Below, piece by piece: positions 1 to 48,189 of a stretch of DNA of 48,189 bases. Position 1 is the first letter of the stretch. Every line of letters begins with the position of its first letter. The notes beneath the pieces are model-generated. The model did not search any database. It was given only the letters and a program-made list of their open reading frames with translations, and was not told the DNA's origin. The translations under genes and the position numbers were made by a program. The stretch is from Spongiactinospora gelatinilytica (GTDB lineage: Bacteria; Actinomycetota; Actinomycetes; Streptosporangiales; Streptosporangiaceae), in assembly GCF_003236385.1 (NCBI RefSeq), contig NZ_POUA01000012.1, forward strand, positions 1 to 48,189, written 5' to 3'.

Positions 1-1098
1 GTGACCGCCTGGGCGGGGTTCGGCTTCCTGATGGGGGCCGGGCTCGCCATGGCGGTGGTCTCGCCATGGCCGCGGGGCCGCGCCGCCGCGCTGGGCCGCG
101 TCCACGCCGGGGCGCGGCGGCTGGCCGAAACCGAGCGGCGGCGGTTGATGCGGTTCTTCGGCGCCGACCTGGCCGGTGACTACTCCGGCGCGCGGGCGCT
201 GCGCTACCTGGGGGCCCGCGGCGCGGTGGGGATCTTGGGGCACGGCGTGCTGCTGTTGCTGGCGCTGGGGCTGACCTCGGTCATCACCATGCTGCTCGCC
301 TGGGCGACGGGGTTTCCGTGGGCCCTGATCGAAGACGGTGGGAGGGTGACCTCGGCGACCATCTTGTTCGCAGCCGTACCGGGGGTGCTGTTGTTCTACC
401 TCAACCTGGCCGGCATCGCCGGCATCGCCGCCCTGGAGCGCCGGGTGGCCGCCCGCTACCTGGGGCCCTCCACCACCGAGCTGCTGCGCCAGCGCATCAC
501 CGAGCTGGCCACCAGCAGGGCGGGCATCGTGCAGGCGGTCGACCAGGAGCGCCGCCGCATCGAGCGCGACCTGCACGACGGCGTGCAGCAGCGGCTGGTC
601 GCGCTCGGCATGCTGCTGGGCCGGGCGCGCCGCCAGGGCGACAGCGAGCTGCTGACCCAGGCGCACGAGGAGTCCCAGGAGGCGCTGCGCGACCTGCGGG
701 AGGTCGCCTGGCGGGTCTACCCGGCCGGGCTGGACGCGGTGGGGCTGCGCGACGCGCTGGCCGCCGTCGCCGAGCGCTCGGCCGTACCGGTGTCCATCGA
801 CTACGCCCCGCCGGCCGCGCTGCCCGCGGCGGTGGAGACCGCGGTCTACTTCGTGGTGTGCGAGGCGGTGACCAACGCGGCCAAGCACGCGCGGGCCCGG
901 CGCATCGCCGTGCGGGTCGCCCCCCGCGGTCCGGCCGTCGAGGTCACCGTCCACGACGACGGCGTGGGCGGGGCCGACCCCTACGGCGGCGGGCTTTCCG
1001 GCCTGTCGCGCCGGGTGGCCGCGCTGGACGGCACGTTCGCCGTGCGCAGCCCGCTCGGCGGCCCCACCGTGATCACCGCGGGGCTGCCATGCGAGTGA
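1..1098 (+). CDS. NarL/DesK-type sensor histidine kinase
   Basis: Membrane sensor kinase that should autophosphorylate on His and pass phosphate to the response regulator encoded just downstream. Hydrophobic stretches lie near residues 5-20, 78-103 and 118-144. A HisKA_3 dimerisation helix follows, with the motif ERRRIERDLHDGVQQRL (phospho-His at about 192). The HATPase domain has its N-box around CEAVTNAAKHA (about 287-297) and a G1 box DDGVGG (about 319-324). The GTG at base 1 is the first base of the window, so the true start may lie further upstream. The stop overlaps the response regulator start by 10 bases, so the two are co-transcribed and probably translationally coupled. The input signal cannot be read from the sequence. 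Confidence 0.9.
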   Translation: MTAWAGFGFLMGAGLAMAVVSPWPRGRAAALGRVHAGARRLAETERRRLMRFFGADLAGDYSGARALRYLGARGAVGILGHGVLLLLALGLTSVITMLLAWATGFPWALIEDGGRVTSATILFAAVPGVLLFYLNLAGIAGIAALERRVAARYLGPSTTELLRQRITELATSRAGIVQAVDQERRRIERDLHDGVQQRLVALGMLLGRARRQGDSELLTQAHEESQEALRDLREVAWRVYPAGLDAVGLRDALAAVAERSAVPVSIDYAPPAALPAAVETAVYFVVCEAVTNAAKHARARRIAVRVAPRGPAVEVTVHDDGVGGADPYGGGLSGLSRRVAALDGTFAVRSPLGGPTVITAGLPCE

Positions 1099-1733
1099 TC
1101 CTGGCCGAAGATTCCACGCTGCTGCGCGAGGGGCTGGTGCGGCTGCTGGCCGAGGAGGGCCACGACGTCACGGCCGCGGTCGGCGACGCGGTGGCGCTGC
1201 TGGCCGCCGTCGAGCGCGACCCCGCCGACATCGTGGTCGTCGATGTGCGGATGCCGCCCACCCACACCGACGAGGGTCTGCGCGCGGCCCTGGAGATCCG
1301 CCGCCGGTGGCCCAAGACGTCGGTGCTGGTGCTGTCGCAGTACGTCGAAAAGCGTTACGCCTCGGAGCTGCTGTCGGCCGAGGGCGGCGGCGTGGGCTAC
1401 CTGCTGAAGGATCGGGTCATGCAGGTGGGGGAGTTCTTGTCGGCGCTGGAACGCGTCGCCGCCGGCGGGGCGGCCTTCGACCCTGAGGTGGTCCGCCAGC
1501 TGCTGGCCCGCACCACCCGTACCGACCCGCTGGCCAGGCTGACCGCCCGCGAACGCGAGGTGCTGTCCCTGATGGCCGAAGGCTACGCCAACCCCGCCGT
1601 CGCCGAGCGGCTGCACGTCTCACAGAGCGCGGTGGAGAAACACGTCAACGCCATCTTCGACAAACTGGACATCCACCCCTCTAGCGGCTTCAACCGCCGC
1701 GTCCTCGCCGTCCTGCGCTTCCTCGAGTCCTGA
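1089..1733 (+). CDS. NarL/FixJ-family response regulator
   Basis: A 214-residue DNA-binding response regulator. The receiver domain (about 1-115) has an acidic pocket near ED 7-8, phospho-acceptor Asp52 in VVDVRMP and the conserved Lys107 in YLLKD. A LuxR-type helix-turn-helix follows at about 150-200 (LTAREREVLSLMAEG, then VSQSAVEKHVNAIFDKL). It is the cognate partner of the overlapping kinase gene. Its targets are not evident. Its 3' end directly abuts, tail to tail, the broken 3' end of a methyltransferase gene on the other strand. Confidence 0.93.
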   Translation: MRVILAEDSTLLREGLVRLLAEEGHDVTAAVGDAVALLAAVERDPADIVVVDVRMPPTHTDEGLRAALEIRRRWPKTSVLVLSQYVEKRYASELLSAEGGGVGYLLKDRVMQVGEFLSALERVAAGGAAFDPEVVRQLLARTTRTDPLARLTAREREVLSLMAEGYANPAVAERLHVSQSAVEKHVNAIFDKLDIHPSSGFNRRVLAVLRFLES

Positions 1734-1741
1734 CCTTGACC

Positions 1742-2263
1742 TCAGTGGGTCAGCGCCAGCGCGCACACCACCACGTCGAAGCCCGCCGGCTCGGCCGGCA
1801 GGGCATGCAGGTCGGCCTGGTGGAAGACGACGTCCGGCAGCTTGGCCCGGGCCAGGGCGAGCATTTCCGCCGAGGAGTCCACGCCGACCACCTCATGCCC
1901 CAGCCCGGCCGGGAACGCGGTGTGCCTGCCGGTGCCGCACGCCACGTCCAAGGCGCGCCCCGCCGCCGGCAGCGCGGTGAGGATGCGCCGCACCAGCGGT
2001 TCCTCCACCGCGATGAGCGGGTTGTCCTCGGCGTCGTACCGCTCGGCCCACTGGGCGTACCCCTCCGTGGTCGTGGCGTGGCCGACGACGGTCCCCGCAT
2101 CTGGCGCCAGATCACGGTCGGCGAGCAGATCGCGGATCTCGGCGATCCGCCGCGCCACGAACTCCCCGTCCCCGAGGTCACCGGCCTGTGCCCGCAGCAG
2201 TGCCACGCCTTCGAGCGCCAGCAGCCAGGCCAGCGGATGCGCATAGGTGGGCATGCCGGGCAT
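1742..2263 (-). pseudogene. 3'-truncated class I SAM-dependent methyltransferase
   Basis: The 173-residue product starts with a helical cap (1-70), then AdoMet motif I LDVACGTGRHT (about 105-115) and the post-I acidic residue in VVGVDSS (about 126-131). It stops right after the motif IV region, at VVCALALTH. Intact relatives continue for roughly 80-100 residues with the rest of the Rossmann fold (typically ...LTHLPDL... and RPGG). Here a TGA follows immediately, and the DNA beyond it is the 3' end of the response regulator. This looks like a deletion end point rather than a point nonsense mutation. The AdoMet site is present but the fold is incomplete, so it is probably inactive. The substrate is unknown. 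Confidence 0.75.
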
Positions 2264-2319
2264 GCTAGCCCGCGACGGGCGCTGACGGCGGGCTCATCGG
2301 CCGGGGCGCTCCCGAGGGG

Positions 2320-3567
2320 TCAGCGGCCCTCCAGGGCGTCCTGCATGACGCGCAGTTTGCTCTGGGCCTCGGCGAGTTCGGCCGCGGGGTCGGAGTCGGC
2401 CATGATGCCGCACCCGGCGAACAGCCGCACGTGGGAGCCCTCGATCGAGCCGCAGCGCAGCGCGATGCCCCATTCGCCGTCGCCGCGGGCGTCGATCCAG
2501 CCCACCGGGCCGGAGTAGCGGCCGCGGTCCATGCCCTCAAGGCGGCCGATCAGCTCCACGGCGCGGCCGGTGGGGGTGCCGCCCACCGCGGCCGTGGGGT
2601 GCATGGCGGCCACCACGTCGAGCACCGAGGCGCTTTCGGACAGCCGGCCGCTGACCGGGCTGGCCAGGTGCTGGACGTTGGAGAGCTTGAGCAGCTCCGG
2701 CGCGGCGGGCACGGTCAGGTCCTTGCACAGGGGCGCCAGTGCGTCGCGTACCGAATCGACCGCGCAGGCGTGTTCGTGGCGGTCCTTGCCGGAGGACAGC
2801 AGGGCCGTGCCCCGGGCGGCGTCCTCCGCGGGGGTGGCGGCGCGGGCCGTGGTACCGGCCAGTACCAGCGACTCGACGGCCTCCCCCGTGCGGCGGACCA
2901 GCAGCTCGGGCGTGGCACCGACCAGCCCGGCGCAGGAGAAGGTGTAGCAGGCCGGGTAGCGGCGGGTCAGCCGGGACAGCAGCGCGCGAAGGTCGATCGG
3001 GCGTTCGGCGACGGCGTCGAGGTCGCGGGCGAGCACGACCTTCTTCAGGTCGCCCCGCCGGATGCGTTCCACCGCCAGGGAGACGGCGTGCTGCCATTGG
3101 GGCGCGCTCAGGCTGCCGTCGCCGTAACGGACCGGGCCCGTTGGGGCGGTGGCCGGCTGCGGCGCGGCGGGCGCGAGCGTCGCGGGCACCCGGCCGATGG
3201 TGGTGAGCCAGGCCCGCCCGCCGCGGCGGGCCAGTACCGCCGCCGGTACGGCCAGCACCGAGCCGGGCGATGCCGGATCGAAGGTGAAGGACCCGAAGGC
3301 GACGGGCCCCGAGCCGGGCACCCGCACCTGGTCATCGATGTCGGCCTCGCCCAGGGTCTGGGCCAGCCAGTCGCGGGCCCAGGCGAACCGGCCTGGACCG
3401 GGCGGAACGGTGACGCGGGCGGCCTCGCCCCACGCGACCATGCCCTCGCCGTGCCGGACCCAGGCGTAGGAGGCCGGGCCTCGCAGATGAGCCAGCAGGT
3501 CGCCGGGATCGGCGACGGCGACGGTGCGAACCATTAAAGGACGGGTCAACCCGAGCGCGACACTCAC
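2320..3567 (-). CDS. menF: Isochorismate synthase (chorismate-binding family)
   Basis: Converts chorismate to isochorismate, the entry step to menaquinone or to salicylate/DHB siderophores. The C-terminal two thirds form the chorismate-utilising domain, with family blocks LKKVVLARDLD, ACYTFSCAGLVGATPELLV, LVLAGTTARAATPAED, GKDRHEHACAV and MHPTAAVGGTPT, ending with a GDGEWGIALRCG region and IMADSDP. About 415 residues is normal for the family. The start is uncertain: GTG at 3567 is chosen because it sits after a GGGTGGA stretch, but GTG 3576, ATG 3609 or the internal ATG before VRTVAVADPGD are possible. No other menaquinone or siderophore genes are nearby, so MenF versus EntC/DhbC cannot be decided. 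It points away from the SGNH hydrolase gene. Confidence 0.85.
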   Translation of the reverse strand: MSVALGLTRPLMVRTVAVADPGDLLAHLRGPASYAWVRHGEGMVAWGEAARVTVPPGPGRFAWARDWLAQTLGEADIDDQVRVPGSGPVAFGSFTFDPASPGSVLAVPAAVLARRGGRAWLTTIGRVPATLAPAAPQPATAPTGPVRYGDGSLSAPQWQHAVSLAVERIRRGDLKKVVLARDLDAVAERPIDLRALLSRLTRRYPACYTFSCAGLVGATPELLVRRTGEAVESLVLAGTTARAATPAEDAARGTALLSSGKDRHEHACAVDSVRDALAPLCKDLTVPAAPELLKLSNVQHLASPVSGRLSESASVLDVVAAMHPTAAVGGTPTGRAVELIGRLEGMDRGRYSGPVGWIDARGDGEWGIALRCGSIEGSHVRLFAGCGIMADSDPAAELAEAQSKLRVMQDALEGR

Positions 3568-3759
3568 TCCACCCACTTTAGGCGGGAACTTGAACGTGTT
3601 CGACGGCACCCCTGTTTTCCGTGGATGGCGGGCGTGTCCACGCAGCGTCGCGCCGAGACGCCGGCGAGTGCCGGAAACTCGCCTGTGACGCTACGTGACT
3701 GATCCGCTTCGCAGTGGTACACCCGAGTGGGGAAAATGCGATCGTAGTGCGGAGGTGTC

Positions 3760-4638
3760 ATGGTGCGCATGCCGGTGGCCGTGCTGGCCGGCGCGGTCCT
3801 GCTCTGCCCGGCCATCGGGTTCGGCGGCCCGGCGCGGGCCGAGGCCGGGCGGGCCGGTGTGTGGCGGCCGGGTTCGGTCGTCGCGCTCGGCGATTCCATC
3901 AGCGCCGGCTTCAACGCCTGCGGGTGGTTCACCTCGTGCGTGTCACGGTCCTGGTCGGCCGGCGACCACGCCGCGGTGGACAGCCACTATCTGCGGCTGC
4001 GCCGCGACCATGCGGGCATCGCCGGGCACAACGTCAATCTGGCGGTGCCGGGCACGGTCAGCGCCGAACTGGCCGCGCAGGCCCGCCAGGCCGTCCGGCG
4101 CGGCGCCGACTATGTGACGATCCTGGTCGGCGCGCAGGACGCGTGCGTGCGGACCGAGCGGCAGATGACCCCGGTGGCCGACTTCGCCGCCAACATCGAG
4201 ACCGCCCTCGGCGTGCTGCGCGACGGGCTGCCGCAGGCGCGGGTGTTCATCGCCAGTATCCCCGACGTGCAGCGGCTGTGGCGGGTCGGCAAGGACAACG
4301 CGTTCGCCCGCACGTTCTGGTCGGTGGGCAGGCTGTGCCAGTCGATGCTGGCCCGGCCCACATCCATGGCCAAGTCCGACCGCGAACGCCGAGACCGCGT
4401 CCGCGCCCGCGTGATGGCCTTCAACGAGACCCTGGCCCGCGCCTGCGACGCCTACGGCCCGGCCTGCCGCCACGACGGGGGAGCGGTCTTCTCTTATCCC
4501 TTCACGCTTTCCCATGTCAGCAAATGGGACTATTTCCATCCCAATACCGAGGGCCAGCGAATAATCGCCGAGCGCACCGCCTCTGTACTGCGCGGATGGG
4601 ACCTGCCGGCCCCGCTGCCCGCTGAGCGAGCACGTTGA
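3760..4638 (+). CDS. Secreted SGNH/GDSL-family hydrolase
   Basis: A 292-residue exported esterase or lipase-like enzyme. The N-terminus is a signal peptide (MVRMPVAVLAGAVLLC..., cleavage likely near ARAEA, about 25-29). Block I is ALGDSISAG with nucleophile Ser46. Block V is WDYFHPN with Asp257 and His260, completing the triad. The block III position that normally reads GxND is GAQD (124-127), so the oxyanion-hole Asn appears replaced by Gln. Six Cys after the signal peptide suggest disulfides. The start is ATG after GGAGGTGTC. A decayed copy of its last 31 residues lies at 16333-16428. The substrate is unknown. Confidence 0.88.
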   Translation: MVRMPVAVLAGAVLLCPAIGFGGPARAEAGRAGVWRPGSVVALGDSISAGFNACGWFTSCVSRSWSAGDHAAVDSHYLRLRRDHAGIAGHNVNLAVPGTVSAELAAQARQAVRRGADYVTILVGAQDACVRTERQMTPVADFAANIETALGVLRDGLPQARVFIASIPDVQRLWRVGKDNAFARTFWSVGRLCQSMLARPTSMAKSDRERRDRVRARVMAFNETLARACDAYGPACRHDGGAVFSYPFTLSHVSKWDYFHPNTEGQRIIAERTASVLRGWDLPAPLPAERAR

Positions 4639-5265
4639 TCACAGGCCCGTTGGAAACAAAAGGGAAACATCTCGTCACTCCGCCAGTCGTATGGCCGGTA
4701 GCCCGGCCTCGCGCGCCATCACCTTGAACCCTCTGCTCAGCGAGTCCGGGGACAGCGGCTTCCCCTCCTCGTCGGCGAAGACGAACCCACGATCCTCGAA
4801 CGGTGAGGCCGAGGCGAGACGACGGCGTCGCTGTTCCGCCCGCCATGTGATCAGCATCCGCTCGGTCTCGGGGTCACGGCTCAGCCACCGCGCGCCGGCC
4901 GGGCGGTCTGGTCGGTGGCCGCGATGTCGATATCAAGGGCGAGTTTCTGCGGACGTCATCGACGCTGGGGAGGGGGCGCCGCGTTTTAGTGTGAATATCA
5001 AGTCGGCGATCTTACGGCGCATCGTCGAGTCGTCGCGGGCGAGCTTGATGAGGTCTTTGACGTGGTCGAAGGCTTCTTCGGCCTTCTTCTGGGTGTCGAA
5101 GGCTGCTCGGCGCAACCGGCGGTTGCCCTTGTTGGTCGTGTCGATGCGGGTGACGAATCCGTGGCTGCCGTGGCGTCGTTTGCTGAGCTGGGGGCAGGAA
5201 TAGTCGAGCGGCTTTCCGGTGGTGGCGTCTTTGCAGCCGCAGCGATTGAAGAGGGAGGCTTTCAT
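4639..5265 (-). pseudogene. Decayed tyrosine site-specific integrase of an integrated element
   Basis: Two pieces of one integrase remain, both on the minus strand in the same frame. The N-terminal piece (5265 to about 4990) is an arm-type DNA-binding domain: SLFNRCGCKDATTGK, then Cys-Pro-x-Leu and RRHGSHGFVTRID, then an AP2-like segment. A stop codon occurs at 4933-4935. The C-terminal piece (about 4920-4678) reads LSRDPETERMLITWRAEQ, GFVFADEEGKPLSPDSLSRG and GLPAIRL, then stops where HDLRH should begin. About 150 central residues and the whole catalytic R-H-R-Y end are missing. An integrase of this type normally marks one end of an actinomycete integrative element. No tRNA attachment site was seen beside it. 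Confidence 0.8.
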
Positions 5266-5543
5266 ATGGGTCCTTGGGGGTGTGGCTTCCGGCCGGTACG
5301 GCGGCGGGTGCTTTGGGCGTTGTGGTGTGGTGTGGTGTGAACGTTCGGCTGCTTCCGGTTTGGTGTATTTGCGCGATCAGGGGCGGCGGGTCTCGCACAC
5401 GGATTCGATCCACGACGGCACCCTAACGCAGCGGTTGTTCGCGGGCGTTGGGTGCGCTTAATATTGCTGTGCTGCGAAGCATAAAGATCATTGTGGCCGA
5501 GCAACGACGCCGGGCACCCTCCCGCCGCAAAGGGCATCCGGTC
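5266..5543. other. Intergenic stretch upstream of the integrase remnant
   Basis: No gene is recognisable here. The stretch is G/T-rich on the plus strand near 5280-5340 (tggtgtggtgtg). Open frames exist on both strands, but their translations are low-complexity Arg/Pro-rich and look like non-coding reading of GC-rich DNA. It probably held the regulatory region between the former integrase and the excisionase-like gene. Confidence 0.5.
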
Positions 5544-5834
5544 ATGGCCAAAATCACGCCGATATCAGGCAAATCATCCAGATTGGAAGAGGGAGCGCGG
5601 CCCCGGCCGTCCGCCGACGATCGGCTCCTCGTCATGGACGAGATCGCCGCCCGCACCCGCCTCTCCCACGGCTCCCTCCGCTACCGCCGCTGGAAGAGGG
5701 ACGCCACATCCCCACCCCTCTGGCGGAACGGCCGGGGCCTGGTCGCCTGGGCCAGCGAACGCGACGAATGGCTCGCCGCCGAACGCGCCCGCGACGAAGC
5801 CCACCACAATCCGCCTGACCCCATCCCCGCATGA
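5544..5834 (+). CDS. Excisionase-like helix-turn-helix protein
   Basis: A basic 96-residue protein with a MerR/AlpA-type winged-helix core: RLLVMDEIAARTRLSHGSL, then YRRWKRDATSPPLW and GLVAWASERDEWLAAE. This is the pattern of recombination directionality factors and AlpA-like regulators encoded next to integrases. ATG 5544 is chosen over the open frame reaching back to 5448 because the HTH begins soon after it and AAAGGG lies about 10 bases upstream. It sits near the integrase remnant and was probably its partner (inference from context). The target site is unknown. Confidence 0.65.
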   Translation: MAKITPISGKSSRLEEGARPRPSADDRLLVMDEIAARTRLSHGSLRYRRWKRDATSPPLWRNGRGLVAWASERDEWLAAERARDEAHHNPPDPIPA

Positions 5835-5892
5835 ACACTGACGGCGCCCCGCCGGTCCCTCGCCACCCAGGACCGGCGGGGCGCCGCCGTAT

Positions 5893-6426
5893 CTACAGGC
5901 ACACCTCCACATCCACCGGATGCAGATCCACATCCACCTCCAGCAGATGGCACTCCCGCCTGGGCCGCGGACCGGCGCTCGGCTCCGCATCAGGCGGCGC
6001 GCCCGTTGGCCGGGCGGTCGGCGGACGCTCACGCGGGGCCGGCCGCGACGCCGACGGCCTCGGGGGCCGCTGGGAGGCCGACGGCGCCGCAGAAGGCGGC
6101 GCGTTCGGCTTGGGGTGGGACGGCCGCGGCCCCTCGCCGCTCGGCGCATCGTCCGGCTCTGCCTTCGGGTCGGCTTGCCTGCTCGTCGGCGATGGCCGCG
6201 GTCGGGGCGTGGGCCCACGGGAGGCGCCCGGCTTCGACGGCGACGCTAGCGCGGCCATGGCGGACGGCACTGTGTGGGTCGCACGCCGCGCCGGTGTCCT
6301 GGACTCCTGTGACGGCTGAGCGGTCAACGGCGGCCCGGTGCGCATGGCCGCCGGTGGTGGCCCGGGCGGCTGAGCGGTGTCGGGTCGCGTCCAGCTCGCC
6401 AGCGCGAGGGCGAAAGGGCGTGGCAC
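5893..6426 (-). CDS. Hypothetical proline/alanine-rich protein
   Basis: I do not recognise this gene. The 177-residue frame is mostly a disordered Pro/Ala/Ser/Arg-rich stretch (residues about 15-150). It ends in a short acidic and His-containing tail, RRECHLLEVDVDLHPVDVEV, which looks less like chance than the rest. The composition could also come from antisense reading of GC-rich DNA. It lies inside the decayed element, and no start is supported by a good ribosome site. It may be the C-terminal tail of a larger lost protein. Confidence 0.3.
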   Translation of the reverse strand: MPRPFALALASWTRPDTAQPPGPPPAAMRTGPPLTAQPSQESRTPARRATHTVPSAMAALASPSKPGASRGPTPRPRPSPTSRQADPKAEPDDAPSGEGPRPSHPKPNAPPSAAPSASQRPPRPSASRPAPRERPPTARPTGAPPDAEPSAGPRPRRECHLLEVDVDLHPVDVEVCL

Positions 6427-6775
6427 AGCCTCAGGGGGACGGAGCGGAGTGCGATCGAGGCGTCAAGGGCCTGCTCCAGGGCGCTGATCTCGGATCGTGA
6501 TCGCCGTGTCTCGGCCGGGTCGCTCAGGGAGATCGGGCGAGTTGAAGCTCGTCGAGGCGTCGGCGTGTGGACGTGACAAGGTCGTGGATGTTGGGGGCAT
6601 CGCGGGGCAAATGGGCACCCCCGTTGCGGTGCTGATCGGTGGCCTGTTTACGACCTGTTCACCTTTGTCCCATCGGTGCCGGGAAACACCCGATATTGCA
6701 AGCTGTGATGTAACGGTGACTCTAGGTGCTTTGCGGGCGCTGGGTGGCCTTTTGAGAGGTCTGCGCCTGAGCGGG
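6427..6775. other. Non-coding or decayed stretch in the element
   Basis: No intact gene is recognised. The sequence is less GC-rich than its surroundings around 6650-6730. It contains near-repeats of CCTGTT (cctgtttacgacctgttcacc, about 6641-6662). These could be a remnant of an origin or regulatory region, but there are too few copies to support a claim. Confidence 0.35.
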
Positions 6776-7210
6776 TCAGCGGTAGCCGTCGGCGCTCTGC
6801 CGCAGAGCGCGATACATCTGCACCAGCGCCAGGCGCTGCTCTTCGGTGAGCCCCGGGTCGGGGGTGTCCCACAGGTATTGCAGGACCGGGTCGGTGTAGC
6901 GGGGCGGGTCGGTTTCGGCGGGCGGGAGGGGGCCATGGTGCGCGCGGACGGGCAGTTCGTCGGGGGCGGCCACGCCGGCGGCGACGAGCATCTCCCCGAG
7001 CGGCAGGCCGAGGGCCTGGCCGAGGCGGCGTAGCGGCTCGATCTCCAGGCCGCGCTCCTCGTTGAGGACCCGGCTGATCACTGAGGGGTGGATGCCGGCT
7101 TCCCGGGCGATGCGGGATTGGCCGCCGCGGGCGAGGTCATAGCCGCGGCGGGTCAGTTCGTCGCGCAGCCAGACCCCGAGGGGTCCGGGGCCGGACGGTG
7201 CGTTGCCCAC
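6776..7210 (-). CDS. XRE-family helix-turn-helix regulator of the element
   Basis: A 144-residue repressor-like protein from the GTG at 7208-7210. The HTH is at about 20-60 (LTRRGYDLARGGQSRIAREA, then GIHPSVISRVLNEERG), followed by LRRLGQALGLPLGEMLVAAG, a standard Cro/C1 core. The C-terminal tail (LTEEQRLALVQMYRALRQS) may be a dimer helix. The proposed start lies inside a perfect palindrome, GTTGCC-N4-GGCAAC (7202-7217), one of three copies in the divergent control region, so autoregulation is likely. No clear ribosome site precedes the GTG, so the message may be leaderless, or translation may start elsewhere. It is divergent from the acidic ORF/WhiB genes, which it probably controls. Confidence 0.8.
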   Translation of the reverse strand: MGNAPSGPGPLGVWLRDELTRRGYDLARGGQSRIAREAGIHPSVISRVLNEERGLEIEPLRRLGQALGLPLGEMLVAAGVAAPDELPVRAHHGPLPPAETDPPRYTDPVLQYLWDTPDPGLTEEQRLALVQMYRALRQSADGYR

Positions 7211-7217
7211 GGGCAAC
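7202..7217. promoter_or_regulatory. Operator 1: GTTGCC-N4-GGCAAC palindrome
   Basis: The 16-bp sequence GTTGCCCACGGGCAAC has two perfect 6-bp arms and overlaps the proposed start codon of the XRE regulator. It is the first of three matching sites. Confidence 0.7.
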
Positions 7218-7234
7218 AAGGATACGCGGATGGC

Positions 7235-7250
7235 GTTGCCCGCTGGCAAC
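7235..7250. promoter_or_regulatory. Operator 2: GTTGCC-N4-GGCAAC palindrome
   Basis: GTTGCCCGCTGGCAAC has the same arms as operator 1 and starts 33 bp after it, about three helical turns. It is probably bound by the adjacent XRE regulator. Confidence 0.7.
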
Positions 7251-7333
7251 CGCCGATGGCGGCCACTTTGTGACGATTCGAGATTTTGCACGTCACTGCC
7301 CGTGCTCTTCAGCAAAGTTTCTCGCTGGACGGT

Positions 7334-7349
7334 GTTGCCGCGCGGCACA
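7334..7349. promoter_or_regulatory. Operator 3: imperfect GTTGCC-N4-GGCA palindrome
   Basis: GTTGCCGCGCGGCACA keeps 10 of 12 arm bases and starts 99 bp after operator 2. It sits immediately upstream of the acidic ORF, suggesting that rightward transcription of the element genes is also controlled. Confidence 0.55.
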
Positions 7350-7359
7350 GACTAAGAGC

Positions 7360-7440
7360 TTGATCGACTTTCTGTTCAAGGTCGAAGTCGAGGACGAAAG
7401 CGACGACGAGGAAACCGACGACGCGGTACCGGCCGCATGA
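7360..7440 (+). CDS. Very short acidic ORF (26 residues)
   Basis: From TTG 7360, the peptide begins MIDFLFKVEVEDESDDEE and continues acidic to a TGA at 7438-7440. The run of Asp/Glu codons is coding-like and unlike neighbouring shadow frames. The downstream protein is in the same frame directly after the TGA, so this may be the N-terminus of one larger protein interrupted by a nonsense codon. It could equally be a separate leader peptide. The ribosome site is weak, and operator 3 ends 10 bases upstream. Confidence 0.45.
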   Translation: MIDFLFKVEVEDESDDEETDDAVPAA

Positions 7441-7542
7441 GCCGGGCCACCCGAAGCGCCCGCGCCCGCCCCCTACACCGCCGCCCTGCGCGAGGTCCTG
7501 CAGTGGGACCAGATCCGCCAGGGCCAACACGACGGCGTCGCG

Positions 7543-8034
7543 GTGCTACGCCGCGCCCGGGCCGAGGCGCGCCGGCTCATCACCTGGGCCCGCGACAAGG
7601 CCGACGCCCTGCCGTACGGACGCGGCCTCACGCCGGTATGGGCCACTACGGCCCATACCCCCAGCCCCCTGGCGCGCGCCGAGGATCCCAAGCGCCGCCG
7701 CGACGCGCTCTGCGAGTACCACGCCATCACCGATGGCCACGCGGAGCTGACCTCCGCGCCCTGGTACCCCGCCATCGCCGGGGACGTACTGCACATCCAC
7801 TACGAGGCCAGCGGGCAGATGTCGGCCTTCGGTGAGACGTACGTCATCGAACACTCCGACAAGGAAGACGGCCTGGTCCTGCGCCTGCTCGCCCACACCT
7901 CCCAGGATCCGGATGCCGTGGGGTTCTACGCCCCCGGCATGGTCGGCGACCCGCTGATGGAGCCCTGGATGGAGTCCGGCCCCGCGTCGCTGACGCTCGT
8001 CCGCGACGGACGCGTCATTCACCCAGGGCGGTGA
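7543..8034 (+). CDS. Hypothetical protein of the element
   Basis: I do not recognise this family. The 163-residue product from GTG 7543 has a basic helical N-terminus (MLRRARAEARRLITWARDKA). A mixed alpha/beta domain follows, rich in acidic and aromatic residues (DALCEYHAITDGHAELTSAP, then HIHYEASGQMSAFGETYVIE). The frame is open back to 7441 and reads plausibly as protein there (PYTAALREVLQWDQIRQGQ), so the N-terminus may be longer and join the acidic ORF. It ends six bases before the WhiB start, so the two are co-transcribed. Confidence 0.6.
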   Translation: MLRRARAEARRLITWARDKADALPYGRGLTPVWATTAHTPSPLARAEDPKRRRDALCEYHAITDGHAELTSAPWYPAIAGDVLHIHYEASGQMSAFGETYVIEHSDKEDGLVLRLLAHTSQDPDAVGFYAPGMVGDPLMEPWMESGPASLTLVRDGRVIHPGR

Positions 8035-8039
8035 GAGCC

Positions 8040-8291
8040 ATGCCTGAGTGGATGGGGCGCGCCGCCTGCCGCGACACCGACCCCGAGCTGTTCTTCCCGA
8101 TCGGCACCACCGGCCCCGCAGCAGCACAGATCGACGACGCCAAGACCATCTGCCGCTCCTGCCCCGTCGCCGAGCCGTGCCGCGACCACGCCCACGCCAT
8201 CGGCACCCGCGACGGCATCTGGGGCGGCCTCACCGAAACCGAACGCGCCAACCTGCGCCGCAGACTCCAGAGAGCGAGACACCGCGCATGA
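8040..8291 (+). CDS. WhiB-family iron-sulfur transcription factor
   Basis: An 83-residue Wbl protein, a family that binds a [4Fe-4S] cluster and partners with sigma factors in actinobacteria. The four cluster Cys are Cys10, Cys38, Cys41 and Cys47 (ICRSCPVAEPC). The turn motif DGIWGG (about 58-63) and a basic C-terminal tail (RANLRRRLQRARHR) complete the family pattern. ATG 8040 follows GGTGAGAGCC. Its TGA overlaps the ATG of the next gene (ATGA). Mobile elements and phages of actinobacteria often carry such a gene; here it probably regulates element functions (inference). Confidence 0.92.
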   Translation: MPEWMGRAACRDTDPELFFPIGTTGPAAAQIDDAKTICRSCPVAEPCRDHAHAIGTRDGIWGGLTETERANLRRRLQRARHRA

Positions 8292-9118
8292 CCCGCATCG
8301 ACCTGCCCACCAGCGACCTGCACCAGCTCCTCTCCCCGGTCCTCCCGCACGCCTCCACCGACGAGCTCAGCCCCGAGCTGGGCGTCGCCCGCCTGGAAGC
8401 CCGCAACGGAACCATCCACGCCGTCGCCACCGACCGCCGCACGCTGGCCGCCACCCGCCTGCTCGGCGGTGACGCCGTGCAGGACTTCGCCCTCACCGTC
8501 ACCCGCGAGGACGCCGCCGGGCTGCTCAAGCTGTTCCCGCACTCCAAGGACTACGACCCCGAGCTGCGCCTGGTCGTCGACGAGGTGCCCGTCACCACCG
8601 ACGACGGCACCACCTACGCCCTCGGCATCCGCATCGACAGCGAAGACGGCAAACGCAACCTCCGCCGTGGCCCGATCCGCGACCTGGCCAAGTACGTCAC
8701 CATGCCGGTCCCCCCGGACATGCAGCGCCGTACCTACTGGCGTCTGCTCGCCAGAGGCGACCGCTGGTCGTTGATCCTGCTCACCCAGGGGCGCGAGGGG
8801 GAGCCGCCCGAGCCTCACCCGTATCTACCGCAGCCGCGCCTGAATCCGGAGTGGCTGATCAAGATGGGGGACGGCCTGCGCCCGGATGACCTGCTCCACG
8901 ACCGCATCCGCCGTCACCTCTGGGCGCACGCCCAGCACGAACCCAGCATCGAGGTCCGCGACGCCGCCTCGCGCGCCACCACCGCCGCCATCGGTCCTGG
9001 ACGAACTCGGCATCGACATCACCAGCCTCACCACCGCCAAGAGGCCCGAAGAACAGGACGACGACGCCCTGTGGCACGACATGGTCGAGATCCTCAACAA
9101 AGCCGGGCTCGACCTTGA
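8288..9118 (+). CDS. Sliding-clamp (DnaN)-like protein with frameshifted C-terminus
   Basis: Residues 1-90 resemble a domain of the DNA polymerase III beta clamp: LHQLLSPVLPHASTDEL, LGVARLEARNGTIHAVATDR, RTLAATRLLGG. The following part (REDAAGLLKLFPHSKDYDPE, DEVPVTTDDGTTYALGI) fits the clamp-like pattern more loosely. The total is 276 residues, shorter than a chromosomal clamp of about 370-390. From about 8985 the frame loses protein-like character, while the frame one base over reads SVLDELGIDITSLTTAKRP and LDLDDADITARRLLAS to about 9160. An indel near 8990 therefore probably broke the end. It overlaps the WhiB gene by four bases. Confidence 0.6.
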   Translation: MTRIDLPTSDLHQLLSPVLPHASTDELSPELGVARLEARNGTIHAVATDRRTLAATRLLGGDAVQDFALTVTREDAAGLLKLFPHSKDYDPELRLVVDEVPVTTDDGTTYALGIRIDSEDGKRNLRRGPIRDLAKYVTMPVPPDMQRRTYWRLLARGDRWSLILLTQGREGEPPEPHPYLPQPRLNPEWLIKMGDGLRPDDLLHDRIRRHLWAHAQHEPSIEVRDAASRATTAAIGPGRTRHRHHQPHHRQEARRTGRRRPVARHGRDPQQSRARP

Positions 9119-9250
9119 CGACGCCGACATCACAGCCCGCCGCCTCCTCGCTTCACGCTGGTGCCGCAACTGCGGACCGAGCTGGAGGTGCGCACTCCCG
9201 CCGAGCGCGAGCCCGGACGCGTCTGGCAGGCGGGCCCGGCTCTGAACGCT

Positions 9251-9913
9251 GTGGCGCCCGCGGCCGCGGCCAGGCCGACCAGGGTCGGCTATGCCCGGTG
9301 CAGCACGGCGCAGCAGGAACTGGACAGCCAGCTCGGCGTCCTGAAGGAGGCGGGCTGCGAACCGGTCTTCGCCGAGAAGATCAGCACCCGCGTCGAGCTT
9401 CGGCCGGAGTTCATCCGCGCGATGGACTACGCCCGCACCATCAAGCAGGCCGTCCTGCACCAGCGCGTGATCTTCATGGTGCACGAGATGAAGCGCCTGG
9501 GCCGGGGCGCCGCCGAACTGCTCGCCATCGCCGAGGAACTGCGCCGCCACGACATCGAGCTGGAACTGCCGAGTGGGCCGCTGCAGGGCATCTACAGCCC
9601 CTCAGGGCCCGGGGCGGCGTTGTTCGCCTTCTTCGCCGGGATGGCCGAGTCCGAACGGGAGTACATCCGGGAGAAGTCCCTCGAAGGCCAAGCATCGGCC
9701 CGCGAACGGGGCCGGCACGGCGGCCGTCCGAAGGTGTTCGACGACGACATGATCGCCTACGCCCGGTCGCTGCGCGCCCGGGGCGTGGCGGTGCCGGACA
9801 TCGCCCGCAAGCTGGTCATCCCCGCGGGTAAGAACAAGGGCCGGCACCCCTCGGTGGCCAGCGTCTACCGCATCCTGGCCGGGAGCGAGACGGTCCTGGC
9901 GGCCTCGGGTTGA
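9251..9913 (+). CDS. Serine recombinase (resolvase/invertase family)
   Basis: A 220-residue recombinase from GTG 9251, with the open frame reaching 9161. The catalytic domain starts at once with RVGYARCSTAQQELDSQL, where the nucleophile Ser is about residue 18 from this start. It continues with VFAEKIST, FMVHEMKRLGRGAAELLAIA, and a long helix with MAESEREYIREKSLEGQASA. A C-terminal Hin-type HTH follows (DDDMIAYARSLRARGVAVPD, then HPSVASVYRILAG). Family members of this form are common on actinomycete plasmids and integrative elements. All catalytic-domain landmarks look intact, unlike the tyrosine integrase at the other end of the element. A hairpin follows the stop. Confidence 0.88.
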   Translation: MAPAAAARPTRVGYARCSTAQQELDSQLGVLKEAGCEPVFAEKISTRVELRPEFIRAMDYARTIKQAVLHQRVIFMVHEMKRLGRGAAELLAIAEELRRHDIELELPSGPLQGIYSPSGPGAALFAFFAGMAESEREYIREKSLEGQASARERGRHGGRPKVFDDDMIAYARSLRARGVAVPDIARKLVIPAGKNKGRHPSVASVYRILAGSETVLAASG

Positions 9914-9923
9914 GGCGGGCTCG

Positions 9924-9946
9924 CGGGTAAGGCGATGGCTTACCCG
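9924..9946. terminator. Hairpin after the serine recombinase
   Basis: CGGGTAAG and CTTACCCG form an 8-bp stem around a 7-base loop, between the convergent recombinase and the 9972-10535 gene. There is no T-run, so it is only a probable terminator. Confidence 0.45.
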
Positions 9947-9971
9947 GTCAGCAGACCCGTACGGGGCTGGT

Positions 9972-10535
9972 CTACCTGCTGTAGGCGTCCTTGCGGGGCA
10001 GTGGCCCGACGTCGGTGTGGCGACCGGGACGGAGGGCGGCGTGGCGTTGTCCGGGGCCGGGGCCGATGCTTCGCTGGGCGAGGGCGTCGGCGATCGCACC
10101 GGTGGTGAAGGCGTAGACGGCCTTGTGCAGGACATCGATGACGAGTTCCTTGCGGGACCAGGTGGAAGGCGGGGCGCCGACGCCGGTGGCGTTTTCGAGG
10201 ATCTGGTCGTTGGTCAGGCGCACGACGGTGAACTTCGCCGAGGCGACCGGTCCGCGCAGTCCGGCATGGGCCATGACCGAGCGCAGCACGCCGAGGAGGG
10301 CGGCTTGGCCGAAGTGCATGGCCCAGTTCACCGGCACAGGCTGCTCGCCGGGACGTTCAGGCAGGCCGGTCAGCCGCTGCAGGACGCGTGCGGGTACATG
10401 GGAGTCGGGCCGTTTGGTGATGGCCTGTTCGAGTTTCTCGCCCAGGGTCATCATGATGCCTCCGGCAGTGCCAGCGATCAGTCCCTGCCACAGCGCTTGC
10501 TTCATCATGCCGTGGCGGGTACCCGGCGGTGGCAT
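9972..10535 (-). CDS. Hypothetical membrane-associated protein
   Basis: I do not recognise this family with confidence. The 187-residue product has a Gly-rich hydrophobic N-terminus (ALWQGLIAGTAGGIMMTLG), a soluble section (PDSHVPARVLQRLTGLPERP) and a second hydrophobic helix (MHFGQAALLGVLRSVMA). A conserved-looking motif LTNDQILENATG follows, and then VIDVLHKAVYAFTTGAIADAL. ATG 10535 is preferred because AGGGATAAAG precedes it; ATG 10508 is an alternative. It lies downstream of and codirectional with ctaG, with phased direct repeats in between that may carry its own promoter. Confidence 0.55.
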   Translation of the reverse strand: MPPPGTRHGMMKQALWQGLIAGTAGGIMMTLGEKLEQAITKRPDSHVPARVLQRLTGLPERPGEQPVPVNWAMHFGQAALLGVLRSVMAHAGLRGPVASAKFTVVRLTNDQILENATGVGAPPSTWSRKELVIDVLHKAVYAFTTGAIADALAQRSIGPGPGQRHAALRPGRHTDVGPLPRKDAYSR

Positions 10536-10598
10536 CTTTATCCCTGGTCCGCCGGCCTGTCGCCCCTTCCACGACGCGGCCCACATGTCCTCTCCGAC

Positions 10599-10638
10599 CT
10601 ACCGCGCATCTACCGAGTTCTACCGCGGGTCTACGGCG
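10599..10638. repeat. Four phased direct repeats of CTACCG
   Basis: CTACCG occurs at 10599, 10610 and 10620, and CTACGG at 10631. The spacing is 10-11 bp, one helical turn, on one face of the DNA. They lie 64-104 bp upstream of the 9972-10535 gene and touch the ctaG stop. Regulators of the OmpR class bind such arrays; the binding protein here is unknown. Confidence 0.45.
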
Positions 10639-11632
10639 CCGTCCGGTGGTCCGTTACCGGTTGTCGAGAGCCTGAACCATGCAGGCCTCCTGAGCTTTGT
10701 GCTGCGGGTGTCGGCAGGTGCCCGTGGGTGTCACGCCGGACCGAGCGTGGGCGCCAGGGCCACCCCCCGATGGCCTGTCCAGCGGTGGCTGGTCTGGCGG
10801 CATGGCGACGGTGGAGTCGAGCATGGGCGCGGCCGGTCGCGGTGTACCACTGGTACGCCAGCACGGCGGCCAGGGCGAGTTCGACCAGATCGCCGCCGTA
10901 GTACATGAGTTGCGCCCCGGCCTGCAGGTCGGCGACGGCGAAGCCGGTGCCCGGCGGCGGAGCGGTGTACAGCGTCTTGGCCAAGATGGCGTGGGCGGCG
11001 CCGGCAACCAGCAGCGTCGATCCGCGCAGCCACAGGCTCCAGCGGCGTCGGACAGGGTCGAGCTGGCAGATCGCGGCGGTGAACAGCACTCCGGCGGCCA
11101 CCACGTGCAGGTGCACGAGCGCGTGCAGCAGGGGCTGGTGGTGGGTGGCGGCCAGCAGCGGCGTGCGGTACAGCGCCCAGAGTCCGCCCATGTCCAGCAC
11201 CGCCGCGACCGGCGCGAACATCAGCACGGTGGCCGCGCGTGAGTGCGCCACCGTCAGGAGGACGCGCCGCGGCCGCGACGGGCGCAGCACCCGCAGCGCC
11301 AGGGTGAGGGGACGGGCGCACACCAGCAGCAGCGGCGCGATCATCCCGGCCAGCAGGTGCTGAGCCATATGCGCGGTGAACGCCCCACCCGGCGGCGGCG
11401 CGATCACCGCAGCCGCCAGCGCGGCGCCGCCGATGGCGAAGTAGGCGTCACGCCGGTGGGGCCAGGCGTCCCCGCGACGGCGCAGCCGACCGGCGGCGGC
11501 CAGGTAGACCAGCGCTGCCGCCACCGCGGCCCCCACGGCCAGGACCGGCAGCAGTACCGGTAGCAGGGCCGGCAGTTGGTCGGCGCCGCCGCCGGCAGGC
11601 CCGGGGCCATGCTCGTGCGGCGGGTGCGTCAT
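10631..11632 (-). CDS. ctaG: CtaG-type cytochrome c oxidase assembly membrane protein
   Basis: A polytopic membrane protein of the caa3-oxidase CtaG family, implicated in copper delivery to cytochrome oxidase. About seven hydrophobic segments are visible between residues 20 and 270. The family core is HMAQHLLAGMIAPLLLVCAR and LHALVHLHVVAAGVLFTAAI, with His residues in membrane segments that could bind metal, and the late motif AQLMYYGGDLVELALAAVLA. The last 60 residues are a basic, Pro/Gly-rich tail with no family match, unusually long. Its ATG overlaps the stop of the DUF2243 gene (ATGA), so the two form an operon. No cytochrome oxidase subunits are nearby. Confidence 0.85.
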   Translation of the reverse strand: MTHPPHEHGPGPAGGGADQLPALLPVLLPVLAVGAAVAAALVYLAAAGRLRRRGDAWPHRRDAYFAIGGAALAAAVIAPPPGGAFTAHMAQHLLAGMIAPLLLVCARPLTLALRVLRPSRPRRVLLTVAHSRAATVLMFAPVAAVLDMGGLWALYRTPLLAATHHQPLLHALVHLHVVAAGVLFTAAICQLDPVRRRWSLWLRGSTLLVAGAAHAILAKTLYTAPPPGTGFAVADLQAGAQLMYYGGDLVELALAAVLAYQWYTATGRAHARLHRRHAARPATAGQAIGGWPWRPRSVRRDTHGHLPTPAAQSSGGLHGSGSRQPVTDHRTAP

Positions 11633-12216
11633 CGGCCACCGCCGCCCGGACGCGGTGCCGCCGGACCGGCCGGACCCTCACCTGCGCCACCGGATGCGTC
11701 ATCGGGTGTGTCATCGGTTGCGCCGCGCGCACCGGCGGAGCCGCCGGTGGCACGGGCCGCCCGCACGGCCAGCACGACGCCGCCGGCCAGCAGCACCAGT
11801 CCGGCGCCGTTCCACACCAGGTCGTAGGGCAGCAGATCCGGGACACCGTTACGGATCTGGTGCAAGCGCAGCAGCTTATGATCGACCACGCCGTCGAACA
11901 GCTGGAAGCCGCCCAATCCCAGTAGCAACCCCGCCCAGGCGTGCGGCGCCGACAACGCTCGGCGGCGGCGCAGATCCGCCCACATCACGAACCCCGTCAC
12001 CAGCGCCAGCAATTCGGCGGTATGCAACAGCCCGTCGCTCAGCAGCCCGACCGCCAGGGTGGAGCGATCGAAGAAGTGATGCCAGCCCAGCAGCTGATGG
12101 AAAACGATCTCATCGACGGCCGCCATCACCGCCACCCCGATCAACGCCGCAGCGGCAAGCGATCGGCCACGCTCCGCCACGTGCAGCCCGGTCGACCGCT
12201 GCGCCGCCTGACTCAT
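11629..12216 (-). CDS. DUF2243 membrane protein
   Basis: A 195-residue protein with four hydrophobic segments. Its DUF2243 features are AAVDEIVFHQLLGWHHFFD, LLSDGLLHTAELLALVTGF, and the final GGFQLFDGVVDHKLLRLHQI with conserved His and Asp. The C-terminal 35 residues are disordered Gly/Pro/Ala-rich. DUF2243 genes are often paired with ctaG-like genes in actinobacteria, as here with a 4-base overlap. His-rich membrane faces suggest a metal- or heme-related role, but no function is established. It is first gene of the operon; AAGGGAAATTCCG lies just upstream of the ATG. Confidence 0.85.
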   Translation of the reverse strand: MSQAAQRSTGLHVAERGRSLAAAALIGVAVMAAVDEIVFHQLLGWHHFFDRSTLAVGLLSDGLLHTAELLALVTGFVMWADLRRRRALSAPHAWAGLLLGLGGFQLFDGVVDHKLLRLHQIRNGVPDLLPYDLVWNGAGLVLLAGGVVLAVRAARATGGSAGARGATDDTPDDASGGAGEGPAGPAAPRPGGGGR

Positions 12217-12535
12217 GATCGGAATTTCCCTTCGTCAAAACAGCTTCCGGAGCAGAATCCGAATTTCTACCCGCCGCACACGCGATCACACGCTCCGCCG
12301 CCCCCGGCCATGACACCCGGTCACGGCAGCGCCGCTCTGGCCTGACCGCCTGATGCCGCCTCACCGGCCACCGCTGCCTCGGCGACGAGCCCGGCAACCA
12401 CCATCTCCTCTACGTCCTGAGCATCGCGCCGGCGCCCACCGTACCGAGCCCCACGCACCGCGGGGTCCACCACTGCCTGACCCTCACCCAGCTCACCTCC
12501 GCGCGGCAGCCTGATCAGGCGCTGGGAAGCGATAC
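12217..12535. other. Gap between DUF2243 and mobile-element debris
   Basis: The 12217-12290 part is AT-richer than its surroundings (aattt, aaaacagcttcc) and probably holds the promoter of the DUF2243-ctaG operon. From about 12350 to 12500 one plus frame reads like protein (CLGDEPGNHHLLYVLSIAPA) without a start. It may be the decayed end of a lost gene that I cannot identify. Confidence 0.4.
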
Positions 12536-12962
12536 TCAGGCGCTGTCGTGGGCGCCGTCGTGGAAGGGACGCAAACCCCCGGCCACATCAGCGCGGGAGA
12601 AGGCGTAGCGGCTCAGAAAGTTGATGTGGTCGTACTGCATCGGCGACAGCCGCGCGCACATCTCGTCCGTGACCGGGAAGCCCTGCTCACGCGGGCGCTT
12701 GACCGCAGCATCCAGATACAGGCTGTTCCACCAGATGACCGCGTTCAACGCCAGGCCCAGACTGCCCAGCTGATCCTCCAGACCTTCGCGGTAGCGCTGG
12801 CGCAGCTGGCCCCGGTTGCCGAAGGCGATCTTCCGGGCCAGGCGGTGGCATACGCGCCCTCCAGCGCGCCGGCGAGCTCGGCCAGATGCCCGGCCGGTTC
12901 GACCTCCAGCTCCAGCGAGGTGAGGACATGCGGTCGCGCCTGCCGCCACGCATCCCCGTCAG
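12536..12962 (-). mobile_element. Collapsed Tn3-family transposase remnant
   Basis: On the minus strand, 12536 to about 12840 encodes the conserved C-terminus of a Tn3-family TnpA: RKIAFGNRGQLRQRYREGLE, LGLALNAVIWWNSLYLDAAV, LSPMQYDHINFLSRYAFS. The adjoining 12842-12962, in a different frame, reads ADGDAWRQARPHVLTSLELE and HLAELAGALEGAY. This resembles a TnpA segment that normally lies several hundred residues further N-terminal. A large internal deletion with a frame change has fused the two. The catalytic DDE region is gone. The upstream end runs directly into a truncated group II intron ORF on the other strand. Confidence 0.75.
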
Positions 12963-13615
12963 CGGTCTCGCCCGTGCTGGCCAACCTGTTCCTGCACTAC
13001 GCCTTCGACATGTGGATGGCGCGGAGGTTTCCGTCCGTGTCGTTCGAGCGCTATGTCGACGATGTGGTGGTGCATTGCCGCAGCGAAGACCAGGCCCGCA
13101 TGCTGGCCATGGCGATCGGCGAGCGGATGGAGCAGGTCGGGCTGCGGTTACACCCGGACAAGACCCGGATCGTCTACTGCAAGGACGGCCGACGCAAGAG
13201 CTCTTTCGAGCACACCGCGTTCGACTTCCCGGGGTTGACCTTCCGGGCACGAGGGGTGCGCGGCAGGAACGGGGCGGTGTTCACCGGTTTCGGCCCGGCG
13301 GTCAGCAAGACCGCCATGAAGAAGATGAGCGAACAGGTGCGGTCCTGGCGGCTGCACCGCCGCACCACCGCCTCCGAGCGGGACCTGGCACGGTGGATCA
13401 ACCCCATCGTGTCAGGCTGGATGAACTACTACGGCCGGTTCTACCGGTCGGAGCTTCATCCACTGCTGCGGCGCATCAACGCCTACCTGGTGCGCTGGAT
13501 GAGGAAGAAGTACAAGCGGCTAAGGACCTTCAAGAAGGCCCTCGCGGCCTGGGACCGGACCATCCGCCAATACCCGCGCTTCTTCGCGCACTGGCGGTGG
13601 GTATCCGGGTTCTGA
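12963..13615 (+). pseudogene. 5'-truncated group II intron reverse transcriptase/maturase
   Basis: Only the C-terminal half remains. The first recognisable residues, VSPVLANLFLHYAFDMWM, are RT motif 4-5 territory. FERYVDDVVVHC contains the YxDD catalytic motif and GLRLHPDKTRIVYCKD is RT block 6-7. The thumb and maturase domain follow: DLARWINPIVSGWMNYYGRF and LVRWMRKKYKRLRTFKKALA, ending RFFAHWRWVSGF. No HNH endonuclease follows. All upstream RT blocks and intron domains I-III are missing because the sequence switches abruptly to Tn3 debris near 12960. No start codon is credible. The intact 3' ribozyme domain at 13631-13664 confirms the identity. Confidence 0.88.
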
Positions 13616-13630
13616 CGGTGAGGTTGAGAA

Positions 13631-13664
13631 GAGCCCGGTGACGGGAGACCGTCACGTCGGGATC
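13631..13664 (+). ncRNA. Group II intron domain V
   Basis: A 34-base hairpin starting GAGCCCGGTGACGG, closed by a GAGA tetraloop (GNRA class) and returning CCGTCACGTCGGGATC. It has the catalytic AGC near the 5' strand and a two-base CG bulge in the 3' strand. Length, loop and bulge match canonical domain V. It begins 15 bases after the maturase stop, as expected. Confidence 0.85.
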
Positions 13665-13667
13665 TGT

Positions 13668-13704
13668 GGGAGCCCGGAGGTGAGACTCCTCCGGGCGACC
13701 CGAC
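13668..13704 (+). ncRNA. Probable group II intron domain VI
   Basis: GCCCGGAGG pairs with CCTCCGGGC around a 7-base loop, and an outer GGG/CCC stem leaves an unpaired GA on the 3' side (A at 13698), the likely branch-point A. The exact 3' end of the intron, near 13704-13710, is uncertain. Confidence 0.6.
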
Positions 13705-13710
13705 CTCTAT

Positions 13711-14024
13711 GTCATCAGGTCAACGCGAGACTTGCGATCGTGCTGTGACCAGCAGGCCTCACTCCGGGGATGAAAAAGGCTCAAGGATGCCCGGAGGCCC
13801 ACTGCCGTCCGGTGAATGAGCACATTCCGGACCATCTTCTGAATCCGAGGTTTCTTCACTCACCCTCCCGCCTGCCCCCGATCCGGCTAGAGTGCCCCGT
13901 CGCTACATCCGTAGTCGGACAACTACCAACCGTCGGAATATGGGCTGAATGTGGATATAGCTCAACCAAGACCGCAGCCGCGAGCCGTCCTACGCCCTGT
14001 CGTTCGCCTGAGGCAGCACAGCGA
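13711..14024. other. Gap after the group II intron
   Basis: No gene or recognisable remnant is seen. It presumably begins with the 3' flanking sequence of the intron. Confidence 0.5.
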
Positions 14025-14056
14025 AGCGGCCCTACCCCGGGAGGGATGGGGCCGCT
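14025..14056 (-). terminator. Hairpin downstream of the small secreted protein gene
   Basis: AGCGGCCC pairs with GGGCCGCT around a partly pairing G/C-rich centre. It lies about 37 bases past the stop of the 14093-14407 gene and is its probable terminator; there is no T-tract. Confidence 0.5.
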
Positions 14057-14092
14057 CGCCGCCGCAGGGGGAAATCGACTGCGGAGCCGACG

Positions 14093-14407
14093 TCAGCAGA
14101 GCCAGATCCCCGACACGATGAAGGGATAGCTGTTGTGGGTGTACTCGGAGACCTGTCCGGCGGACACGCAGGGGCCTGCTTCGTACCAGGAGCCCATGCC
14201 GGAATTGGGGTTGGGATGGGTGACGTAGATGAGAACGCCGTACCGGGCGTAGCCGCTGCAGACCGCCCAGGCGGTGTTGGTGCCCTGGTACCTGCCGACC
14301 GAGCAGCCCGGGTCGGAGGCACTTGCCGGAGAGGCCGCGCCGAAGATCGCGGTGACGGCGAGGAGAGCTGTGGCGGACAGGGCCGCGGCGTGCTTTCTGA
14401 GGTGCAT
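14093..14407 (-). CDS. Small secreted cysteine-containing protein
   Basis: A 104-residue exported protein of unknown function. The signal peptide is clear: MHLRKHAAALSATALLAVTA, with AxA cleavage near SPASASD at about 31. The mature part (about 73 residues) has four Cys (GCSVG, VCSGY, GPCVS and a C-terminal WLC), enough for two disulfides, and is rich in Tyr, Ser and Gly. It resembles the many small cysteine-stabilised proteins secreted by actinomycetes, but no family can be named. ATG 14407 follows GGAGGTCAGCA, a strong ribosome site. A hairpin follows the gene. Confidence 0.75.
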   Translation of the reverse strand: MHLRKHAAALSATALLAVTAIFGAASPASASDPGCSVGRYQGTNTAWAVCSGYARYGVLIYVTHPNPNSGMGSWYEAGPCVSAGQVSEYTHNSYPFIVSGIWLC

Positions 14408-14919
14408 TGCTGACCTCCAGCATGTTGGCTGGTGCGTGGACGGTGCCCCGAGGGTGGCACACTTTTAAGAAAGCTTCCTTTTAGAAGATAGATGAAGGCC
14501 GCACGCCGTCAAGGTCGACAACCGCCCCGCACCCCAGCCCTGAGAGGGTGCGAGCCTCCATCGGCCGGTCCCGTGCCGCAGCCCAGCAGATGGTGGAGCG
14601 CGGGCCGGGCACGCCTGCAGACCGGGCATGACGAGAGCCGTCGCTCCTGCGCGCGGAGCGGGGACTTCTGTGTGCCCGGCCGGGGCTACCCTCTATGCGG
14701 GGGCCAGTAGGGGTGGGCCCGGCGCCCAGCCGTGGTGCGGCGCCAGGCCCTCTCGGTGGGGGGACAGGGTCCGCTTACGGTCTGCGGTACCGGCCGGCAC
14801 TGCCGCCACGGGGCGGGGGCTGATCAACCCATCCCTTCGCGTCCCCCGATCGGGAGTTCTGGGGGAAGGCTACCGATGCCGCTTGCCGCCGCACGGCGAC
14901 ACGCCCACGATGGTGCGAT
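14408..14919. other. Gene-free region
   Basis: The first 90 bases form the promoter of the small secreted protein and include an A/T-rich stretch with the near-palindrome GAAAGCTTCC (about 14470-14480). From 14500 to 14919 no frame looks like a real protein. The translations are Arg/Gly/Pro-rich on both strands. Confidence 0.45.
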
Positions 14920-15057
14920 ATGGGCATCCCCCACTGGCTCACCGCCGTCCCCCGCGCCCTGCTGCGCCACCTGCGCCTGGTGCGCACTCACCCGCTCGCC
15001 CTGCACCTGGCGCTGGTCGAGCAGCAGGGGATCTTGGAGAGCCTGCGGGCGGGGTAG
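14920..15057 (+). CDS. Possible 45-residue peptide
   Basis: ATG 14920 opens a frame beginning MGIPHWLTAVPRALLRHLRL and ending LVEQQGILESLRAG. The peptide is Leu/Arg/His-rich and could form an amphipathic helix. There is no good ribosome site and no homologue comes to mind. It is listed because its codons are more regular than the surrounding frames. Confidence 0.25.
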   Translation: MGIPHWLTAVPRALLRHLRLVRTHPLALHLALVEQQGILESLRAG

Positions 15058-15140
15058 GAGATGACGTACCTAGGTGACAGGATTGTGCAGCCGCACCTTA
15101 AAACCTGTGTGCGGCAGGGGGGCAGTACAGGTGCCGCCGG

Positions 15141-15204
15141 GCCTACGCTGGCGTAGGCGGGCCTCCTACCCGGCCAGCCGCGAGCAGTCCCGGTAGGAGG
15201 CCCG
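15141..15204. terminator. Two tandem inverted repeats
   Basis: GCCTACGC-TG-GCGTAGGC (15141-15158) is a perfect 8-bp dyad. It is followed by a 13-bp perfect stem, CGGGCCTCCTACC (15158-15170) with GGTAGGAGGCCCG (15192-15204). Both lie downstream of the 29-residue minus-strand gene and could terminate it. The first dyad could instead be a protein-binding site. Confidence 0.5.
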
Positions 15205-15244
15205 TCACCCGTTACCGGGTGAGATCGTGATCGTCGACCGAGAT

Positions 15245-15334
15245 TTAGATCAGCCAGCCGATCCAGATCACGATGCGGGCGGCCACCCGGAGGATCCGGG
15301 TCTTCCGCCGAGGTCGATCACGGTTGGGTTCCAT
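15245..15334 (-). CDS. 29-residue basic membrane peptide
   Basis: ATG 15332-15334 follows AGAGGAAG at an ideal distance. The product starts with a charged stretch (MEPNRDRPRRKTRILRV) and ends with a hydrophobic, Trp-containing segment (ARIVIWIGWLI), then TAA. This is the layout of a tiny tail-anchored or membrane-surface peptide. It is too short for family assignment. It is divergent from the 15397 gene, with 62 bases between their starts, and is followed by strong hairpins. The ribosome site, charge layout and terminator together argue for a real gene. Confidence 0.55.
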   Translation of the reverse strand: MEPNRDRPRRKTRILRVAARIVIWIGWLI

Positions 15335-15396
15335 GACGGCTTCCTCTTCTTGTGCCTGCCGGGCCATCCGGCAGATCTGACCGGACGGCCGGTGAG

Positions 15397-15855
15397 GTGT
15401 CGGCGGTGCTGGAGCGGGTCGCCGACGCCTCGTATGCGTACTGGGAGGTCGCTGAGCAAGGCGGGGACGCCGGTGCGGCCGTCGGGCATGACCTGGCGGT
15501 GATGGCCGAGCTGGCGGAGGTGGAGGCCGCGGCGCTGCTCGCTTCGGCCGGCCGCCGTGAGGCGGGCACCCGGGCGGCGGTCACGCGGGCGGTTGACGGC
15601 GCGATCACAGGGGAGATGGCCCGGTGCCCGGAGCAGGCGGCATGGTGGGCCCAGGTGCGGGTCCGGCATCTGCACGTCGTGTACGGGCGCGAGGGCGGGG
15701 CGGCGGCGCGGGTCACGGCGGACCTTGGCGTGCCGGTCGAGGAGGTGCGGCAGATCCTGGCGGGACCTGGGAGGCGGGCGGCGGAGCTGCGGCGGGTGGC
15801 CGCCGAGGCGGGCACCCGCACTGGCGCGGAGGATGCCCGGGAGGCCGCCCGCTAA
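15397..15855 (+). CDS. Hypothetical helical protein with possible HTH
   Basis: I do not recognise this family. The 152-residue product is Ala/Glu/Arg-rich and probably all-helical: VSAVLERVADASYAYWEVAE, VMAELAEVEAAALLASAGRR, then WWAQVRVRHLHVVYGREG. A C-terminal segment, ARVTADLGVPVEEVRQILAG, resembles a helix-turn-helix. GTG 15397 is chosen because GGTGAG lies just before it. It is divergent from the 29-residue membrane peptide gene, and both probably share the 62-base control region. Confidence 0.55.
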   Translation: MSAVLERVADASYAYWEVAEQGGDAGAAVGHDLAVMAELAEVEAAALLASAGRREAGTRAAVTRAVDGAITGEMARCPEQAAWWAQVRVRHLHVVYGREGGAAARVTADLGVPVEEVRQILAGPGRRAAELRRVAAEAGTRTGAEDAREAAR

Positions 15856-16021
15856 CGATCTTGAGATGTTAACGGAATGCAAACCTCACCTGGCCTGCTC
15901 ACCCGCCGACGCCGGCCCCCGCACCAACCGAAAGACCCGCCCGACGGCCTCATCCAGCACCTCCGGCCGCGCCTTCGGGCTCCCTATCTGGCCGCCCGAA
16001 AGTCGGGGTCGGCCAGCATCG

Positions 16022-16231
16022 TTGCCGAGCTACATCCACGACGGTGAAATCACCGGCGATATCTTCCAGGCAGACGAATACGCCGCCCACTGGGCGGATC
16101 TGCCGGACGACAACAGGATGTTGCCGGAAGAAGAGCTGGAGCAGTATCTCACCATCATGGGAAGGGTCACCGGGCGGTTTCTCGACCGTGGATGGTTTTC
16201 GTCGGAAGGGCTGCTCTGCACGATTTCCTGA
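16022..16231 (+). pseudogene. Coding-like acidic fragment
   Basis: The open frame reads SYIHDGEITGDIFQADEYAA, HWADLPDDNRMLPEEELEQY and GRVTGRFLDRGWFSSEG before TGA. The composition is balanced and acidic, unlike surrounding shadow frames, and third positions are less GC-biased. There is no good start or ribosome site. Upstream the same frame turns to low-complexity sequence. It is probably the surviving 3' part of a gene I cannot identify. The 15856-16021 stretch before it holds nothing recognisable. Confidence 0.4.
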
Positions 16232-16332
16232 CGCGCGTGGGGATGTCACCATGCTGCAAACGGCGGACCCTAATGCGGCCAACGCCCCCAGCATAGCCAA
16301 ATCGCCCCATGGGCGTTGAATCATTTTCCCCC

Positions 16333-16428
16333 GATACCGAGGGCCGGCGAATGATCGCCGACTGCTCCGCGCCGGTCCTGCGGAACTCGGACCTGCTCTT
16401 TCCCGCTTCGCAGGAAACCGCCCGCTGA
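16333..16428 (+). pseudogene. Remnant of a second SGNH hydrolase (C-terminus)
   Basis: This stretch encodes 31 residues plus stop that align without gaps to the last 31 residues of the SGNH hydrolase at 3760-4638; 16 of 31 are identical (for example DTEGRRMIA against NTEGQRIIA, and a final AR before TGA). DNA similarity continues a few codons upstream (tcattttccccc against tatttccatccc), where the catalytic His codon region is altered. Nothing of the rest of the gene is seen upstream. It is a decayed paralogue end, not a functional gene. Confidence 0.75.
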
Positions 16429-16619
16429 CGATCGCGGATAAAGCCGGGCCGGGTTCCTGTTGCGGACAGGCCGCTGGCATTAAGGGCCTGACGGTGGGAA
16501 TACCGGCGATGGACCGGGGTGGGCGGGCGATATAGAACGAGGGTGCTCCGGTTCGACACCGGACGGCCTCGGCCCGGTGTACGCCCGGACGGCGCACCCG
16601 GCACCCCCAGGGAGGACCA

Positions 16620-17261
16620 GTGAAACGCAGTCGATTAGCGGCCTGTCTGCTCGCCCTGCTCATGTCGCTGTTTTCTGCACAGGCAGTGCACAGCACCTCG
16701 GCCTCGGCCGGCGCATCCGGGAACTGCTACCCGATCTTCTGGGGAAACAAGATGGTGGACTGCGTCCCGATCCCGGTCGTGGTGGACGGCTGGTGCCGCG
16801 GTCCATGCCCGCCGCCGCCGCCGTGTCTGAGCTGCCCGTGGGAGTTGGCGATCGACTTCCGCACCTACCCGGTACTGCCGCAGAGCCAGGAGTTCCAGTA
16901 CGTCGCTGATCTGACCCTGGGGTTCCACGCGTTGCACGCGGCGTCGCAGGCCGGCGACAGCACGAGCCGGAGCCGGCTTCGCGCAGAGGCGCTGGGCCAC
17001 TTCCAGCGCGGCGCGCGGACGCTGGGCAGGAGCCAGGTGACGGTGGAGCAGGTCGGGCTGTTGGATCGGGCGGCCGGCGCCCTCGGACCACAGCCCGTTC
17101 CCTGGCTGGTGGCCGCCGCCAACGACATCATCGCCGGCATGAACCACCTCCGGGACGGCGGCTCAGGCCCGGGGTTGCCGTCGGGATCGACCCAGTTGGC
17201 GGTGCAGAAGTTCGACGATGCGCACTGGAAGTTCGAGATCCTGCCCGCCGCCGGTGACTGA
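16620..17261 (+). CDS. Secreted protein with Cys/Pro-rich segment
   Basis: A 213-residue exported protein of unknown function. It has a signal peptide (MKRSRLAACLLALLMSLFSA, cleavage near QAVHS or SASAG). An unusual segment, CRGPCPPPPPCLSCPW, lies at about 59-74, preceded by two more Cys (NCYPIFWGNKMVDC). The rest is a helical domain: EFQYVADLTLGFHALHAASQ, LRAEALGHFQRGARTLGRS, LVAAANDIIAGMNHLRDGG. Six clustered Cys with a pentaproline suggest a disulfide-tied or metal-binding N-terminal knot on a helical body. GTG 16620 follows GGGAGGACCA. A long hairpin lies just past the stop. Confidence 0.7.
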   Translation: MKRSRLAACLLALLMSLFSAQAVHSTSASAGASGNCYPIFWGNKMVDCVPIPVVVDGWCRGPCPPPPPCLSCPWELAIDFRTYPVLPQSQEFQYVADLTLGFHALHAASQAGDSTSRSRLRAEALGHFQRGARTLGRSQVTVEQVGLLDRAAGALGPQPVPWLVAAANDIIAGMNHLRDGGSGPGLPSGSTQLAVQKFDDAHWKFEILPAAGD

Positions 17262-17267
17262 GACGTG

Positions 17268-17332
17268 CGATGGACCGCGGTGAGGTCGATCCCGGTACGG
17301 GAGGCCGGGCGTCGCGATGCCGCGGTCCATCG
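17268..17332. terminator. Bidirectional terminator-like hairpin
   Basis: CGATGGACCGCGG (17268-17280) and CCGCGGTCCATCG (17320-17332) form a perfect 13-bp stem. Inside its loop is a small CCCG-GTA-CGGG hairpin. It sits between the convergent 16620 gene and the LLM oxidoreductase. Confidence 0.65.
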
Positions 17333-17361
17333 TCGCACGGGCGGCACCCCGCTGAGCAAGG

Positions 17362-18201
17362 TCAGCCGATGAGGGCGTCGGCCAGGGCGTGCCATTGCGC
17401 GTGCGGGACGGTCTTCGGGTCCGTCGGCTGCACGGCGAGGACGACCTGGTCGGCGCCCGCCTCCAGGTGGCGGCGCAGGCGCGCGGCGACGGCCTCGATG
17501 TCGCCCCAGGCGACCAGCTCGTCGAGCAGGCGGTCGCTGGGCCCGGCGATGTCGGCGTCGGTGAAGCCCATCCGGCGCAGATTCTGCGGATAGCCGCCGA
17601 CCTTGGCCAGGAAGCGGATGGACTCGCGGACGGTGTCCCTGGCCCGTCGCGGATCGCTTTCGAGGACGACGTACTCCATCACGGCCAAGATCGCCTCATC
17701 GCCCAGGATCCGCCGGGCCTGCGCGGTGTACTCAGGCGTGACCAGCAGGGGCAGCGCGCCGGCCGCGCGGTCGCGGGACAGCTCCAGCATCCGCGGGCCC
17801 AGCGCCGACAGCACGCGGGCGCCGGCCGGGACCGGCGGGTCGGCGGCGTCCAGGCGGTCGAGGTAGGCGTTCATGTCGCGCAGCGGGCGGGGACCGTGCA
17901 TCCCGCCCAGCCCGGTGATCAGCCGCCCCGGATCGGTGGACTCCAGGTCGCGGCGCAACGCCACCACCTCCTCGGCGGCGTACACCTGGGCGGGGATGAT
18001 CGCGCTGCCGACGCGGACGGTCTCGGTGGCCCGGATGACGTCCCGCAGCGGGTCCAGGGTGGCGAGCTGGCCGCCGGCGATCCAGATCGTGGCGTAGCCG
18101 AGCCGCTCCAGCAGGGCGGCGTCGTCGAGGTGGCCGCCATCAGTGCGCACGTCCAGGGTCACGCCGATGGGCCCCAGGTCGCCCCGGCCGAGCTGTGTCA
18201 T
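17362..18201 (-). CDS. F420-dependent LLM-class oxidoreductase (TIGR03620-like)
   Basis: A 279-residue luciferase-like monooxygenase-family flavin/F420 oxidoreductase. Typical pieces are LGPIGVTLDV at the N-terminus, LLERLGYATIWIAGGQ, TIRVGSAIIP-like TVRVGSAIIPAQ, GRLITGLGGMHGPRPLRDM (substrate-loop region), RVLSALGPRMLELSRDRAAG, and a C-terminal AVAARLRRHLEAGADQVVL. The short length and ordering fit TIGR03620-type actinobacterial proteins. ATG 18201 follows AAAGGGG; the frame stays open upstream but is not coding-like. It is divergent from the P450, with a perfect palindrome in the gap, suggesting shared control and perhaps a shared pathway. Confidence 0.87.
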   Translation of the reverse strand: MTQLGRGDLGPIGVTLDVRTDGGHLDDAALLERLGYATIWIAGGQLATLDPLRDVIRATETVRVGSAIIPAQVYAAEEVVALRRDLESTDPGRLITGLGGMHGPRPLRDMNAYLDRLDAADPPVPAGARVLSALGPRMLELSRDRAAGALPLLVTPEYTAQARRILGDEAILAVMEYVVLESDPRRARDTVRESIRFLAKVGGYPQNLRRMGFTDADIAGPSDRLLDELVAWGDIEAVAARLRRHLEAGADQVVLAVQPTDPKTVPHAQWHALADALIG

Positions 18202-18256
18202 CTGTCTGCCCCTTTCGTGGCGGAAGTCTTCCCCCGATGACTGCGATGTTAATTTC

Positions 18257-18276
18257 TCGACCTCACTTGAGGTCAA
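18257..18276. promoter_or_regulatory. Palindromic operator between LLM oxidoreductase and P450
   Basis: GACCTC-ACTT-GAGGTC (18259-18274) is a perfect 6-bp-arm dyad, flanked by TC and AA. It is 58 bases upstream of the LLM start and 134 upstream of the P450 start. A second dyad, TGACGTCA, with related TGACATCA and TGACGTAG copies, lies near 18324-18354. No regulator gene is adjacent. Confidence 0.55.
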
Positions 18277-18409
18277 CCGGCCGCCACCCCGCCACCTTCC
18301 GCGCCTCGCGGGAGGTGTCAAACTGACGTAGATATGACATCATCATGACGTCAAGATGGTGTCGAGCGCACCGTCGAGCACACCTCTGCTCCCGAAAAAG
18401 GTGATCGAA

Positions 18410-19591
18410 ATGCTGGAGTACATCCCCGTGGCCCGGCTCGCCCTCGCCCGGGACCCGGACCGCCCCTTCGACCCGTCCGGGGAACTGGCCCGGCTGCACA
18501 AGGAGCGTCCGCTGGAGCGGTCGGCCTTCAGCGACGGCCATCCCCTGTGGGTGGTGACCGACCGCGCGTGGGTACGCGCGATCTTGGCCGACCCCCGCTT
18601 CAGCGTCCGCTACGACCTGCTGCACCAGCCTGGCGGCGGCACCATGCCGCCGGCCCGGCCCGGCGACATGACCGGCCTGGACGCGCCCGAGCACACCCGC
18701 TACCGGCGGCTTTTGACCGGCGAGTTCACCGTAAGGCGGATGCGCAGGCTCACCGCCCGCATCGAGGCCGTCACCGAGGAGCGGCTGGCCGAAATGGAAC
18801 GCCTCGGACCGCCGGCCGACCTGGTGGAGGTCTTCGCCCGGCCCATCCCCGCGCTGATGATCTGCGAGCTGCTCGGCGTCCCCTACGCCGAGCGGGAGCG
18901 GTTCGAGGGCGACGCGATCCTGCTGACCGGCGGCGACGCCGACATCGAGACGGCCAACACGGCGGGCGCCGCCCTGTACGCGTACCTGAGCGAGCTGGTG
19001 GCCGCCAAGCGGGCGAACCCCACCGACGACCTGCTCAGCGGCCTGACCACGAGCGACCTCAGCGATGACGAGCTCACCATGATGGGGCTGGTACTGCTCG
19101 GCGCCGGCCTCGACACCACCGCCAACATGCTCTCGCTCGGCACGTTCGCGCTGCTGCAGAACCCCGCCCAGCTCGCCGCGCTGCGCGAGAACCCCGCCAT
19201 CGCCGACAGCGCCGTGGAAGAACTGCTGCGCTACCTCAGCGTGGTCCCCTTCCTGACCCGTACCGCGCTGGAGGACGTGGAGATCGACGGCCAGGTGATC
19301 AAGGCGGGGGAGAGCGCCCTGCTCATCATCTCCACGGCCAACCGCGACCCTGGGCACTTCCCCGACCCCGACGTCCTGGACCTTCGCCGCCCGGCCGGCG
19401 GGCACAACGCCTTCGGCCACGGCATCCACCAGTGCCTGGGCCAGCAGCTGGCCCGCGTGGTGATGCAGGTCGCCTACCCCGCGCTGGTCGCCCGCTTCCC
19501 GCGGCTGCGGCTGGCGGTGCCCCCGCAGGAGGTGCCGCTGCGCGAGAACGCGGTGATCCTCGGCGTGCAGAAGCTCCCGGTCGAGTGGTGA
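18410..19591 (+). CDS. Cytochrome P450 (class I bacterial type)
   Basis: A 393-residue soluble heme monooxygenase needing ferredoxin partners, none of which are encoded nearby. The I-helix oxygen-activation motif is GAGLDTT (231-237). The K-helix ExxR is in VEELLRYL. The heme-binding loop FGHGIHQCLGQQLAR carries the thiolate ligand Cys342. The N-terminal region (RDPDRPFDPSGEL, DPRFSVRYDLLH, MTGLDAPEHTRYRRLL) is typical of CYP105/CYP107-like proteins. ATG 18410 is chosen for the upstream AAAGGTG; an in-frame start at 18356 would add 18 atypical residues. It probably oxidises a small secondary metabolite or xenobiotic. It is divergent from an F420 oxidoreductase. Confidence 0.93.
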   Translation: MLEYIPVARLALARDPDRPFDPSGELARLHKERPLERSAFSDGHPLWVVTDRAWVRAILADPRFSVRYDLLHQPGGGTMPPARPGDMTGLDAPEHTRYRRLLTGEFTVRRMRRLTARIEAVTEERLAEMERLGPPADLVEVFARPIPALMICELLGVPYAERERFEGDAILLTGGDADIETANTAGAALYAYLSELVAAKRANPTDDLLSGLTTSDLSDDELTMMGLVLLGAGLDTTANMLSLGTFALLQNPAQLAALRENPAIADSAVEELLRYLSVVPFLTRTALEDVEIDGQVIKAGESALLIISTANRDPGHFPDPDVLDLRRPAGGHNAFGHGIHQCLGQQLARVVMQVAYPALVARFPRLRLAVPPQEVPLRENAVILGVQKLPVEW

Positions 19592-19633
19592 TCACGGCAC
19601 GGCCGGCGAGCCCGCGCGGGTCGCCGGCACCGT

Positions 19634-19972
19634 TCAGCCGCCGCCCCGCGGCGCGTACATGATCACCGCCATCCCGGCCAGGCAGATCAGCGCGCCGACG
19701 ACGTCCCACCGGTCGGGGCGGTACCCGTCGAAGACCATGCCCCAGGCGATCGACCCGCCCACGAAGACCCCGCCGTAGGCGGCGAGGATGCGCCCGAAGT
19801 GAATATCGTGCTGGAAGGTGGCCACCACACCGTACAGCCCGAGGGCGATGACGCCCGCGCCGATCCAGATCCACCCGCGGTGTTCGCGCACCCCCTGCCA
19901 GACCAGCCAGGCGCCGCCGATCTCCAGCAGGGCGGCGAGCACGAACAGCGCGACGGAACGAGCGATCAGCAC
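19634..19972 (-). CDS. YnfA-family (UPF0060) membrane protein
   Basis: A 112-residue protein with four membrane helices, a small-multidrug-resistance-like fold. Family signatures are [60 protein letters not shown], and [20 protein letters not shown]. Length and order match the family exactly. The transport function is inferred from fold similarity and remains unproven for most members. It lies downstream of, and codirectional with, the MerR regulator gene, with 34 bases between them, so it may be co-transcribed and controlled by that regulator. Confidence 0.93.
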
Positions 19973-20006
19973 GGTGCAGACATGCCTTTCTGATGAGGTG
20001 CGGGAC

Positions 20007-20735
20007 TCAGGCGGGCGGGCCGAACAGCTCGGCGAGCAGGCCCGCGCCGTCCGCGGGGGCGCGCACCTCCAGGCGCAGGAGCGGGCCGTCCAGGTGGAGC
20101 CGGAAGTCGAAGAACGGGCAGCACAGCTGCTCGGCGACCGCGAGCCCGGCCACCGCCGCGGCCCGCTCGGCCGCGAGCGTCACCCGCAGCCCGCCGGGGA
20201 TCGCCTCCCGCCCGGCGCCGTCGAGGAGTGCCCGCCACCGCGTGAGGCGTTCGCCGGGCTCGTCGCCGGTCAGTGAGCAGGCCACCGGCGGCGGCGCGTC
20301 CCCCATCGGCAAGGCCGTGCCCATGGCGGGCGGGGTGAGGAAGGCGCACCGCGAACCGCATCGGGCCTCGCGGTCGGGCAACGCGTCCAGATGCGCGAGC
20401 GCGGTACGCAAGAAGCCGGTGAAGGCGGCCAGCTCCCCGGCGCGGGCCTCGGCGGCCGCCAGCCGCTCCCGGATGCGCGGCCGCAGGTCGGCCTTGACCT
20501 GGGCGCATGATCCGGCCTCCCACACCGTGAGCAGCTCGGCGATCTCCTCCAGCGGTAGTCCCAGGTGCTTGGCCTCGCCGATGAACGCCAGCCGGTCCAC
20601 CGCCTCCGGGCCGTAGGCGCGGTACCCGGCCGGAGTGCGCCCGGCGGGCAGCAGCCCGGCCTGCTCGTAGAAGCGCAGGGTCGTGGCCGGGACACCGGTA
20701 CGCGCCGCGAGCTGGGATATCCGCATGGATGTCAT
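20007..20735 (-). CDS. MerR-family transcriptional regulator
   Basis: A 242-residue regulator. The N-terminal winged HTH is canonical: [38 protein letters not shown], then a dimerisation helix around [20 protein letters not shown]. The C-terminal half is longer than in metal sensors. It contains several Cys ([24 protein letters not shown]), which may bind metal or sense thiols; the last 100 residues resemble an accessory domain following such MerR proteins in actinobacteria. ATG 20735 is chosen, with 20726 possible. A GACCTTC-N10-GAAGGTC dyad in the promoter is the expected autoregulatory site. The neighbouring YnfA gene is a likely target. Confidence 0.85.
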
Positions 20736-20748
20736 ACCACCGACGGTA

Positions 20749-20772
20749 GACCTTCCACCCGGCTCGAAGGTC
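20749..20772 (-). promoter_or_regulatory. MerR-type promoter/operator
   Basis: GACCTTC (20749-20755) and GAAGGTC (20766-20772) are perfect inverted arms separated by 10 bp. On the minus strand TTGACC (20774-20769) is a good -35, with a -10-like CTACCG after a long spacer. This is the architecture recognised by MerR activators, just upstream of the merR start. Confidence 0.75.
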
Positions 20773-20798
20773 AAGCCCTGAAGGTTCCCGGCCGGGGA

Positions 20799-20826
20799 TG
20801 TCGTATCGGCGGTCCCGCCGATCGTC
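20799..20826 (+). promoter_or_regulatory. Putative ECF42-type promoter with palindromic spacer
   Basis: TGTCGT (20799-20804) and CGTC (20823-20826) resemble the bipartite ECF42 promoter signature as I recall it (TGTCGA and CGA/TC). The 18 bases between them are a perfect dyad, ATCGGCGG-TC-CCGCCGAT. It lies about 40 bases upstream of the VOC-YCII-ECF operon. Confidence 0.5.
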
Positions 20827-20864
20827 TTCCGAGATAGGAGCACAACCGGGACAAGGAGCCGGAA

Positions 20865-21263
20865 ATGAACCCACGACTGAACACGATCGCCATGATCGTG
20901 TCCGATATGGATGCCTCGATGGCCTTCTATGCCCGGCTCGGGCTGGAGTTCGCGATCGACCCACGTTCGCCGGAGCACGCCGGATGCGACCTGCCGGGCG
21001 GGCTGCATGTGATGCTGGACACCGAGAAGTTTCGCACGCCCTTCCTGCCGGGCTGGAGTGCGCCGGGCGGCGGGCCGCGTACGCTGCTGTGCTTTGAGTT
21101 CGACACCCCGGCCGGGGTGGACGCCAAGTACGCCGAGCTGGTCGCCGCGGGCCATCGCGGGATCGCCGAGCCGTTCGACGCGTTCTGGGGGATGCGCTAC
21201 GCGACGGTGGCCGACCCCGACGGGAGCGGCGTGGACCTGTACGCCGCGCTCCCGGCACGCTGA
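20865..21263 (+). CDS. VOC/glyoxalase-fold protein
   Basis: A 132-residue vicinal-oxygen-chelate protein: two beta-alpha-beta-beta-beta modules, beginning NTIAMIVSDMDASMAFYARL and ending MRYATVADPDGSGVDLYAAL. Candidate metal ligands are sparse; the final EP/DPDG region is present, but the His usual in the first strand is not evident. It may therefore be a binding protein, as in antibiotic-sequestering members, rather than a glyoxalase. A strong ribosome site, AAGGAGCCGGAA, precedes ATG 20865. It is the first gene of an apparent operon with the YCII and sigma factor genes, 19 bases upstream of the former. Confidence 0.85.
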   Translation: MNPRLNTIAMIVSDMDASMAFYARLGLEFAIDPRSPEHAGCDLPGGLHVMLDTEKFRTPFLPGWSAPGGGPRTLLCFEFDTPAGVDAKYAELVAAGHRGIAEPFDAFWGMRYATVADPDGSGVDLYAALPAR

Positions 21264-21282
21264 CCCGCGAGAGGAGAACGAC

Positions 21283-21621
21283 GTGAAGTACGTGCTGATG
21301 TTCGTCGAGACCGAACGGTTCGCCCGGGAACTACAGGCGATGGGCGAGCTGGAGCGGCAGGCCGCCTACGCGGCGGTGGGCCGCTGGTTCGCCGACAACG
21401 CCGACAAGATCACCCGTCACACGCATCTGGCCCCCGTGCACACCGCCACCACCATGCGGCTGGACCAGCCGGAGCCGATGGTCACCGACGGGCCCTACCT
21501 GGAGGGCAAGGAGGTGGTCAGCGGGTTCGCCGAGGTCGAGGTGGCGGACCTGGACGAGGCGTTGCGGCTGGCCCGCACCTGGCCGGCCTGCCCGATCGTG
21601 GAGATCCGCCCCGCCTCATGA
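21283..21621 (+). CDS. YCII-related (DGPF-type) protein
   Basis: A 112-residue protein of the YciI/YCII superfamily, a ferredoxin-like dimer of unknown chemistry. The family core is KYVLMFVETERFARELQAM, AVGRWFADNAD, and PMVTDGPYLEGKEVVSGF, where DGPY takes the place of the name-giving DGPF, ending VEVADLDEALRLARTWPACP with IVEIRPAS. GTG 21283 follows GAGGAGAACG. The stop overlaps the sigma factor ATG (ATGA). Such proteins are the characteristic partners of ECF42 sigma factors; one idea is that they act in an oxidative reaction controlled by the sigma factor, but no function is proven. Confidence 0.9.
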   Translation: MKYVLMFVETERFARELQAMGELERQAAYAAVGRWFADNADKITRHTHLAPVHTATTMRLDQPEPMVTDGPYLEGKEVVSGFAEVEVADLDEALRLARTWPACPIVEIRPAS

Positions 21622-22823
21622 GCGGACCCGTGCCCCGGGAGGTGCTGGCCGGTGTGGTCCGCGAGCACGCGGGCCGGCTGGCGGCGTCCCTGGTGTCGCT
21701 GCTGGGCGACTTCTCCGCCGCCGAGGACCTGGTGCAGGACGCGGTGGAGACCGCGCTGCGGCGCTGGCCGGTGGAGGGCGTACCGGACCGGCCCGACGCG
21801 TGGCTGTTCACCGTGGCCCGCCGGCGCGGCCTGGACGTACTGCGCCGCGAGTCCAACCACCGGGCCAAACTCGCCCGGCTCACCTGGCCGGGCCCCGCAC
21901 CGCCGGATGACCGGCTACGGCTGATCTTCACCTGCTGCCACCCCGCGCTGTCGCGCGGCGCGCAGATCGCCCTCACCTTGCGGGTGGTGTGCGGGCTGTC
22001 GGTGGCGCAGATCGCCGCGGCGTTCATCGTGCCCGAGACCACGGTCGCCCAGCGCATCACGCGGGCCAAGCGGAAGATCGGCGAGGCCGGCATCCCCTAC
22101 CGCGTCCCGGCCGGCGAGGAGCTGCCCTCCCGGCTGGGCGAGGTGCTGGCGGTCATCTACCTGCTGTTCAACGAGGGGTACCTGTCCAACACGGCCGAAC
22201 GGGCCCAGGCGCGCGACCTGGTCGCGGACGCCGAGTGGCTGGCCGCGCTGCTGGCCGGCCTCATGCCCAAGGAGCCGGAGGCGGCCGGGCTGCTGGCACT
22301 GATCCGGCTGCACCGGGCCCGCGGCGCGGCCCGCTTCGACGCCCGGGGCCGGCTGGTGCTGCTGGCCGACCAGGACCGCGGCCTGTGGGACCGGCAGGCC
22401 ATCGCCGCGGCCACGGCGCTGCTCACCTGCGCCGCCCACACCCACCGCAGGCCGGGGCCCTACCAGCTCCAGGCGGCGATCGTGGCCTGCCATGCCGAGG
22501 CGGCGACCTTCGCCGACACCGACTGGGCGCAGATCCTGGTGCTGTACGACATGCTGCTGCACCTGGCGCCCTCACCGGTCACCCGGCTGCACCGGGCCGT
22601 CGCCGTACGCTACGCGCAAGGCCCGGCGGCGGCGCTGGCCGAGCTGAACGCCCTCGGTGACGCTTTGGAGCGCTACCCGCTGTTCCACGCCACCCGGGCC
22701 GAACTGCTGCGCGACCTGGAGCGCCACGAGGAGGCGCACCGGGCCGATCGGCGGGCGCTGGAGCTGACCGCCAACCCGGCCCAGCAGGCACTGCTGGAAG
22801 AACGCCTGCTCGGCTGGGATTGA
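21618..22823 (+). CDS. ECF42-like RNA polymerase sigma factor with C-terminal extension
   Basis: A 401-residue sigma factor, twice the usual ECF length. Region 2 is near residues 10-80 (LVSLLGDFSAAEDLVQDAVE, AWLFTVARRRGLDVLRRESN). Region 4 is near 100-165 (LTLRVVCGLSVAQIAAAFIV, PETTVAQRITRAKRKIGEAG). The remaining 230 residues form the TPR-like extension of this group: VIYLLFNEGYLSN, LLALIRLHRARGAARFD, YQLQAAIVACHAEAATFADT, LYDMLLHLAPSPVTRLHRAV. ECF42 factors have no anti-sigma factor and are thought to be controlled through this extension. Coupling to a YCII gene is diagnostic. It probably autoactivates from the promoter near 20799. Confidence 0.93.
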   Translation: MSGPVPREVLAGVVREHAGRLAASLVSLLGDFSAAEDLVQDAVETALRRWPVEGVPDRPDAWLFTVARRRGLDVLRRESNHRAKLARLTWPGPAPPDDRLRLIFTCCHPALSRGAQIALTLRVVCGLSVAQIAAAFIVPETTVAQRITRAKRKIGEAGIPYRVPAGEELPSRLGEVLAVIYLLFNEGYLSNTAERAQARDLVADAEWLAALLAGLMPKEPEAAGLLALIRLHRARGAARFDARGRLVLLADQDRGLWDRQAIAAATALLTCAAHTHRRPGPYQLQAAIVACHAEAATFADTDWAQILVLYDMLLHLAPSPVTRLHRAVAVRYAQGPAAALAELNALGDALERYPLFHATRAELLRDLERHEEAHRADRRALELTANPAQQALLEERLLGWD

Positions 22824-22842
22824 GCCGCGGCCCTGCGGCGGC

Positions 22843-23157
22843 TCAGGAGTCGGCGACCTGCCAGGGGGCCTGGGCGCGCGTCGGCCGGCTCTCGGCCTCG
22901 ACCCGCACCGCGTAGGCGGCGGACGCGGGCGGCAGGGTGCCGGTCTGGACGGGCCCGAGGTAGGTGTGACCGGTCAGATGGCACCAGGCGGGCAGGTCGA
23001 TCGGGGCGGCCGGATCACTCGCGATCAGGTGGACGACGCGGCCCGGTTCCAGATCGGCCACCAGGCGGCGCAGCTCGATCAGCAACAGCACGCAGCGGCG
23101 GTCACCGCCGTCCAGCACGACCGGATCGCCGGGCACGGCCGGGTGTGCGCCGCTCAT
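22843..23157 (-). CDS. TusA/SirA-like sulfurtransferase-fold protein
   Basis: A 104-residue protein with the TusA two-layer fold pattern: VVLDGGDRRCVLLLIELRRL at the N-terminus and VVHLIASDPAAPIDLPAWCH later. The active-site Cys position is kept (Cys22), but the usual CPxP is CVLL, so the helix-capping prolines are missing. Cys59 in DLPAWCHLTGH matches the second conserved position. The C-terminal 40 residues are an extra strand and a disordered tail. It may carry sulfur or be a non-catalytic relative. Its ATG overlaps the stop of a 25-residue upstream ORF. Confidence 0.7.
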   Translation of the reverse strand: MSGAHPAVPGDPVVLDGGDRRCVLLLIELRRLVADLEPGRVVHLIASDPAAPIDLPAWCHLTGHTYLGPVQTGTLPPASAAYAVRVEAESRPTRAQAPWQVADS

Positions 23158-23231
23158 GCGGCCACCGGCGCGCCGGTGCGCGACCGATCGCCCGCGAGGG
23201 CGAACGTGTCGTCCAGTTTCGCCTTGCTCAC
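23154..23231 (-). CDS. 25-residue leader ORF coupled to the TusA-like gene
   Basis: GTG 23229-23231 follows AGGAGGGCCG, a strong ribosome site. The product begins MSKAKLDDTFALAGDRSRTG and ends at TGA 23154-23156, overlapping the ATG of the TusA-like gene. Overlap and ribosome site suggest translational coupling. It may be a leader peptide or the stub of a truncated gene. Confidence 0.5.
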   Translation of the reverse strand: MSKAKLDDTFALAGDRSRTGAPVAA

Positions 23232-23260
23232 CGGCCCTCCTGGTCCATCAGTTCATGAAA

Positions 23261-23280
23261 TAGCGTACTAGTGTGCGCTA
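23261..23280. promoter_or_regulatory. Imperfect inverted repeat upstream of the TusA-like operon
   Basis: TAGCGTACTAGTGTGCGCTA pairs at 7 of 10 positions between halves. It overlaps the last codon of the universal stress protein gene and lies 30 bases upstream of the leader ORF, in an otherwise AT-richer patch (gttcatgaaatag). It is probably the regulator site of that promoter. Confidence 0.4.
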
Positions 23281-24105
23281 CGAAGCCCGGCCGGGCCCGC
23301 CGTGGACGACCATCAGCGGGCAGGGCGACTCGTGCAGCAGCGCCTGGCTGACCGATCCGATGACCATGCCCGCGAAGGTACCGTGCCCGCGCGAGCCCAC
23401 CACCAGGAGATCCGCCCCGGTGGCGGCCTGGCGCAGGGCGCGCACCGGGTGGTCGTGGACGACCTCTTCGATCACGGTGATGCCCGGGTGGCGTTCGCGG
23501 TGGCGGTCCAGGGCCAGCGGGTCCCGGCCGGCGGGGGTGCGGGGATCACCGGCCCAGGGCGGGTTGCGGGCATGGACGGCCCGTACGGTCGCGCCGCGCA
23601 GCTCCGCCTCGGCGAAGGCGGCGTCCAGCACGGGCTCCGCGGCCGGGGAGCCGTCGACGCCGGCGACCACCTCGCCCCTGGGCAGGGCGGGAAGTTCGCG
23701 GACCACGACGACGTCGCAGGCGGCCTGACCGGCCACGCCATAGGCGACCGAACCGACCAGGAACCCGCGGACCGCGCCGAGTCCGTGGCTGCCGATGACC
23801 ACCAGTGCGGCATCCCCGGATGCGGTGGTCAGCGCGGTGCGGGGATCGCCGGGCAGCAGCGACGTGCTCAGGTCGATCGCGGGGCGTTCGCGGCGGGCAC
23901 GGTCGGCGGCGGCGGCCAGCACGCTGTGGCCGCCTTCGCGCATCCAGGCGGCGACCTCGGCGTAGCGGCCGGTGGTGGTGTCGCACGCCCATTGCGGGAT
24001 GGCGTGGACGATCTTCAGCGGTGCCGCGCGCAGGGCGGCCTCCCTGGCCGCCCAGCCGGCGGCTTCGAGCCCTGCGTGTGAGCCGTCCACTCCGGTGATG
24101 ATCAT
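23278..24105 (-). CDS. Universal stress protein with two tandem Usp domains
   Basis: A 275-residue cytoplasmic protein. Domain 1 (1-140) begins IITGVDGSHAGLEAAGWAAR and carries the ATP loop GSHGLGAVRGFLVGSVAYGV. Domain 2 (145-275) begins VVAGVDGSPAAEPVLDAAFA and carries GSRGHGTFAGMVIGSVSQAL. Both match the G-x2-G-x9-G-(S/T) nucleotide-binding pattern. Tandem Usp proteins in actinobacteria respond to hypoxia or stationary phase and bind ATP. ATG 24105 follows GGAGGAGACATT. The gene stands alone; the next codirectional genes are the leader ORF and the TusA-like gene. Confidence 0.93.
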   Translation of the reverse strand: MIITGVDGSHAGLEAAGWAAREAALRAAPLKIVHAIPQWACDTTTGRYAEVAAWMREGGHSVLAAAADRARRERPAIDLSTSLLPGDPRTALTTASGDAALVVIGSHGLGAVRGFLVGSVAYGVAGQAACDVVVVRELPALPRGEVVAGVDGSPAAEPVLDAAFAEAELRGATVRAVHARNPPWAGDPRTPAGRDPLALDRHRERHPGITVIEEVVHDHPVRALRQAATGADLLVVGSRGHGTFAGMVIGSVSQALLHESPCPLMVVHGGPGRAS

Positions 24106-24361
24106 AATGTCTCCTCCAAAGCCCTCCGATCACAGATCTGCCCAGCTCAGGGCCCTATCGACGCCCGGGCTCGCACCGGCCTACGCCGATGCCAGCCCGG
24201 TGGTAGATCACCGGGCCGCCGGAGCCGCGCGGCCATGGGGAATGCTAAGATTTCACCTCCGTTTCATGGGCTTCGGAGTGGATCGCCGGAGGCCAGGGCA
24301 GCATTTTCTGAGCGGTTTCAGGGGGACCGCCCACCGGCTTTACCTCACTACGGGAATTTCC

Positions 24362-24646
24362 ATGGAAATGCCTGTCATCAACGCATGCGAAGTAGAAGAG
24401 TGCGCCTACAACACCGAGGGCGCCTGTCACGCGCTGGCCATCACCGTGGGCGACGTCCGGCATGCCCACTGCGACACCTTCTTCAGAACTCCGGCCAAGG
24501 GAGGCGATCCCCTGGGCATCGGTCAGGTCGGCGCGTGCAAGATGGCCGGCTGCCGGCACAACAGCCAGTTCGAATGCCATGCTCCGGGGATCAGCGTCGG
24601 TTACGTGGAGAGCGCCGCCAACTGCCTCACCTATTCACCGGCCTGA
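24362..24646 (+). CDS. DUF1540 protein with two Cys4 repeats
   Basis: A 94-residue protein that is essentially two DUF1540 units in tandem. Unit 1 has Cys9, Cys14, Cys22 and Cys37 (CEVEECAYNTEGAC, then HCDTF). Unit 2 has Cys59, Cys64, Cys72 and Cys88 (CKMAGCRHNSQFEC, then NCLTYSP). Each unit resembles a small zinc- or iron-binding knuckle. Function is not established in the family. ATG 24362 is preferred, with a second in-frame ATG six bases on. The 24106-24361 upstream gap holds only a weak CCCGGTG/CACCGGG hairpin. Confidence 0.9.
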   Translation: MEMPVINACEVEECAYNTEGACHALAITVGDVRHAHCDTFFRTPAKGGDPLGIGQVGACKMAGCRHNSQFECHAPGISVGYVESAANCLTYSPA

Positions 24647-24975
24647 ACCCCCTTTCCCGGCCGCCGTCCTCCGGGTCCCCGCCTGCCCGGTACACGTATC
24701 ACCGGGATAACACAGCGCGCCATGGGAAAACACGATCCATTTCGCTACGTTATGCGCCCTTGACAGTACCTCTCGTCACAGATCATGGTGGAGTCGTTCG
24801 TCCAGCGGCCCTTCGGCCCGGTGTACGCCACCCTTGCATCCGGCTTGCACCGTGCCATTTTCCCCATTTTGTGAACGGAGGTCATCTCGGTACGCGCGCC
24901 GCCGGTCGATCACGCAGCGTTGTTAATGTACCACAGGAAGTATCGACCATCTTGTGTGGCAGAAAGGATTTTTCC
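24647..24975. promoter_or_regulatory. Long upstream region of the DUF11 gene
   Basis: No gene is seen. A consensus -35 TTGACA is at 24760-24765, but the expected -10 is poor. The segment 24700-24975 is AT-richer than the surroundings (gttgttaatgtacc near 24920), which fits a long 5' control region. Confidence 0.35.
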
Positions 24976-26406
24976 GTGGCGTTATCACAGAACCCCGTTC
25001 CCGGCGGTGGTGGGCAGCACATCGCGCTGGTCAACGGCAGCTTCGAGCAGCCCGTGCTCAATAGTGACATGGCTTTCCTGCCCGACGCCGCACAGAACCA
25101 GCCGAACTCGGTGCCCGGCTGGCGCACGACCGCCAGCGACCACGTCATCGAGGTCTGGCGGGACGGCTTCAACGGGGTCCCCGCCGCCGACGGGAGACAG
25201 TTCGCCGAACTCAACGCCCACCAGGTCTCCACGCTCTACCAGGACCTGCCCACCACCCCGGGCACCACGCTGTACTGGAGGTTGTCGCACCGCGGCCGGC
25301 TCGGCGCCGACACCATGGCCCTGGACATCGGGCACCCGGAGGACCCGGTGGAACAGGCCCGGATGACCGACGGGAACGATGCCTGGGGGCACTACTCCGG
25401 CAAGTACACCGTTCCGGATGGGCAGACCGTCACCCGCTTCGCGTTCCGCTCGGTCTCCGCCGCCGGCGGCAACAACAGCATCGGCAACTTCCTGGACGGC
25501 ATCGTGTTCGGGACGGCACCGTCCGTGGTTCTCACCAAGAGCGCCGTGCCCGGCGGCGAGCTGGAGGTCGGCGACACCATCACCTACCGGGTCACCGCCA
25601 GGAACGAGGGCGGCTCCCCGGCCAGCCGTCTGGTGCTCACCGACACCGTTCCTGAGGGCACCAGCTATGTCCCCGGCAGCCTGCGGATCATCGACGGCCC
25701 CAACGAGGGAGGCAAGAGCGACCGGGTCGGCGACGACCAGGCGTACGTCGACGAGGCCACCGGCCGGGTCACCTTCAACCTCGGCGTGGGGGCCACCGAT
25801 TCGGCGGGAGGCACCCTCGCCTCCACCCAGGAGGCCCCCGAGGGCACCACGGTGGAGTTCCGGGTACGGATCGAGCGCGCGGCGGCCGGGCGCACGATCG
25901 AGAACCAGGCCGTCGCCACCTACGACAACGCGCTCGGCGACGAGGTCGAACACCTGACCTCCACCTCCAACCCCACGGCCACCAAGATCGCGCCCCTGGC
26001 CGAACTCAGGCTGGTCAAGGCCGCCGACCGGGTCAAGGTCACCGTCGGCGAGACCGTCACCTTCCACGTTGCCGTCACCAACACCGGCCCATCCGACGCC
26101 ACCGGCGTCACCGTCACCGACCCGCTGCCCGAGGGGCTGGCGCTGATCTCGGCGACCGCCACCGCGGGCGGCTACGACGCCGCGAGCGGCACCTGGACCG
26201 TCGGCGCCCTCTCCGTGGGCCAGAGCGCCACACTCACGCTGCTGGCCAAGGTCACCGAGCCGGGACCGATCCGCAACGCCGCCACCGCGACCGCGAACGA
26301 GGCCGGTCCGACCGGCGACGCGGCCGACGAGGTGACGATCTGCGCCGTCCCCGCGGCGCCCTGCCCGCCGCCCGGCGCGAACGGCTGCCACAGCCGTCCC
26401 TGCTGA
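24976..26406 (+). CDS. DUF11 repeat surface-type protein
   Basis: A 476-residue beta-rich protein. Residues 15-175 form a galactose-binding-like module (IALVNGSFEQPVLNS, VPGWRTTASDHVIEVWRDG, GRQFAELNAHQVSTLYQDLP, FLDGIVFG). Two DUF11 immunoglobulin-like repeats follow: about 178-335 (VLTKSAVPGGELEVGDTITY, LVLTDTVPEGTSYVPGS) and about 340-455 (LRLVKAADRVKVTVGETVTF, GVTVTDPLPEGLALISATA). The tail is Cys/Pro-rich (CAVPAAPCPPPGANGCHSRP). Such proteins are usually exported adhesins or wall components, yet no signal peptide, sortase motif or membrane anchor is visible from GTG 24976, which has AGAAAGGA upstream. Export must use another route or the start is misread. A strong terminator follows. Confidence 0.8.
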   Translation: MALSQNPVPGGGGQHIALVNGSFEQPVLNSDMAFLPDAAQNQPNSVPGWRTTASDHVIEVWRDGFNGVPAADGRQFAELNAHQVSTLYQDLPTTPGTTLYWRLSHRGRLGADTMALDIGHPEDPVEQARMTDGNDAWGHYSGKYTVPDGQTVTRFAFRSVSAAGGNNSIGNFLDGIVFGTAPSVVLTKSAVPGGELEVGDTITYRVTARNEGGSPASRLVLTDTVPEGTSYVPGSLRIIDGPNEGGKSDRVGDDQAYVDEATGRVTFNLGVGATDSAGGTLASTQEAPEGTTVEFRVRIERAAAGRTIENQAVATYDNALGDEVEHLTSTSNPTATKIAPLAELRLVKAADRVKVTVGETVTFHVAVTNTGPSDATGVTVTDPLPEGLALISATATAGGYDAASGTWTVGALSVGQSATLTLLAKVTEPGPIRNAATATANEAGPTGDAADEVTICAVPAAPCPPPGANGCHSRPC

Positions 26407-26417
26407 ACGAGGAACCC

Positions 26418-26458
26418 CGCTCCACCCGCGGGCGGTGCCAAAAGCCGCGGGTGGAGCG
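26418..26458 (+). terminator. Terminator hairpin after the DUF11 gene
   Basis: CGCTCCACCCGCGG and CCGCGGGTGGAGCG form a perfect 14-bp stem with a 13-base loop, 12 bases past the stop. Confidence 0.7.
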
Positions 26459-26466
26459 TTCCCACC

Positions 26467-26745
26467 TCAGGTGGGCAGGCGGGCGAGCGCGGCGGCGCTC
26501 GGACCGCCCGGCTGCGCGGTGTAGAGCACCAGCCGCAGATCGGTGCCCGGCACCAGCAGGGTCTGGCAGTCCAGGTCGAGTTCGCCCAGCTCGGGGTGGC
26601 GCAGGCGTTTGCGCAGCGTCGCTACGGGCCGTACGTCGTGCTCGCGCCAGCTCGCCGCGAACTGCGGGCTGTGCGCGGCGTACTCGTTGACCAGCTCGCC
26701 GAGCACGCGTTCGGCCGGGTAGCGGGCGCCCGCCGCGCGCAACTG
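26467..26745 (-). pseudogene. C-terminal fragment of an MmyB-like transcriptional regulator
   Basis: The minus strand encodes only the end of the ligand-binding domain found in actinobacterial HTH/MmyB-like regulators: GELVNEYAAHSPQFAASWRE, HDVRPVATLRKRLRHPELGE, LDLDCQTLLVPGTDLRLVLY, TAQPGGPSAAALARL. The N-terminal HTH and most of the domain are missing. Upstream the frame continues open, but its sequence is the antisense of an NmrA-like remnant, so the gene was cut by a rearrangement near 26745. It is non-functional. Confidence 0.7.
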
Positions 26746-27153
26746 GGCGGCGGCCCGCTGGTGGAACTGCTGCGCGGCAACGGAGTGCCGGTCCGCGTGG
26801 CCGCCCGTACCCCGCCCGTCGGCGACCCCGGCGCGGTCCGGTTCGACTGGCACGACACGGCCACCCACCAGGCCGCGCTGCGCGGGATGGACCGGGTGTA
26901 TCTGGTGCGCACCGGCCGGCCGATCCGGGTGGTCGACGTCGACGCCGAGGCGGTGGCGGGCGACTACCGGGCCGCCGGGGTGCCGGCCGGGTTCGCCGCC
27001 GCCCTGGCCGCCGTGGACGCCGATCTCAGGTCCGGCCGGGAGGACATGGTCAGCACGGCGGTGCTGGACCTGACCGGCCGCCCGCCCCGGCCCTTCGCCG
27101 AGTTCGCCGACGACCACGCGGGCGAATGGGCGGCCGGCGTCAGGGACGCGTGA
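26746..27153 (+). pseudogene. NmrA-like NAD(P)-binding protein remnant
   Basis: The plus frame reads GPLVELLRGNGVPVRVAART, GDPGAVRFDWHDTATHQAAL and RGMDRVYLVR, the N-terminal half of an NmrA/NAD(P)H-binding SDR without its GxTGxxG start. It then jumps to RPIRVVDVDAEAVAGDYRAA, GVPAGFAAALAAVDADLRSG and TGRPPRPFAEFADDHAGEW, its C-terminal end. Roughly 120-150 central residues are deleted in frame. No start codon belongs to it. It meets the MmyB-like fragment head to head. Confidence 0.65.
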
Positions 27154-27781
27154 AACCCGGGATCGGGTCCAGGCCGGTGAGGCCGGCGGTGAGGTCCCAC
27201 AGACGCGCCGCGAGCGCGGTGTCGGCCAGGTGGCCGCGGACCGGTTCGAGGACCGGCCGGCCGCGGAACCCGAACACGCGGGGCCCGTACAGCTCGCCGC
27301 CGCGCACGTCCGGGTCCAGGACGGCCCGGACGGCGGGCCACGCCCGAAGAGCATCTGGGCGAGCTTGGATCGCACGTAGGCGCGTTTGGGCCGGTAGTCG
27401 CGCGTGCTCTGCGGATCGGCCAGGTCCAGGCTTTCGGACTTCGCGGTGAAGCTGCCGGTGGTCACCACGCGGCTCGCGGGCGCGGCCGCCAGCAACGGGG
27501 CGAGGTGGGAGACCAGCGCGAAGTGCCCCAGGTGGTTGGTGGCGAACATCAGCTCGTGGCCGGCCGCGGTCTCGCGCCGGGGCCGCCGGTCCAGCAGTAC
27601 TCCGGCGTTGCAGACGACCGCGTCCAGCCGATCCAGCCGATCCAGCCCGTCCAGCCCCAGCGTGCCGGCGCAGGCCTCGACCGAGGAGGGGGCGGCGAGA
27701 TCCAGGCGGACGTGGCGGACGTCCGCGCCGGGGAGGCGGGCGCGGATCGCGACCCGCGCGGCCTCGGCTTTTGCCGACGAC
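27140..27781 (-). pseudogene. Short-chain dehydrogenase remnant
   Basis: The minus strand encodes SDR pieces: AIRARLPGADVRHVRLDLAA, LDAVVCNAGVLLDRRP, MFATNHLGHFALVSHLAPLL, SRVVTTGSFTAKSES and the YxxxK-like RAYVRSKLAQMLFG. The frame then shifts near 27335 into PDVRGGELYGPRVFGFRG and AARLWDLTAGLTGLDPIPG. The N-terminal TGxxxGIG segment is missing, and part of the region after the active site is deleted. The 5' end touches the TetR start. It is a decayed oxidoreductase. Confidence 0.7.
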
Positions 27782-28312
27782 GGGACGCCGCGAGCGCAAG
27801 AAGGCACAGACCCGCCGGGCGCTCTCGGAGGCCGCGCTGCGGCTGTTCGGCGAGCGCGGCTACGACGGCGTCACCGTCGCGCAGATCGCCGACGAGGCCG
27901 ACGTCTCCATCGCCACCCTGTTCGCGCACGTGCCGGACGGCGAGAAAGCGCTGATCTTCGACGACGGCGACGAACGCGGTGCATGGCTGGTGGCCGCGGT
28001 CCGCGAGCGCCCCCCGGGCATGCCGGTGCTGGCGGCCCTGCGCCGCTGCCTGGCGGCCCGGGGCCCTTCGCCGCAGACCTGCCGCCCGACCTGCGGCGCA
28101 AACGCGACCTGATCGTCAGCACGCCCGCCCTGCGGGACTACTCGCGCAAGCTGTGGATCGCCGCCGAGAGCTGCCGCGTCCCCGGCGACCTGACCGTGCG
28201 CGCCCTCGCCCGCTACATCCTGGAGATCCCCGAGATCGCGGGCGCCGAGCCCGATCCGCCGGCCGCGCTGCACGCCATCTTCGACCTCCTGCAATCCGGC
28301 TGGGCCGATTGA
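27771..28312 (+). pseudogene. Frameshifted TetR/AcrR-family regulator
   Basis: From TTG 27771, the HTH domain is intact: RRERKKAQTRRALSEAALRL, FGERGYDGVTVAQIADEADV, SIATLFAHVPDGEKALIFDD. Near 28050-28070, in a run of G and C (cggcccggggccctt), the frame changes. The TetR C-terminal domain continues one frame over (FAADLPPDLRRKRDLIVST, LWIAAESCRVPGDLTVRALA, IFDLLQSGWAD) to 28312. A one-base indel explains both halves. If it is a sequencing error, the gene is a normal regulator of about 180 residues. Its start lies right at the junction with the SDR remnant. Confidence 0.75.
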
Positions 28313-28449
28313 CCCGGAGGCGGCCGGGCCGGCTGCCGATCCGCGCTGACGAATATTGACGTTTTCTTGACGCCATGATCACGCGGGACGCCCCTGCGGG
28401 CTCAGTAGCGTGCATTCGTCTTACTTGTGCCAGTAGCGGAGGTGACCCG

Positions 28450-30363
28450 GTGGCCGACGCGCTTCCGGAGCGAAGGATGCGGCGGTGGCTGCTGAAGGGT
28501 CTCAAGCGTCCCGAAGGGCTGACCAGCGCACCACCTGAGGAGGAGGCTCCCGAACATCAGCACTCCTGGTGGCAGGTCATGTGCCTGACGGGCGTGGACT
28601 ACTTCTCCACGCTGGGCTACCAGCCGGGCATCGCCGCGCTGGCCGCGGGCGCGCTCAGCCCCATCGCCACGCTGGTCTTGGTGGCGCTGACCCTCTTCGG
28701 CGCGCTGCCGACCTACCGGGCCGTGGCCGGGCAGAGCCCGCACGGGCTCGGATCGCTGTCGATGCTGGAGCGGCTGCTGCCCGGCTGGCGCGGCAAGCTG
28801 CTGGTGTTGTTCCTGCTCGGGTTCGTGGCCACCGCCTTCATCGTCACCATCACCCTGTCGGCGGCCGATGCCTCCGCGCACATCCTGCACAACCCGTTCG
28901 TGCCGCATTTCCTGGCCGGATGGCAGGTCCCGATCACCCTGGTGCTGATCGCGGCCCTCGGCGGGGTGTTCCTGGCGGGGTTCAGCGAGGCGATCTCCGT
29001 GGCCGTCGTCCTGGTCGCCGTCTACCTGCTGTTCAACCTGATCGTGGTGGGCACGGCGGTGGCGCACGTGCTGGCCGCGCCGGAACGGGTGGCAGGCTGG
29101 CAGAACACGCTGAGCACCGACTACACCAGCCCGATCGCCATGGTCGCGGTCGCGCTGTACGTGATGCCGAAACTCGCCCTGGGCCTTTCCGGCTTCGAGA
29201 CCGGGGTGGCGGTCATGCCGCTGGTCAAAGGCGACCTCACCGAGCGGGTCAAGGGCGCGCGCAAGTTGCTGACCACGGCCGCGCTCATCATGAGCGTCTT
29301 CCTGATCACCTCCAGCCTCGCCACCACCGTGCTCATCCCACCCGCCGAGTTCGCCGAGGGCGGGTCGGCCAACGGCCGCGCGCTGGCCTACCTCGCCCAC
29401 CTCTACCTGGGCGACTGGTTCGGCACCGCCTACGACCTGTCCACCATCGCCATCTTGTGGTTCGCCGGAGCCTCGGCGCTGGCCGGCCTGCTCAACATCG
29501 TGCCGCGCTACCTGCCCCGGTACGGCATGGCCCCCGACTGGACCCGCGCCTCGCGCCCCATGGTCCTGGTCTTCACCGCCATCGCCTTCGGCATCACCGT
29601 GTTCTTCGGCGCGGAGGTGGAGACCCAGGGCGGCGCCTACGCCACCGGCGTGCTGGCCCTCATCCTGTCGGCCGCCGTCGCGGTCACCCTGTCGGCCCTG
29701 GTCCGGCGCCGCACCCGGGCCGCCGTCCTGTTCGGGCTGATCACCCTGGTCTTCGCCTACGCCGCCGTCGCCAACATCATCGAACGCCCCGACGGGCTGG
29801 TCATCGCCCTGCTGTTCGTCCTGGCCATCGTGGCCGTCTCGCTCATCTCCCGCGCCACCCGCTCCACCGAACTGCGCGTCACCCGCATCAGCCTGGACGA
29901 CGCGGCCCGCCGCTTCATCAACGAGTCGGCCGAGATCTACCTGATCGCCAACGAACCCCACGGCCGCGACGCCAAGGAGTACATCGACAAGGCCCGCGAG
30001 GCGTGGGAGCTGCACCGGCTGCGCACCGCAGAAGGGCTCCTGTTCCTGGAGGTCACCGTTCCCGACGCCTCGGAGTTCGCGGGCGAGCTGCGGGTCACCG
30101 GCGAGGAACGCCACGGCTTTCGCATCCTGCGCATGCACAGCACCACGGTCGCCAACTCCATCGCCGCCCTGCTGCTCCACCTGCGCGACCTGACCGGCAA
30201 GACCCCGCACGTCTACTTCCATTGGGCCGCCGAAGGCAACCCGATCGGTTCCCTGCTGCGCTACCTCGTCTTCGGCGGCGGCGACATCCCGCCGCTGACC
30301 CGTGAGGTCCTGCGCCAGGCCGAACCCGACGCGACCTGCCGCCCCATCGTCCACGTCGGCTGA
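28450..30363 (+). CDS. APC-superfamily permease with cytoplasmic C-terminal domain
   Basis: A 637-residue integral membrane transporter. After a charged N-terminus there are about 12 hydrophobic segments between residues 45 and 485. The first carries the family-like [20 protein letters not shown]; later ones include [20 protein letters not shown] and [20 protein letters not shown]. The last 150 residues are soluble ([40 protein letters not shown]) and could be regulatory. Amino acids or potassium are plausible substrates; neither can be chosen. GTG 28450 follows GGAGGTGACCCG. The upstream 137 bases contain two TTGACG hexamers (28357 and 28368 region), so the promoter is probably there. Confidence 0.82.
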
Positions 30364-30410
30364 GCGGGCGGGCTGCGAACCAGATGGCCTCTTCGGTCGT
30401 CCAACGGGGC

Positions 30411-30920
30411 ATGAACATGCACATGATCGCCCATCCTGCCCTTGCCGCGCTGGTGGCGGCGGGCCTTGCCACGGCCCTGGCCGCGGGCCCCGCGCACGCA
30501 CAGGCCGTGCGCCCGGTGTTCGGGCCGACCGGCTTCGCGGGAGTGAAACTCGGGGTGAGCGCCAAGGCCGCCAAGGCCGGCGGCAAGATCACCTACAAGC
30601 AGGGCGGCGCGCCCGGTTGCAGCGGCTGGGACCTGAAGTCCTATCCCACCGGCCGCGACGCCGTCGGCCTGTACATATCCAAGAAGCGCGGCGTCGCGGT
30701 GATCTTCGCGCCCAAGGGCGTCAAGACCAAGGAGGGCATCGGCCTGGGGTCCACCTACAAGCAGATCAAGAAGGCCTACCCCAAGGTGAAGAGGGCGGCC
30801 GGCGGCTTCCCGTACGTCACGGTCCCGGGCAACCCGAAGGCCTACTACTCGTTCCTGATCGGCAAGGGGAAGGTCTACGAGATGGCGCTGGGCCTGCACA
30901 CCCAGGACTGCGTCAACTGA
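30411..30920 (+). CDS. Secreted basic protein of unknown function
   Basis: A product of about 169 residues from ATG 30411, with other ATGs at 30417 and 30423. The signal peptide is AALVAAGLATALAAGPAHAQ, cleaving after AHA. The mature part is Lys/Gly-rich (FAGVKLGVSAKAAKAGGKIT) and has an internal repeat-like pattern (IGLGSTYKQIKKAYPKVKRA). Two Cys (GCSGW and QDCVN) may form one disulfide. The G-x-KLGxS...G...LGxxxxxIKKAYP layout resembles secreted actinobacterial proteins of unknown function. It follows the permease by 47 bases and may be co-transcribed. Confidence 0.7.
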   Translation: MNMHMIAHPALAALVAAGLATALAAGPAHAQAVRPVFGPTGFAGVKLGVSAKAAKAGGKITYKQGGAPGCSGWDLKSYPTGRDAVGLYISKKRGVAVIFAPKGVKTKEGIGLGSTYKQIKKAYPKVKRAAGGFPYVTVPGNPKAYYSFLIGKGKVYEMALGLHTQDCVN

Positions 30921-30941
30921 CCCGCCCGCCACCGGGGAGGG

Positions 30942-31415
30942 TCAGACGGTCTCCAAGGCGGTGGTGATCTCCACGCAGCCGCCGATGGTCCGGGCGATGG
31001 GGCAGTGCCGGGTGTGCCGGTCGTGGGCGCGTTCCACCTCGGCGCGGTCCACGCCCTCGGCCAGGCGCAGCCGGTAGCGCACGTGGACGGCGGCGATCCG
31101 CAGGACCCCGCCGTCCTTGACGATGACCCCCTCGGCGTCGGAGGTCAGCGCGCCGTCGGTGGTCGGCTGGCCGAGCCGCGCCAGCATGCCCGACAGCGTG
31201 CCGGTCAGGCATCCGGCGGTGGCACCGACCAGGTAGTCCAGTGTGGTGGCGTGCGGCTCGATGGTGTCGAGCGGCACCTTGTAGTGCTCGGCCACCCCGC
31301 CGTGCATGCCCATCGGCACCTGCCCGTCCAACGGCACGGTGACCAGCTTGGTACGCCCGGGCGCGGCCTGCACGCTCACCCGGGAGATCTCGGCCACGGC
31401 ACTGCTGTCGATCAT
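30942..31415 (-). CDS. OsmC/Ohr-family protein
   Basis: A 157-residue thiol peroxidase-fold protein. The two family Cys are present: Cys69 in YLVGATAGCLTGTLSGML and Cys138 in HTRHCPIARTIGG. These reduce organic hydroperoxides in characterised OsmC/Ohr enzymes. The central segment (VIVKDGGVLRIAAVHVRYRL) is the usual long strand-helix. It lies 33 bases downstream of the FAD monooxygenase gene on the same strand, so it belongs to that operon and to the proposed IclR regulon. It probably removes peroxides formed by uncoupled oxygenases (inference). Confidence 0.88.
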   Translation of the reverse strand: MIDSSAVAEISRVSVQAAPGRTKLVTVPLDGQVPMGMHGGVAEHYKVPLDTIEPHATTLDYLVGATAGCLTGTLSGMLARLGQPTTDGALTSDAEGVIVKDGGVLRIAAVHVRYRLRLAEGVDRAEVERAHDRHTRHCPIARTIGGCVEITTALETV

Positions 31416-31448
31416 GATGCTGCTCCTTGTCGTAGGCGGGGGTGGCGG

Positions 31449-33059
31449 TCAGCCGGCGGCGTTGGACGCCTGGGCGGTCAGCGCGCCGAAGTCGACGGGG
31501 GTGCCGTCCAGCGGGACGACGGCCGCCACGTAGCAGTCGGGGCGCACGAGGTAGACGACGTCCTGCTCATCGGCGTAGATGTCCCACATCTCATCCGACA
31601 GCACGGTGAGCACGCCGGTCCCGCTGGTGGCGGGGGCCAGGATGGAGCGGCGGACCCAGGCGGGGGCCGCGATGGCGTCGAGTTCGGTGCTCAGGCCGGA
31701 GACCAGGCCGTTGCGGCCGGGCACGGCCAGCAGGGTCACCTCACCCGCCATCGCGGCGCGCAGCGTGGTGGTACGGCTGCCGTCGACGCAGCGCAGGTCG
31801 GGCAGCGGCGCACCGGGCCGCACCCGGGGAGCGGGCAGCAGGGCCTGGGCGGTCAGCGCCGAGTCGTGGTAGGGGAACGGCTCGTACAGCTTGCCGCAGT
31901 CCACCCGGTGCGCCTGGCCGGGGTCCGCGAGGGCCGCCGCGAGGGCGGCGTCGCGCACCTGGCGGCCGGACTCGTCGTCGGGGGTCATGAACTTCATGGA
32001 CGCCCCGGTCACCGCCAGGTTGTGATCGGCCGCGGCGGCCCGCTCGGCCTCGTAGCTGTCCAGCAGCGCGGGGCCGGCCTTGCCGTTGAGCACGAACCCG
32101 AGCTTCCAGGCCAGGTTCTCCGCGTCCTCCATGCCGCTGTTCATGCCGCGGGCGCCGAACGGCGAGACGACGTGGGCGGCGTCGCCGACCAGGAACACGC
32201 GGCCACTGCGGAACGCCGAGGCCCGGCACTGCTGGAAGGTGTAGGTGTTGCTGCGGACCACGCGCACCGGGTGGTCGCCGATCACGGTGGCGATCCGCGC
32301 CGCCACCCGCCCGGGCTCGGTGAGCGTCTCGGCGTCGGCGTCCAGCGGGATCTGCCAGTCCAGCCGCCACAGCTTGCGGGTCACCCCGTGCATGAGCACG
32401 ATCCCCTCGGGGTGGAAGGGCGGGTTGAACCACAGCCGCCGCTCCCGCTCGAAGGGCAGGTCGGCCTCGAAGTCGGCGACCAGGAAGCGGCCCTTGGTCT
32501 GCCAGCCGTCGAAGGTGATGCCCAGGCGGCGCCGTACGCCGCTGCCGATGCCGTCGGCCGCGACGAGGTAGGCGCCGGTGTAGGTCTCCGGCCCGTCGGG
32601 GCCCGCCGCGGTGACCCGCACGCCGGAGTCGTCCTGCTCCAGGCCGCCCACGGCGCGCCCCAGCCGGATGTCCACCAGGCCGGTCGCGAGAGCCGCGTCG
32701 TAGAGCATCTCCTCGATGCGGAACTGCGGGAAGTTCACGAACGGCGGGTAGATCTCCTCGCCGTGCGGGGGGAACCTGAGCTGGAGTATCTCCTGGTCAC
32801 CGTAGTATGTGCGACCAAGCGACCAGCTCGCTCCATCATTGACGATCTCATCCGCCAGGCCGAGGCGGTCGTACAGCGCGAGGATGTCGCGCTGCACGGT
32901 GACGGCCCGCGATTGGCGGCAGCTCGGCTGTTCACGGCGTTCCAGCAACACCGAGCGCACGTTCTGCCGGGCGAGCAGGAGTGCGGTGGCCATGCCAACG
33001 GGGCCCGCGCCCACGATGACCACGTGGGGGGAAGAACCTGAGTTGTCCGGCAGAACCAT
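31449..33059 (-). CDS. FAD-dependent aromatic monooxygenase (MhpA/PheA-like)
   Basis: A 536-residue class A flavoprotein hydroxylase. It has the FAD dinucleotide fold VVIVGAGPVGMATALLLA (about 14-31), a DG motif in LVAADGIGSGVRRRLG, and the GD motif FLVGDAAHVVSPFGARGMN that contacts FAD ribityl. The C-terminal 140 residues are the thioredoxin-like domain typical of MhpA/phenol hydroxylase. NADH-dependent ring hydroxylation of a phenolic acid is the expected reaction. ATG 33059 follows GGAGGTGGCG; upstream open frame is not coding-like. A perfect ACCGATATTCGGT dyad lies 17 bases upstream of the start. It is first gene of an operon with OsmC, divergent from the IclR gene. Confidence 0.9.
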   Translation of the reverse strand: MVLPDNSGSSPHVVIVGAGPVGMATALLLARQNVRSVLLERREQPSCRQSRAVTVQRDILALYDRLGLADEIVNDGASWSLGRTYYGDQEILQLRFPPHGEEIYPPFVNFPQFRIEEMLYDAALATGLVDIRLGRAVGGLEQDDSGVRVTAAGPDGPETYTGAYLVAADGIGSGVRRRLGITFDGWQTKGRFLVADFEADLPFERERRLWFNPPFHPEGIVLMHGVTRKLWRLDWQIPLDADAETLTEPGRVAARIATVIGDHPVRVVRSNTYTFQQCRASAFRSGRVFLVGDAAHVVSPFGARGMNSGMEDAENLAWKLGFVLNGKAGPALLDSYEAERAAAADHNLAVTGASMKFMTPDDESGRQVRDAALAAALADPGQAHRVDCGKLYEPFPYHDSALTAQALLPAPRVRPGAPLPDLRCVDGSRTTTLRAAMAGEVTLLAVPGRNGLVSGLSTELDAIAAPAWVRRSILAPATSGTGVLTVLSDEMWDIYADEQDVVYLVRPDCYVAAVVPLDGTPVDFGALTAQASNAAG

Positions 33060-33075
33060 CGCCACCTCCGACTTG

Positions 33076-33107
33076 ACCGATATTCGGTTATTGTGACCGG
33101 CTATTGC
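33076..33107 (-). promoter_or_regulatory. Paired IclR-type operator of the monooxygenase operon
   Basis: Core CGATATTCG (33078-33086), within the perfect dyad ACCGATATTCGGT, is followed by a degenerate core CGGCTATTG (33098-33106) exactly 20 bp away. Confidence 0.65.
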
Positions 33108-33181
33108 ACATAGCGTGCCTTGTTCGCGGCCGGACTTCAAGGGGTGCGGCGCGACTCATGTTGGCGTAGGACCGCGCAGTG

Positions 33182-33214
33182 CGCGATAATCGCTCACGGG
33201 CCCCGATTTTCGAC
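33182..33214 (+). promoter_or_regulatory. Paired operator upstream of the IclR gene
   Basis: Cores CGATAATCG (33184-33192) and CGATTTTCG (33204-33212) are 20 bp apart and end about 38 bases before the iclR start, suggesting autoregulation. Confidence 0.65.
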
Positions 33215-33250
33215 AGACTGTAATCCCGTCGTTTCTCCTGGGAGTGAGCC

Positions 33251-33949
33251 GTGACCGAGGAACCAGCCCGACCTGGCGAGATCGCGCAGACGCTCGATCG
33301 GGGGCTGCGCCTGTTGGAGATCCTCGCCGAGGCGGACCCGGACCAGGGCCTGTCGCCGACCGAGGCCGCCGCCCGGCTCGGTGTCCACCGTTCCATCGCC
33401 GCCCGGCTGCTGGCGACCCTGCTGCGCCGCGGCTTCGTCCGGCGCACCCGTGAGGGACGGTACCTGCTGGGCATGGGCCTGTTCACGCTGGCGCGCCAGG
33501 TGTCGCAGAATCTCATGGTCGTGGCGGGGCCGTTGCTCACCGAGATCGCCGAACGGCTCGACGCCACCGCGGTCATGCACGTGGCCGACGGGGACGGCGC
33601 CGTCACGCTGGCCTCGGTCGAGCCCAAGCGGGCCAGCTTCCACATCGGCCTGCGCACCGGCTCGCGCCACCCGCTGGGCACCGCCGCCACCGGCATCGCC
33701 ATCCTGGCCGGCCGCCCGGCCGAGGCCGGTGAGCGCGACAAGGTCACCCAGGGACGCAAGCAGGGGTACGTGGTCACCACCGGCGAACTGGTCCCCAACT
33801 TCACCGGCATCGCCGCCCCGATCGTGGTCAACGGCTGGTGTGACGCCAGCGTCGGCGTGGTCATCCCCAAAGAGCGCAAGCACGACGAGAAGGTGCTGGC
33901 CGGCGAGGTGATCGCGCTGGCCAGGAACATCGCGATCGGCCTGACCTGA
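33251..33949 (+). CDS. IclR-family transcriptional regulator
   Basis: A 232-residue regulator from GTG 33251, with GGGAGTGA upstream. The N-terminal winged HTH is LDRGLRLLEILAEADPDQGL, SPTEAAARLGVHRSIAARLL, ATLLRRGFVRRTREGRYLLG. The effector domain follows (VVAGPLLTEIAERLDATAVM, ASFHIGLRTGSRHPLGTAAT, YVVTTGELVPNFTGIAAPIV). The C-terminus is normal for the family. IclR proteins control aromatic catabolism in many soil bacteria and respond to a pathway intermediate. The gene lies between the monooxygenase and dioxygenase genes. The recurring 20-bp-spaced dyads at its own and five other promoters make it the likely local regulator. A terminator follows. Confidence 0.92.
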   Translation: MTEEPARPGEIAQTLDRGLRLLEILAEADPDQGLSPTEAAARLGVHRSIAARLLATLLRRGFVRRTREGRYLLGMGLFTLARQVSQNLMVVAGPLLTEIAERLDATAVMHVADGDGAVTLASVEPKRASFHIGLRTGSRHPLGTAATGIAILAGRPAEAGERDKVTQGRKQGYVVTTGELVPNFTGIAAPIVVNGWCDASVGVVIPKERKHDEKVLAGEVIALARNIAIGLT

Positions 33950-33979
33950 GCCCGCGCCCGCGCCGAGCGCGGGCATCAC

Positions 33980-34014
33980 GGCCCCGGAGCCCCGAGCGGG
34001 CACCGGGGCCTTTT
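33980..34014 (+). terminator. Rho-independent terminator of iclR
   Basis: GGCCCCGG (33980-33987) pairs with CCGGGGCC (34003-34010), followed by TTTT. An additional GC-rich inverted repeat lies just before it. Confidence 0.75.
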
Positions 34015-34060
34015 CGCGTCTCCGGGCGATTGACAACCGTCCTTCCTATACGCGAGGATC

Positions 34061-34094
34061 GCCGATATACGAACTCTATCACCGATAATCGAAC
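34061..34094 (+). promoter_or_regulatory. Paired operator upstream of the ring-cleavage dioxygenase
   Basis: GCCGATATACGAAC and ACCGATAATCGAAC start at 34061 and 34081; cores CGATATACG and CGATAATCG are exactly 20 bp apart. They end about 34 bases before the dioxygenase ATG. Confidence 0.7.
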
Positions 34095-34127
34095 ACGTAC
34101 AAAACTCGATCTTGGATTGAGGTGGGC

Positions 34128-35309
34128 ATGGTCTACTACAGGCGTCTGGGAGAGGTGCCGCGTAAGCGGCACTCCCAGTTCCGCGGCGCCGACGGCGCCC
34201 TCTACCACGAGGAGATGCAGGGCGAGGAAGGGTTCACCTGGACCCAGTCGTTCCTGTACCACCGCAAGATCCCGACCGCCATCACCGCGGCCGAAAGCCA
34301 CGCCGACGGCGGCGGGCCGCTGAGCCCCAACGACCCGCTGCTGCCCCGGCACCTGCGCACCCACGCGTACAAACCGGGCGGGGACCCGATTTTGGACCGG
34401 CGGGTCCTGATGGGCAACTCCGAGGTGACGATCTCCTACGTCGCCGCCGACACCGACAGCCCCCTGTACCGCAACGCGGTCGGCGACGAACTGGTCTACG
34501 TCGAGTCCGGCTCGGCGGTGCTGGAGTCCTCCTACGGCCGGATGCCGGTCGGCGACGGCGACTACGTGGTCATCCCCACCTCCACGACGCACCGCTGGCG
34601 GCTGCTCGGCGATGAGCTGCGGCTGTTCGTGGTGACCGCGTCCGGAGGCGGGCACATCAGGCCGCCCAAGCGGTTCATGTCGCCGTTCGGGCAGTTCCTG
34701 GACGGCTCGCCGTTCAACGAGCGCGACATCCGCGGCCCGGAGGAGCTGACCTCCGCCGAGGGGCCGGCCGAGGTCTACGTCAGGCACCGGCGCGGCGTCA
34801 CCCGCTACAGCTACGCCTTCCACCCCTTCGACGTGGTCGGCTGGGACGGCTACAACTACCCCTACGCGCTGTCCATCCGCGACTTCACCCCCTCCACCGG
34901 CGCGCTGCACCTGCCGCCGCCGACCTACATCACCTTCGAAGGACCGGGCTTCGTCATCTGCTCCTTCGTGCCGCGCATGTTCGACTACCACCCCGACGCG
35001 GTGAAGGTCCCCTACAACCACGCCAACGTCGACTCCGATGAGGTGCTGTTCTACTGCGGCGGCGATTTCATGAGCCGCGCGGGCACGGGCATCGGCATGG
35101 GGTCCATCTCCCTGCACCCCGCCGGCTACATCCACGGCCCGCAGCCGGGCAGCGCGGAAAAGAGCCTGAAGGTGGCCAGGACCGAGGAGTACGCGGTCAT
35201 GGTGGACACCTTCCGGCCGCTCGACCTCGGGCCCGACCTGAGCGAGGCGGAAGACCCCGGCTACGCGTGGTCATGGGCCCGCGGCGCCGGCGTCGACATC
35301 GGCGGGTGA
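34128..35309 (+). CDS. hmgA: Homogentisate 1,2-dioxygenase-like cupin enzyme
   Basis: A 393-residue non-heme iron ring-cleavage dioxygenase. In characterised enzymes it opens homogentisate to maleylacetoacetate. Bicupin architecture is visible. The iron ligands fall in VPYNHANVDSDEVLFY (His298, Glu305) and SLHPAGYIHGPQPGS (His336), the blocks that hold His335/Glu341/His371 in the human enzyme. HPFDVVGWDGYNYPYALSI is another family signature. ATG 34128 sits after GAGGTGGGC; a GTG six bases upstream is less likely. Maleylacetoacetate isomerase and fumarylacetoacetase genes are absent nearby, so the true substrate may be a homogentisate analogue. Two operators precede it and a strong terminator follows. 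Confidence 0.88.
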   Translation: MVYYRRLGEVPRKRHSQFRGADGALYHEEMQGEEGFTWTQSFLYHRKIPTAITAAESHADGGGPLSPNDPLLPRHLRTHAYKPGGDPILDRRVLMGNSEVTISYVAADTDSPLYRNAVGDELVYVESGSAVLESSYGRMPVGDGDYVVIPTSTTHRWRLLGDELRLFVVTASGGGHIRPPKRFMSPFGQFLDGSPFNERDIRGPEELTSAEGPAEVYVRHRRGVTRYSYAFHPFDVVGWDGYNYPYALSIRDFTPSTGALHLPPPTYITFEGPGFVICSFVPRMFDYHPDAVKVPYNHANVDSDEVLFYCGGDFMSRAGTGIGMGSISLHPAGYIHGPQPGSAEKSLKVARTEEYAVMVDTFRPLDLGPDLSEAEDPGYAWSWARGAGVDIGG

Positions 35310-35329
35310 CCGCCCGCCCGGTCTCGCCC

Positions 35330-35361
35330 AAGGGCCCCGCGACCACGGTCGCGGGGCCCTT
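35330..35361. terminator. Bidirectional terminator between hmgA and livM
   Basis: AAGGGCCCCGCGACC and GGTCGCGGGGCCCTT form a perfect 15-bp stem with a 2-base centre. The A-start and TT-end suit termination from both convergent genes. Confidence 0.8.
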
Positions 35362-35393
35362 CGCCGTCCGGAGCGCGAGCGGCCTCCGGAGCC

Positions 35394-36515
35394 TCAGGCG
35401 GCCGGTGTGCGGTCGGCGGCCACGGGACGGCGCGGCGTCAGCGCCTTGCGCGCCCGGGTGGCCAGCGCCGCCAGGCCCTTGGGCTCGTAGAACAGGATGA
35501 GCACGATCATCCCGCCGTAGAGGATCTGCGCGACGTAGGCGGGCCCGAAGTTGGACACCGCGCCGCCCATGCCCGGGATCGCATCGCTGTAGCGCTGCAG
35601 CAGCAACGGCAGCGAGGACACGAACGCCGCTCCGGCGATCGCCCCGGCGACCGACGCCTGCCCGCCGATCACCACCATCGCCAGGTACTCCAGCGACAGG
35701 AACAGGTCCCAGTACTCGGGCACCACCCGCTCGAACAGCAGCGCCAGCAACACCCCGGCCAGGCCCGCGTACACGCTCGACAGCGTGAAGGCGACCGATC
35801 GGTACCGGGCCACCCGCACGCCCAGCGCCGCCGCGTGCACCTCGCCGTCGCGGATCGCCGCGAACGCCCTGCCCACCCGGCTGCGCAGCACCAGCACGGC
35901 GAACACCGTGGTCAGCGCCAAGATGAGCAGCGTGACGTACCACCCGCGCTCGGCCTGGCGCAGCGGCACCCCGAACAACGACAACTCCGGCTCGACGCCG
36001 AACACCTGGAAGGAGCCGATGCTCAGCTCCGGCACGTTGCGCCCGTTGTAGCCGCCGGTCAGCGGCTCGGCGGTGAACAGCACGTGCTGGCCGATGAAGA
36101 CCAGCGCCAGTGAGGCGACACCCAGATAGATGCCCTTCAACCGGCCGGCCAGCGGGCTGAAGGCCAGCCCCGCCAGCCCGGCGAGCGCCACCGCGACCAC
36201 CGCTGCGGCCAGGCTGGGCAACCCGAGGCCCCAGGATTCCTCCGTCGCCGGGGAACTGAGCCAGATGTACCCATAGGCGCCCACGGCCAGGAAGAACGAG
36301 TGCGCCAGGGAGAGCTGGCCCACCCGCCCGACCAGGATCATCAGCCCGACCGCGCCGATGGCGGCGGCGAAGGCGAAGGACCCGAGGTTGAGCCAGAACC
36401 GGTCGGCGTACAGGGGGATCGCCAGCAGGACCACACCCGCCACGACCGCCACGGGCACCCGCCAGCGGACACCCGCACGCGCCTGCTTGGAAGAGGTCAA
36501 CGCCGCCTTAAACAC
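35394..36515 (-). CDS. livM: Branched-chain-type ABC transporter permease LivM
   Basis: A 373-residue inner-membrane permease with about nine hydrophobic segments. Family motifs are GAVGLMILVGRVGQLSLAHS, FLAVGAYGYIW, and the EAA-like cytoplasmic loop RVGRAFAAIRDGEVHAAALG with GVRVARYRSVAFTLSSVYAG. It ends with YGGMIVLILFYEPKGLAALA. It is the last gene of the five-gene importer operon; its GTG start overlaps the livH stop by 8 bases. Systems of this class import amino acids but also aromatic acids and amides; the catabolic context favours an aromatic substrate (inference). Confidence 0.92.
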   Translation of the reverse strand: MFKAALTSSKQARAGVRWRVPVAVVAGVVLLAIPLYADRFWLNLGSFAFAAAIGAVGLMILVGRVGQLSLAHSFFLAVGAYGYIWLSSPATEESWGLGLPSLAAAVVAVALAGLAGLAFSPLAGRLKGIYLGVASLALVFIGQHVLFTAEPLTGGYNGRNVPELSIGSFQVFGVEPELSLFGVPLRQAERGWYVTLLILALTTVFAVLVLRSRVGRAFAAIRDGEVHAAALGVRVARYRSVAFTLSSVYAGLAGVLLALLFERVVPEYWDLFLSLEYLAMVVIGGQASVAGAIAGAAFVSSLPLLLQRYSDAIPGMGGAVSNFGPAYVAQILYGGMIVLILFYEPKGLAALATRARKALTPRRPVAADRTPAA

Positions 36516-37407
36516 GGACCGCCTCCCGTATCCCGAACAGCCCGGCGGGCCTGGCCAGCAATACCACCAGCATCAGCACGTACGGCGCGGCCTCCTCGAA
36601 GCCCTGGCCGAGGAAGGCCAGGTGCTCGCCGTACCCGCGGACCAGGACCTCGCTCAGCCCGACCAGCAGCCCGCCGGCGATGGCGCCGGTGGTGGAGTCC
36701 AGCCCGCCGATGATCGCCGCGGGCAGCGCGCGCAGCGCCACGGCCTCGACCGAGGTGTCCAGCCCCGGGCTCGGATAGGCCACGATGAACAGGCCCGCGC
36801 ACACCGCCAGCGCCCCGGCCACGGCCCACGCCGTCGCCGACACCCGGCCGAGCCGGATGCCCATCAGCGAGGCCGTCTCGGGGTCCTCGGCCGTGGCCCG
36901 CATCGCCACGCCGAAATCGCTGCGGTGCAGCCACAGCTGGAACAGCACCAGCAGCAGCGCGCTGACGACCAGCGCGGCGATCCGCGCCTCGGCCACACCG
37001 ATGCCCAGGAACCGCACCACCTCGTTGCCCCACGGGTCGCCCGTGGTGAGGATCTGCGAGCCGATCCGCCGGTCGACCTCGGTCAGCAGCACCACGTCCA
37101 CGCCGATGGTCATGATGCTCGCCGCGACCACCGCCTGCGTCCTGCGGAACCTGGCGACCAGCACCCGGTCGACCAGCACGGCCAGGACCGCGGCGGCGGC
37201 CACGCCCAGCGGAAGCGCCACCCAGAACGACAGCCCGTGCAGGCTGTAGGCGCTGGCCGTCACGTACGTGCCGAACATCAGCAGGCTGGGCTGGGCGAAG
37301 TTGACCACGCTGGACGATTTGTAGATGACGACGATGCCCAGGGCGACGAGCGCGTAGACGGCACCGAGTGACGCGCCCTCCACCAGCATCGAGAGAAGTT
37401 GTGCCAT
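36508..37407 (-). CDS. livH: Branched-chain-type ABC transporter permease LivH
   Basis: A 299-residue permease with about eight hydrophobic segments. It opens with the signature LVEGASLGAVYALVALGIVV and YKSSSVVNFAQPSLLMFGTY. The EAA-type loop is SDFGVAMRATAEDPETASLM, and it ends with ILMLVVLL-like VLMLVVLLARPAGLFGIREA. ATG 37407 follows AGGAG at good distance; the reading frame is open upstream only by chance, through the antisense of livG. It forms the translocation pore with LivM. Confidence 0.92.
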   Translation of the reverse strand: MAQLLSMLVEGASLGAVYALVALGIVVIYKSSSVVNFAQPSLLMFGTYVTASAYSLHGLSFWVALPLGVAAAAVLAVLVDRVLVARFRRTQAVVAASIMTIGVDVVLLTEVDRRIGSQILTTGDPWGNEVVRFLGIGVAEARIAALVVSALLLVLFQLWLHRSDFGVAMRATAEDPETASLMGIRLGRVSATAWAVAGALAVCAGLFIVAYPSPGLDTSVEAVALRALPAAIIGGLDSTTGAIAGGLLVGLSEVLVRGYGEHLAFLGQGFEEAAPYVLMLVVLLARPAGLFGIREAVRV

Positions 37408-37418
37408 GAAACCGGCTC

Positions 37419-38234
37419 CTAGGATGGCGGCTGGGACTCGGAACGTGCCTTTTGCGCGGCGCCGGCCCGGCCGAGGTAGGCGGCGATGACCGCTTCGTCG
37501 GAGGTCACCCGGCCGGGCGGTCCGGTGGTCACGACCTGGCCGAAGTCCAGCACGGTGACCTGCTCGGAGATGCCCATCACCAGTCCCATGTCGTGTTCGA
37601 CCAAAAGGACGGTGATCTGCCGTTCGGCGGCGATCCGGCGGATGGTGTCGCGGACCTCGACCTTCTCGTGGGTGTGCATGCCGGCCGCCGGCTCGTCGAG
37701 CAGCAGCAGCCGCGGCTCGGTGGCCAGGGCGCGCGCGATGTCCACCCGCTTGGCCTCGCCGTAGGGGAGTTCGGCGGCGGGCAGCGCGAGCAGGTGGTCC
37801 ACGCCGAGGAACTCGGCGACCTCGCGTACCTTGGCCCTGGCCTCCCGCTCGGAGCGGCGGGCGTACGGCAGGCGCAGCCCGGCGGCGAACACCCCGCCCC
37901 TGCCCAGCCGGTGCCGGCCGAGCAGCAGGTTCTCCTCCACGGTCAGCCCGGCGAACATGGACGCGTTCTGGAACGCCCGGCCGACGCCCAGAGCCGTCAC
38001 CCGGTGCGGCGCGAGCCCGATCAGCTCGCTGCCGTCCACCCGCACGCTGCCCTCGGCGGGCTTGTAGATCCCGGACAGCACGTTGAAAAGGGATGACTTG
38101 CCCGCGCCGTTGGGGCCGATGACCGCGTGGATCGTGCCGGGCTCGGCGGTGAAGGTGACCCCGGAAAGCGCCGTCACCCCGGCGAACCGGACCGTGACGT
38201 CGCTGACCTGCAAGCGGGCGCCGGGCGCGGTCAT
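37419..38234 (-). CDS. livG: ABC transporter ATPase LivG
   Basis: A 271-residue nucleotide-binding subunit. Walker A is GPNGAGKSS (about 40-48), the Q-loop lies in GRAFQNASMF, the signature is LPYGEAKRV (replacing LSGGQ, normal for LivG), Walker B is RLLLLDEPAAG and the H-loop is LLVEHDM. The C-terminal extension (GPPGRVTSDEAVIAAYLG) is typical of LivG. It begins within the last 4 bases of livF (ATGA) and is followed by livH after 11 bases. Confidence 0.94.
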   Translation of the reverse strand: MTAPGARLQVSDVTVRFAGVTALSGVTFTAEPGTIHAVIGPNGAGKSSLFNVLSGIYKPAEGSVRVDGSELIGLAPHRVTALGVGRAFQNASMFAGLTVEENLLLGRHRLGRGGVFAAGLRLPYARRSEREARAKVREVAEFLGVDHLLALPAAELPYGEAKRVDIARALATEPRLLLLDEPAAGMHTHEKVEVRDTIRRIAAERQITVLLVEHDMGLVMGISEQVTVLDFGQVVTTGPPGRVTSDEAVIAAYLGRAGAAQKARSESQPPS

Positions 38235-39034
38235 GGCATGCCTCCTCGTACGTCGCCGGGGATGGTGGCGGCGATCTCCTCGTCGGGTTCCCCGCCCAGA
38301 TACAGGCGGCGCACCCGGTCATCGCCGCGCAGGCGCTCGGCCGCACCCTCGATCGCCACCTCGCCCACCGAAAGGACATAGGCGTGGTCGGCCAGCTCCA
38401 GGGCGACCGCCGCGTTCTGCTCGACGACGAGCATCGCCGTTCCCTGGCCGTGAATCTCGCGCAGCAGGTCCACGATCCGGTCGATGATCTTCGGGGCGAG
38501 GCCCAGCGACGGCTCGTCCAGCAGCAGCAGCCGGGGCTCGGCCATCAGAGCGCGCCCGATGGCCAGCATCTGCTGCTCGCCGCCGGACAGCAGGCCCGCG
38601 GCCTGGCTGCGGCGCTCGCCGAGCACGGGGAACAGGTCGTACACCCGTTCCAGGTCGCCGGGCCGTTTGCCCTTCGGGTTGCCGTACCGGCCCGCGCGGA
38701 GGTTCTCCTGGACGGTCAGATGGGCGAAGACCCGGCGTCCCTCGGGGACCTGCACGATGCCGGACTTGACCCGGCGCTCGGCGCCCACGCCGTCGATGCG
38801 CTCCCCGGCGAACCTGATCTCGCCGCCGGTCATCCGCCCGGCCTGGCGGGTCAGCACCCCGGAGATCGCGCGCAGCAGCGTGGACTTGCCGGCGCCGTTG
38901 CTGCCGAGCACCGCCACGATGCCGCCCTGCGGGACGTCCACGCTGACGTCTCGCAGGGCGGTCACCGCGTCGCCGTAGCGCACCCCGAGGCCGCGCACCG
39001 ACAGCAGCGGCTCGTCAGTACCCCGTCCGGTCAT
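38231..39034 (-). CDS. livF: ABC transporter ATPase LivF
   Basis: A 267-residue nucleotide-binding subunit. Walker A is GSNGAGKST, the Q-loop lies in IVQVPEGRRVFAHLTV (a LivF hallmark), the signature is LLSGGEQQMLAIGRAL, Walker B is RLLLLDEPSLG and the H-loop region reads LVVEQNAAVAL, where Gln replaces His as usual in LivF. It ends with a tail (LGGEPDEEIAATIPG) longer than average. The ATG overlaps the binding-protein stop (ATGA), and its own stop overlaps livG, so all five genes are coupled. Confidence 0.94.
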   Translation of the reverse strand: MTGRGTDEPLLSVRGLGVRYGDAVTALRDVSVDVPQGGIVAVLGSNGAGKSTLLRAISGVLTRQAGRMTGGEIRFAGERIDGVGAERRVKSGIVQVPEGRRVFAHLTVQENLRAGRYGNPKGKRPGDLERVYDLFPVLGERRSQAAGLLSGGEQQMLAIGRALMAEPRLLLLDEPSLGLAPKIIDRIVDLLREIHGQGTAMLVVEQNAAVALELADHAYVLSVGEVAIEGAAERLRGDDRVRRLYLGGEPDEEIAATIPGDVRGGMP

Positions 39035-40293
39035 CGTGCCTGGTACTTCGCCGTGTCCGGGCCGGTGTAGCCGCTCTTGACCAGCTCAAGGCCGCCCTCG
39101 GCGCCCTTGGACGGCTTCAGGATGAAGGTCTCGGTGGACGGCGAGACGCCCGGCTTGGAGAAGTCCAGCGGCACGGTGGTCTGCTGGGTGTCGTAGGAGC
39201 CCTTCTGCCGGAACGCCTTGGACAGGCCCTCCCTGCTGAGGTCCTTGTTCTCGCACGCCTGGGTGATGGCCTGGTCCATCACGCTGGCCGCCGCGTAGCC
39301 GAGGGTCACCCACAGGCTGGGGGTGATCGACTTCTCGCCGGACTTGGCGTAAAGGTTCCTGACCTGCTCCGGACCGGCGCCCTCACCGGCGAACGGCGCG
39401 GCCGAGCCGACCACGAGCATGTTCTTCTCCATGGCCGTGCCCGCGCCGGTGGTCAGCGACTCGGGGGAGAAGCCCGGGGCGGCGGCCACGATCGGCACGT
39501 CCAGGCCCTCCACGTCGGCGACGGCCGCCGCGGAGGAGACCTGGCGTCCGGACGCGCTCACGAACAGCGCCTTGACGCCCGCGTCGGCCATCTGCTTGAC
39601 CTGCCCGGCAAGGTCGCTGACCGTCGGGTCGATCTGCTGGCCGACCACGGAGATGCCGTTGGCCTCGGCGGCGAAGGTGGCCCCCGCCAGGCCGGGCTCT
39701 CCGTAGTCGCCCTTGAGGTAGATGTAACCGATCTTGTCGCCCTTGGCCAGCTTCTTCTCCTCGATCAGGTAGCCGACCGCGTTCACCATCTCGATGTCGT
39801 AGGTGGTGCCGGGGATGATGATGGACTCGCTGTCCTTGACGCTGGGGGACCAGCCCATGGACACCGCGAGCACCTTGTCCTGCTCCAGCTTGGGCAGCAC
39901 GGCCAGGGTGGTCGGCGAGCCGACGGTGATCTGCAGGGCCAGGACCTGCTGGGACATGTCCGAGTACAGCGACACCGCCTTCTGCGGGTCATAGCCGTGG
40001 TCGCGGGTCACCAGGTTGACCTTGCGGCCGTCGCAGACGCCGCCCGCGGCGTTCTTGGCGTCCCAGTAGAGCTTCACTCCCAGGTTCTGCTGCTTGTCGA
40101 TCGCGGCGAACGGCCCGGTGATGTCGGTGAGCAGGCCCAGGTTGATGGTGGAGCCGTCCACACCGGGCCCCGTGGGCATGCCACCGGAGTCCTTAGCACT
40201 GGTCTCGGCCTTGGTGGAGCAGGCGGCCACGGTGGTGATTGCGAGGGTGGCCGCGCTCAGCGCGGCGGCCATACGGAGCGTGCGGGATGGCAT
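39031..40293 (-). CDS. Periplasmic-type substrate-binding lipoprotein of the Liv importer
   Basis: A 420-residue lipoprotein. The signal peptide MPSRTLRMAAALSAATLAIT ends in the lipobox VAAC with acylated Cys25. The mature protein is a type 1 Leu/Ile/Val-binding fold: INLGLLTDITGPFAAIDKQQ, VNLVTRDHGYDPQKAVSLYS, DKIGYIYLKGDYGEPGLAGA, and a hinge region near APGFSPESLTTGAGT. It determines import specificity. ATG 40293 follows AAAGGGG. The first gene of the operon, it has an unusually long leader, since a perfect ACCGATATTCGGT operator sits 102 bases upstream. Proposed ligand: the aromatic growth substrate of this island. Confidence 0.92.
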   Translation of the reverse strand: MPSRTLRMAAALSAATLAITTVAACSTKAETSAKDSGGMPTGPGVDGSTINLGLLTDITGPFAAIDKQQNLGVKLYWDAKNAAGGVCDGRKVNLVTRDHGYDPQKAVSLYSDMSQQVLALQITVGSPTTLAVLPKLEQDKVLAVSMGWSPSVKDSESIIIPGTTYDIEMVNAVGYLIEEKKLAKGDKIGYIYLKGDYGEPGLAGATFAAEANGISVVGQQIDPTVSDLAGQVKQMADAGVKALFVSASGRQVSSAAAVADVEGLDVPIVAAAPGFSPESLTTGAGTAMEKNMLVVGSAAPFAGEGAGPEQVRNLYAKSGEKSITPSLWVTLGYAAASVMDQAITQACENKDLSREGLSKAFRQKGSYDTQQTTVPLDFSKPGVSPSTETFILKPSKGAEGGLELVKSGYTGPDTAKYQAR

Positions 40294-40394
40294 GCGTCCC
40301 CTTTCGTACCGGTACGGGTCGGCGTCCCGTCGGAGACGCGTGGCCGCGGGGCAGTAGAGATCACGAGGTGGTCGTGGGGAGAGAGCAACCTGCA

Positions 40395-40427
40395 ACCGAT
40401 ATTCGGTCACACTGTGCGACTATCGTG
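40395..40427 (-). promoter_or_regulatory. Paired operator upstream of the Liv importer operon
   Basis: Core CGATATTCG (40397-40405), inside a perfect ACCGATATTCGGT, and core CGACTATCG (40417-40425) are exactly 20 bp apart. Confidence 0.65.
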
Positions 40428-40481
40428 CTGTGGCCCATCTGGCGTGTCAAGAGGATGGCCAAATGGCAACAGGAATGATGC

Positions 40482-40513
40482 GGGGGCGGCGAAACGGCCG
40501 TTTCGCCGCCCCC
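40482..40513. terminator. Perfect 32-base palindrome after the peroxiredoxin gene
   Basis: GGGGGCGGCGAAACGG is immediately followed by its own reverse complement. It lies 22 bases past the peroxiredoxin stop and upstream of the importer operators, so it insulates the two transcription units. No T-tract is present on the minus strand side. Confidence 0.7.
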
Positions 40514-40534
40514 AGGGGGGGTGGGGAAGGAAGG

Positions 40535-41191
40535 TCAGTCGGCGGCGGCGCGGATCTCGCGCACGGCTCGCAGGGCTTCGCCGGGTTCCATCCGGGTCCG
40601 GTAGTTCATCGTCACGTGCCGGGCCCGCACGATGCCGGTGGAGTCCAGCACGAACGTCGCGGGCACCGGCAGGCTCCACCGGCCGTCGGGCTGCTGGCGG
40701 GCGAGTGCGGCGGCGGTGGCGTCCAGCAGATGCGGTTTGATCTTCTCGGGCAGCTCGAACTTCACCCGGTAGGCCGCCATCACCTCCTGCTCGGCGTCGG
40801 ACAGCACGTCATAGGCCAGGTCGTGCTTTTCCTGCATGGACAGCGCGTCATCCGGCAACTGGGGGCTCACCGCCATCAGCCGCGCCCCCGCCTCCTGGAA
40901 CTCGTGCAGAACCGCCTGGTAGGCGGCCAGTTCAAGGTTGCAGTACGGGCACCACGAGCCGCGATAGAAGATCACGACGACCGGCCCCTCCGCGAGCCGG
41001 TCCGAAAGCCGTATTTTGGATCCCAACGCGTTGGGCAGCACGAAGTCGGGGGCCTTCTCTCCGATCTCCAGCCCCGGGACTAGGCCGGCGGCCTCGATCT
41101 CGGCGAACGCCTCGTTGATGGCCTGCTTGGCCTCCTCGGGCCGCTGTACCGACGCGGCCTTGGCGGCGAGGATCTCGTTGAGCGATTGCAC
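40535..41191 (-). CDS. AhpC/TSA-type peroxiredoxin
   Basis: A 218-residue redoxin. The thioredoxin-like core carries the active site FYRGSWCPYCNLELAAYQ with Cys81 and Cys84. A helical N-terminal extension (LNEILAAKAASVQRPEEAKQ) and IGEKAPDFVLPNALGSKIRL precede it. The CPYC spacing differs from typical 2-Cys AhpC and fits the subgroup of redoxin-like peroxiredoxins. GTG 41191 follows GGAGATGATGCC. Operators of the island lie 16 bases upstream, so peroxide defence appears co-regulated with the oxygenases. It is divergent from the alpha/beta hydrolase operon. Confidence 0.88.
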   Translation of the reverse strand: MQSLNEILAAKAASVQRPEEAKQAINEAFAEIEAAGLVPGLEIGEKAPDFVLPNALGSKIRLSDRLAEGPVVVIFYRGSWCPYCNLELAAYQAVLHEFQEAGARLMAVSPQLPDDALSMQEKHDLAYDVLSDAEQEVMAAYRVKFELPEKIKPHLLDATAAALARQQPDGRWSLPVPATFVLDSTGIVRARHVTMNYRTRMEPGEALRAVREIRAAAD

Positions 41192-41205
41192 GGCATCATC
41201 TCCTT

Positions 41206-41239
41206 AACCGTTATCCGGTTGCCATGTTCGTAGTTCGAG
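41206..41239 (-). promoter_or_regulatory. Paired operator upstream of the peroxiredoxin gene
   Basis: AACCG-TTATC-CGGTT (41206-41220) contains core CGTTATCCG at 41209-41217. A second core, CGTAGTTCG (41229-41237), is exactly 20 bp away. Confidence 0.6.
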
Positions 41240-41315
41240 CGCTTGTGTTAGGCGCATCCTCGGAAGCCACCCGGGCCACTGTCAAGACGCCAGGGGGTGC
41301 GCTAGGGTGAACGTT

Positions 41316-41349
41316 ACCGATATATGGTGAGCTTAACCGTTAATCGAAC
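41316..41349 (+). promoter_or_regulatory. Paired operator upstream of the hydrolase operon
   Basis: ACCGATATATGGT (41316-41328) and ACCGTTAATCGAAC (41336-41349) have cores CGATATATG and CGTTAATCG exactly 20 bp apart, ending 21 bases before the hydrolase ATG. Confidence 0.65.
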
Positions 41350-41369
41350 GCAGGTGAGGTGGTCGGAAC

Positions 41370-42512
41370 ATGGCTGAGCGGGAGCTGCTCACCGTCCCCA
41401 TCGGGACGGCGGCCGCGGCCTCGGAGGTCTACTCCGGGGTGGCGCGGATGGCCGGGGTCTTGTGGTGCTCGCGGGTACGCGCGCACCCCGGACGGCGCGC
41501 CGACACCGCCGTGGTGGTGGTCCACCCCTCCTCCAACTTCCTCGGCCACTACGCGCTCGGCGCATGGGCCGAGCGCGGCGTGGACGCGGTGGCCATGACG
41601 ACCCGCTACCTCGGCAACGACTCGGTGCTGCTGCTGGAGAACTGCGTGCTCGACATCGCCTCCGTCATCACCCACCTGCGCGCCGAGGGATACGAAAAGG
41701 TCGTCCTGGTCGGCAACTCCGGCGGCGGCGGCCTGGTCGCCCTCTACCAGGAGCAGGCCCGCCACCCCAGCATCACCGCCGCCCCCTACGGCGGCGGCCC
41801 CGACCTCACCAAGGCCCACCTGCCGCCGGCCGACGCCCTGGTCATGCTGATGGCCCACCCCGGCCGGGCCAACCTGCTGGTCGAATGGCTCGACCCCGCG
41901 GTACGCGACGAGGACGACCCCTTCGACCGCGACCCCGAGCTGGACATGTTCGCCGCGCACAACGGCCCCCCGTACGCGGAGGAATGGCTGGTCCGCTACC
42001 GCGCCGCGCAGCGGGCGCGCAACGAGCGGATCACCGACTCGGTGATCGCCAAGCTGTACGAGCTGGCCGAGCGCGGCGACGGCAAGGTCACCGACCTGCC
42101 CATCAGAATTCACGCCACCTGCGCCGACCCGCGCAACGTGGACCTGTCCATCGACCCGTCCGACCGCGCGCCCGGCACCCTGTGGGGCGAGCCGTACGAG
42201 GCGAATCTGCGGCCCACCACCCTCGGCCACCTGACCAGCCTGCGCTCCTGGCTGTCACAGTGGTCCATCCGCACCTCGCACGGCGACGGCCCGGCCCGGC
42301 TCGCGTCCGTGGACGTCCCCGTGTACGTCATCTACGGCACCGCCGACCAGGCGTGCTTCCCCTCCCATGCCCGCCAGTTGCACGACGCGGTCCCGCACGA
42401 CAACAAACTGCTCACCGCGGTGGAGGGCGGCCGTCACTACCTCAACGGCCAGCCCGAACTCACCGCCGTCATGGCCGACGCCCTGATCGGCTGGATCGGG
42501 AAGGTCCTGTGA
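41370..42512 (+). CDS. Alpha/beta hydrolase
   Basis: A 380-residue hydrolase. The nucleophile elbow is VLVGNSGGGGLVALYQEQAR, with Ser within GNSGGG. An early strand-loop, AVVVVHPSSNFLGHYALGAW, could form the oxyanion hole. The late segments VPVYVIYGTADQACFPSHAR (acid Asp) and VEGGRHYLNGQPEL (catalytic His) complete the triad. A long cap insertion of about 120 residues (240-570 bases into the gene) distinguishes it. Esters or carbon-carbon bonds of a ring-cleavage product are possible substrates. It leads an operon with an enolase-superfamily enzyme (GTGA overlap) and an MBL-fold protein, under paired operators. Confidence 0.85.
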   Translation: MAERELLTVPIGTAAAASEVYSGVARMAGVLWCSRVRAHPGRRADTAVVVVHPSSNFLGHYALGAWAERGVDAVAMTTRYLGNDSVLLLENCVLDIASVITHLRAEGYEKVVLVGNSGGGGLVALYQEQARHPSITAAPYGGGPDLTKAHLPPADALVMLMAHPGRANLLVEWLDPAVRDEDDPFDRDPELDMFAAHNGPPYAEEWLVRYRAAQRARNERITDSVIAKLYELAERGDGKVTDLPIRIHATCADPRNVDLSIDPSDRAPGTLWGEPYEANLRPTTLGHLTSLRSWLSQWSIRTSHGDGPARLASVDVPVYVIYGTADQACFPSHARQLHDAVPHDNKLLTAVEGGRHYLNGQPELTAVMADALIGWIGKVL

Positions 42513-43594
42513 GCCGCCCGACGATCACCGGCCTGAGCACGTCCTGGGTGCGCGTCCCGCTCGGCGCGGGGCGCGGCGGCTCCGGTGCCACCCAGGTCGA
42601 CCTGCTGCACGTCACCCTCACCGACGACGAAGGCGCCACCGGCACCGGCTTCACCTACGCCCTGACCGGGGGTGCCGAGGCGCTGTATGCCCTGCTCACC
42701 GGCCTGATCAAGGAGAAGGCCGAGGGCACCGAGCTGGACGCCTGGCCGCGCCGCTGGCACGAGATCGCCGCCGCGACCCGCAGGCTGGGCAAGGGCGTGG
42801 CGCTGCCCGCGCTGTCGGCCGCCGACATCGCCGTATGGGACCTGCGCGCCCGCCGCGCCGGGCTGCCCCTCTACCGGTTCATCGGCGCGCACACCGACAC
42901 CGTTCCGGTGTACGGCAGCGGCCGCTCCACCCACGCGATGTCGGTGGAGGAGCTGATCGAAGGCTCGCGCACGTACGTCGCCGAGGGCTACGACGCGGTG
43001 AAGCTGCGGGTGGGCGCCCGGCGCGCGGAGGAGGACGTCGCCCGGGTACGGGCCGTGCGCGAGGCCCTGGGCGACGACCTGCGGATCATGGTGGACTGCA
43101 ACGAGCGGCTGGACCTGCCCACCGCCGTGTGGCTCGGCCGCCGCCTGGACGACCTGGGCGTCTACTGGATGGAAGAGCCGCTGCCCGCCGATGACCTGGC
43201 AGGGCACGCCCAGCTCGCCACCCGCCAGGGCGTCCCCATCGCGGTCGGCGAGCACCTGCACGGCCGTCACGAGTTCGCGCACTACCTGCGCGAGGGCGCC
43301 GCGTCCGTGCTTCAGCCCGACGTGCCGCTGTGCGGCGGCGTCACCGAGTGGCTGCGGATCAGCGCGGTGGCCGAGGTGTTCGGCGCCGTGCTCACCCCGC
43401 ACTTCCTGCCGGAACTGCACGTCAACCTGGCGGCGGCCGTCCCCAACTGCGCCTACATCGAGCACTTCCCGCTGATCGACGAGGTGCTCGCCGAGACGCT
43501 GCCGATCAGCGGAGGCGTGGCGGCCCCGCCGGACCGCCCCGGCCACGGCATGCTGTGGGACACCGCCGCGCTGGACCGCCTGCGGCACGCCTGA
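42509..43594 (+). CDS. Mandelate racemase/muconate cycloisomerase-family enzyme
   Basis: A 361-residue enolase-superfamily member. The catalytic base motif is Lys165-x-Arg167 in YDAVKLRVGAR. Metal ligands are Asp196 (IMVDCNE), Glu222 (YWMEEPLP) and Glu248 (AVGEHLH). The Asp271/His298 dyad (VLQPDVPLCGG and LTPHFLPELH) places it in the mandelate racemase subgroup rather than the muconate-lactonising subgroup. Likely reactions are acid-sugar-like dehydration or racemisation next to a carboxylate. GTG 42509 overlaps the hydrolase stop. In this island it may process a hydroxy-acid formed after ring cleavage (inference). Confidence 0.88.
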   Translation: MSRPTITGLSTSWVRVPLGAGRGGSGATQVDLLHVTLTDDEGATGTGFTYALTGGAEALYALLTGLIKEKAEGTELDAWPRRWHEIAAATRRLGKGVALPALSAADIAVWDLRARRAGLPLYRFIGAHTDTVPVYGSGRSTHAMSVEELIEGSRTYVAEGYDAVKLRVGARRAEEDVARVRAVREALGDDLRIMVDCNERLDLPTAVWLGRRLDDLGVYWMEEPLPADDLAGHAQLATRQGVPIAVGEHLHGRHEFAHYLREGAASVLQPDVPLCGGVTEWLRISAVAEVFGAVLTPHFLPELHVNLAAAVPNCAYIEHFPLIDEVLAETLPISGGVAAPPDRPGHGMLWDTAALDRLRHA

Positions 43595-43623
43595 GCAACC
43601 ACCACAAAGACGAGGAGCACACA

Positions 43624-44580
43624 GTGTCCAAGCCATTCGCCTCCACCGCCGACACCGAGGAAAAGCCCGAGATCCTGGAGGTCCTGGCCGACGGCGTGTA
43701 CGCCCTGACCACGGGCGGCGACCCCAACGTGGGCGCCATCGAAGGAGAGGACTTCCTGGTCTGCTTCGAGGCCCGCGCCACCCCGGTGATGGCCAGGCGC
43801 TGGCTTGAGCAGTTGCGCGAGCACACCGACAAGCCGGTCAGGTACCTGGTCCTTTCGCACTACCACGCGGTACGCGTGCTCGGCGCCGCCGGATTCGACG
43901 CGCAGGAGATCATCACGCACACCGAGACCCGGCGGCTCATCACCGAGCGCGGCAAGGAGGACTGGGACGTCGAGTTCGGCCGGATGCCGCGGCTGTTCGC
44001 CGGCCACGAGACCATCCCCGGCCTCACCTGGCCCACCGTCACCTTCGACGACCACCTGTCGATCGAACTGGGCGGCGACCGCGGCACCGTCGAACTGGCC
44101 TGGGGCGGCAACGGGCACACCTCCGGCGACATCTACGCCTACGTGCCCAAGTCCAAGGTCCTGTTCGCCGGTGACCTGGTGGAGAACGGCTCGGCCGTCT
44201 ACACCGGCGACGCCTACCACCAGGAGTGGATGACCACCACGCTCGACCGGGTCAAGGCGCTCGACGTGGACATCCTCGTCGGCGGCCGCGGCGAGATCGC
44301 CCACGGCCGCGCCGCCTCCCAGCGCGCCATCGAGCTGACCCGGGAGTTCCTCAGCACGCTGATGGGCGCGGTGCAGAAGATCAAGACGCGCGGCGGCACG
44401 GTCGAGCAGGCATATGTAGCGGCCCGCGAGGCCCTGCTGCCCGTCTACGGCGGCATGCCGGTGTTCGAGCACGCCATGGTCTTCGACACCTGGCGCGCCT
44501 GGGAAGAACTCGATGGAAGCGGCCCGGGCATCTGGACCCCGCAGCGCGACCGCGAGGTCTGGGACCGACTGACCGGCTGA
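43624..44580 (+). CDS. Metallo-beta-lactamase-fold protein with altered metal motif
   Basis: A 318-residue MBL-fold hydrolase. The canonical HxHxDH reads LSHYHAVRVLG, so His79 and His81 remain but Asp and the third His are Val83 and Arg84. GGNGHTSGD gives His165 and LFAGDLVENG gives Asp184. It therefore keeps the ligands of only one zinc site plus the bridging Asp. I believe sequences with HYHAVR form a recurring subgroup, so activity with a single metal is possible. It may hydrolyse a lactone or thioester of the pathway. GTG 43624 follows GAGGAGCACACA, 29 bases after the enolase-superfamily gene: same operon. Confidence 0.82.
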   Translation: MSKPFASTADTEEKPEILEVLADGVYALTTGGDPNVGAIEGEDFLVCFEARATPVMARRWLEQLREHTDKPVRYLVLSHYHAVRVLGAAGFDAQEIITHTETRRLITERGKEDWDVEFGRMPRLFAGHETIPGLTWPTVTFDDHLSIELGGDRGTVELAWGGNGHTSGDIYAYVPKSKVLFAGDLVENGSAVYTGDAYHQEWMTTTLDRVKALDVDILVGGRGEIAHGRAASQRAIELTREFLSTLMGAVQKIKTRGGTVEQAYVAAREALLPVYGGMPVFEHAMVFDTWRAWEELDGSGPGIWTPQRDREVWDRLTG

Positions 44581-44596
44581 AGACGGCGCGGGCCGC

Positions 44597-45595
44597 TCAG
44601 GGCGTCTGGCGGGGCAGGCCGGGCGGGTTGATCTCCGACTTGGGGATCGCCTCGTTGGCCAGCCCCCAGCGGTCGAGCACCTGCGCGTACTTCCCGTTCT
44701 CGATGACGGTCGCCAGCGCCTCCTGCAGCGGCCCGACCAGCCCGTTGCCCTTCTTGGTCATGGCCGCGATGAGCCCCTGCAGGTCCGGCCCGGCCCCGGA
44801 GAACGTGCCCACCAGCCGGGAGTCGCCGCTGACGGCGATGTTGTAGGCGAGCGTCGGGTTGGGCCCGAAGTACGCCTGGACCCGGCCGGACTTCAGCGCC
44901 AGCAGCACATCGCCGTACTTCTCGTAGTAAAGGATCTCCGCGGGCTTGCGGCCGGCGGCCGTGTTCTGCCGGTCCCAGTCCAGCAGCACCTTCTCCTGGT
45001 TGGTGCCGGCGCCGACCGAGACGCGCAGCCCGGCGATGTCGGCGGGCTCGGCGATCTTCTTGATCGGGCTGTTCGCGGCGACCTGCCAGGCGAGCTGGTC
45101 GATCCGGTAGGTGGCGAAGTCGTAGATGTCCTTGCGCTCCTCGGTGACGGTGACGTTGTTGAACACCGCCTCGTACTTGCCGGACTTGGCCGCCAGGAAC
45201 AGGTCCTCCCAGGAGGTGTTCTCCGGAGCCAGCTCCAGGCCGAGCACGTCGGCCACGAGCTGGGCGATGTCGGTCTCCACCCCGATCACCGTGGTGTCGT
45301 CGGTGGCCGGGAACACCAGGGGCGGGGTGCCCTCGCCGTTGCAGCCCGATGTCCTCGGGCACCTTGGCCGCGATGGCGGCGACCTTCTCGGCGCGGATAT
45401 CTCGGCGGCGTAGGCGGCCTGGTGCAGGGCCAGCCCGAGCGCCGCCGCGGTCAGAGGCGTGATCAGGTCCATGGTGCCGAAGTCGAAGAACTCCGGCCCG
45501 AACGGCACGCCGACCGACAGCCGGGGGTACAGCAGTGCCAGGTTGTACCAGAACAGCAGTTGCAAGATGAGCGGCACCGACCGGAACAGCCACAC
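44597..45595 (-). pseudogene. Chimeric ABC permease/solute-binding protein pseudogene
   Basis: The first 65 residues are a piece of a polar amino acid ABC permease (LILQLLFWYNLALLYPRLSV, ALGLALHQAAYAAEI), lacking its start and C-terminus. After a short out-of-frame stretch the rest is a family 3 solute-binding protein (GEGTPPLVFPATDDTTVIGV, YEAVFNNVTVTEERKDIYDF, YFGPNPTLAYNIAVSGDSRL, IENGKYAQVLDRWGLANEAI) without signal peptide. Around 45340-45400 another frame reads RAEKVAAIAAKVPEDI, the expected mature N-terminus, so an indel lies near 45345. A deletion fused two neighbouring transporter genes. It is convergent with the MBL-fold gene and overlaps no active operon. Confidence 0.75.
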
Positions 45596-45609
45596 GTCAC
45601 AGCCGCACG

Positions 45610-46500
45610 ATGTCCCACTCCCAGGTGGGATTGGTGATGAGGGCGCTGGCGACCATCGCCAGCGCCACGAGCGGTTCGGCGGTGGTGTTCACCAACGACG
45701 GGTTCATGCTGACCAACGCCCGCGTGGTGGGCAGGTCCCGGGCGGGGACCATCGCCTTCGCCGACGGCGCCTCGGGCGACTTCGAGGTGGTCGGGACCGA
45801 CCCGCTGTCGGACCTGGCCGTGGTGCGGGCCGAAGGCGCCACGCCCGAGCCCGCGGTGCTCGGCGACAGCGACGGCCTGGTCGTCGGGCAGTGGGTGGTG
45901 GCGGTCGGCAATCCGCTCGGGCTGACCGGCTCGGTGACCGCGGGCGTGGTGTCGGCGCTCGGCCGGTCGCTGCCCGCGCGCAGCGGCTCGGCCGTACGCC
46001 TGATCGAGGACGTCATCCAGACCGACGCGGCGCTCAACCCCGGCGACTCCGGCGGCGCGCTGGCCGACGCCGAGGGCAAGGTGGTCGGGATCAACACCGC
46101 GGTGGCCGGCGTCGGGCTGGGGCTGGCCGTGCCGGTGAACACCATAACGCGTTCGATCATCGCCACGCTGATGCGCGACGGCCGGGTCCGCCGCGCCTAC
46201 CTCGGGCTGGTCGCCTCGCCCGCGCCGCTGCCCGACCACCTGCACCGCCGTACCGGACGGAGTACGGCGCTGCGGGTGATGGAGGTGGTGCCGGGCAGCC
46301 CGGCCGCACGGGCCGGACCGCGCGCGGGCGACCTGGTGCTGAACGCCGGAGGGCAGGCGGTCGATGACGCGCAGAGCCTGCAACGGCTGATGTTCGCCGA
46401 GACCATCGGCCGCCCGTTGCCGATCACCGTGCTGCGCAACGGCGCCCTGGTGGACGTGATCGCCGAGCCGGTGGAACTGGGGCCGCTGTCACAGCTCTGA
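45610..46500 (+). CDS. HtrA/DegP-like protein lacking the catalytic His
   Basis: A 296-residue trypsin-fold plus PDZ protein. SGSAVVFTNDGFMLTNARVV is the block that should contain TNAHVV; the catalytic His is Arg38 (codon CGC at 45721-45723). Asp68 (PLSDLAVVRAE) and Ser147 (NPGDSGGAL) are present. A PDZ domain occupies about 200-290 (YLGLVASPAPLPDHL, VVPGSPAARAGPRAGDLVL). There is no signal peptide or membrane anchor, and the start lies next to the ABC chimera, so the N-terminus may be lost. It is probably a pseudoenzyme or a decaying gene; the open frame and PDZ are otherwise well kept. Confidence 0.75.
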   Translation: MSHSQVGLVMRALATIASATSGSAVVFTNDGFMLTNARVVGRSRAGTIAFADGASGDFEVVGTDPLSDLAVVRAEGATPEPAVLGDSDGLVVGQWVVAVGNPLGLTGSVTAGVVSALGRSLPARSGSAVRLIEDVIQTDAALNPGDSGGALADAEGKVVGINTAVAGVGLGLAVPVNTITRSIIATLMRDGRVRRAYLGLVASPAPLPDHLHRRTGRSTALRVMEVVPGSPAARAGPRAGDLVLNAGGQAVDDAQSLQRLMFAETIGRPLPITVLRNGALVDVIAEPVELGPLSQL

Positions 46501-47949
46501 GGCGGCGGGCCCGGCCGGCAGCCGCGGCCGGGACCGGCCCGCGCCGGACACCGGCTCGGGCCGGGGCTGCTCGGCCGCCGCCGCGCCGGGCTCGTGACCG
46601 AGGTCCGGGGAGGCGGCGGCCCTGCGCTTGTCGAGCAGCTTGACCAGCAGTTCCTCCCACTGCTCGCCGATCACCGAGCCGTCGTACTTCTGCACCGTCG
46701 CCAGAGCGGCCCGGCCGAGGCGGTGGCGCAGTTCCTCGTCCTCGATCACCTCGCACAGCCGCTCGGCCAGGGTCTCGGGAGTGCGCGGCTTGACCATCAG
46801 CGCGTCGTGCCGGTCGGTCAGCATCTCGCGCGGCCCGTGCGGGGAGTCGAAGCTGACGATGGCCAGGCCCTTGCTCATCGCCTCCAGGATCGTCAGGGAG
46901 AAGCCCTCGTGCCGGGAGGTCATCGCGAAGATCGACGCCTCCTGCAGCGCCGGGCCGACGTCGGAGACCGGACCCATCAGGAACGCGCTGTCGCTCAGCC
47001 CGCGATCACGGATGTCGGCGGCGAGGTTGTCCTGCTGGTTGCCCGCGCCGTAGATGCTCAACGTCCAGTCCGGATGGGCGGCGGCGACCTGCTCCCAGGC
47101 GGCCAGCAGCTTGTGGAAGCCCTTGACCCTGGTCAGCCGGCCCAGCGCCACGACGGTCTTGCTCGTGAGGGTGGACGGCCCGCCGGACAGCGGCGGCAGC
47201 GAGTTGGGGATGCGGGTCAGCACCCGCGGCTTGCGGCGCAGCGCCGTACGGTAGTCGGAAAGGTCGGCCTTGGTCAGGGCGACCAGCGCGTCCAGCCGGG
47301 GGTAACGCCGTTTGAGCAGCGCCTGCACGGGCTCGGCGTGGCTGCTCAGGCCGACGTGCTCCTGCCCGATGGTGATGGCCCCCGGGTGGGTGAAGCGGGC
47401 GGTGACGAGGTTGAGGCCCGGGCGGGTGGCGATCACGACGCCGGACGTCTGCCTGCGCAGGTAGCGGACCAGGAGCAGGTCGGTCCACAAGGTGAAGCGG
47501 TGGGCGGCGGCCTCCTCCTTCGGGATCAGCCTGCTCGGCCTGCTCGACAGCAGGCGGCGCAGCGGCCCCCCCGGGCCATCGCCCAGGCGATCGTCGAGGT
47601 AGCTGATCCGGACCCCTTCCGGAATGGCGAAGAAAGGCTCCTCCGCCTCGCGCAGAACGCTGACGATCTCGACGTCGTGCGTGGCCGCGAGCTGCCCCGC
47701 CAGGTTGATGACCGTCCTGATGGTCCCGCCCATGCCGTTGGCGTGTAGCAGCAAAATCCGGATGTCGCGAATCTGCGGCGGCGGGGCCTTTCGCGCCCGG
47801 CGCCTGTCGGCCGCCTCCAGCAGACGTACCGCCCCCCGCGCAATAGCTTTGCGCACAGCCGGAAACCCCCTCTTCTCATGGACCACCGCGTCCCCCTTCC
47901 GGTACACGGCGGGCTGAAACATCAGCCGGGGTGATTTCCGTATCACCAC
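46489..47949 (-). CDS. GT4-family glycosyltransferase
   Basis: A 486-residue retaining GT-B glycosyltransferase. The N-terminal acceptor domain has ILLLHANGMGGTIRTVINLA (Gly-rich loop, about 65-84). The donor domain starts VALGRLTRVKGFHKLLAAWE and carries the E-x7-E motif in SRHEGFSLTILEAMSKGLAI. SFDSPHGPREMLTDRHDALM then contacts the nucleotide sugar. The last 50 residues are a disordered tail. Related proteins build teichoic-acid-like or capsular glycopolymers (for example TagE/poly(glycerol-phosphate) glucosyltransferases). GTG 47949 follows GCAGGACG. Its stop overlaps the end of the HtrA-like gene by 12 bases on the opposite strand. Confidence 0.87.
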   Translation of the reverse strand: MVIRKSPRLMFQPAVYRKGDAVVHEKRGFPAVRKAIARGAVRLLEAADRRRARKAPPPQIRDIRILLLHANGMGGTIRTVINLAGQLAATHDVEIVSVLREAEEPFFAIPEGVRISYLDDRLGDGPGGPLRRLLSSRPSRLIPKEEAAAHRFTLWTDLLLVRYLRRQTSGVVIATRPGLNLVTARFTHPGAITIGQEHVGLSSHAEPVQALLKRRYPRLDALVALTKADLSDYRTALRRKPRVLTRIPNSLPPLSGGPSTLTSKTVVALGRLTRVKGFHKLLAAWEQVAAAHPDWTLSIYGAGNQQDNLAADIRDRGLSDSAFLMGPVSDVGPALQEASIFAMTSRHEGFSLTILEAMSKGLAIVSFDSPHGPREMLTDRHDALMVKPRTPETLAERLCEVIEDEELRHRLGRAALATVQKYDGSVIGEQWEELLVKLLDKRRAAASPDLGHEPGAAAAEQPRPEPVSGAGRSRPRLPAGPAASEL

Positions 47950-48136
47950 CGTCCTGCCGAAAACCGAAATGCCGGACTAGAACGAGAACCCCCCGAACCG
48001 TCCTGCGATTCATTAGACGCTTTGCGGTAGGGAAAACGTTGCTTTGCCGTCACAGAACCTCGCTAGGTGATCGGGCCGGGACGCACGGAGATCACATGCG
48101 GGCATGACGGGGCCCGGAGGCGGGTGTGAAGCGGGC
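47950..48136. promoter_or_regulatory. Upstream region of the glycosyltransferase gene
   Basis: No gene is seen. The segment 47960-48060 is AT-richer (gaaaaccgaaatgcc, attagacgctttgcgg) and probably holds the leftward promoter. Confidence 0.4.
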
Positions 48137-48169
48137 GGCCGCCCTCGGCTTGGGAAGCCGAGGGCGGCC
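48137..48169. terminator. Terminator hairpin at the right end
   Basis: GGCCGCCCTCGGCTT and AAGCCGAGGGCGGCC form a perfect 15-bp stem with a GGG loop. It probably ends a leftward gene lying beyond the window. Confidence 0.7.
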
Positions 48170-48189
48170 CGGGGTGGTCGGGGGTGGTC

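Follow-up and report, generated by a model that had tools for sequence, protein, structure and literature searches.

The promoter of an ECF42 sigma factor operon in Spongiactinospora gelatinilytica and the probable chance origin of its spacer palindrome

Positions 20799 to 20838 of the window, the 48,189-nucleotide stretch of Spongiactinospora gelatinilytica DNA that we analyzed, very probably form the promoter of a VOC-YCII-ECF42 operon, most likely one that is read by the operon's own ECF42 sigma factor, and the dyad in its spacer was in all likelihood closed by chance. Three conserved blocks were found at fixed spacing: an extended -35 element, an extended -10 element, and a start-site block, GGTGAnG. 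The results of our sequence comparisons indicated that the spacer dyad is probably not a repressor site.

RESULTS

Layout of the operon and its promoter

The upstream promoter hexamer TGTCGT was confirmed in its exact bases and coordinates (20799 to 20804). It was followed on the forward strand by an 18-base spacer (20805 to 20822), which matched the reported dyad, ATCGGCGG-TC-CCGCCGAT, exactly, and by the -10 core CGTC (20823 to 20826). The spacer had been described as fully palindromic. Its two 8-base arms were indeed perfect inverted copies, but the central TC is not self-complementary, leaving 16 of the 18 bases paired. Based on column counts over 67 orthologous sites, both promoter elements extended beyond their cores on the forward strand. 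The extended -35 element, TGTCGTATCGG, has the core TGTCG and covers 20799 to 20809, and the extended -10 element, GCCGATCGTCT, covers 20817 to 20827 and includes the CGTC core. The start-site block (20832 to 20838 on the forward strand; alignment columns 33 to 39) has the clade consensus GGTGAnG and reads AGATAGG in the window.

The first gene of the operon encoded a VOC/glyoxalase-family protein (20865 to 21263; Pfam PF00903), and it was followed by a YCII-related gene (21283 to 21621; Pfam PF03795) and by a gene for an ECF42-type sigma factor with a C-terminal extension (21618 to 22823; Pfam Sigma70_r2, Sigma70_r4_2, and DUF6596), all on the forward strand. The operon had the features of an ECF42 locus: sigma regions 2 and 4 joined to a DUF6596 extension according to Pfam, a YCII gene adjoining the sigma gene, and a TGTCG -35 with a CGTC/CGAC -10 upstream of the operon. 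A divergent gene on the reverse strand (20007 to 20735; Pfam MerR_1) encoded a MerR-family regulator, and a MerR-type dyad, GACCTTC-N10-GAAGGTC, was located at 20749 to 20772 in what is presumed to be the MerR gene's own promoter.

Promoter conservation at orthologous VOC loci

A search of 341 genomes of the family with the VOC protein gave matches in 69 genomes, and 71 loci had at least 57% identity. The sequence before each VOC gene was searched with a strict rule, TGTCGn-N-CGTC, in which spacers of 16 to 20 bases were permitted. A strict site was present at 67 of the 71 loci, 57 to 162 bases before the VOC start, and the spacer was 18 bases in all 67 matches. When two loci with TGTCT in place of TGTCG (L089 and L094) were included, the site was found at 69 of 71 loci, always with a spacer of 18; the promoter was absent before the VOC gene at the other two loci (L076 and L098). 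This conservation, together with the invariant spacer, supported the part of the original prediction that placed a putative ECF42 promoter before the VOC-YCII-ECF operon. Another 18 VOC matches, all under 55% identity, lacked the site within a distance of 350 bases and were excluded from the counts.

By inspection, the VOC gene was followed by the YCII gene and then by the sigma gene at 67 of 71 loci, the exceptions being L005, L076, L081, and L098. Nonomuraea, Planobispora, Herbidospora, Sphaerisporangium, and Actinomadura were among the carriers of the VOC-first operon with its site. Of 394 genomes drawn from the class, nine had a match at the same cut-off, and all nine belonged to the window's family. 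A Kribbella locus with a 55% VOC match (L113) had the site. At L081, the VOC gene was located after the sigma gene, yet it had its own ECF42-type promoter; at L005, the VOC gene also had its own ECF42-type promoter, and no YCII or sigma gene was found downstream within the stretch examined. The VOC gene may itself be a target, independently of the operon.

The 67 sites were then compared column by column, with TGTCG and CGTC fixed by the search rule. At the left end of the spacer, the preferred bases were A (56 sites), T (57), C (53), G (58), and G (44), preceded by T (48). At the right end, they were G (41), C (66), C (62), G (56), A (49, with T at 18), and T (67), and a T followed CGTC at 60 sites. 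The middle of the spacer was variable. The third block, GGTGAnG, began four variable bases past the T that follows CGTC; the window's copy of this block is divergent and is perhaps shifted by one base. In Sinorhizobium meliloti, the start of SMc01149, which is marked as found by two methods in the available part of the source, lies 9 bases after CGTC (PMC6180224). Because this spacing was transferred to the window, a start is expected near 20835, inside the GGTGAnG block.

Symmetry of the spacer

A dimer site was taken to have like base preferences in both halves, and a hairpin was taken to have pairs that change together. A look for the dyad in orthologous ECF42 operons had been proposed as a check; it was perfect at only 2 of the 69 loci (L003 and L041). 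The original prediction had also treated loss of the palindrome in close relatives as evidence against itself, and this loss was what we found: by hand count, seven of the eight pairs matched in the same-genus relative L004 and four of the eight in L008, also of the same genus. Only the outer ATCGG and CCGAT were conserved across loci, and the inner bases drifted.

Pairing between the arms was close to that of shuffled columns. Among the 64 distinct spacers, 311 pairs matched versus 303.5 (standard deviation of 6.4) after column shuffling, a number reached by 14% of shuffles, and 76 inner pairs matched versus 70.3, a number reached by 18% of shuffles. When outer pairs departed from the consensus, 82 departures were one-sided and 6 were two-sided, and 3 of these 6 were complementary. 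In a second set of 98 distinct family matches, 93 of 294 inner pairs matched versus 101.7 expected. These 98 sites had at most two mismatches to the conserved ends and were taken at any position; they overlap the orthologue set, and some are probably chance matches.

The two half-sites were not equally constrained. On a tree built from the three proteins of the operon for the 69 sites, the outer left arm changed 49 times versus 19 times for the outer right arm, and the base spectra of the arms differed. For example, spacer position 14 was C in 68 of 69 sites, and its mirror, position 5, was G in 46 of 69; the two positions changed once and 16 times, respectively, and positions 1 and 18 changed seven times and not at all. 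Joint changes of both partners on a single branch occurred twice in the outer arms, with a complementary outcome each time; the inner arms had eight such changes, two of them complementary. Position 17 was T in 18 of 69 sites, and its mirror counterpart, A at position 2, was present in 2 of 69 (Fisher 1.4e-4, uncorrected for relatedness); the T17/A2 contrast was smaller on the tree, with five gains versus two. In addition, four loci (g34) had lost the left half and kept the right half. The claim that a repressor binds in the spacer, blocking the sigma factor's own promoter, was therefore not borne out, because the half-sites are asymmetric and change mostly independently, the dyad is lost in relatives, and pairing is not in excess; we rejected a repressor operator on these grounds. 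Most other ECF42 promoters were asymmetric as well. A limited literature search yielded no paper on a spacer operator in ECF42 promoters in the titles and abstracts among the matches listed.

Frequency of the dyad

Five perfect 8+2+8 dyads were present in the 48-kb window, some of them within longer dyads, and about three were expected from base composition, which indicated that dyads of this size are common in the window. What sets the dyad at 20805 to 20822 apart is its position, as it takes up a promoter spacer, and it is the comparison with relatives that decides its meaning. Among the 64 distinct orthologous spacers, two perfect dyads were found versus 0.6 expected from column shuffles, 12% of which reached two; among the 98 family matches, two were found versus 1.4 expected, and 42% of column shuffles reached this number. 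Judged by these counts, and given the conserved ends, the window dyad is no more than chance would be expected to produce.

Near matches to the dyad, ATCGGCGGNNCCGCCGAT, with at most three mismatches were more frequent than expected. The window contained seven, one of which was an exact copy, versus 1.5 in dinucleotide shuffles, and none of 100 shuffles reached seven. The consensus ends, ATCGG and CCGAT, are exact inverted copies over 5 bases, which has a chance of about 0.2% (0.298 to the fifth power). We held this mirror relation to be a coincidence, the only explanation that we offer for it.

Other ECF42 promoters

The window's operon was compared with characterized members of the ECF42 group, namely, Sven_0747, Sven_4377, and Sven_7131 of Streptomyces venezuelae, ECF-10 of Pseudomonas putida, and RpoE10 of S. 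meliloti. The common features were a YCII neighbor, a long extension at the C terminus, an operon in which no anti-sigma gene was seen, a TGTCG...CGTC promoter, and glyoxalase-like targets. The differences were a spacer of 18 in the window versus 17 in the S. meliloti promoters (our own count), the conserved ATCGG and CCGAT ends, and the VOC gene in the operon. For the S. venezuelae ECF42 factors, Liu reportedly described a promoter motif of TGTCGA and CGA/TC in 2018.

We also examined ECF42 loci outside the orthologue set. From a longer list, the best 80 ECF42 loci were taken, and 74 were examined, as the other six had no VOC or YCII match. A core site was found before the first gene in 34 of the 74 loci and in none of the other 40 within 220 bases of the placed gene start. 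Some of these 40 had a TGTCGATT-type site further upstream (for example, L170, L171, and L186), so the placement of gene starts is possibly at fault for the missing sites. The comparison covered 26 YCII-first promoters, the eight VOC-first loci among the 34 and a second, 19-spacer match in L118 being excluded; the L182 site was kept, although, at a distance of only 6 bases from the placed start, it may have arisen by chance.

Eight of the YCII-first promoters had an 18-base spacer; they came from Chloroflexi and from actinobacteria, some of which are probably members of the window's family. Their outer pairs averaged 2.1 of 5, with two of the eight still at 4 of 5, and the right end was mostly kept (C in 8, C in 7, G in 8, A in 5, and T in 8). 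The remaining 18 had a 17-base spacer and came from Chloroflexi and other phyla, including actinobacteria. Their ends were roughly TGTCGATT and GTTCGTC, and their outer pairs averaged 1.1 of 5, with about 1.5 expected by chance. According to the part of PMC6180224 available to us, the RpoE10 target SMb20475 of S. meliloti has the promoter TGTCGGATCGG...GGTGCGTC, which carries the left end but no CCGAT.

Promoters of the ECF41 group also have a TGTC -35 and a CGTC -10 (TGTCACA-n16-CGTC), and ECF41 sigma factors likewise have a C-terminal extension and a dedicated neighboring target, as described in a portion of PMC3426412. In comparison with the window, the ECF41 motif given there has a different -35 tail and a shorter spacer.

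DISCUSSION

In the reading that we favor, region 4 of the ECF42 sigma factor would read the extended -35 element, region 2 would read the extended -10 element, and transcription would start near 20835 from a promoter that is probably autoregulatory. The mirror relation between the first and last five bases of the spacer would be fortuitous, and in the window the three inner pairs, which are unconstrained, would match by chance and so complete the dyad. Control would be exerted on the sigma factor, by way of its C-terminal extension and a partner that may be the YCII protein, as has been proposed in print for ECF42 factors, instead of by a repressor bound in the spacer. Autoregulation is not general for the group, because in the data covered by the accessible part of PMC6180224 the YCII-sigma operon of RpoE10 showed no increase when this sigma factor was overexpressed. 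Several results count against the favored reading: the enrichment of near matches to the dyad, the fact that both joint changes in the outer arms were complementary, the smaller T17/A2 contrast on the tree, the low chance of mirrored ends, the two VOC loci without a promoter, and the 40 of 74 ECF42 loci without a core site near the first gene.

Some of the same results would fit a repressor. Bound to the conserved ATCGG-N8-CCGAT as its operator, a dimeric protein could block the promoter, in which case the inner bases would be free to vary and the perfect dyad would be a strong version; the exact inversion of the consensus ends, the constant spacer of 18, the near matches in the window, and the two complementary joint changes are all in line with this idea. 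We nevertheless consider it very unlikely. The half-sites differ in their tolerance of change, the g34 loci retain only the right half, and the symmetry is mostly lost in the 26 YCII-first promoters. Furthermore, ATCGG-N8-CCGAT occurred at 12 sites in the 8-Mb genome, which was no excess over the 13.5 to 16.7 expected from dinucleotide (13.5) or half-site frequencies of the window; the single-base and trinucleotide expectations were 7 and 31, respectively, and a backward control found 0 sites versus 1.7 expected from dinucleotides. A dyad regulon in the genome was rejected on this count. In a rough frame-composition test, 5 of the other 11 sites were wholly inside a strongly coding-like frame, and 6 were without a clear coding call (L187, L188, L190, L191, L193, and L197). 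The conserved spacer ends could instead be contacted, alongside the sigma factor, by a further protein part, such as the C-terminal extension, YCII, or VOC. The window's clade does conserve more bases than the TGTCGA and CGA/TC cores that are reportedly typical of ECF42. Moreover, the extension is essential for ECF42 activity, as stated in the available text of PMC8999054. DNA binding by the extension, YCII, or VOC is hypothetical, however, and we regard such a contact as unlikely. In the excerpt of PMC5333181, sigma-E promoters also have a conserved spacer element that acts with an extended -10. The sigma-E precedent, which concerns another sigma group and is likened to the window by description only, is not decisive, because the same excerpt treats the spacer element as the site of an external factor (PMC5333181).

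The divergent MerR protein was another candidate for the spacer dyad, since its gene is adjacent, and it could in principle control the ECF42 operon in the manner typical of MerR proteins at promoters with long spacers. MerR operators typically fill promoter spacers, and the window's dyad likewise lies between a -35 and a -10, but its sequence is different. We judged this reading highly improbable because the MerR gene carries a separate dyad at 20749 to 20772, which is predicted to be the bound site and lies 27 bases upstream of the ECF42 promoter. Both GACCTTC-N10-GAAGGTC arms were kept in the same-genus genome G001, in which the center was different, and this dyad appears to be the region's better candidate for a spacer-dyad promoter; the presumed MerR promoter spans 20743 to 20774. 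In a linked-regulator search that used the window's own neighbors as queries and covered at most 1.5 kb upstream at most loci, a divergent MerR gene was beside the operon at 2 of 71 loci, those of the window's genome and G001, and no divergent MerR match was found at the other 69 within the stretch examined. L041, which has the other perfect ECF42 dyad, had no MerR match in the locus stretch examined, and L075 had a 42% MerR match on the same strand as VOC. It is even harder to believe that the dyad works by forming a hairpin or cruciform, in RNA or DNA, and we consider this exceedingly improbable. The 8-bp arms are G+C-rich, but the dyad is upstream of the expected start and would thus be untranscribed from the ECF42 promoter. 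The RNA fold of 20790 to 20864 was no better than that of shuffled sequences (z of 0.12), and the arms were not paired with each other in this fold, which disfavored a hairpin. Complementary pairs were not in excess in the orthologous spacers or in the 98 family matches.

If the preferred reading holds, conserved ends on both sides of a promoter spacer plus chance are enough to produce a perfect dyad there, and dyads of this kind should not be over-read when a genome is G+C-rich. From the compared loci we also obtain a sharply defined, extended ECF42 promoter for a single actinobacterial family, with which targets of these sigma factors can be sought; the three-block form of this promoter is a modest side finding. 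We tentatively suggest that the clade could read an unusually long three-block promoter with rigid 18-base spacing, in which the sigma factor or its C-terminal extension makes base-specific contacts within the spacer, and that the sigma factor could be self-controlling with one or a few sites per genome.

The full motif with at most three mismatches was found at one site in the window's genome, and a backward control also gave one site; a loose TGTCGW-N15-21-CGTC pattern gave 537 matches versus 436 in the control and was too loose for use. Matches with at most two mismatches were present in 91 of 338 family genomes, with two backward-control matches among the matches listed, and some family genomes had two motif matches. 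The action of the sigma factor thus seems to be confined to its own operon and, at most, a few further genes. G035, G142, and G146 each had, besides the operon's site, an extra match to the promoter motif some 2 kb past VOC and on the opposite strand. L065 (near 3828) and L072 had an opposite-strand match close to a reverse-strand YCII gene, which is likely a second target in these loci.

The window's genome had further ECF42-type matches (L099 to L103). No clear promoter site was found at L099, L101, and L103. At L100 and L102, the sites TGTCGA-N17-CGAC and TGTCGA-N17-CGTC, respectively, preceded genes that were judged YCII-like by eye, at a distance of about 80 bases, and were without ATCGG/CCGAT. 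The distinct spacer ends at these two sites suggest that there are separate promoter specificities in one cell.
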